Shown one piece after another: positions 1 through 23,084 of a stretch of 23,084 nt of DNA. Origin of the DNA: a virus. The DNA lies in IMG/VR virus record IMGVR_UViG_3300050821_002534, positions 1-23,084 of that record; one strand, 5' to 3'. Position 1 is the stretch's first letter, and each line of letters opens with the position of its first letter. The position numbers were made by a program, and so were the translations under genes. The notes beneath the pieces were generated by a model that saw only the letters and a list, made by a program, of their open reading frames with translations, was not told where the DNA came from and searched no databases.

Positions 1-1189
1 GGATTTCCAACTTAACGCCAACCATTGCGAAGGCGTCCGGGTGGAGAACAAGTCCCTGTGCAGAAGACTTGAGTTGAGGGGCTGTGGTGCCGGGGAAGAG
101 GGTCATCACCGCACCCACGACTGGCAGGTTGTCGACGTTCTGATACTGAGAACCTGGGCCGTAGATGGTCGGGCTGAAGCTGATTACGTCAACGCCACCG
201 CCCACCGCAACGAGGGGCTGTAGGACAACGAATTGCTTCAACACCGTGGTGAGGACTTCACGGGTCATCGGGTTGACTTGGTTCACAGCAGCGATGTTGA
301 ACACGTCGCCGATGTTAAGCGTCTCACCAGCCGTCAGGTTGACGGTGATGGTGTTGGAGCCTGAGGTGGGGGCAACCGCAACCGTGAACAACCCGGCTGT
401 GCCCGCTGTTCCAGCAACGTGACGATGCAAAGACATTGACTCATACCAGTCGAAGCCATTCAACTTCCCAATCGACCCTTGCTTATATTGCCGCGAGATG
501 TCGCTGGAGGGGTTGAACAACGTCTGCAATGCCGGTACGAGGGCCGTGTTGACCGCCGGGGGAACCAAGACACCTTTTTCACCTGACGGGGGGCACGCCA
601 ACTCAATGAGTCGCTGACGGGCTTGCATGAAGGTGGTGGTGGTGTTGGGGTCCACACCCAGCACACCAACGATGTTGTTGGCGTTCTGGTATGCGAAAAG
701 GGCAGCGTCAGAGTCAATCTGCTGGGCAATCTGAGCAACCGCAGGCTCGATGTATTGCTTAGAGATTTCTTCCTTCGACCGCTCCATTTCGAGGGCCTTT
801 TCAATCGAATCCCACTCGAAGTCAACTCCCTTGATGAGGTTGCAATTAACAGTCACCGCGATTCGGTTAATCGGCTGAGGAGTATATCCGAGGCCGTTCC
901 GAATCAGGAACCGTTGGGGCAACTTGACCTGCACCGTAGCGCCAACAGGGAACTCCTTGTCGAATTCCTTGTTGTACTCGGTGTTGAAAAACTGCGCCAC
1001 TTCCAACTTGTTGATGAGCAAGCGGAGGGCTTCCATGCTGACCCAGTTCGTGAAAACAAACTGGTTTGCGGCAACCAAGTATCCCGATTCTGGGATAAAG
1101 TGCCGCGCCACACAATAGAGTACCAGGGTCACCAGGAAGGTGATGGCCTGATTCACGATTGTATGAAGGGTTGAGAGTTTCAGCTTCAT
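1..1189 (-). CDS. Major capsid (coat) protein, P22 gp5-like, 3' end cut by window edge
   Basis: Forms the icosahedral shell. I translated this by hand: 396 codons are open from the ATG at 1189 to the left edge without a stop; P22 coat is about 430 residues, so little is missing. P22-coat features are visible: an early TPQPINRIAVTV segment, a KGVDFEWDSIEKALEMERS helix region, AQQIDSDAALFAYQN, and late in the chain the GDVFNIAAVNQVNPMTRE stretch typical of the family. AAAGGA lies 4 nt upstream of the ATG. It follows the scaffold and portal genes in the order known from P22. Oddly, residues about 11-31 form a hydrophobic, membrane-like segment before the expected coat N-terminus (near NQFVFTNW, residues 42-49). 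A downstream TTG (codon 38) could be the true start but has no clear ribosome site. Confidence 0.92.
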   Translation of the reverse strand, partial: MKLKLSTLHTIVNQAITFLVTLVLYCVARHFIPESGYLVAANQFVFTNWVSMEALRLLINKLEVAQFFNTEYNKEFDKEFPVGATVQVKLPQRFLIRNGLGYTPQPINRIAVTVNCNLIKGVDFEWDSIEKALEMERSKEEISKQYIEPAVAQIAQQIDSDAALFAYQNANNIVGVLGVDPNTTTTFMQARQRLIELACPPSGEKGVLVPPAVNTALVPALQTLFNPSSDISRQYKQGSIGKLNGFDWYESMSLHRHVAGTAGTAGLFTVAVAPTSGSNTITVNLTAGETLNIGDVFNIAAVNQVNPMTREVLTTVLKQFVVLQPLVAVGGGVDVISFSPTIYGPGSQYQNVDNLPVVGAVMTLFPGTTAPQLKSSAQGLVLHPDAFAMVGVKLEI

Positions 1190-1197
1190 ATCGTCCT

Positions 1198-2208
1198 TTA
1201 TTTTCTGGCCGCGATTTCTTTCTTATCAACGACCCGTTTATAGGCGCGGAAATCTCCGCCACCCACCAGGGAGTCTTCTTCATTCCCTGAGGATGCACCT
1301 CGCCCGCCGACTTCTTTCGCCGGAGGAGGGGCCTTGGTTACTTTGGGGGGAGCAGTCACCACAGTGATATCAGACTTCGCTGGGGTGGTGACTTGGGAGA
1401 GCTTGTCCTCTAGGCGTGTGAGTTCACGGGCCTGCTGAAACGGCGACATGGCATTGAATTTGTCCAGCTCATCTCGATGACTCCCGAAATGATAGGCAAT
1501 ATCCATCCCATGTTCGTTCGAGGGGTCCATGATCCACGTAGCCAACACTGAGCCTTGAGGGATTTTCAGCGTCGGGTCAAGGGCCTTGGCGTCGAAGTCC
1601 GAATACTTCTTACGTGCTTCGTCCGCCCGTGACCGTAGAGCCTGCTGCGATTCCTGTTCAAGTTTCTGTTTCTCAGTGGTGAGTTGTTCTTTAGCTGAAT
1701 GCTCCTTAAATGCCGCGCGGTCCTTCTCGGCACGCCATTCGAGCAAATCATCCTCGTATTCTTCCCAAGTCTGATACTTTGGTGAGCCATCGGCCTTTTT
1801 ATCACTGGACTTGGGGCGGGACTTCTCGCTTACCTTGTCCTTAGCTTCCGCCTTCACCGCTTCGTTATCAGCCGCAACGGGCTTATCACCCTTTGCAATC
1901 TTCGCCTCTAACTCCGCGATGCGTGTACGAAGGTCCTTGTAGCTCATCTGAGTAGGCTTCTTAACCTTACCCTGTTGCTCCTCTGTCTTGGTGACCGTCC
2001 CCGATTCGGTCTCTTCAGGAGAATCAGCCGCAACAACTTCGGCTTCCTCAACCTCGGGTTTAGACTTAATCTCTTCCTTCTCCGCAACCTTCGCGGATTT
2101 CTCTTCCACTACATCCTCCCTCACAGGCTCAACGCCAGTCATTCGCCAGCTATCGCGCTCTTGTGAGGTCATGTTCTCTAACGCAACTGTTTCGTTAGTG
2201 GGTTCCAT
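1198..2208 (-). CDS. Capsid scaffolding protein (P22 gp8 position)
   Basis: Probable internal scaffold that guides coat assembly into a procapsid and leaves before or during DNA packaging. The 336-residue product is highly charged and low in complexity. Residues about 30-90 are Glu/Lys-rich, then a coiled-coil stretch begins near RTRIAELEAKIAKGD, with another helical segment around 165-200. The C-terminus is strongly basic (YKRVVDKKEIAARK), as expected for the coat-binding end of P22-type scaffolds. Length is near P22 gp8 (303 aa). TAGGAG sits 6-7 nt before the ATG. It lies between portal and coat, exactly where P22 has its scaffold. Assignment rests on composition, size and position, not on a conserved catalytic motif. 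Confidence 0.8.
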   Translation of the reverse strand: MEPTNETVALENMTSQERDSWRMTGVEPVREDVVEEKSAKVAEKEEIKSKPEVEEAEVVAADSPEETESGTVTKTEEQQGKVKKPTQMSYKDLRTRIAELEAKIAKGDKPVAADNEAVKAEAKDKVSEKSRPKSSDKKADGSPKYQTWEEYEDDLLEWRAEKDRAAFKEHSAKEQLTTEKQKLEQESQQALRSRADEARKKYSDFDAKALDPTLKIPQGSVLATWIMDPSNEHGMDIAYHFGSHRDELDKFNAMSPFQQARELTRLEDKLSQVTTPAKSDITVVTAPPKVTKAPPPAKEVGGRGASSGNEEDSLVGGGDFRAYKRVVDKKEIAARK

Positions 2209-2217
2209 TTAATGCTC

Positions 2218-4404
2218 CTATTTCGCCTCGCTACTTTCCGAAGCGGAATCTTGTGCCATCTGGGCTTGATGGGCTTGGTCACTGGCCTGCGATTGGGAAG
2301 CATTCGCGGCCTGCTGACTCGCTAATTCCTTCGCCTGACCGTGTTGCATGGTGGATAGCGCGGCCTCGTGCGCTTGGTCGAACAACTGACTCACTACCTC
2401 GTGATACATTTGCATACGCTCGCTGGAAACCTGGGCCTTGGTGCTAATCTCAGCGATGAGAATCTTGACCTCGTTGTCCATCTTCGCCTTTTGCAAAGCG
2501 AATTGGTTGTCAACAATCTTCCCAAGCTTCTCTTGATACAACTTCTGATTTTCCCCAACCATCAACTGGAGTTGTTGCTGAGTTTGTTGGAGTGATGCCT
2601 GCAACTGTTGGGTCTGTTGCGCCCCACCGTTGTCGGGGTTCAGGATTTGGAAGATTTGGTCACCAACTGGGCCGAGGTTCTTGAGTCTGACGCTGAGGGC
2701 GAAGATTTGCTGTTTAATGCCTGGGTCAATGGGGAGTTCAGCAAGGTTCGGTAAAAGGAGATCAACGAAATTGTCTGCTTGATCCCGTTCAGACTGATAC
2801 GATGGACCTGTGGATATGGTAACCTCATGCTCCCCCTCATCCATATTGAAAGTTACTTCCTGCCCGTTCTCATCCGTAAACTTTTGGTTAATCTTAACGG
2901 TCTGATGCGTATCATCAGCCTTTCTAACTCCCACTTCTCTAGCACCGTCGTATATATGGGGAATGAGGTCGTTGATGATTCGACCTGAATACTCAATTCC
3001 CATATCATAGGCGTCGATGAAGTGGAAGGAGCCTTTGTCCTCGCTTTGGTTGATTTCCTTGAGTGCGACGCCGGATTTGTCATTGAGCCTCTGGACGTTT
3101 GTGGGGAGTCCGCTAAGGCCCATTGCGGACCTGATTGCTTGGCGGGTCGCTTCGGCACCAATTTCGAGGGCCTGAATCGGGGGTTCGAACTGTGGACGTG
3201 TCGGGAGGGGAAGAACATTCTGCCCCCCGGCATCTGTCGTGGGGTCAACCTGTAGATAAGCTCGTGGAACAGTGTTCGCTGTCTGCCACTCCTCTTTGTG
3301 CGACTCAAACTGGCCTACATACCCAACAAAAGGAGCCTTGGGGGTCATGCCAATTAACTCGGCTTCGCATGTCCTGTAATAGTTGTATAGCTGCTGGGGG
3401 TCGCGGGCCAACCGAATGAGGGATTGGAACATCCGCTTCGGGCCTGTCGATTCGTTGAGGTATAATTCCTTCCCAAACAGCGGGACAATTGGAATGTACT
3501 TCCCTGCCCATTCATGACGCTCCAGAATCTCAATCCCATTGGTGATGTACTGCATAATGGTTCGTTCTTCCACTACACGGGTACCCTGAATGGTGTGTTC
3601 CCCAACCGGCAACTCATCATCAAACATGGCTTGAGGGCCATTGGGGGTGTCAACCATGTGGAGGTCGCGCTTCCGTGTCTCGACACGCCAGTACTCAGCC
3701 ACCTGAATGCTATTTTCCTTGATCCACTGTGGCGCAAGAGACTGTTGTTCGTCGTTGAAGTCGTGGGTGTCCGCGTCGGGCCAACGCTTCTTGAATTCCT
3801 TCCTCGGAACTTGATCAAGCAAGTAACAATACTTGGCGTCTGAACAATCTATTTCTTTACAATCTGGATCAAAATAAACTGCATCAGGGTTAGGTATTCG
3901 CTTGATGCGGATTTCCTGATCAAAGCCCTTCTCGGAGCAATAGCAGGTAACAATCTTCCAATAGCCGTACGACCGCTGACAAAGGGACTCGAAGGCCGTC
4001 GCATACGCGGTCTGTGCATTCGATTTGTACTCAATCTCCCGAATCAGGTTCCCACGCAACTCGGCGGTCTTATCATTCGCCCCACTGCCCCTTGGCACTA
4101 CCCGAATGGCCCGCTTGTTCTGCCGGACATCGTTAATCAGTTGGTTGATGTATTGGCCGAGTTCATCAAACGAGAGGCAAGGTCGAGAGGCATCCTGTCT
4201 CTTCTTCTTTTCCTTCTCAGGCCACCCATTACCAGACACATACTCCATATCCGTCTGGGCTTCCTGTCTAATCCATTGCCACTGGTCCTCACAATAGGCA
4301 AACCTATCGCGGACCTCAATCAGAATCTCTTCATCCTCAGCTGTGCCCCTGAAGTTGGTGGTGGACTTGGCAGCGCCGAATGTCAATCCTCGTGAGTCAC
4401 TCAT
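2218..4404 (-). CDS. Portal protein, P22 gp1-like
   Basis: Dodecameric ring at one capsid vertex through which the terminase pumps DNA and to which the tail attaches. The 728 residues closely match P22 gp1 in length (725). The N-terminal half has a P22-portal look: RQDASRPCLSFDELGQYINQ, then NDVRQNKRAIRVVPRG, then the RGNLIREIEYKSNAQTAYA segment and IPNPDAVYFDPDCKEIDCSDA. The C-terminal third is Gln-rich and helical, like the portal barrel. The ATG overlaps the stop of the preceding small gene in an ATGA, and no strong ribosome site is seen, so translation is probably coupled. It directly precedes the scaffold gene. Confidence 0.95.
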   Translation of the reverse strand: MSDSRGLTFGAAKSTTNFRGTAEDEEILIEVRDRFAYCEDQWQWIRQEAQTDMEYVSGNGWPEKEKKKRQDASRPCLSFDELGQYINQLINDVRQNKRAIRVVPRGSGANDKTAELRGNLIREIEYKSNAQTAYATAFESLCQRSYGYWKIVTCYCSEKGFDQEIRIKRIPNPDAVYFDPDCKEIDCSDAKYCYLLDQVPRKEFKKRWPDADTHDFNDEQQSLAPQWIKENSIQVAEYWRVETRKRDLHMVDTPNGPQAMFDDELPVGEHTIQGTRVVEERTIMQYITNGIEILERHEWAGKYIPIVPLFGKELYLNESTGPKRMFQSLIRLARDPQQLYNYYRTCEAELIGMTPKAPFVGYVGQFESHKEEWQTANTVPRAYLQVDPTTDAGGQNVLPLPTRPQFEPPIQALEIGAEATRQAIRSAMGLSGLPTNVQRLNDKSGVALKEINQSEDKGSFHFIDAYDMGIEYSGRIINDLIPHIYDGAREVGVRKADDTHQTVKINQKFTDENGQEVTFNMDEGEHEVTISTGPSYQSERDQADNFVDLLLPNLAELPIDPGIKQQIFALSVRLKNLGPVGDQIFQILNPDNGGAQQTQQLQASLQQTQQQLQLMVGENQKLYQEKLGKIVDNQFALQKAKMDNEVKILIAEISTKAQVSSERMQMYHEVVSQLFDQAHEAALSTMQHGQAKELASQQAANASQSQASDQAHQAQMAQDSASESSEAK

Positions 4405-4643
4405 TGTATGGCAGGACCATTAGGATACTTGGGGGCTTGACCCAGACCAGCCGCAACGCCAGCCTCAAAACCACGTTGGAAACCAACCCGCTGACCAGCC
4501 TCGTAAGCCTCTTTGCGAAGTTTGGTAATCTCATTCAACGCCTCACGCACACCAGCAGGCAAATTAGCTGGTGTCACCGTTCGATGACTTTCTGGAATGT
4601 CGTCGCTCACTGACTTATTGGGCTGAATGTTTGGCTCGTTCAT
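4401..4643 (-). CDS. Small hypothetical protein before portal (80 aa)
   Basis: Unrecognised. A polar N-terminus (MNEPNIQPNKSVSDDIPESH) is followed by a probable amphipathic helix with REALNEITKLRKEAYEAG, then a Gly/Ala-rich segment FQRGFEAGVAAGLG. Its stop overlaps the portal start (ATGA) and its own start lies 29 nt inside the preceding gene, so it belongs to the same translationally coupled head operon. No metal-binding or catalytic motif is visible. A role in head assembly is inferred only from position. Confidence 0.75.
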   Translation of the reverse strand: MNEPNIQPNKSVSDDIPESHRTVTPANLPAGVREALNEITKLRKEAYEAGQRVGFQRGFEAGVAAGLGQAPKYPNGPAIQ

Positions 4644-4818
4644 AGCTCACAAATTCCTGAAGCTGCCTAATCAACTCGTATGCCGCAATCGTACGGTTCT
4701 CGCGCATGGCCTTGGAGATATCAGTGAGTCGCGTCTCAAGAGCCTGGAGGATGTCAGGCTGAACGCGCTGTTGCGACCCCTTGGCCATCGCTTCCTCAAA
4801 CTGCTGCTGCCTAGTCAT
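4615..4818 (-). CDS. Small hypothetical helical protein (67 aa)
   Basis: Unrecognised. Starting at MTRQQQFEEAM, it is almost all predicted helix (ILQALETRLTDISKAMRENRT, then AAYELIRQLQEFVSYER). I chose the ATG at 4818 because it has a purine-rich GGAAGGGG stretch just upstream and overlaps the previous stop by only 8 nt. An upstream in-frame start at 4854 would add 12 Arg/Gly-rich residues and overlap the neighbour by more than 40 nt. It lies in the coupled head operon. Confidence 0.7.
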   Translation of the reverse strand: MTRQQQFEEAMAKGSQQRVQPDILQALETRLTDISKAMRENRTIAAYELIRQLQEFVSYERAKHSAQ

Positions 4819-5047
4819 GCTGCCCCTTCCGCCACATGCTCGTCTTGCGACCATTGTTGTAGGCTTCGGTCTGGAAACCCTTCATACGCTTCTTGCCCAT
4901 ATCCTTATCATGTTTGGCCTGCATGGCCTTACCCTTGGCGGTTTCCTTGTTACCCTTCATCGCGCCAATCGCATTCATCGTTCCGTAGACCGCATTCGGG
5001 TTATTTGGATATTGCTTCTTTAGTTTGGCTTCAAGAAACTTTGGCAT
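4811..5047 (-). CDS. Small basic hypothetical protein (78 aa)
   Basis: Unrecognised but protein-like. It starts MPKFLEAKLKKQYPNNPN, continues through a VYGTMNAIGAMKGNKETAKG segment, and is strongly basic (many Lys, with KHDKDMGKKRMKGF). Small Lys-rich proteins of this style are common in phage head operons, but I cannot assign a role. The ATG at 5047 overlaps the previous stop in TGATG; a GTG one codon upstream (5050) is also possible. Confidence 0.72.
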   Translation of the reverse strand: MPKFLEAKLKKQYPNNPNAVYGTMNAIGAMKGNKETAKGKAMQAKHDKDMGKKRMKGFQTEAYNNGRKTSMWRKGQHD

Positions 5048-5379
5048 CACTGCACCTTCGGCTTGGGAGTCACATCAAATGTTTCGGCGTTAATCTCATA
5101 CTTCGCGGGGTCGAGGCCCGAGTTGGTGAGGGCATTCTTGAGGTCAGACTGAAACTTCTCCTGCTGACCCTTGAGTTGCGCCTGTGCCGCGAGGTATTGT
5201 GATTCAAGGTCCTTCATGTGGAGGGCGGTGCGGTAGATTTCATTCTGATCCTTCACCAAGTTGAGGTGGGTTTCAGCGCCAAGAACAGGGGCCTTCACAG
5301 GAACCTTATCCTCACCAAACGCAGCAACCACCAAGATGGCCGACAGGATCACGAGTAGTGCTATTTGCCATTTTCGCAT
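5047..5379 (-). CDS. Membrane-anchored or secreted coiled-coil protein (110 aa)
   Basis: Unrecognised. From the ATG at 5379, MRKWQ is followed by a hydrophobic stretch (residues about 6-22, ALLVILSAILVVAAFG), so it has a signal peptide or single N-terminal membrane anchor. The rest (about 45-90) is a predicted coiled coil rich in Gln, Leu, Lys and Asp (LESQYLAAQAQLKGQQEKFQ). This layout is seen in phage spanin i-components and in unrelated membrane proteins; that is only a possibility because no partner lipoprotein is visible nearby. A longer ORF from 5427 overlaps the previous gene and adds a non-membrane leader, so I prefer 5379. Confidence 0.72.
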   Translation of the reverse strand: MRKWQIALLVILSAILVVAAFGEDKVPVKAPVLGAETHLNLVKDQNEIYRTALHMKDLESQYLAAQAQLKGQQEKFQSDLKNALTNSGLDPAKYEINAETFDVTPKPKVQ

Positions 5380-5380
5380 G

Positions 5381-5719
5381 TTACTTATCCGAGTCCTTTG
5401 CATTAGGATTTGCCGAGGCATTGGCATCCTCAGGACCTTCAGGGGCGTTCTTCTTCCCCGTCAACTGAGTGAACCCGAGGTGCTTGCCGATGTGGTTCAT
5501 CAAGCCCTTTTGCTCGCCCTCGCCAAAAATGTAATGCTCGTTGTCATGCTGGGGGTCAACAAAGTGATGCGTGGCCTTCACCGAGTTACCCTGCTTTGAG
5601 AGGGTCATCTGCTTGAACACAGGCTTCCCAGGAGCGGGGTTGTTACGATTAATCTCGCCACCAATCGCACCATAACCCTGGGTTGCGGGGGTTTTCTTCT
5701 CTAACTTTCCGAGTGCCAT
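5381..5719 (-). CDS. Hypothetical protein (112 aa)
   Basis: Unrecognised. It has an excellent ribosome site (AAGGAG, 6 nt from the ATG). The middle part holds VKATHHFVDPQHDNEHYIFGEG with several His residues, and the C-terminal 25 residues are low-complexity Asn/Ala/Pro/Asp (NASANPNAKDSDK). The tail is probably disordered. Its stop lies one base before the next gene's ATG. No function is proposed; a structural or head-decoration role is possible from position only. Confidence 0.72.
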   Translation of the reverse strand: MALGKLEKKTPATQGYGAIGGEINRNNPAPGKPVFKQMTLSKQGNSVKATHHFVDPQHDNEHYIFGEGEQKGLMNHIGKHLGFTQLTGKKNAPEGPEDANASANPNAKDSDK

Positions 5720-5728
5720 ACGATCTCC

Positions 5729-6331
5729 TTACGAATATGAATCTGCTTGACTACTGTGCTGTCCGCTCAAAATCTTGCCTGCGAAGCCATTGGGGCCACG
5801 GTAGATGCCAATGATTCCACCAGGTTCAACATCGAGGGCGTCGATGTCATTGTGGAGGATATGCCCCACCTCGTGATCATTTGAGGCATGTTGGACAATT
5901 AGCGAAGGCCCTTGTTTCGACAGGATATCCCCAAGCACATTCTTATACCTTGACCTAAACCACGCCAACGACTCACCACCCGGCACCGGCTCATCAGGAC
6001 TGTCTGCATATTCGCTAAGGCGTTGCTTGTTCGCGGGTGACTTCTCCTGCCCCGCCAACTCACCGATGTTCCAAGGTCGGAGGGCACAAAGCCTTTCAGC
6101 CATCAATCCCTTGTCACCCTTCAAAACAATATCCAAAGTCTCAGCCGCACGGCGAAGATCGCTCGAATAAGCTTGAGCAAAGTGAACACCTTGTAAAAAC
6201 TTTCTAGCTTCCTCCGCTTGTTGTCGACCAGTAGAATCAAGGTTAACATCCTTGAAGCCACGAAACTTGTTGCCAGCATTGAGGTCAGTTTGGCCATGAC
6301 GGATAATGTATAGAACCGGTTGAGGGGCCAT
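5729..6331 (-). CDS. Histidine phosphatase (phosphoglycerate-mutase-like fold)
   Basis: Hydrolyses a phosphate ester through a phosphohistidine intermediate; the substrate is unknown. The family core is complete: RHG at 11-13 with catalytic H12, a second Arg in SSDLRRAAET (60-61), acidic E91 in NIGELAGQ, and the second His, H148, in LIVQHAS. Its 200 residues are typical of the small members of the superfamily such as CobC/SixA-like or PhoE-like proteins. The ATG overlaps the previous stop (TAATG). It is unusual to meet this enzyme in the middle of a phage head operon. It could alter host metabolites or a signalling phosphate, but that is inference. Confidence 0.9.
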   Translation of the reverse strand: MAPQPVLYIIRHGQTDLNAGNKFRGFKDVNLDSTGRQQAEEARKFLQGVHFAQAYSSDLRRAAETLDIVLKGDKGLMAERLCALRPWNIGELAGQEKSPANKQRLSEYADSPDEPVPGGESLAWFRSRYKNVLGDILSKQGPSLIVQHASNDHEVGHILHNDIDALDVEPGGIIGIYRGPNGFAGKILSGQHSSQADSYS

Positions 6332-6582
6332 TAGTAGGGAGCACGAGTCTCAAAGAAGTCACAGCAGTATTGATTCGTGGGGGCTGGAATAGTATCCTTG
6401 CCCAACCACTTCACAAAGTCTTTCTGTTGGCACTTCTGACCTGCGACATAGTGGCATTTGTGGCAATTGCTTCCGCCGACCGGAACACGCATGCCGACTT
6501 GATGCGTCGGTGGATAGTTAGGCAAGTCATGCCTCGTCACCTTCGCCTCATAACCTTGGGTCTGGTAATCACGCTGCGCCAC
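6331..6582 (-). CDS. Cys-rich small protein, possible HiPIP-like or zinc-binding
   Basis: 83 residues with five Cys in the C-terminal half: C40-x2-C43, C51, and C73-C74. The pattern CxxC-x7-C-x21-C ending in Y-C-x2-F resembles high-potential iron-sulfur proteins, which bind one 4Fe-4S cluster through four Cys. A zinc-binding phage protein is the alternative. The start is a GTG at 6582, overlapping the preceding gene by 14 nt; the stop overlaps the phosphatase ATG. Small proteins with a GxNCxxCxY start to the Cys region occur in other phages, as far as I recall, without known function. Fe-S versus Zn cannot be settled by reading. Confidence 0.72.
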   Translation of the reverse strand: MAQRDYQTQGYEAKVTRHDLPNYPPTHQVGMRVPVGGSNCHKCHYVAGQKCQQKDFVKWLGKDTIPAPTNQYCCDFFETRAPY

Positions 6583-6871
6583 GAACCACCTTCACCCGGT
6601 CAGGTTTCGAAGGTAGGGACTTGGCGCGGACCTTGAAGGCGCTGCTGCTGATTTTGTCAGTCGGGATGCGCGTGGCCTTACGTCGCGGTTTCATCACCCC
6701 ACCCGTCTGCACATCCCCAACCTGCATCTTGTCTCCCCACGCTGGGGCTGGAAACGCTTGTATCCTTGCCATCTGTGCGCCTCGTGTTGGGTGGTCACCG
6801 TTGATGTCCGTGTGGGAGTCCATTGGGGTGCGATTCGGGGGCGTGTACCTTCGCTGCGTCCACTTAGGCAC
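6569..6871 (-). CDS. Hypothetical basic protein (100 aa)
   Basis: Unrecognised. The N-terminal third is rich in Arg, Thr, Pro and Asp (KWTQRRYTPPNR), the middle carries AFPAPAWGDKMQVGDV, and the C-terminus is strongly basic (KVRAKSLPSKPDRVKVVRG). The start is the GTG at 6871, which has GGAG about 5 nt upstream and overlaps the stop of the 43-residue gene before it. An internal ATG at 6823 has no ribosome site. No domain is recognised. Confidence 0.65.
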   Translation of the reverse strand: MPKWTQRRYTPPNRTPMDSHTDINGDHPTRGAQMARIQAFPAPAWGDKMQVGDVQTGGVMKPRRKATRIPTDKISSSAFKVRAKSLPSKPDRVKVVRGAA

Positions 6872-6995
6872 GCTTCTCCACCTTCACAACCTTACCGTTC
6901 TTGTCGAACTTGTAGACCGTGGACCTGAGCAACTTGGTTGTGTCGCTATCCTTCGCGATGGGCGGGTTGTGTTGCTGCCAGCGTTCGACATTCAT
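6864..6995 (-). CDS. Very small hypothetical protein (43 aa)
   Basis: A short gene below usual length cut-offs. It begins MNVERWQQHNPPIAKDSDT and ends in a charged beta-like segment (VYKFDKNGKVVKVEKRA). Support: its ATG overlaps the previous stop as ATGA, a purine-rich stretch (AAGGGGAAATGGGA) lies just upstream, and its stop overlaps the following GTG start. The amino-acid sequence looks natural rather than out-of-frame. Function unknown. Confidence 0.6.
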   Translation of the reverse strand: MNVERWQQHNPPIAKDSDTTKLLRSTVYKFDKNGKVVKVEKRA

Positions 6996-7135
6996 TCCCA
7001 TTTCCCCTTCGTTGCCACATACCGACCAAGCGCTAGCAATTCCCAGAAGTCCAGCTTACCGGGGAATAGGTCCTCATAGCGTTTGACCTGTTCAAGCTTC
7101 TTTAGCAAGGATTGCCGACCCTGTTCTAACTCCAC
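6992..7135 (-). CDS. Very small hypothetical protein (47 aa)
   Basis: A short helical protein beginning VELEQGRQSLLKKLEQV from a GTG at 7135, then DLFPGKLDFWELLALGRY. An in-frame TTG four codons upstream (7147) is an alternative; only a weak GGAAA is seen upstream of either. Its stop overlaps the next ATG (ATGA), which supports a real coupled gene. It is the first gene after the large terminase. Function unknown. The 56 nt between it and the terminase stop hold nothing I can name. Confidence 0.55.
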   Translation of the reverse strand: MELEQGRQSLLKKLEQVKRYEDLFPGKLDFWELLALGRYVATKGKWE

Positions 7136-7191
7136 AAACGTTTCCAATTCTTAAACATAGGTGTTTGCGCAGGTGCGGCAACGTCTTTTTC

Positions 7192-8676
7192 TCAAGACCA
7201 TGCAGAAACTGGTCTGTCGACCTGCACGCCTTGACGCTGTGGGGGCTTGACGACCATCCGCGACAGGCGTGATTCCAAATATCGGGTGCAATCCATCAAA
7301 TGGTCATTGTCCTTCACGACCCTCCCCCTATCATCCCTTCGATACAAGCGAAACTCCGCGAGCCAGCTTTGGAGGGAATTGAAGACCTTGAGCCTGCCGG
7401 TTGACATACGGTTCCAGACGGAATAGAGTCCACTTTCAACACCGTTGTCTGCGAGTTCGAGATGGAGTCCAAGAGACTTATAGTCATTGAGAAGCTGTGA
7501 CCCGTCTCGTTGGCTACGTCCGCGAGAAGCTGGGTCAATAAATCCGGGAATCCAATCGCCCGGAGCTTTGATTCCATGTACGTGGACAGAAGGTTCTGAC
7601 TGTCCCCGCTTATATGCATGAGTAAGGTATAACGTGTCGGTTTCACGATCTATCGCTCCCCACACTGCGGCGGTGTTGTTCCAGCCAACGTCCATGCCGT
7701 ACCCACGCGGCCAGTGAGCCGGTATAGCAAACGGTGCAACAAGAAGGTCGGTCTCGGGAACTGGGTATATAGCACCAGCACCGAGTTGGGGGATACCCTT
7801 GGAGCGCGCATCACGTTGGAAGGGTGGTAGAGATTTCCACAATTCATCCTTTGCCTCCTTCGATAGGTGCGGGGCATCGTCCCAGGTGGCCATGACAATG
7901 AATCGGCCTGCGATGTCGTTCGTGTTCGCGGGGAGTTGGCCATCTGGTAAGAACTGAAGCACCACCTCGCTCATGCCATACAACGGGGTGAACGTCAACA
8001 TCAGCATCCCATTGTTAGTCATCGTGCGCATCAGGCATTCGACGTAAATCTCCAGCGATGGCTCCTCGTCCAACCATATTACGTCTTGTTCAGTGCCTTG
8101 GAACGCTTCGCGGCGTTGATCGTAGGATTTGAAGATGAGCATGGAGTCTTGACCGCTGGTGTGTCGAACATAGACAATCTCAACGGTGTCAGCGACCCCA
8201 CCCGTACCTCTGACGATCCTAGAAATGCTATCACCTGGGATGAGTCCAGTTCCCCACGCTCCCACAGGTCCAAGCAACTTGTTCTGAAGGATTTCCCTAA
8301 CCGTCTTACCTGTGTCTCCTGCTGCCCACGCCCTGATGGCTTTGTCATACCGTCGTCCTTTCCACCACCCCGGATACTGACCTGTGAGGTGGAGGGCCAT
8401 CTCATACCCGCCAACTCCTTCAGTCTTACCCACACGGTTCGCAGCGAGCATCAACCTCTCGCGATGCGCATTGCCAGCCTCAAAGAATTCCATGTGCTTG
8501 GTGTATTTGTCACGTGCGAGGGGACCGACTTCGGGGTAGTATGTGCGTATCTTTGTACGTGACGCTATTTGCTGCTTACGCTCCACCAGCGCAATGAGTT
8601 CTTCCTTCTGCTCACGCGACAAACGCATGAGTCGGGTAGGGTCATTTAGCTGGGAGCGTATCTCGTTCAGGTTCAT
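7192..8676 (-). CDS. terL: Terminase large subunit (P22 gp2-type)
   Basis: ATP-driven motor and nuclease that cuts the replicated DNA and pumps it through the portal. The ATPase domain shows Walker A AANRVGKT (78-85), Walker B DVIWLDEE (198-205) with the catalytic acidic pair, and the coupling motif TFTPL (228-232). The C-terminal RNase H-like nuclease starts at YGMDVGWNN (first Asp D329), followed by a FIDPASRGRSQRDG segment and late acidic residues near KDNDHLMDCTRYLESR. The 494 residues are normal for the family. Its ATG lies 35 nt inside the preceding gene, with only a weak ribosome site, so coupling is likely. Confidence 0.97.
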   Translation of the reverse strand: MNLNEIRSQLNDPTRLMRLSREQKEELIALVERKQQIASRTKIRTYYPEVGPLARDKYTKHMEFFEAGNAHRERLMLAANRVGKTEGVGGYEMALHLTGQYPGWWKGRRYDKAIRAWAAGDTGKTVREILQNKLLGPVGAWGTGLIPGDSISRIVRGTGGVADTVEIVYVRHTSGQDSMLIFKSYDQRREAFQGTEQDVIWLDEEPSLEIYVECLMRTMTNNGMLMLTFTPLYGMSEVVLQFLPDGQLPANTNDIAGRFIVMATWDDAPHLSKEAKDELWKSLPPFQRDARSKGIPQLGAGAIYPVPETDLLVAPFAIPAHWPRGYGMDVGWNNTAAVWGAIDRETDTLYLTHAYKRGQSEPSVHVHGIKAPGDWIPGFIDPASRGRSQRDGSQLLNDYKSLGLHLELADNGVESGLYSVWNRMSTGRLKVFNSLQSWLAEFRLYRRDDRGRVVKDNDHLMDCTRYLESRLSRMVVKPPQRQGVQVDRPVSAWS

Positions 8677-9106
8677 GCGTCGAATCTTGCGTAGATTGTG
8701 CGGGGATGTCGATTACACTGCTTTCGTGTTGCTTGAGGTCGAGGTCCAGCAACTTGGTGAGGCGTTCGTCGACTTGCTCGTCTGACATGGTACCAATGGA
8801 ACCCGAAAGCTCAACAGGCTGCGTCACCCTTCCTTCAGTCCTCTCAGCCATCTCTCTCAACATGAGAACCGAGGCCATCCGGCTGTCACCGGTGAGGGTG
8901 TTGATTATGGCTTCTTCAATGCCCTTACGAGTATCGGCACTGGCAAGGATGCGCTCATAAATCTTAGTAATTCGTGCTTTTCGTGGACGCCCTGAAGGAT
9001 TACCTGATTGCCCAGGTTTCCAAGGTGGCCTAAGCCCTTTAGTGCGATCATTCCGTTCGGTGTTTCCACCGTCAACCTGTGCAAGGGCCTTACTGATGGG
9101 GTCCAT
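8642..9106 (-). CDS. DUF5681-type protein, probable terminase small subunit
   Basis: The 154-residue product has the basic motif RPPWKPGQSGNPSGRPRK (residues 26-43), diagnostic of the DUF5681 family, which is often found just upstream of large terminases. A helical middle (KIYERILASADTRKGIEEAI) is followed by an acidic, Gln/Glu/Asp-rich tail. Position and overlap with the large terminase suggest it is the DNA-recognition small subunit, though the family is not experimentally well defined. AAGGA lies 3 nt from the ATG. The start overlaps the 41-residue membrane ORF before it. Confidence 0.75.
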   Translation of the reverse strand: MDPISKALAQVDGGNTERNDRTKGLRPPWKPGQSGNPSGRPRKARITKIYERILASADTRKGIEEAIINTLTGDSRMASVLMLREMAERTEGRVTQPVELSGSIGTMSDEQVDERLTKLLDLDLKQHESSVIDIPAQSTQDSTHEPERDTLPAK

Positions 9107-9215
9107 TGTCCTTATGCAACATCCAAGCGATAGCTAGTACGGATAGAGCGGTGATGACAAAACTACCGACTTCGATGATTCGTAGGGCAAGGCCGATAAA
9201 TTCGAGGGCGCTCAC
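9090..9215 (-). CDS. Small single-pass membrane protein (41 aa)
   Basis: Too short for normal ORF cut-offs. A GTG at 9215 overlaps the previous stop as GTGA, and the product runs MSALEFIGLALRIIEVGS followed by FVITALSVLAIAWMLHKD, giving one hydrophobic helix of about 20 residues with a basic C-terminal side. It ends 17 nt inside the DUF5681 gene. The chain of overlaps and the clear membrane helix argue for a real gene. It could be a lysis-related or other envelope peptide; nothing decides this. Confidence 0.62.
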   Translation of the reverse strand: MSALEFIGLALRIIEVGSFVITALSVLAIAWMLHKDNGPHQ

Positions 9216-9415
9216 GTCACTACCTGCATGGTTGTAGGACCACCATAACCACTCTGACGCACACACCAGCTAACCCTAATATTGCGGTCAATGCGCCGGA
9301 TGTGCTTATTGTCGATCCAAGTGGCGTTCTTTTTGCGGACCATATCCCATGCTTGGTCTACTGATACGTGGTATGTGGTGTATTTGTCAACAACGACTTC
9401 TATCGGTTTAGCCAC
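9212..9415 (-). CDS. Hypothetical protein (67 aa)
   Basis: Unrecognised. MAKPIEVVVDKYTTYHVSVD is followed by AWDMVRKKNATWIDNKHIRR and a basic, Arg-rich end of the helix region (RIDRNIRVSWCVRQSGYGG). The start is the GTG at 9415, overlapping the GIY-YIG stop by 16 nt; no strong ribosome site. Two basic clusters suggest nucleic-acid contact, but there is no domain match by eye. Confidence 0.6.
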   Translation of the reverse strand: MAKPIEVVVDKYTTYHVSVDQAWDMVRKKNATWIDNKHIRRIDRNIRVSWCVRQSGYGGPTTMQVVT

Positions 9416-9729
9416 TCGTAATTTGTACCTTTGCAGGCTGTGTTGTACTTTGGCTGGAAATCCCAGATCATGCGCTTTTCGATGCCTCTAGCGTCACGCT
9501 CTGTTTCCGTATACTTAAATTCAATCCGTGTCCCCTCTGCCAAGGCGCGACGTAATTGCGCGTGCTTGGGATGACTGATACGATGTAGGATGTTTTTTGC
9601 TGACCCAATGTAAAGAGCTTCATCTGAGTTGTTTCGCACGCCCCAGACAGCGTAGACACCTGGACCTAGAAGCAGGTTTATTGTCTTCATTTCCATTGAG
9701 TTGATTTGAGACAGAACTATCGTAGTCAT
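9400..9729 (-). CDS. GIY-YIG family endonuclease (free-standing)
   Basis: A small DNA nuclease, probably a mobile homing-type enzyme. The GIY-YIG core is visible: GVY at 24-26, ALYIGSAKNILHR with YIG at 40-42 and the catalytic Arg R50, the metal-binding Glu E84 in GIEKRMIW, and Asn N96 in QPKYNT. At 109 residues it is a bare catalytic domain without an obvious DNA-binding extension; residues after 97 are only a short tail. The ATG at 9729 is preferred although AGGT upstream is weak; ATGs at 9696 and 9690 are alternatives. A hairpin (9736-9769) covers the ribosome-site region. Insertion between the lysis-like genes and terminase is typical of phage homing nucleases. Confidence 0.88.
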   Translation of the reverse strand: MTTIVLSQINSMEMKTINLLLGPGVYAVWGVRNNSDEALYIGSAKNILHRISHPKHAQLRRALAEGTRIEFKYTETERDARGIEKRMIWDFQPKYNTACKGTNYEWLNR

Positions 9730-9735
9730 TTGGTT

Positions 9736-9769
9736 GGGGACCTGTAAACTGTCAGGGGCCAGGGTCCCC
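9736..9769 (-). promoter_or_regulatory. Hairpin over the GIY-YIG ribosome-site region
   Basis: GGGGACC (9736-9742) is perfectly complementary to GGTCCCC (9763-9769), with a 20-nt loop. In the minus-strand transcript the 3' arm contains the only Shine-Dalgarno-like AGGT and ends 7 nt before the ATG at 9729, so folding would hide it. Sequestered ribosome sites are known for phage T4 homing endonuclease genes. The rest of the gene-free stretch 9770-9877 shows only a small GAGCG-GCAA-CGCTC hairpin (9797-9810). Confidence 0.5.
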
Positions 9770-9877
9770 TACAACGATTTAACTACCGAAGGGGGTGAGC
9801 GGCAACGCTCGTGCAACAGTGAGGGGTAGGTGGGTTCTCGTGGAGTGTGTTGGTCACGGTTTGCCGCTCCTGCAATT

Positions 9878-9906
9878 GTTATGCCATACCCTCAGGGGAT
9901 TGTCAA
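9878..9906 (-). promoter_or_regulatory. Sigma70-like leftward promoter before GIY-YIG/terminase genes
   Basis: On the minus strand TTGACA (9906-9901) is followed by a 17-nt spacer and CATAAC (9883-9878), 4 of 6 to TATAAT. The spacer holds a short dyad CCCTGAGGG (9889-9897) that could be an operator. It lies just after the 35-residue membrane ORF and points at the GIY-YIG, terminase and head genes. Confidence 0.62.
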
Positions 9907-9910
9907 GTGT

Positions 9911-10018
9911 TTATTCGCCGACCTCCAGAATACCAATCACCCTCAGCACAATCAGTATCGAAAGCACCACCCCACCGCCGATCATGATTCCTAGGCCGAA
10001 GGCGGCGAGGGGGTCCAT
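9911..10018 (-). CDS. Tiny single-pass membrane protein (35 aa)
   Basis: Begins MDPLAAFGLGIMIGGGVV and continues SILIVLRVIGILEVGE, so nearly the whole peptide is one hydrophobic helix. GAGGA lies 4-5 nt before the ATG, and this ATG follows directly on the stop of the preceding 33-residue ORF (TAAATG). The size, helix and spacing argue for a real membrane peptide. It may belong with the neighbouring lysis-like genes, but no motif identifies it. Confidence 0.62.
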   Translation of the reverse strand: MDPLAAFGLGIMIGGGVVLSILIVLRVIGILEVGE

Positions 10019-10120
10019 TTAGTCCTCAGCACACTGGATGGTGTGGATGCCGAATAGCCATCCGAGAAAGTCATCGAGGGCGCTACAGTCCTGGGAGCCG
10101 TCGTTGTCGAATAGGATCAT
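10019..10120 (-). CDS. Tiny acidic protein (33 aa)
   Basis: MILFDNDGSQDCSALDDF, then LGWLFGIHTIQCAED: acidic, two Cys (C12 and C30). Supported by a very good ribosome site (AAGGAG, 3 nt from ATG) and by the immediately following ATG of the membrane peptide. Function unknown. A weak hairpin lies between it and the upstream gene (10135-10158). Confidence 0.55.
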   Translation of the reverse strand: MILFDNDGSQDCSALDDFLGWLFGIHTIQCAED

Positions 10121-10134
10121 AATCTCCTTGTTAA

Positions 10135-10158
10135 AGCCGATTTACTTGACCCTCGGCT
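10135..10158 (-). terminator. Weak stem-loop, possible attenuator or terminator
   Basis: AGCCGA (10135-10140) pairs with TCGGCT (10153-10158) around a 12-nt loop. In the minus transcript the stem is followed by only TTTAAC, so termination, if any, would be partial. It lies between the 89-residue membrane protein gene and the two tiny ORFs. Nothing else is seen in 10121-10193. Confidence 0.35.
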
Positions 10159-10193
10159 AACGGGCTGTACCGATCAGCACGGCCATAAGATCG

Positions 10194-10463
10194 TTATGCA
10201 TCCGCCCCAGGGGCTTTGTAGAGTCCCGCGAGGGTGGGTAGCAGGACGGCGATGACCGCGAGGTGGGGGTATTGTTTGATGATGGCCTCACCTGCAGGGG
10301 TTAGGGCAAAGGCCGCGAGGGCCGCAAATATACCCGCAACAACATGGGTTACCTTGCTGATAGCCGCGCTCGCTTTAGCCGCTACTGGAGCGGGTGGGGC
10401 GATTTGTTGGGCGGGGGTGAGAGGTGCTGTCGTGATTTTGCCATCAGGTCCAATCGTTGTCAC
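10194..10463 (-). CDS. Small membrane protein, possibly holin-like (89 aa)
   Basis: A soluble Pro/Ala-rich N-terminus (residues 1-33, with TTAPLTPAQQIAPPAPVAAK) precedes two hydrophobic helices: about 38-57 (THVVAGIFAALAAFALTP) and about 66-84 (PHLAVIAVLLPTLAGLY). Two short helices with a small loop are compatible with a class II-type holin, but no endolysin is visible beside it, so the role is open. The GTG at 10463 has GGAGG 5 nt upstream and overlaps the previous stop (GTGA). Confidence 0.7.
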   Translation of the reverse strand: MTTIGPDGKITTAPLTPAQQIAPPAPVAAKASAAISKVTHVVAGIFAALAAFALTPAGEAIIKQYPHLAVIAVLLPTLAGLYKAPGADA

Positions 10464-10777
10464 AGTGCCTCCAAATCTTTAATCACCGCCTTGACCGCCG
10501 CAATCACAGTCGCGTCAAAAGTGATGCTGAGGCCATTCGCGGAGGCCGCGTCGCCAGCGGTTTTGACTGCACCGATGACAGCGCCAAGAACTGTTTGACC
10601 AGTGGTGACAACACTGGAGGTCTTGGAACCTGCAAGCGCAGCCAGTCCAGTAATCTCTGCTTGGTTGGCTTGAAGGAAGCCAGCAAGCTTCAAAGCGTCC
10701 TCACCCGCGAGTTCAATACCGGCTTTGATCTTTTTGGCAATTCCTACGATACCGCTTTCAATGGTTGCGAGGCTCAT
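10460..10777 (-). CDS. Ala-rich amphipathic protein (105 aa)
   Basis: Unrecognised. It is almost entirely small residues and helices: SLATIESGIVGIAKKIKAGI, then LKLAGFLQANQAEITGLAAL, GQTVLGAVIGAVKTAGDAA, and a C-terminal AAVKAVIKDLEAL. Composition suggests an amphipathic, perhaps membrane- or coat-associated, helical protein. Its ATG overlaps the previous stop (ATGA), and its own stop overlaps the next GTG. It sits between a second small protein and the two-helix membrane protein, in a putative lysis or late-accessory cluster. Confidence 0.68.
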   Translation of the reverse strand: MSLATIESGIVGIAKKIKAGIELAGEDALKLAGFLQANQAEITGLAALAGSKTSSVVTTGQTVLGAVIGAVKTAGDAASANGLSITFDATVIAAVKAVIKDLEAL

Positions 10778-11085
10778 TTTGTCATCTCCGTGGTTTCAAA
10801 ATTTGAAAGATTATTCGCTGCTAGCATATCCTGGGGGACAGTTAAGGTCAAGAATCCCTTTGTTTCCAACTTCTGCAAGGTCAGGTACATCGCCGTCGCG
10901 GCGTCCTGCATCGCCTTGCCCTCGCCAATGTATTGTGCCCACTTTGAGGAACCGGAGCGCCATACGAAGGAAATCCATGAACTATACATGGCCGAGACGA
11001 ATGAGTTTGCCGCTTGGCGTTCGAGGCCTGCGTTCTTGGCTGACTCATACCATGATACCGGATTTGGGAATTCAAGGAGGCCCAC
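10774..11085 (-). CDS. Hypothetical protein, first gene of leftward block (103 aa)
   Basis: Unrecognised. GLLEFPNPVSWYESAKNAGL is followed by a Trp/Ser-rich middle (YSSWISFVWRSGSSKWAQYIG) and helices around MQDAATAMYLTLQKLE. AGGAG lies 7 nt before a GTG start at 11085, and the stop overlaps the next ATG. It is the most upstream recognisable gene of the minus block, next to the divergent control region. No domain recognised. Confidence 0.7.
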   Translation of the reverse strand: MGLLEFPNPVSWYESAKNAGLERQAANSFVSAMYSSWISFVWRSGSSKWAQYIGEGKAMQDAATAMYLTLQKLETKGFLTLTVPQDMLAANNLSNFETTEMTK

Positions 11086-11225
11086 AAGTAACTCCTAAAA
11101 ATTGGCCAGTTGTCGATTACTCCACATGTTACTGACGAAGGACTGGCCGCTCCCCGCGTGGACTACCACGATTGAGGCGTCAAAAAGGAGTTTCGCATAT
11201 TGGAAACCCGAATGCAAGGGAAAAG

Positions 11226-11239
11226 TTTCGTGTACGAAA
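11226..11239. promoter_or_regulatory. Inverted repeat TTTCGT-GT-ACGAAA, operator-like
   Basis: A perfect 6+2+6 dyad in the divergent intergenic region, suited to binding a dimeric regulator. It lies between the leftward block and the first rightward promoter. In 11086-11225 I see no other convincing signal and no gene with a usable start. Confidence 0.55.
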
Positions 11240-11240
11240 T

Positions 11241-11283
11241 TCGGTACTTTAGTGCTAGTACCCAAAATCGGTACCTTAGTACC
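11241..11283. promoter_or_regulatory. Tandem GGTAC/GTACC dyads, putative double operator
   Basis: GGTACT (11243-11248) pairs with AGTACC (11257-11262), and GGTAC (11270-11274) with GTACC (11279-11283). The two sites also form a direct repeat TCGGTAC(T/C)TTAGT at 11241-11253 and 11268-11280, one mismatch, 27 nt apart. They end 1 nt before the -35 of the rightward promoter at 11285, so a bound regulator could control it. Confidence 0.6.
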
Positions 11284-11284
11284 A

Positions 11285-11313
11285 TAGACAGGGATTGGAA
11301 TATTTCGGAAAAT
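11285..11313 (+). promoter_or_regulatory. Rightward promoter for the first plus operon
   Basis: TAGACA (11285-11290), 17-nt spacer, GAAAAT (11308-11313). Its -10 lies inside TTCGGAAAAT and the geometry is identical to the promoter at 14287-14315, which is the main reason to believe it. It is 19 nt from the first plus-strand ATG. Confidence 0.55.
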
Positions 11314-11331
11314 GGGGGTGTTGGAGGCTAC

Positions 11332-11508
11332 ATGGACATCACAACCACAAACACCAGCGAGTTGATTCAAGCCACACTGATTCACCTTGCGCTGTCTAGG
11401 CAACGGTTTGAGATTAGCAAGGATGTCTATGTAGCCTCTTATGAGAGCATTTGTGGGGCGTTCTACAATGAAGTCCTGAACGGCCCGCTATTTAGCAAGG
11501 AGGCATAG
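11332..11508 (+). CDS. Hypothetical protein, first gene of rightward block (58 aa)
   Basis: Begins MDITTTNTSELIQATLIHLA, then a helical SRQRFEISKDVYVASYESICG. I chose the ATG at 11332 because GGAGG lies 4 nt upstream; a longer in-frame ORF from 11200 would run through the operators and promoter. Unrecognised; probably an early protein by its position next to the regulated promoter. Confidence 0.7.
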   Translation: MDITTTNTSELIQATLIHLALSRQRFEISKDVYVASYESICGAFYNEVLNGPLFSKEA

Positions 11509-11509
11509 A

Positions 11510-11695
11510 ATGTACGAATTCAGCAAGGAAGACACCAAGGCGATTGACGAGTTGGCCTTCCGGTTCTTTGAGTCTAGTTATGGCCGGATAGCCGCAAGTA
11601 ATCAGATTCACGCGGTTGTGAGGGCCTTGAAGGTGGCGGAAGCAAGGTATCAGGAAAGGATGAGGGTGGCGGAGAAGGGGGGAAGGGATGCTTAA
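11510..11695 (+). CDS. Hypothetical helical protein (61 aa)
   Basis: Predicted mostly helical: YEFSKEDTKAIDELAFRFFE, then NQIHAVVRALKVAEARYQERM. A strong AAGGAGG site precedes the ATG by 8 nt, inside the end of the previous gene. Unrecognised; a member of the early small-gene run. Confidence 0.72.
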   Translation: MYEFSKEDTKAIDELAFRFFESSYGRIAASNQIHAVVRALKVAEARYQERMRVAEKGGRDA

Positions 11696-11888
11696 CAGAA
11701 TCACTGAATGCCGTTGCGAAAATAATGGAGACTATTGCACTTACTGTGAGGAACGATTTTCAAATGTGCCGCCCGATGAATCCCCCGCTGACCAATTTGT
11801 GGGCGATGTGGTGGAGCGAATGGAGCGGGGGTCGTGGAAGTGGCTGAAGGCTCAGTTGGAGGTGGATGATGCCCAAGCAACCGATTAA
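11688..11888 (+). CDS. Small Cys-rich protein, possible zinc-binding (66 aa)
   Basis: The N-terminus carries C8-x-C10 and C17-x2-C20 (in TECRCENNGDYCTYCEERF), a compact four-Cys group that could bind one zinc; the C-terminal part is acidic with a helical GDVVERMERGSWKWLKAQ. The ATG overlaps the previous stop by 8 nt and follows a G-rich purine tract. Such small zinc proteins are common early phage products, but no specific role can be assigned. Confidence 0.68.
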   Translation: MLNRITECRCENNGDYCTYCEERFSNVPPDESPADQFVGDVVERMERGSWKWLKAQLEVDDAQATD

Positions 11889-11997
11889 CTGGGGTCCCTT
11901 GGTGTTTGTGGTGGTGTTGAGTGGGGGGATTTTGGGGGTCGCTTATCTGATTGCGGCAGTGATTGAGTCGATATTCAAAGGGGTGGTGAGTTTATGA
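11869..11997 (+). CDS. Small single-pass membrane protein (42 aa)
   Basis: MPKQPINWGP is followed by one long hydrophobic segment (LVFVVVLSGGILGVAYLIAA) and a short basic end (SIFKGVV). GGAGG lies 7 nt before the ATG, which is inside the end of the previous gene, and the stop overlaps the next ATG (ATGA). A small inner-membrane peptide of the early operon; function unknown. Confidence 0.65.
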   Translation: MPKQPINWGPLVFVVVLSGGILGVAYLIAAVIESIFKGVVSL

Positions 11998-12161
11998 AAA
12001 CCTTCCCTAAGCGTGAGCTTACCCGGCATGATGGGGAGCGGATTTTGTGGCACGCCCTGGAGTGGGTGAGGTTTGATACACCCAAGTGGGGTGATGAAGT
12101 GGCTTGTTATCAGGCGATGGTGGACATACGAAGATTAATCAGGGGCGTAAGAGTATGGTAA
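11994..12161 (+). CDS. Hypothetical protein (55 aa)
   Basis: MKTFPKRELTRHDGERILWH and WVRFDTPKWGDEVACYQAM, ending in the basic IRRLIRGVRVW. Its ATG overlaps the membrane peptide's stop and its own end overlaps the next gene by 7 nt, so it is well embedded in the coupled run. Unrecognised. Confidence 0.62.
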   Translation: MKTFPKRELTRHDGERILWHALEWVRFDTPKWGDEVACYQAMVDIRRLIRGVRVW

Positions 12162-12364
12162 TTAAGGCACTTAGGCATATCTTCCCTAAGGTGCGAAGGT
12201 ATCCCCACCGGCACCTGAATGATTGGCCTGTTTGGGAGGACCCGCAACATAAGCCCCTTCACGCGGATGAGCATGGGGTGGGGCCGGTTAGACCTCTCGC
12301 ACTCTTCATAGACGCAGAACTTCATGGCAGGGCAAAACTTAGAAAGGTGGTGGTGGTGGGATGA
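12155..12364 (+). CDS. Hypothetical His/Arg-rich protein (69 aa)
   Basis: MVIKALRHIFPKVRRYPHRH is followed by LNDWPVWEDPQHKPLHADEH and a hydrophobic PVRPLALFIDAELHG. Many His residues are spread without a clear metal motif. I used the ATG at 12155 because it overlaps the previous stop by only 7 nt; a start at 12104 would lie deep in the neighbour. Stop overlaps the next ATG (ATGA). Unrecognised. Confidence 0.55.
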   Translation: MVIKALRHIFPKVRRYPHRHLNDWPVWEDPQHKPLHADEHGVGPVRPLALFIDAELHGRAKLRKVVVVG

Positions 12365-12606
12365 CCAAATATGATGCGGATGCCTTGTACCTCCAACCAG
12401 CAAATAACCCTCGGCAAATCGCCCCTAATAAGCGCCAACAAGGATCATACGCGGTTGCTCAGACTGTCAAGGACATCATCGAGCGCATGCTGAAGTTGGA
12501 GCTTAATCGTGCTATCGAGGACCTCGGCCCCCAGAAGGCCGCACAGGTGGTGGTTAATGTGTTCAGGCTTAAAGGGTTACCAAAGGAGTTGAGGAGGCAT
12601 CTGTGA
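12361..12606 (+). CDS. Hypothetical helical protein (81 aa)
   Basis: MTKYDADALYLQPANNPRQI, then a probable long helix VAQTVKDIIERMLKLELNRA and a C-terminal KAAQVVVNVFRLKGLPKEL. Regular helix periodicity suggests a folded small protein. ATGA overlap upstream and CTGTGA overlap downstream place it in the coupled run. Unrecognised. Confidence 0.7.
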   Translation: MTKYDADALYLQPANNPRQIAPNKRQQGSYAVAQTVKDIIERMLKLELNRAIEDLGPQKAAQVVVNVFRLKGLPKELRRHL

Positions 12607-12881
12607 GCTATACGAAGGGACCGTGGAAGTGGGACCGCCTTTGGCTTGAAGGGTTTGAAGATCGTACGGTTCTAAGCATTGGAAATGGTTACGATGGAAT
12701 GTATGGTGGGGATGAGCCAAGTGAGGAGGATGCCCATCTCATCGCCGCCGCACCGGAGTTGTTGGAGGCTCTTCAAGGCATTATCGACATTGGTAAGCGG
12801 GACTTGACCAATCCGAAGTATGATGGGTACTTTGAATCGGCGCGGGCCGCCATCGCCAAAGCCAAAGGGGAGGGGAAGTGA
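12603..12881 (+). CDS. Phage protein of the AHLIAAAPELLEAL type (92 aa)
   Basis: It has the hallmark of a very common phage/prophage family: an N-terminal YTKGPWKWDRLWLEGFEDRT, then EEDAHLIAAAPELLEALQ (about residues 40-58) and a C-terminal FESARAAIAKAKGEG. The family has no established function that I know of. GTG start at 12603 overlapping the previous stop (GTGA). Recognition of the family is firm; function is not claimed. Confidence 0.85.
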   Translation: MSYTKGPWKWDRLWLEGFEDRTVLSIGNGYDGMYGGDEPSEEDAHLIAAAPELLEALQGIIDIGKRDLTNPKYDGYFESARAAIAKAKGEGK

Positions 12882-13087
12882 GCAAAGTCACCGTCGACCC
12901 CAAGGAACTAGCCAAGTTGCGGATGGGGGTGAAGGTTCTTGAACTATACATCAACCCCGACGATGGGAACTTTTACTTTGCGGGGTATGAGGCCCTCCCA
13001 CTCCTCCTTCGCGCTGGGTGCCAGATTGAGGACTACCTGAAGGACAAGTTGGCCCAATGCCGGGAGATGTGGGTGAGGCCGAATTGA
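12878..13087 (+). CDS. Hypothetical protein (69 aa)
   Basis: MSKVTVDPKELAKLRMGVKV and LELYINPDDGNFYFAGYEAL, then LLRAGCQIEDYLKDKLAQ. The start GTG overlaps the previous stop (GTGA). It is the last gene before the convergent RepA-like gene, so transcription from both sides meets in the 185-nt gap after it. Unrecognised. Confidence 0.7.
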   Translation: MSKVTVDPKELAKLRMGVKVLELYINPDDGNFYFAGYEALPLLLRAGCQIEDYLKDKLAQCREMWVRPN

Positions 13088-13138
13088 TTTCCCCAAGTAA
13101 GCACTCCTATACTATAGTAGAGGGGGGAGTTGGGGAAA
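13088..13138. repeat. Inverted-repeat element with palindromic centre
   Basis: TTTCCCCAA (13088-13096) and TTGGGGAAA (13130-13138) are perfectly complementary. Inside, ACTCC (13103-13107) pairs with GGAGT (13126-13130), and the centre is the perfect 10-bp palindrome TACTATAGTA (13110-13119). No T-run follows in either direction, so a simple intrinsic terminator is unlikely. Its arm CCCCAAGTA recurs at 13172 and, inverted, at 13196. Confidence 0.6.
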
Positions 13139-13169
13139 CGTTAAGTTGATGAACCTGTTGGGGTTGTTC

Positions 13170-13204
13170 TTCCCCAAGTATGAGTGTGTAAATCTTACTT
13201 GGGG
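13170..13204. repeat. CCCCAAGTA inverted repeat
   Basis: CCCCAAGTA (13172-13180) and TACTTGGGG (13196-13204) form a perfect 9-bp dyad with a 15-nt gap. TTCCCCAAGTA at 13170-13180 is also a direct repeat of 13089-13099. With the element at 13088-13138 it makes a cluster beside the RepA-like gene that could be an origin or a regulator array. Confidence 0.6.
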
Positions 13205-13205
13205 C

Positions 13206-13243
13206 AAAAAACGGCCCTTCCAGACCATTGATTCTAAAGGACC
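13206..13243 (-). terminator. Intrinsic terminator of the RepA-like gene
   Basis: In the minus transcript GGTCCTT (13243-13237) pairs with AAGGGCC (13219-13213; one G-U pair), followed by G and six T (13211-13206 region). It lies about 30 nt after the RepA-like stop codon and fits a rho-independent terminator for that gene. Confidence 0.68.
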
Positions 13244-13272
13244 TCCCGGCAAGTGTCTTACCCCCCAACAAC

Positions 13273-14127
13273 TTACAAATCTGCTATAACTTTTGATGCA
13301 GGATCGAGCTTGGTTGGGGTGAAAATCATGTTGGCGATATCGGCGGAAATGTACTTTTTCTGACGCTGGTGACTGTAGCGGGTTTTGGCAAAGTTAAGCT
13401 CTAAGGTCTTGACCCGACCGTTGCCGTGGGTCTTGTCGATTAGCAAGAGGTTGAAGTCAGCCCAGTCGGTTATGGATGAATGTCCTCGTGATTGCTCTTT
13501 GGCACCCTTCTGAATAACTGCCCCCTGGTGGTCACGGCTCTTCTTGGTAGAGGCGTGGTGGATAACCATTGAGGCAGCCCCCGAGGCATCAATCAGGCGG
13601 TCTACATGGTTAAGGGGCACACGCATCCGACTGCTGTTCTCTTCTTCACTGTGGGATGAGGATAAAGGGTCCACAATAAGGAAATCAGGCTTGAATGTCT
13701 CTATGAGCTTCATCAACTGGTCAAATGCAGGTCCCGCATCGAGGCGAAAGTGGGTGGGCATTCGGGCGAAGGATAGGTTTGGTAGAAAGCTGCTACCAAA
13801 TTGTTGTACTAAAGGCTTTAAGCGCAAGGTCTTACGAATCGCGTGAGGGACCTCGTAGTCAATGTAGAGGACCTTGTTGCCCCCGGCCACTGGAAACGTA
13901 GACTTACCATAATCCTCACCCTTGTGCGTATTGGTAAATCCAAACCAAGGCAAGCCAAGGATGGTACAGACCGCAGTGTAAAGGCCAATGGCTGATTTGC
14001 CGGTCCCGTTCTCAGCGGTGAGGAGCATCCGCCCAGATTTGGGCAGTAAGTTGGGGCCGAGAAGGAACTGCATCTCTGGGTAAGGCGTGTCTAGTATCTC
14101 TTGCGCTGTAATTAGTGGCTCAAACAA
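13273..14127 (-). CDS. RepA-like hexameric helicase / RecA-fold ATPase (AAA_25 type)
   Basis: Probable DNA helicase or replication ATPase of the RSF1010-RepA/KaiC-like group, whose RepA has a similar length (279 versus 284 residues here). Walker A AENGTGKS (38-45), catalytic acidic VLYIDYE (86-92), Walker B DFLIVDP (148-154), a sensor HH at 190-191 in VIHHAST, and the late RGHSSITDWADFNL block characteristic of the family. The start is a TTG at 14127: AGGAGG lies 9 nt upstream and an in-frame stop TGA sits directly before it, so no longer form is possible. It is on the opposite strand to all neighbours and has its own promoter (14216-14244) and terminator (13206-13243). Loading or unwinding at the adjacent repeats is inference. 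Confidence 0.85.
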   Translation of the reverse strand: MFEPLITAQEILDTPYPEMQFLLGPNLLPKSGRMLLTAENGTGKSAIGLYTAVCTILGLPWFGFTNTHKGEDYGKSTFPVAGGNKVLYIDYEVPHAIRKTLRLKPLVQQFGSSFLPNLSFARMPTHFRLDAGPAFDQLMKLIETFKPDFLIVDPLSSSHSEEENSSRMRVPLNHVDRLIDASGAASMVIHHASTKKSRDHQGAVIQKGAKEQSRGHSSITDWADFNLLLIDKTHGNGRVKTLELNFAKTRYSHQRQKKYISADIANMIFTPTKLDPASKVIADL

Positions 14128-14215
14128 TCAATCCCCCTCCTCACAGGGGCCGACAAGGGGGGTAGTGAGGTACCCCCCAAGCCGGAACGGTTGGCAACCG
14201 CTTAACACCAGGGGC

Positions 14216-14244
14216 ACTATGGCACACCGCTTGCTCTTTGTCAA
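14216..14244 (-). promoter_or_regulatory. Promoter of the RepA-like gene
   Basis: On the minus strand a perfect TTGACA (14244-14239), exactly 17 nt, then CATAGT (14221-14216), 4 of 6 to TATAAT. It points at the TTG start about 90 nt away. It is divergent from the plus promoter at 14287. Confidence 0.62.
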
Positions 14245-14286
14245 ATAGGTATCGGAAAAATATTTTGTTTTGCCTGTCGATTTTGC

Positions 14287-14315
14287 TTGACATCCCCAAC
14301 AGGATATCGGAAAAT
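14287..14315 (+). promoter_or_regulatory. Promoter of the second rightward operon
   Basis: Perfect TTGACA (14287-14292), 17-nt spacer, GAAAAT (14310-14315) inside ATCGGAAAAT. A copy of TATCGGAAAA occurs at 14250-14259 and again at 14305-14314 over the -10, so the pair may be regulator sites. It is 22 nt from the first ATG (14338). Between 14128 and 14215 I see only the RepA leader. Confidence 0.65.
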
Positions 14316-14337
14316 AGGTTCACTGAGGGACAATCGA

Positions 14338-14472
14338 ATGAGCACAGCCGCAAAAGTCGCACTCGCCAAGCAACAGCATCCTGAGAAGTATTGTGTAGTT
14401 CCTGGCTGCCTTTGGCGCACAGTAACAGTGAAAGGGCCGAATCCTTGCCAGAAGCATGGAGGTGCCAAGTGA
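14338..14472 (+). CDS. Small zinc-finger-like peptide (44 aa)
   Basis: MSTAAKVALAKQQHPEKY is followed by C19-x4-C24 and a later C-x2-H (NPCQKHGG), a short Cys/His arrangement that could bind zinc. GAGGGA lies about 8 nt before the ATG at 14338; the in-frame upstream TTG at 14287 is inside the promoter -35 and is rejected. First gene of the second plus operon. Confidence 0.66.
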   Translation: MSTAAKVALAKQQHPEKYCVVPGCLWRTVTVKGPNPCQKHGGAK

Positions 14473-14789
14473 TAACCCCCGACGAACGCCTCGAACTTGA
14501 ACAAGTCCACCAGCAGTTGAAGGCCATGCGCCAGGTGGTGGATGGATTGGAAAAGTCCCTTGCCCCCCTGTGGCACAAGTTGTTTGAGATGGAGAAGGAG
14601 GTGCAGGACCGCTTAGTCACTGAATGTCGTCCTGTACAGGTCCAGACTTCTGGGCCACAATGTAAATCTTGTGGTGCATTCACTACCAAAACTCGCGTGC
14701 AATCTCATGGGCTTTGTATGAAGTGTGAATTACGTGGTGAGGTGCCGTATCAAGGGGAGCATGGGTTGGAGGCTCATCGTGAGGGCTGA
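14469..14789 (+). CDS. Coiled-coil plus zinc-ribbon protein (106 aa)
   Basis: Residues about 5-53 form a coiled coil (ERLELEQVHQQLKAMRQVV, then EKSLAPLWHKLFEMEKEVQ). After a linker comes a two-CxxC zinc ribbon: CKSC and, 20 residues later, CMKC. GTG at 14469 overlaps the previous stop (GTGA) and GGAGG lies 6 nt upstream. A DNA- or protein-binding adaptor is plausible, but the family is not recognised. Confidence 0.7.
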   Translation: MITPDERLELEQVHQQLKAMRQVVDGLEKSLAPLWHKLFEMEKEVQDRLVTECRPVQVQTSGPQCKSCGAFTTKTRVQSHGLCMKCELRGEVPYQGEHGLEAHREG

Positions 14790-14810
14790 CAAAGCGGGGC
14801 AGGGGCGCAG

Positions 14811-15086
14811 ATGAGCTATCCAACGATTCTACCCACGATTGGAAACGAGTTGGCCGAGCAATTAGACAACTCGCTGCACAAGGCCATCACGAAACACGCA
14901 CCGATGAACAGTGCTCACGAAGGGTATGCGGTAATCCTCGAAGAACTAGACGAACTGTGGGACGAAGTGAAGGCGTGGCAGCCGACTAGCGACAACATGC
15001 CCCAGATGCGGAAGGAAGCTCTACACGTGGCGGCGATGGCCCTGCGATTTATCAAGGATGTTTGCGACAAAGAGGCAGGCCGGTGA
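14811..15086 (+). CDS. MazG-like nucleotide pyrophosphohydrolase family protein (91 aa)
   Basis: All-helical protein of the MazG-like type. The first acidic helix has EGYAVILEELDELWDEVK (E44, E45, E48, E52), and the second motif is RKEALHVAAMALRFIKD (E69, D83), common in phage-encoded members. Cellular relatives remove pyrophosphate from (d)NTPs and affect (p)ppGpp. The position usually held by Asp three residues after E69 is His (H72), so activity is uncertain. In the plus early operon it would fit nucleotide-pool or stress control of the infected cell. G-rich AGGGGCGCAG before the ATG. Confidence 0.78.
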   Translation: MSYPTILPTIGNELAEQLDNSLHKAITKHAPMNSAHEGYAVILEELDELWDEVKAWQPTSDNMPQMRKEALHVAAMALRFIKDVCDKEAGR

Positions 15087-15111
15087 GCACACTAGGGCAG
15101 AGGAGGGGGCG

Positions 15112-15300
15112 ATGAGCGAGTTTGAATTGGCTATCGAGATGGCGCGTCGAGCATTGAATGTACCGTACGCTGACCCAGACGACGATTTGCGTACTATCTC
15201 CCGTCAATTTCTGAGGCTAGCAAAGCGGGAAAACCACTGCGAGACGTGTGGAGCGGAAGACCACGCTACTTATGAGCATTCGAACGAGGTGCAGCCATGA
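15112..15300 (+). CDS. Hypothetical protein with CxxC (62 aa)
   Basis: MSEFELAIEMARRALNVPY, acidic YADPDDDLRTI, then a late C-x2-C (CETCGAEDH) with nearby His, which may bind a metal. GAGGAGGGGG before the ATG at 15112 decides the start. Unrecognised. Stop overlaps the next ATG (ATGA). Confidence 0.68.
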   Translation: MSEFELAIEMARRALNVPYADPDDDLRTISRQFLRLAKRENHCETCGAEDHATYEHSNEVQP

Positions 15301-15980
15301 GCAGCGAACGCGGGAGCGGCGGCACGGAGAGGTTGTGGGGGCTGATAGCAAAGTGGCGTGAAGATGCAGCATGTCCAATTTCCAAGAAAGCTCACGAAAT
15401 AGATCGTGAAGTAATGGAAGCGGTTAAGCGAGAGACACTAACTTGTGCTCGTGAACTGGAGGCCGCGCTGGCCGACAGCCCGCGCGCTATGTACCGTTAC
15501 GCAGGCGAGTTACAGCCACAGCCATATGAGCCTGAGAGCGCCGCGCCAGCCCCGAGCCTCGGTCCATCGTGGGCTGAGAGATGGGGATTGACAGATGGGC
15601 CAGCATTGGAGCGTCGCATCAAGGAGCTGGAGCGCACGCTAGCCGAGATGCCGCCAGCGGGGCAGGGGGCACAGCGCGAACCGTCGCTGGAACAGATTGC
15701 ACAATTAATGGACGACGCTGAGTGTCTGCCAACGTGCGACAGCGTTACGCATGATGAGTTGTGCCCGTATGTCAATCCAGGGAATGCGATTCGAGCGATG
15801 GCACGCCGCGAACCGTCGGTGCGGGAGGCGGCTGATAGGCTGCTGAACGAGGTCAGCATACACAAATCGCTGGACCCAGAGTTCACCACGCAATTCTGTG
15901 CAGACATTGAACTGGTGGCGCGGGCCGCACTGGCCAGAGAGTCGCAACAGAAGGATAATTTTCCGAAACAAAAGTCTTGA
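15297..15980 (+). CDS. Hypothetical protein (227 aa), modular
   Basis: An N-terminal helical part (LWGLIAKWREDAACPISKKA, with HEIDREVMEAVKRETLTCAR) is followed by a Pro/Glu-rich linker, a helix RRIKELERTLAEMPPA, two short Cys/His segments (AECLPTCDSVTHDELCPYV) and a final helical part (REPSVREAADRLLNEVSIHK). The Pro-rich middle suggests two small domains. This kind of patchwork phage protein is common and varies between phages; no function is known to me. The stop overlaps the -35 of a promoter for the next gene. Confidence 0.7.
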   Translation: MSSERGSGGTERLWGLIAKWREDAACPISKKAHEIDREVMEAVKRETLTCARELEAALADSPRAMYRYAGELQPQPYEPESAAPAPSLGPSWAERWGLTDGPALERRIKELERTLAEMPPAGQGAQREPSLEQIAQLMDDAECLPTCDSVTHDELCPYVNPGNAIRAMARREPSVREAADRLLNEVSIHKSLDPEFTTQFCADIELVARAALARESQQKDNFPKQKS

Positions 15981-16005
15981 CATCAAATCACAGGTGGAGT
16001 ACAAA
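15977..16005 (+). promoter_or_regulatory. Promoter before the 16007 gene
   Basis: Perfect TTGACA (15977-15982), 17-nt spacer, TACAAA (16000-16005), 4 of 6 to TATAAT. The start TTGACATC and a later ACAGG are shared with the 14287 promoter. ATTTTCCGAA (15958-15967), the reverse of TTCGGAAAAT at 11304-11313, lies just upstream. The transcript would start within or just before the next gene's leader, so use may be weak. Confidence 0.45.
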
Positions 16006-16006
16006 G

Positions 16007-16195
16007 GTGGACATCTTGACAACGAATACAGAACTGAACATCAAACGTCTCGCGGAATTACGGGTACGTTTAGATGAGTTGGAGTCCTATGCAGAGCACT
16101 GTGCAGGGCATAGTGATGCTCCAGGTGCGTGTGGGACTTGCGTACGCATTGCTAACTTAAAAGATGAAATAGCTCTATACGAAGGCTTATCATGA
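16007..16195 (+). CDS. Hypothetical protein with CxxC-like Cys pair (62 aa)
   Basis: From GTG 16007: MDILTTNTELNIKRLAELRV with a coiled-coil helix, then Cys residues in HCAGHSDAPGACGTCVRI, which may bind a metal. GGTGGAG lies 8 nt upstream of the GTG. A TTG at 15977 would start inside the promoter and is rejected. The stop overlaps the next ATG (ATGA). Unrecognised. Confidence 0.62.
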   Translation: MDILTTNTELNIKRLAELRVRLDELESYAEHCAGHSDAPGACGTCVRIANLKDEIALYEGLS

Positions 16196-16434
16196 CATCG
16201 AGGGCGAAATGCGTAAGAGAGCGAAAAAGGGCAGGGCTTTGCATTCAGTGCGCGGCCCCGACGGGAGGTTCTGCAAGGCTTTGCCCCTCGCACCTACGAA
16301 GGGACAGGTTGAGGAAACGAGAGTTGAGCGGGTCCAAGGCATGGCGCAGAGGGAAGGCAGGCAGACCCCCATTGAGTGTTACGAGTTGTCGGTTGAACGA
16401 GTCTATTACCACCCAAAGCTCGTCCACAGTGTGA
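16192..16434 (+). CDS. Small basic Cys-containing protein (80 aa), zinc-ribbon-like
   Basis: CVRERKRAGLCIQCAAPTGG and then RLCPSHLRRDRLRKRELS: CxxC plus a later C-x2-H-type pair, followed by a basic tail, the layout of a common small phage/bacterial zinc protein. The frame 16209-16484 overlaps it, but lacks ribosome site and zinc pattern in its first part. ATGA overlap with the previous gene supports this frame. The product ends in a Ser/Thr-rich tail that may be disordered. Confidence 0.62.
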   Translation: MTSRAKCVRERKRAGLCIQCAAPTGGSARLCPSHLRRDRLRKRELSGSKAWRRGKAGRPPLSVTSCRLNESITTQSSSTV

Positions 16435-16446
16435 AGGTTAGACAAT

Positions 16447-17676
16447 ATGACCAGTTCACTAATGATCTTTTGCGACAATTCTAGAAGAAACGTTTCCGAA
16501 AAGTGTATGCGGAAGCGTTGGTGGAATTATGAATACTTGGGAAAGGGCATCGAACCCATTCGCAAAGGGAAGTCTGAGTTTCCGTTGCTGACGGGGACGG
16601 GGGTGCATACGGGAGTTGAGGAGTTACTTGAAGGTGAGGGCATTGATTATGCTGCCTCTAAGGGTGCGTATATTTATGACACCCTTCAATGTCCCACGCT
16701 AACCAATGAGCGGGATATCTATCTGATGGAAGAGCAGAAAGCACTTGTTGAGGGGATTGTCAGGGCATGGCATGTCACAAGATACGACTCCTTCGTCAAG
16801 CAATACGAAGTCCTAGACATCGAACGCGAGGAGAGTGTGGAGCTTGCACCGGGGGTGGTATGGATGAGCAGGCCGGACCTCTTGGTGAGGCGAAGGTCGG
16901 ATGGGGCATTGTTCATAGTGAACTTGAAGACCACCAAGAAGGCTGACGAGCGTTGGGTGTCCCAATGGCCCCTCGATGCACAGACGTTGAGTGAGGTGGT
17001 GGCGGTTGAAAACAGGCTGACGGCTGAGGCTCATTCGCAGATTGATGCAGCAACGTGGAACGCGATGGAGGGGAATGTTCCTAATGTGAAACTTTCCGGC
17101 GTCATCATCTTGGGGTTGTTGAAGGGGGAGACGCTTGAGTATCCTGAGGGATCAGGGTTGTACTATCACAACTCCCCCCTCATTTGGGCATGGAACAACG
17201 TGTCAGGCAAGCCCCACCCGATGGGAGAATGGACGCCCCGATGGAAGTGGTCAGACGAAGAAGGTAACCATACATTGGGAAAAGGTTGGAGGAAAAGGGA
17301 AATCTGGTTGTACTACCCTGGAGGTGTCAAGGCTTGGATTGAGCACCTAGCCGCCAGTGACCCCGCCCTTTTGGAAGAGCAAGTGGTGGAGTTGCCACCG
17401 ATTTTGAGGAGTGAGCAGCAAATACAGTCATGGCGACATGCAGTTATTCATCAAGAGCGGATAATTCGACATAATCGAGACCACTCGATCGGGTTGGGGG
17501 ACCATCCATTGCGCCAAGTGTTCATGGATGAGCTTTTCCCAATGTCCACCTCCAGTGGGAATTGTTTGTGGCCCTCGAAGTGCTCTTACTTTGGGATATG
17601 TCATGAGAATATGTCACAGGATGATGACAGTTTGTATCAGATTAGGGTTCCGAATCATCCACAGGAGGGGTTATGA
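16447..17676 (+). CDS. PD-(D/E)XK nuclease, RecB/Cas4-like with Fe-S Cys ligands
   Basis: Probable DNA exonuclease acting in phage recombination or replication. Cas4/RecB-like features: the GTGVHTGVEELL motif with H54, a PDLLVRR Asp (D144), and the N159-L160-K161 in FIVNLKTTKK where relatives usually have D/E-x-K. A Cys near the N-terminus (C20) and three near the C-terminus (C373, C379, C385 in CLWPSKCSYFGIC) match the four ligands of the 4Fe-4S cluster in Cas4/AddB-type nucleases. The 409 residues are long for Cas4, so it may have an extra middle domain. It is followed by a small ORF, the Sak4-like ATPase and the SSB-position protein, which suggests joint action. Confidence 0.85.
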   Translation: MTSSLMIFCDNSRRNVSEKCMRKRWWNYEYLGKGIEPIRKGKSEFPLLTGTGVHTGVEELLEGEGIDYAASKGAYIYDTLQCPTLTNERDIYLMEEQKALVEGIVRAWHVTRYDSFVKQYEVLDIEREESVELAPGVVWMSRPDLLVRRRSDGALFIVNLKTTKKADERWVSQWPLDAQTLSEVVAVENRLTAEAHSQIDAATWNAMEGNVPNVKLSGVIILGLLKGETLEYPEGSGLYYHNSPLIWAWNNVSGKPHPMGEWTPRWKWSDEEGNHTLGKGWRKREIWLYYPGGVKAWIEHLAASDPALLEEQVVELPPILRSEQQIQSWRHAVIHQERIIRHNRDHSIGLGDHPLRQVFMDELFPMSTSSGNCLWPSKCSYFGICHENMSQDDDSLYQIRVPNHPQEGL

Positions 17677-17825
17677 CTAAAAGAGAATTGAAACTAATCG
17701 AATTACTGATTGACATGAAGATTACCGTCAGGGCTGAAAAAGGGAATGAGTATAGCCAAGGTGTGAGTATCGGGGAAATGTTGGAAGCCACAAGGGCAGA
17801 ATTGACAGCTAAGGTGAAAAAGTGA
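17673..17825 (+). CDS. Small hypothetical helical protein (50 aa)
   Basis: MTKRELKLIELLIDMKITVR is followed by SIGEMLEATRAELTAKVKK: mainly helical and charged. The start overlaps the nuclease stop (ATGA) and GGAGGGG lies 2-7 nt upstream; the stop overlaps the next GTG (GTGA). Unrecognised; it bridges the nuclease and the ATPase genes. Confidence 0.7.
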   Translation: MTKRELKLIELLIDMKITVRAEKGNEYSQGVSIGEMLEATRAELTAKVKK

Positions 17826-18787
17826 GCCTCACACTCAAAGTTAACCTGATTTATGGAGACACCTCAAGCACCAAGACCTCGCGTCTCGGGGACGCCGCCG
17901 AATACTACGTCGCCAAGACCAGCAAGCCCGTAAGGGGCGTATTTAGCGACACAGGGGGGTATGATGCCATCAGCACCCTGGTGGCGGACAAAAAGGTCAT
18001 TCCTTTCATCCTGAGTGCCAACCATCGGGAGAACCTGATTGAGGATATGGACAAACTGTCGCGGGGATGGTGGCCAGCGGACCCAGATGACCCGAAGTCC
18101 AAACTTGTGTATGAAGAGAAGTTGGCAGACAAGTGCTCGGCCTATTTGTTTGATGGCGCAACAAGTTGGTGTCAAATTATGATGACCTTCCATGAGGGGG
18201 CGGTGAAATATGTCTCAGCCAGCGATTCGATTGTTGCAACAGGAGTTCGTGTGCCCGAAATGCCAAAAGACTCGTTTATACGCAGTGGAGATTACCTTCG
18301 ACGTTTTACCGGGCGATCTGATTATGGAGGCGTTCAAGCTAGGATTAAAGAGTTCATTCGCAATTCAGCAATGCTACCCGTGCCTGCTGAGTGGTCCGCG
18401 CTTGAAACGAAAGGCACGGATGAGGGAAAGCGTCCGGTCTATGGTCCCGACTTCATCGGTCAAGCCCTGACGGGAGTATGCGGGCCGTGGTTTGGAAATA
18501 TCCTGCACCTTGACCTGATTGCCACAGAGGCCACGGAGAAGGTTGGTGGGCGGGACATCAAGATCATCAAGGCTGTGCCGTTCATGTTCACCAAGCCGCA
18601 TATTGACCCTGATGACCCAACGAAGGTGCCTTATATGGCCAAGACACGAGTCGATAAGAGGTTGTGGGATAAGGTGCCGACAGTGATGGCACCGGATTTG
18701 AAGGCGTTTTATGAGTTGGTCGATAAGTTGCAGGAGGAGGCACGGGGAATGGGGAGTCCGATTGTGGCGGGGCAGGGGGTGAGATGA
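17822..18787 (+). CDS. RecA-fold ATPase (Sak4/AAA_24-like) with altered Walker A
   Basis: Probable recombination ATPase of the phage Sak4/AAA_24 type. N-terminal P-loop is NLIYGDTSSTKTS: G12-D-T-S-S-T-K-T19, with Thr instead of the glycine before the catalytic Lys. A Walker-B-like AYLFDGATSW follows (about 107-116; D111). The rest includes acidic and basic patches and a C-terminal helical segment. Length 321 is longer than typical Sak4. Neighbours (nuclease before, SSB-position protein and polymerase after) match recombination/replication modules of phages. GTG start at 17822 overlaps the previous stop (GTGA). Confidence 0.72.
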   Translation: MSLTLKVNLIYGDTSSTKTSRLGDAAEYYVAKTSKPVRGVFSDTGGYDAISTLVADKKVIPFILSANHRENLIEDMDKLSRGWWPADPDDPKSKLVYEEKLADKCSAYLFDGATSWCQIMMTFHEGAVKYVSASDSIVATGVRVPEMPKDSFIRSGDYLRRFTGRSDYGGVQARIKEFIRNSAMLPVPAEWSALETKGTDEGKRPVYGPDFIGQALTGVCGPWFGNILHLDLIATEATEKVGGRDIKIIKAVPFMFTKPHIDPDDPTKVPYMAKTRVDKRLWDKVPTVMAPDLKAFYELVDKLQEEARGMGSPIVAGQGVR

Positions 18788-18954
18788 AGCAATTTCTTGT
18801 TGTGCAGCCAAGTTTGGATAAGTTTGAAGATGCAATCAATAATTTGTGGAAAAGGGGGTATGTGTTGAGGGAGTGGCAAGCGGTACAGTCAATCGGGATA
18901 GTAGCGGTATTTGTATTTGAACACGGCCCGATTGGTGAGGACACAAAGCCATGA
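18784..18954 (+). CDS. Small hypothetical protein (56 aa)
   Basis: MKQFLVVQPSLDKFEDAINN, then LWKRGYVLREWQAVQSIGIV and a short AVFVFEHGPI. It looks like a compact alpha/beta fold. ATGA overlaps on both sides. Unrecognised. Its pattern, beginning with beta strand, helix, beta strand, resembles small DUF1737-like proteins, but I cannot confirm this. Confidence 0.66.
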   Translation: MKQFLVVQPSLDKFEDAINNLWKRGYVLREWQAVQSIGIVAVFVFEHGPIGEDTKP

Positions 18955-19232
18955 AACTCAATACCACCCTTTTCAACGCGGTGTTGGAGCAGGTAATAGG
19001 CGTAGGGCCTGACGAGGATTGTGCGTGTGACGCAAAGAGGGGTGCAATGTCGGATGATAACAAGTTATTCGTGGACTATTTGCGAATACAGAATTACCTC
19101 CTGACCCTCGACCCCAAGGCAGCGGTCGCGGCATCGTTCCATATAGGATTTGAATCCGGCCTGCAATACGCGAAGGTTTCCCAGGAAGTGAAACAACTAG
19201 ACAAACTACTAAAAGGAGAATCACCAGCATGA
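18951..19232 (+). CDS. Hypothetical protein (93 aa)
   Basis: MKLNTTLFNAVLEQVIGVGP, a DCACDAKRG Cys segment, DNKLFVDYLRIQNYLLTLDP and a helical C-terminus (SQEVKQLDKLLKGE). ATGA overlaps on both sides; GGAGAA at the end serves the next gene. Unrecognised; located between the ATPase and the SSB-position protein. Confidence 0.7.
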   Translation: MKLNTTLFNAVLEQVIGVGPDEDCACDAKRGAMSDDNKLFVDYLRIQNYLLTLDPKAAVAASFHIGFESGLQYAKVSQEVKQLDKLLKGESPA

Positions 19233-19882
19233 CTACGCTTGACGATGTTCTTTCACAGCTTCAACCGGAGGAGGTGCCCCAAGACATCAATTTCAATGCT
19301 CCCGAGCCTGGGGCCTTTCCACCGGCATTCAAGCCCTCAACGCAGACGTTTGTGTTTCATCTGCCTGAGGACCAGGACCGGCAGTTTGAGGTGGTCACGA
19401 TTCAAGGCCGCAAGTTGCTTCAGTGCAATTTCAACGTGACGGTGAATGTGGATGGCACCGACCGTAAGGTGATGTTTCAACGCGCCAACACGTTCAAGAC
19501 GGATAAGATGGACAACTCGTCGATTGGCAACCTCATCCGCTCCCTCGAATTGAAGGAGGCGTATGAGCAGAATCTTGCCGAAACTGGCGATGTCAATGCA
19601 GCCATCGTTCGCACCCTTCAGGCAGCTGACGGGCGGGCGGCGGGGTCGGCTGATTTTGGGTGGTCGGCTGCGTTCAAGGATTCCCTGACCATCTTCTCGA
19701 CCAAGACGAATAAGACCATTCCTGCGAAGGCAGCGGGGAAGTATACGACTCAGCCTTGGCCGCGCGATGCTCAGGGTGCGTATTGTGCGACGGTGGCGGA
19801 CCCGGCGTCGGGGCAGGAGAAGTATCCGAATCTGGAAATCGTGAGGTTTCGGATTGCCAAGCCGTCGATGGTGACGGCCTAG
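19229..19882 (+). CDS. Possible ssDNA-binding-like protein (217 aa)
   Basis: Function is suggested by position only. It sits after a recombination ATPase and before the polymerase, where many phages carry an SSB or OB-fold protein. The sequence is rich in beta-type segments (TFVFHLPEDQDRQFEVVTIQ, LLQCNFNVTVNVDGTDRKVM) followed by a charged helix NLIRSLELKEAYEQNL and a late PNLEIVRFRIAKPS. No acidic SSB tail is visible. A structure prediction would be decisive. ATG overlaps the previous stop (ATGA) and GGAG lies upstream. Confidence 0.55.
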   Translation: MTTLDDVLSQLQPEEVPQDINFNAPEPGAFPPAFKPSTQTFVFHLPEDQDRQFEVVTIQGRKLLQCNFNVTVNVDGTDRKVMFQRANTFKTDKMDNSSIGNLIRSLELKEAYEQNLAETGDVNAAIVRTLQAADGRAAGSADFGWSAAFKDSLTIFSTKTNKTIPAKAAGKYTTQPWPRDAQGAYCATVADPASGQEKYPNLEIVRFRIAKPSMVTA

Positions 19883-19891
19883 CATAATAAC

Positions 19892-19972
19892 GTGACTCGC
19901 CGCTAAGCATGGTACGGGGGCAGGGGAACACTGGTACCCATGTTGGTAGTTAGTCGGCAATCCCTGAGTCAC
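19892..19972 (+). other. Structured non-coding element between 19882 and the HNH gene
   Basis: An outer stem GTGACTC (19892-19898) with GAGTCAC (19966-19972), and inside it CATGGTAC (19908-19915) with GTACCCATG (19934-19942, one bulge). This makes a nested two-stem element of about 80 nt in the 145-nt gene-free stretch. It may be an RNA leader of the HNH/tRNA cassette. No T-run follows, so termination is not indicated. Confidence 0.45.
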
Positions 19973-19982
19973 ACTTTTCGGG

Positions 19983-20008
19983 TGGGGAGTAGCACAATTG
20001 GCGGTGCG
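19983..20008 (+). other. tRNA-like 5' fragment (acceptor strand plus D-arm)
   Basis: TGGGGAG, then TA at the tRNA 8-9 positions, a perfect D-stem GCAC/GTGC (19992-19995 and 20004-20007) around AATTGGCG, and G. This is the 5' part of a tRNA in correct spacing. It pairs 5 of 7 with the acceptor CGGCCCA of the downstream tRNA-Asn, versus 7 of 7 for that tRNA's own strand. No anticodon arm follows; the HNH ribosome site does. Probably a remnant. Confidence 0.45.
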
Positions 20009-20027
20009 TCAAGGGAGGAGTGATCCA

Positions 20028-20519
20028 ATGAAGAACGGACTATATACACTAGTGATTGCTCCTCCTAACTATCCGGGAAAGAAGTATCGTGGCCGCTATT
20101 GTTATGAGCATAGTCTGGTTGCGTGGAAGAAATACCATAGGCTTCCTGAAGGTAGCGAGGAAGTTCATCATATCAACGACAACAAACGAGACAATAGACC
20201 TGAGAATGTTGAGTACCTGACTGCTGAAGAACACAAGAAGTATCATGGGGCTTTAAGGGCAGTGCCTCCAGTGGTCATACCATGCTGTTTTTGTGAAGGT
20301 ACGTGCTTTATTGTAGCTAGAAACCACCGCCATGCAGTAAAATGTGGCCGCACTGAGTTCCATTGCAGCCGAAAATGTTCTATTAAACACCAACGCACTA
20401 AGGGTTTGATGCGTAAAGGTGGACGAAAACCAAAAGTTTGGGCCGTGCCTCAACCGGGACAGGACGTGACTGTTACTCACGCATTTACTGGTTCGAATCC
20501 AGTCGGCCCAGCCAGTTAA
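20028..20519 (+). CDS. HNH endonuclease with C-terminal zinc finger, overlapping a tRNA gene
   Basis: Free-standing homing-type nuclease. The ATG at 20028 has GGGAGGAG 7 nt upstream; an earlier TTG (19998) lies inside a tRNA-like fragment. HNH core: YCYEHSLVAW (E27, H28), then EEVHHINDNKRDNRPENVEYL with H47-H48, N56 and N60, and HKKYH ahead of the linker. A Cys group (C86, C87, C89, C93, later C106, C113, C117) can form a zinc finger. Residues 138-163 are encoded by the tRNA-Asn gene; the frame stays open through it and stops 5 nt beyond. The protein proper therefore probably ends near residue 137. Confidence 0.88.
   Translation: MKNGLYTLVIAPPNYPGKKYRGRYCYEHSLVAWKKYHRLPEGSEEVHHINDNKRDNRPENVEYLTAEEHKKYHGALRAVPPVVIPCCFCEGTCFIVARNHRHAVKCGRTEFHCSRKCSIKHQRTKGLMRKGGRKPKVWAVPQPGQDVTVTHAFTGSNPVGPAS
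20439..20514 (+). tRNA. tRNA-Asn (GTT)
   Basis: A full 76-nt cloverleaf with encoded CCA. Acceptor TGGGCCG/CGGCCCA is 7 of 7 paired, discriminator G, then CCA. T8, G9; D-stem CCT/AGG with A14, A15, G18-G19 and A21 in place; anticodon stem CGTGA/TCACG with loop CTGTTAC, anticodon GTT at 20472-20474; variable loop of 5; T-arm ACTGG-TTCGAAT-CCAGT. The D-stem is only three pairs. The gene lies inside the 3' end of the HNH reading frame. It may supply Asn-tRNA for AAC/AAU-rich phage genes. Confidence 0.9.
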
Positions 20520-20582
20520 TTGACCTTCTCCCGTTCTCTACTTTGCGGTGGGTCGGACGGGCGAACAGCGGTTTGCAGGGAT

Positions 20583-20644
20583 ACCGTGATGACAAAAACC
20601 TTGACGCGGTTACTGACACCCACCGTGATAACAAAAGGGTGTCA
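20583..20644 (+). promoter_or_regulatory. Leader element before the polymerase: direct repeat and hairpin
   Basis: ACCGTGAT(G/A)ACAAAA occurs at 20583-20597 and 20622-20636 (14 of 15 identical, 39 nt apart). The second copy is the loop of a perfect 8-bp hairpin TGACACCC (20614-20621) / GGGTGTCA (20637-20644). TTGACG at 20601 is a possible -35. The element ends 18 nt before the polymerase ATG and may control it. Apart from this, 20520-20582 holds no signal I can name. Confidence 0.5.
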
Positions 20645-20662
20645 CCCCTTTCTGGAGACCTA

Positions 20663-23084
20663 ATGCCCGTTCAAGGAAGTTTGTGCCGAGGTTGTGCGTT
20701 GGAGGAGAAGGGAGAGATTTTTATTCCTGCTGATGGGCTTGGGACGAATAAGGTGCTTTTAGTTGGAGACTCAGGTTGGATACAGGAGGCGAAAAATGTT
20801 AGACGAATGCGTGAACAAACTGTCGGTACACCTTTCTCTGGGCCAAGTGGCTGGTTTATTGAGCGAAATCTTAAACGTATTGGAGTGGCGCGGAATAGTT
20901 TCACAATCGCTAATTCGTACTGGTGTAAGGCACCTTTCCTTGGATTTACGGATAGACCAGAACGATTCCCAGACGCAGCCCTTGCCTTGGAGCATTGCCG
21001 TCCATACCTCGACGATCTTATAAACCGGATGCAACCCAAAGCCATAGTCCCAATGGGCAATGTGGCCCTCCGACGCATCACAGGCTGTTCAGGCATCGAA
21101 CGCCACCACGCCTATTACATGAGCACGCCCTACGGCATCCCTGCGATTCCAACATTCCACCCCTCCTACATCCTGAAGGGGAATGCCAAGCTGTCGGGGC
21201 TGTGGTGCTATGCGGTCAAGAGGGCGCTTGACGTTGCGCTCAAAGCGGAGCGACCAAAACAGTATGATCTATTGCTTGACCCCTCGTTGGATGAGGCGCG
21301 GCGATACCTGGGGCGGGCGGGGATGCTGGTTTGTGACATTGAAACTCCAATGTCTGATGACGTGGAGGAGGACGAGAGGGATGACGCATCATACACGATT
21401 GTTCGCGTCTCTTTTAGTAATCATGCTGGCACTGCGATTTCTCTTCCTTGGCAACCCCCTTATATATCTCTTATTCGTGATGTGCTTGCCGCTGCCAAGG
21501 AACTTGTTTTCTGGAACCAAAACTATGACCTTCCTCGCCTTCGCGCTAACGGTTGCAATATCGGTGCGCGGGTGGTGGATGCGATGTTTGCGTGGCATTG
21601 GCTTCAAAGCGACTTACCGAAGGCGCTAGGCTTCGTTGCCCCCCTTTTCGTCTGTGTCGAGCCGTGGAAGCAGATGGCTAACCAGGAGCCTGCGAGGTAT
21701 TCGGCCCTCGACAGCGCGATTACGATGGATACCTACCTAGGGATTAAGTCCCAGCTTGAGTCTGAGGGCCGATGGAAGGCGTTTGAGAGGCATTGTGTGG
21801 AGATGTTCCCGGTCCTTGACCGGATGTCGGGGGCGGGGGTGATGCTTGATTTGGAGCACCAGGGCCAGTTTAAGAAGCGGTTGGAGGGCGAACGTGACCT
21901 TGCGTTGGCGAAGTTGCAGGAGCAGGTACCCTATGAAGTGAAGCCCAAAAAGATATACAAACGCTTGCCTAAGGATATGACTAATATCCTTGAGTTTGGT
22001 GAAGGTGATTCTATTGGCTGGGAACGTGTTCTCCCATTCAATCCTTCATCCCCCAAACAGGTTAAAGAGCTAATCTCCTACCTAGGCCTCCCCATCCCCA
22101 AGGCAAAGGGCGAAGACCGCGAATCGACCGAGGCGAAGCACCTGAAATCGTTGGCGCGTAAGAACAAAATCTTTGGTACAATCCTTGAATACCGTGAGCG
22201 GGCGAAGCTGATTGATGCTTATATGTGGGAGGTGGGGCAGGATGGCAAGGTTCACACTACGTTTAGTTTTCATCCAAGTACTTGGCGTAAGTCTGCCCGC
22301 AATCCGAACGTACAAACTGTACCCAAACGAAATGATCTTGCGGCGGAATTTCGACGGATGGTTATCGCCAGTCCAGGTAACATACTCGTTGAATGTGACT
22401 CATCAGCTATTGAAGCGGTATTGGTGGGGTTTTTCGCTAACAGTCCGAGGTACATGGAACTCGCCAAGCGAGGGGTCCACAAGTGGCTCGCTAGTGAATA
22501 TGCACAAAGACCTGTGAGCAAAACGGAGCCATTGTATGACCAGATTAAACGGGTGGTGCATCTCAGCAATTACATGGGGTCACCACAACGCATTTGTGAA
22601 GAATATAGTCATGTTTTTGCTTCGGTGAAAGAGGCACGGACGTTGCAGGACTTTTATTTCTCCACGCCTGCGGGACAAGACATCAAAAAGTGGCATCAAC
22701 AAGTGCTGGAGCAGGCCCACAAGGAACGCTACCTTGAAAATCCGTATCGTTATCGTCACTATTTTTATTCTGTGTTTCAGTATTCAAATGGGCAGTGGGT
22801 ACTTGGAGACGACGCGAAACGCGCGGTGGCGTTTCTCCCTCAATCCACCGCCTCAGCCCTTCAAACCGAATTCGTGTTGGAGATTGAAAGGACGCGACCT
22901 GCCCTTACTAAGACACTCAGGTGGGTTATACACGATTCCATTGTCTGCGAAGTGCCAGTGGAATCCGCCTTGGCTCTTGCCAAGGACCTCAAGGGTGTGA
23001 TGCAGATGGCGCATCCCCTTCTCGGGGGGCTGGCGATTGGTGCTGAGGTCAAGGTGGGGCCGAATCTTAAGGATATGGAGGTGG
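20663..23084 (+). CDS. UDG domain fused to family A DNA polymerase, 3' end cut by window edge
   Basis: Replicative polymerase with an N-terminal uracil-DNA-glycosylase-like domain. GGAG lies 5-6 nt before the ATG; 807 codons are open. UDG part (about 1-200): four Cys at 8, 11, 88 and 112 match the Fe-S ligands of family 4/5 UDGs, with GTPFSGPSG and TFHPSYIL (H166). Motif A reads GDSGWIQE instead of GEAPGxxE. 3'-5' exonuclease: DIE (225-227), NQNYD (D289), YSALD (Y346, D350), all intact. Polymerase: RNPNVQTVPKR, motif A DSSAIE (579-584), motif B around KRVVHLSNYMG (629-639), motif C HDS (757-759). In motif B the usual Arg, Lys and Phe are Lys, His and Tyr. It follows the tRNA/HNH cassette. Confidence 0.92.
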   Translation, partial: MPVQGSLCRGCALEEKGEIFIPADGLGTNKVLLVGDSGWIQEAKNVRRMREQTVGTPFSGPSGWFIERNLKRIGVARNSFTIANSYWCKAPFLGFTDRPERFPDAALALEHCRPYLDDLINRMQPKAIVPMGNVALRRITGCSGIERHHAYYMSTPYGIPAIPTFHPSYILKGNAKLSGLWCYAVKRALDVALKAERPKQYDLLLDPSLDEARRYLGRAGMLVCDIETPMSDDVEEDERDDASYTIVRVSFSNHAGTAISLPWQPPYISLIRDVLAAAKELVFWNQNYDLPRLRANGCNIGARVVDAMFAWHWLQSDLPKALGFVAPLFVCVEPWKQMANQEPARYSALDSAITMDTYLGIKSQLESEGRWKAFERHCVEMFPVLDRMSGAGVMLDLEHQGQFKKRLEGERDLALAKLQEQVPYEVKPKKIYKRLPKDMTNILEFGEGDSIGWERVLPFNPSSPKQVKELISYLGLPIPKAKGEDRESTEAKHLKSLARKNKIFGTILEYRERAKLIDAYMWEVGQDGKVHTTFSFHPSTWRKSARNPNVQTVPKRNDLAAEFRRMVIASPGNILVECDSSAIEAVLVGFFANSPRYMELAKRGVHKWLASEYAQRPVSKTEPLYDQIKRVVHLSNYMGSPQRICEEYSHVFASVKEARTLQDFYFSTPAGQDIKKWHQQVLEQAHKERYLENPYRYRHYFYSVFQYSNGQWVLGDDAKRAVAFLPQSTASALQTEFVLEIERTRPALTKTLRWVIHDSIVCEVPVESALALAKDLKGVMQMAHPLLGGLAIGAEVKVGPNLKDMEV

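Follow-up and report, generated by a model that had tools for sequence, protein, structure and literature searches.

A stretch of viral DNA of 23,084 nucleotides (hereafter the window), part of the genome of a tailed phage from IMG/VR and including portal and terminase genes, contains an HNH nuclease gene that is preceded by the 5' half of a tRNA gene and runs at its 3' end through a complete tRNA-Asn gene. This arrangement is likely to be a free-standing HNH homing cassette which inserts into tRNA genes and comes with a replacement tRNA, present in the window in fused form, with the HNH gene first and the tRNA behind it. The reading is built on the half-tRNA stub, on a nuclease and a tRNA that are both intact, on a relative in which the site is empty, and on phiKZ-like phages, where the same arrangement is found and a clean empty allele exists as well.

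The HNH locus of the window

The features of the locus are collected in Table 1. With an upstream protein 98% and a polymerase 81% identical, L002 is the nearest relative of the window phage; the upstream protein is 62% identical to that of L003, and the UDG-DNA polymerase A fusion 81% identical to L004. A search for more relatives through the upstream gene returned L002 and L003 only. Viral contigs scanned with the HNH protein alone gave no matches, blastn of the locus against phages gave short HNH-motif matches only, and the tRNA-Asn of the window had no match in viral contigs and phages. The hairpin upstream (19883-19982) is unexceptional (z -0.78). No terminators were found at the locus, and the promoter search gave two weak matches.

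Table 1. Features of the HNH locus and their positions in the window
Feature	Position	Strand	Remarks
Upstream gene	19229..19882	+	217 aa, without Pfam or PHROG match; left syntenic anchor
Remnant: 5 nt of old leader and tRNA 5' half	19978..20011	+	Match to tRNA-Asn of L002; 5'-half profile
Shine-Dalgarno region (aagggaggag)	20012..20021	+	Directly 3' of the tRNA remnant; ribosome-binding site of the HNH gene by sequence
HNH_3 endonuclease ORF	20028..20519	+	163 aa; Pfam HNH_3, PHROGs, alignment, AlphaFold model
Complete tRNA-Asn(GTT)	20439..20514	+	Encoded CCA, U1-A72, G73; corresponds to HNH residues 138-163
TAA stop of the HNH ORF	20517..20519	+	Just beyond the tRNA CCA
3' flank common to L002	20525..20609	+	Pairwise alignment; in L002 it follows the uninterrupted tRNA-Asn
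UDG-DNA polymerase A fusion	20663..23084	+	Pfam; runs off the window; right syntenic anchor

The HNH gene starts at ATG 20028, which is preceded by a good Shine-Dalgarno sequence, and a TTG at 19998 upstream is also in frame. Its product matches Pfam HNH_3 with 40.1 bits (cut-off 24.8) and 12 PHROG families, 11 of them annotated as HNH endonuclease. Alignment with homologues revealed that all invariant HNH residues are kept (E44, H47, H48, N56, N60 and H69). The protein is composed of the HNH domain (residues ~20-75), a Cys-rich zinc-finger-like segment (~87-115), which is common to several homologues and is a putative metal-binding site, and sequence of its own up to residue ~137. In the AlphaFold model (one row, from a phage record, was left out of the input) the block means are 94-98 over the HNH domain and the pLDDT is below 50 from residue 132. 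Residues from ~132 onward are unconserved in the homologue alignment and predicted to be disordered. A fold search with the model gave no significant match, I-HmuI being among the weak matches. By these features the protein is an intact HNH_3 nuclease with a zinc-finger-like segment, and it is predicted to cleave DNA. In a tree of the HNH homologues association with tRNAs was clustered (15 changes vs 23 after shuffling, 0/500); the tree is poorly resolved and gave the window protein no supported placement in a tRNA-linked clade.

The tRNA part of the remnant (19983-20011) reads TGGGGAG TA GCAC AATTGGCG GTGC G TC and breaks off past position ~28, within the anticodon arm. It shows the marks of a tRNA 5' half (T8, a four-pair D stem, A14 and GG) and scored 15.3 with a 5'-half profile trained on real tRNAs (shuffle p 0.00175). 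The remnant is identical at 25 of 34 positions to the 5' half of the syntenic tRNA-Asn of L002 with its 5 preceding bases. This value was reached in 0 of 20000 dinucleotide shuffles, and elsewhere in the window no more than 20/34 positions agree. Thus the half-tRNA upstream, unlike the open frame discussed below, exceeds chance. The identity of the stub as a tRNA-Asn rests on this one relative and on the acceptor strand, TGGGGAG, which equals that of L002 at 7/7 positions; the stub ends before the anticodon. For its D arm alone other tRNAs score equally well, and a local alignment of the region to L002 under a strict scheme is weak on its own. When the stub and the downstream tRNA are compared as a simple duplication the similarity is weak; they are not direct repeats, and their acceptor strands form 5/7 pairs. 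The 3' half of the stub's tRNA was not found in the window. The sequence that separates the upstream gene from the stub is unconserved.

At the syntenic place L002 has one uninterrupted tRNA-Asn and no HNH gene, and its flank resumes ~10 bases or less past the CCA of the window tRNA. Since the stub matches the tRNA-Asn of L002 and the L002 flank resumes after the CCA, the HNH gene is situated within a broken tRNA gene and is followed by an intact tRNA-Asn. The HNH gene therefore shows presence/absence polymorphism at this site, being absent in L002, the only close relative known. It may also be that the state of L002 reflects the loss of one of two tandem tRNAs.

The tRNA behind the HNH gene was called as tRNA-Asn (gtt) by ARAGORN and scored 54.4 bits with Rfam RF00005 (gathering score 29, E 2.3e-9). 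It has a cloverleaf, the GTT anticodon, G73 and CCA, and is predicted to be functional. The sequence-only reading of this DNA had described an HNH frame running through a complete tRNA-Asn. This is confirmed, as the ORF crosses the tRNA in frame 0 on the same strand and the cloverleaf is accepted by both programs. Taken alone the open frame is unremarkable and close to chance, because 42 of 103 tRNAs from related loci can be read through in frame 0 (any frame in 35%). That reading had offered either a real tRNA-encoded protein tail or a nuclease which lost its own stop on fusion to the tRNA gene. The fusion with loss of the stop is supported by the unconserved tail and by shorter homologues (L010, L028 and L005 end shortly past the zinc finger); other HNH homologues stop 2-22 nt into a following tRNA. 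A real tail is not supported: residues 138-163 have no counterpart in homologues and belong to the part of the model with pLDDT <50, and the tail is thus most likely a by-product of the lost stop codon. The 5' tRNA half had been overlooked; once it is taken into account, the story is no longer that of a chance fusion but of an HNH gene which entered a tRNA gene and is followed by its replacement.

Between the upstream gene and the polymerase there seems to be a hot spot for insertions. Two other genes occupy this gap in L002, and the distant relative L003 has a different, endonuclease VII-like HNH gene there (L003:5900-6100), which adjoins the inverted repeat tgcttgttggccaacttacacac / tgtgtgtaagttggcaagcag. 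Elsewhere in the window, a GIY-YIG-like ORF at 9400-9729 on the minus strand (Pfam 21.3 bits, slightly below the cut-off) is a candidate for a second homing-type nuclease.

Filled and empty alleles, and recurrence among related loci

Pseudomonas phage Churi has an intact tRNA-Asn (L244:2485-2560). In phiKZ its counterpart is interrupted within the anticodon loop (..CTGTTA / TAATCAC..), and the flanks agree at 220 of 221 bases on the left and with ~98% identity on the right. The phiKZ insert of ~770 bp contains the HNH gene PHIKZ296 and a tRNA-Asn(GTT) that is complete and divergent; HNH proteins of the phiKZ group are ~31-33% identical to that of the window. The intact, empty site is covered by at least 24 records, and 10 break exactly at the insertion point. 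On these alignments phiKZ and Churi form a clean filled/empty pair for a homologue of the window HNH gene. Leftover tRNA halves are altered at constrained positions (G28A in the 5' half of phiKZ, G57T in the 3' halves of phiKZ and Brmt, G34T in the stub of Churi), and no group I intron is detectable in the phiKZ insert. Because of these changes and the lack of a detectable intron, the split tRNA of the phiKZ type is probably dead and replaced, not spliced. A literature search, which mostly covered papers other than subscription ones, found no description of the split in the phiKZ tRNA-Asn, nor of an intron-less HNH cassette that wrecks a tRNA gene and supplies a new tRNA.

Churi has, at a second locus, a 5' tRNA-Asn half, the same cassette tRNA-Asn and the original 3' flank, that is, the layout of the window minus the HNH gene. 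This half with its cassette tRNA-Asn (L244:302-434) could be a footprint after nuclease loss, or the result of conversion that excluded the nuclease. The cassette tRNA-Asn of phiKZ (L243:2433-2519) measures 87 nt, and its variable arm is long; the D and anticodon arms resemble those of tRNA-Tyr, yet it has the anticodon GTT, U1-A72 and G73, so it is possibly a chimeric class II tRNA-Asn. The phiKZ HNH gene is apparently frameshifted near its 5' end as compared to phiHQ (in an A run, L243:2605-2640), and as a result the annotated PHIKZ296 would start at an internal ATG.

HNH profile searches gave ~210 non-redundant related loci, and a tRNA 5' half was found within ~220 nt upstream of the HNH start in 16 of these. 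With a simple score, such halves are enriched upstream of HNH genes when the remaining genes of these loci serve as background (odds ratio 4.2, p 1e-6 at score 18). The layout of the window, with a 5' half, the HNH gene and a complete tRNA (layout B), is shared by L154, L218, L215 and GX15bay, and the same order of stub, HNH gene and complete tRNA is also listed for L005. A Pro half is combined with a Pro tRNA in L154, and the stub acceptor of L218 pairs 7/7 with the downstream 3' strand; stub and downstream tRNA are of different type in L005 and probably in L215. In layout C, found in phiHQ and L049 and also represented by the phiKZ allele, the order is 5' half, complete tRNA, HNH gene and 3' half. 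Psa21 has a 5' half, a tRNA-Asn and an HNH gene, but no matching 3' half.

In layout A matching 5' and 3' tRNA halves flank an HNH-bearing insert. Inserts of this kind split tRNAs in the anticodon loop, with matching halves, in L021, L025, L037, L076 and L093. A group I intron signal was obtained for L093, where it covers the HNH region (69.5 bits), and for L025, where the ORF overlaps the intron core (36.8 bits, E 1e-7). According to a 2014 review, all phage introns known until then were in protein-coding genes (PMC3984707).

Origin of the arrangement

If the locus is a homing cassette, the 5' half of the resident tRNA would be a dead leftover immediately upstream of the HNH ribosome-binding site. 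The complete divergent tRNA-Asn would have entered along with the nuclease gene, or behind it, and been joined to the 3' end of that gene, which would preserve tRNA-Asn function. The HNH frame would cross the new tRNA because the fusion removed the stop and the frame of the tRNA happens to be open. The nuclease would cut intact tRNA-Asn genes of co-infecting relatives, and repair of the break would copy the HNH gene together with the replacement tRNA into the cut gene. The replacement tRNA, whose stems differ, should escape cutting and supply the function. For the copy in the window we infer DNA cleavage, target site, mobility and the function of both tRNAs. The least certain point is the origin of its downstream tRNA, as cargo or as a bystander reached by deletion; phiKZ favours cargo, and the mixed pairs of layout B (L005) suggest that bystanders occur as well.

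A homing gene that sits in an essential gene normally depends on an intron or intein to spare the latter. If the homing-cassette reading is true, the element would solve this problem differently, by supplying a second copy of whatever gene it breaks, which is the logic of an engineered home-and-rescue drive. Tentatively, one may go further and think of a natural home-and-rescue element, in which the HNH nuclease would destroy tRNA-Asn genes through insertion in the anticodon arm and carry a cleavage-resistant replacement, deletion of the element would kill the tRNA, and the fusion in the window would add a brake through removal of the stop by RNase P. The presence of filled and empty alleles in phiKZ relatives makes the cassette testable in a standard laboratory system. 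Duplicated, half and odd tRNAs in phages could be explained by the cassette too, as could HNH genes whose 3' end falls within a tRNA.

It is possible, if somewhat doubtful, that the overlap was selected as a means of regulation, with RNase P maturation of the tRNA stripping the stop from the HNH message and leaving a non-stop mRNA that yields little nuclease. The stop lies inside or beyond the tRNA start in 6 of 8 HNH genes with a 3' tRNA and in 0 of 5 control genes (non-HNH genes ending <=30 nt from a tRNA), which favours such a role. An analogue is known from T4, where the transcript of segB, a gene near tRNAs, undergoes RNase E processing that may reduce the level of endonuclease transcript (PMC2988022). 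However, the 8 HNH genes and 5 controls are small numbers, overlap is also expected where insertions or deletions fuse genes, and an open frame through a tRNA is common. Removal of the stop from the HNH mRNA by RNase P would follow from the anatomy, and it could be selected or a mere scar of insertion. Regulation of this kind is compatible with the homing-cassette reading and not an alternative to it. Separately, the 3' ends of two HNH ORFs overlap a tRNA on the opposite strand by ~20-26 nt (L055:2763-2837 and L228:2928-3001).

An origin by deletion between neighbouring tRNAs is unlikely. Here the HNH gene would have landed in the first of two tandem tRNAs, and the 3' half and the spacer would have been deleted up to the second, a bystander. 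The stubs of L005, and probably L215, being paired with a tRNA of different type would fit this, as would HNH genes that stop just inside the following tRNA, as if a needed tRNA had halted the deletion. Against it stand the single tRNA-Asn at the site in L002 and the finding of one cassette tRNA-Asn at two separate loci in phiKZ and Churi. Moreover, in phiKZ and phiHQ a complete tRNA-Asn lies between the target halves, and thus it came in with the HNH gene.

We consider it quite unlikely that the locus is a decayed group I intron, in which case the HNH gene would once have been part of a self-splicing intron in the anticodon loop of a tRNA, and a second tRNA copy would have come to the rescue after loss of the ribozyme. 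The five layout A relatives, in tRNAs split at the anticodon loop with matching halves, and the intron signal of L025 and L093 point in this direction. Yet Intron_gpI had no match in window positions 19850-20720 at E up to 10, nor in L005, L018, L077, L154, L215, L218, L232 and phiKZ, and the window contains no 3' half for the stub's tRNA.

Ordinary adjacency, with an HNH gene that happens to precede a tRNA and a half-tRNA match that arose by chance, is very improbable, for although D-arm motifs do arise by chance and the strict-scheme alignment is weak alone, the stub match is the best place in the window with 0/20000 shuffles reaching it, and the pattern recurs in many HNH loci and in the filled/empty pair of phiKZ.

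Comparison with known systems

Genomic islands integrate in tRNA genes and restore one end of the gene through integrase recombination at an att site. Such islands supply sequence that keeps the tRNA functional, as the window element would. The window insert differs in that it is without an integrase, leaves the 5' half as a stub and supplies a whole divergent tRNA. A tRNA-restoring island was rejected as its identity, as the stretch from the remnant to the tRNA holds the HNH ORF only and the stub and the tRNA are not direct repeats.

SegB of T4 is, like the window HNH protein, a free-standing homing endonuclease among phage tRNA genes, and Brok-Volchanskaya in 2008 reportedly placed it in a tRNA cluster. 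It is a GIY-YIG enzyme encoded between tRNA genes with a target in the tRNA intergenic region (PMC2988022), and it can amplify tRNA genes against host defence (PMC13096335). SegB drives the inheritance of tRNA genes and its transcript is processed by a host RNase; unlike the window HNH protein, it belongs to the GIY-YIG family, has an intergenic target and splits no tRNA, and no replacement for a destroyed tRNA is described for it. A SegB-type identity was rejected for the window protein, which is HNH_3 and not GIY-YIG.

An intron-borne homing endonuclease, from a work cited by title in PMC3984707, reportedly targets the tRNA anticodon region, as the window element would. It is reported to ride a self-splicing intron, so that the tRNA survives, whereas the inserts of the window and phiKZ have no detectable intron and the split tRNA is apparently lost and replaced. 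A group I intron-encoded endonuclease was rejected for the window, where there is no Intron_gpI match and no matching 3' half.

An HNH-3 domain followed by a C-terminal zinc finger is the plan of the Mob class, to which gp28, gp80 and gp179 of ICP1 conform (PMC10448857), and the window protein has the same domain plan as these and the Mob-class proteins of T4. As in the free-standing Mob-like class, the HNH_3 residues and the zinc-finger-like Cys are present and presence/absence polymorphism is seen; cutting and spread are predicted. The Mob genes of T4, unlike the window HNH gene, lie in or near protein-coding genes (PMC2988022). PHIKZ296 and its orthologues in phiHQ, PA1C and Psa21 resemble the window gene in being HNH_3 homologues with a complete tRNA-Asn beside a split or stub tRNA. 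They differ in order, which is tRNA-HNH in phiKZ vs HNH-tRNA in the window, and phiKZ keeps both halves of the target.

Follow-up and report, generated by a model that had tools for sequence, protein, structure and literature searches.

Fusions of a uracil-DNA glycosylase (UDG) domain to a family A DNA polymerase (PolA) are already known from phages, namely gp205 of phage PaBG and the polymerases of SPO1-like phages; the original prediction for the present locus also mentioned such architectures in phages. The literature describes UDG–exonuclease–PolA fusions in PaBG and related phages (PMC7412058). In Pseudomonas phage PaBG gp205 and the Lupandier group, an N-terminal UDG is likewise followed by a 3′–5′ exonuclease and a family A polymerase, and the portion of that paper drawn on here describes the UDG as presumed active and mentions no altered motif A (PMC7412058). 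PaBG gp205 is not a close sequence relative of the protein analyzed here. PDB 9qhs is a solved structure of a polymerase of 1142 residues whose N-terminus is UDG-like (profile match E 9.9e-25), and the old name of family 4 proteins in PDB titles derives from SPO1-type polymerases.

Results

The window, by which we mean the entire stretch analyzed, is a linear IMG/VR virus fragment of 23,084 bases; it encodes a P22-like portal (2221–4404, minus strand), a terminase (7195–8676, minus strand) and, at 20663–23083 on the plus strand, a UDG–3′–5′ exonuclease–family A DNA polymerase fusion of 807 codons that is open at the contig end. A GGAG lies six bases upstream of the ATG of this gene at 20663, and the frame stays open to the end of the contig; the protein start, MxVQGSLC, is common to the window protein and L002, an 82% identical relative. 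A UDG-like N-terminal domain (residues 1–200, 20663–21262, plus strand) is delineated by Pfam, AlphaFold2 and fold matches. It is followed on the same strand by a 3′–5′ exonuclease-like region (21263–21922), in which D225, E227 and D350 are invariant among aligned fusions, and by a family A polymerase domain (22031–23083), in which D579, K629 and D758 are invariant. Specifically, the UDG family PF03167 matched with an E-value of 6.7e-15 and 55.8 bits, passing the curated cut-off of 24.3 at the superfamily level, and DNA_pol_A matched with an E-value of 1.2e-36 and 126.9 bits, with D579 and D758 as the catalytic Asp residues of motifs A and C. E-values this low indicate that neither domain match is due to chance, and the order of the three domains within one chain is that of PaBG gp205-type polymerases. 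AlphaFold2 modeled the whole chain with a pLDDT of 92.1 and a pTM of 0.90, and the UDG domain alone with a pTM of 0.91. In structure comparisons the UDG domain gave the family 4 enzymes 1l9g and 1ui0 as top PDB matches in Foldseek (E 1.2e-11, TM about 0.7), followed by UdgX, and the remainder of the chain matched the Klenow, Taq and Bst polymerases.

Several features of the surrounding sequence were recorded alongside. Residues 421–456 (21923–22030) form a second hypervariable stretch, a linker preceding the polymerase domain that is 31% identical to L002 and carries large inserts in relatives. The synonymous difference between the window and L002 is 0.58 in the UDG part (20663–21262) and 0.74 in the exonuclease and polymerase parts (21263–23083), as if the UDG part had been exchanged more recently than the remainder. 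About 150 bases separate the end of a tRNA-Asn(gtt) gene (20439–20514) from the start of the polymerase, and an HNH endonuclease ORF (19998–20516) reads through the tRNA gene. At the corresponding place L002 has a nucleoside deoxyribosyltransferase-like ORF directly upstream of the polymerase (8593–9998; Pfam E 2e-5, below cut-off), together with an ORF that resembles a radical SAM protein by eye and has no Pfam hit; the window lacks both. A histidine phosphatase superfamily gene (5732–6331, minus strand; Pfam E 1.2e-30) lies among the structural genes.

With respect to the polymerase itself, the position equivalent to residue 762 of the E. coli enzyme is a His in the window (H633, 22559–22561), within the pattern K629-x3-H633-x3-Y637, and among 74 UDG-linked phage PolAs below 80% identity, 24 have His here. 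A survey of viral PolA sequences retained only those with Phe, Leu or Tyr at 762 (PMC9069017), a screen by which His-762 polymerases would have been filtered out. His at this position may mark an undescribed polymerase group.

Within the UDG domain, the four Cys residues of the original prediction are all present and align with the Fe–S ligands of family 4 enzymes: Cys8 and Cys11 (20684–20695), Cys88 (20924–20926) and Cys112 (20996–20998) are thus predicted cluster ligands. Also as described there, motif B reads HPSYIL (residues 166–171, 21158–21175), and motif A, GE(A/G)PG in family 4 and GEAPG in the comparison originally drawn, is replaced by GDSGW (residues 35–39, 20765–20779). Features absent from that description are an acidic residue, Glu42 (20786–20788), that follows motif A and hardly varies among aligned fusions, a 9-residue insert at about residues 45–53 (20795–20821) that forms a beta hairpin in the model and is present only in the window protein and L002, the base-stacking Phe58 (20834–20836; F65 of UdgX), and Asn84 at the uracil-recognition position (20912–20914; N91 of UdgX). 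Hence the stacking Phe, motif 3 Asn and motif B HP(S/A) of family 4 are all retained, as F58, N84 and H166-P167-S168. The family 4 Lys three residues past the Asn (K83 in Thermus) is Trp87 in the window, and this Lys is kept in 18 of 67 phage fusions.

The original assignment to family 4 or 5 can be narrowed. The AlphaFold model suggested for checking it gave the UDG domain a pLDDT of 94.8, and fold and profile comparisons place family 4 closest. With a profile of the window family, the matches to family 4 structures lie at 1e-56 to 1e-58 and that to 2d3y, which we take to be the family 5 (UDGb) entry, at 7.8e-11; a family 5 identity was rejected on this distance. UdgX-like cross-linking was also rejected, as the domain has neither the KRRIH R-loop with its His nor GEQPG. 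On profile comparison the domain is family-4-like, but it scores far below the curated cut-off of the family 4 model TIGR00758 of NCBIfam (57.5 bits, cut-off 125.3), and it also falls below that of the UdgX profile (52.9 bits, cut-off 189.95).

Phage records and viral contigs were searched and yielded 67 UDG–polymerase fusions below 90% identity, a set biased towards the window query. At the second position of motif A, 57 of these fusions have Glu and 8 have Asp, and 43 of the 67 read GEAPG. The stacking Phe is kept in 64 of 67 and the Asn likewise in 64 of 67; conservation of H166-P167 among the viral contigs is to some extent a product of the search, whose pattern included the HP of motif B. 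Mapped on a tree of 87 rows, Asp requires 4 changes (shuffled mean 14.2), which indicates that Asp arose more than once, in the window clade and in the SPO1-like and PMBT14 lineages. No close prophage copies turned up in a search of bacterial genomes, and a second scan gave distant UDGs only.

The window falls within a phage clade of 13 members (support 100/99), the relatives having been widened by a further scan, in which motif A usually reads G[D/E]S[P/G/V][W/Y]. GDSGW itself is found in the window and in L103 and L113, both at about 50% identity to the window; GDSPW occurs in L021, L101, L104 and L107, with single instances of ADSPW (L102), GDSVW (L022), GDSPY (L023), GESPW (L020) and GDAGT (L002), and L099 has lost the loop through an in-frame deletion. 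The fifth position, Gly in family 4, is Trp in 10 and Tyr in 1 of the 13. The four Cys, the Asn and HP are kept in 13 of 13 members, which excludes the possibility, raised with the original prediction, that the Cys ligands are not conserved. The UDG Pfam score is 70–77 bits in L103 and L113, 55.8 in the window and 44.3 in L099. A one-off sequencing or assembly error was rejected as the source of the motif and insert, as L002, from another metagenome, has the insert and L103 and L113 have GDSGW. By alignment, then, GDSGW is not a one-off, and an altered motif A is typical of the whole clade; a literature search found no earlier description of this altered-motif clade or of the loop erosion described below, and no enzyme assay of any clade member.

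The polymerase loci of the clade vary in other respects as well. In L113 the GDSGW UDG is a separate 201-residue protein (7084–7686) upstream of the polymerase ORF (7974–11120), which contains a LAGLIDADG-like, intein-like insert. The polymerase ORF of L104 (8001–11486) has intein-like inserts (Pfam intein splicing domain and HNH). In L023 (1262–4827), L101 (1272–4019) and L107 (7905–10599) the polymerase lies in two ORFs, split between the exonuclease and polymerase parts, and in L023 the two are separated by an ORF that resembles a methyltransferase by eye.

A subclade with support 100/100 unites the window with L002 and L099, which are 82% and 66% identical to it, respectively. All three retain the four Cys, N84 and HPS, and the changes are concentrated around motif A: L002 combines GDAGT with the 9-residue insert, and L099 has the in-frame loop deletion. 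Between the window and L099, 21 of the 22 residues from 36 to 57 differ, a clustering reached by 0 of 5000 scan shuffles; between the window and L002 the count is 12 of 22, reached by 22 of 5000. No comparable clustering is seen in three other pairs from the clade. Outside this patch the UDG of L099 diverges 1.35–1.48 times as fast as its polymerase (0.73–1.10 in other pairs), and the window/L002 ratio is 0.87, indicating no relaxation (identity 0.86 in UDG and 0.84 in the polymerase). Taken together, the clustering and the divergence ratios indicate that constraint on the catalytic-loop region is loose in this subclade, with the remainder of the window domain under normal constraint. The erosion case comprises three sequences, and the in-frame deletion is that of one sequence from a single metagenomic contig.

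A different departure from GEAPG is seen in the LysYB1, vB_EalM-132 and PMBT14 lineages, which have lost both the Phe and the Asn. A thymidylate synthase family gene is present in 3 of 3 records of these pocket-less lineages (L005, L010 and L013) versus 5 of 32 other records tested, an association of about 0.009 in a hypergeometric count made after seeing the data. Among the six window-clade records tested, none has such a gene and none has a dUTPase, the absence carrying little weight for the window as a 23 kb fragment. The two departures from GEAPG thus look different, the pocket-less lineages having thymidylate synthase and the window clade showing none in the records tested. A modified-thymine genome as the cause of the motif change was also considered, and was rejected as neither gene occurs in any of those six records.

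Discussion

The sequence, predicted fold, conservation pattern and loop erosion observed here can be brought together in one proposal, to which we assign about an even chance: that the domain is a polymerase-tethered, family-4-derived uracil/DNA-binding module whose excision activity was weakened or lost through the motif A loop change. The pattern suggests a role in sensing or holding uracil rather than in its efficient removal. Specifically, an Fe–S-stabilized domain would ride beside the exonuclease and polymerase, flip uracil into the F58/N84/H166 pocket, and there hold it or excise it slowly, with the result that the polymerase would be slowed, kept on the DNA or handed to the exonuclease. 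Uracil binding, lost excision and the influence on synthesis are our inferences; a binder in which excision is weak or gone would be expected to show this pattern, a changed loop with the pocket kept. The vaccinia UDG offers a possible precedent for a function separate from excision: according to De Silva and Moss (2003), it is reportedly needed for DNA synthesis independently of glycosylase activity. Mutants of UdgX offer a guide to the residues concerned: the motif A change E52A costs about 100-fold in k2/Km, N91A and H178A are inactive yet fold normally, and F65A unfolds (PMC10776899). Since N91A and H178A fold normally, retention of N84 and H166 in the loop-deleted L099 is not explained by folding, and by analogy it points to continued base recognition. 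Counting against the proposal, the window keeps an acid in motif A along with E42, F58, N84 and HPS, and catalysis may persist; the absence of relaxation between the window and L002 outside the patch and the small number of eroded sequences also weigh against it.

The retained acid and pocket lead to the possibility, which we hold to be real but rate well short of even, that the domain is a working glycosylase with a variant motif, Asp36 replacing the family 4 Glu, that removes uracil from template or new DNA during phage replication. Position 36 is acidic throughout the clade, with Asp in 12 of the 13 members and Glu in L020, the replacement of Glu by Asp is conservative and Asp may substitute for it, and E42 is present in all members except L002 (Asp) and L099 (deleted), alongside F58, N84, HPS and the Fe–S Cys. 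The retention of GDSGW in the diverged L103 and L113, in the latter as a stand-alone protein, indicates a motif held by selection, as if functional, and the canonical GEAPG of most phage fusions is in keeping with activity. Such an enzyme fits poorly with the loop insertion, the Trp and Gly replacements and the loop deletion within the window's own subclade, and with the fall in UDG Pfam score from L103 and L113 through the window to L099. The original prediction of a reader rather than a normal glycosylase is accordingly borne out in part: the clade-wide motif change, the eroded subclade loop and the kept Asn, His and Fe–S ligands fit a reader or weak enzyme better, and the conservative Glu-to-Asp change, the presence of E42 in the window and the intact GDSGW of two diverged relatives speak the other way.

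At the opposite extreme, the domain might serve only as a structural or processivity element that holds DNA or braces the exonuclease, base recognition having gone. The SPO1-like and PMBT14 records (L005, L010 and L013) keep a fused domain despite loss of the Phe, Asn and motif A, and vaccinia D4 again provides a precedent. Unlike these SPO1-like domains, however, every member of the window clade, including L099, keeps F58, N84 and H166, and the normal folding of UdgX N91A and H178A means that the fold alone does not require the Asn and His; we regard this explanation as improbable. Still less credible, to the point of being very improbable, is a change of base specificity, with stricter reading of uracil or reading of another base. 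By motif alignment, Trp39 (Tyr39 in one relative) presumably sits at the place of the thymine-excluding Tyr of family 1 UDGs, and the prevalence of Trp or Tyr there across the clade would suit such a role. In human UNG that residue, Y147, obstructs the methyl group of thymine as it enters (PMC11289083). L002, however, has Thr at the equivalent of position 39, N84, which sets uracil recognition, is unaltered, and neither a thymidylate synthase nor a dUTPase gene was found in clade contigs.

A stronger form of the tethered-binder proposal, which we think doubtful, is that the PolAs of this clade carry a built-in uracil reader, an ex-glycosylase sensor that would bind uracil without excising it and gate synthesis or proofreading. 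The uracil bound would, on this equally doubtful view, lie in or beside the template. If true, such a reader would independently parallel the read-ahead pocket with which archaeal family B polymerases sense uracil, and a polymerase-linked uracil binder without excision would make a useful uracil-detection tool. More generally, such fusions are common in phages, and the clade constitutes a natural experiment on whether a fused UDG excises, reads or merely braces, with a series that runs from a canonical GEAPG lineage (L024) through the fixed altered motif of the GDSPW/GDSGW clade to a subclade in which the loop is lost and the pocket kept.

With regard to known systems, the window domain shares its fold, four Cys, stacking Phe, Asn and HP(S/A) with family 4 UDGs (Thermotoga TM0511, 1l9g/1vk2, and Thermus UDGa, 1ui0), and differs from them in GDSGW, Trp87 in place of the motif 3 Lys, the 9-residue insert and the polymerase fusion. 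UdgX of Mycobacterium smegmatis is also family-4-derived with an altered motif A, but it has the KRRIH R-loop, the cross-linking His and GEQPG, all three of which the window lacks. The SPO1-like/PMBT14 polymerases (LysYB1, vB_EalM-132 and PMBT14) resemble the window in having a UDG-like domain on PolA with a changed motif A, whereas their stacking Phe and Asn are also gone and the window clade keeps the pocket. Vaccinia D4 likewise places a UDG within viral replication machinery; unlike the window fusion, it is a family 1 enzyme and a separate protein that acts through A20 with a family B polymerase.
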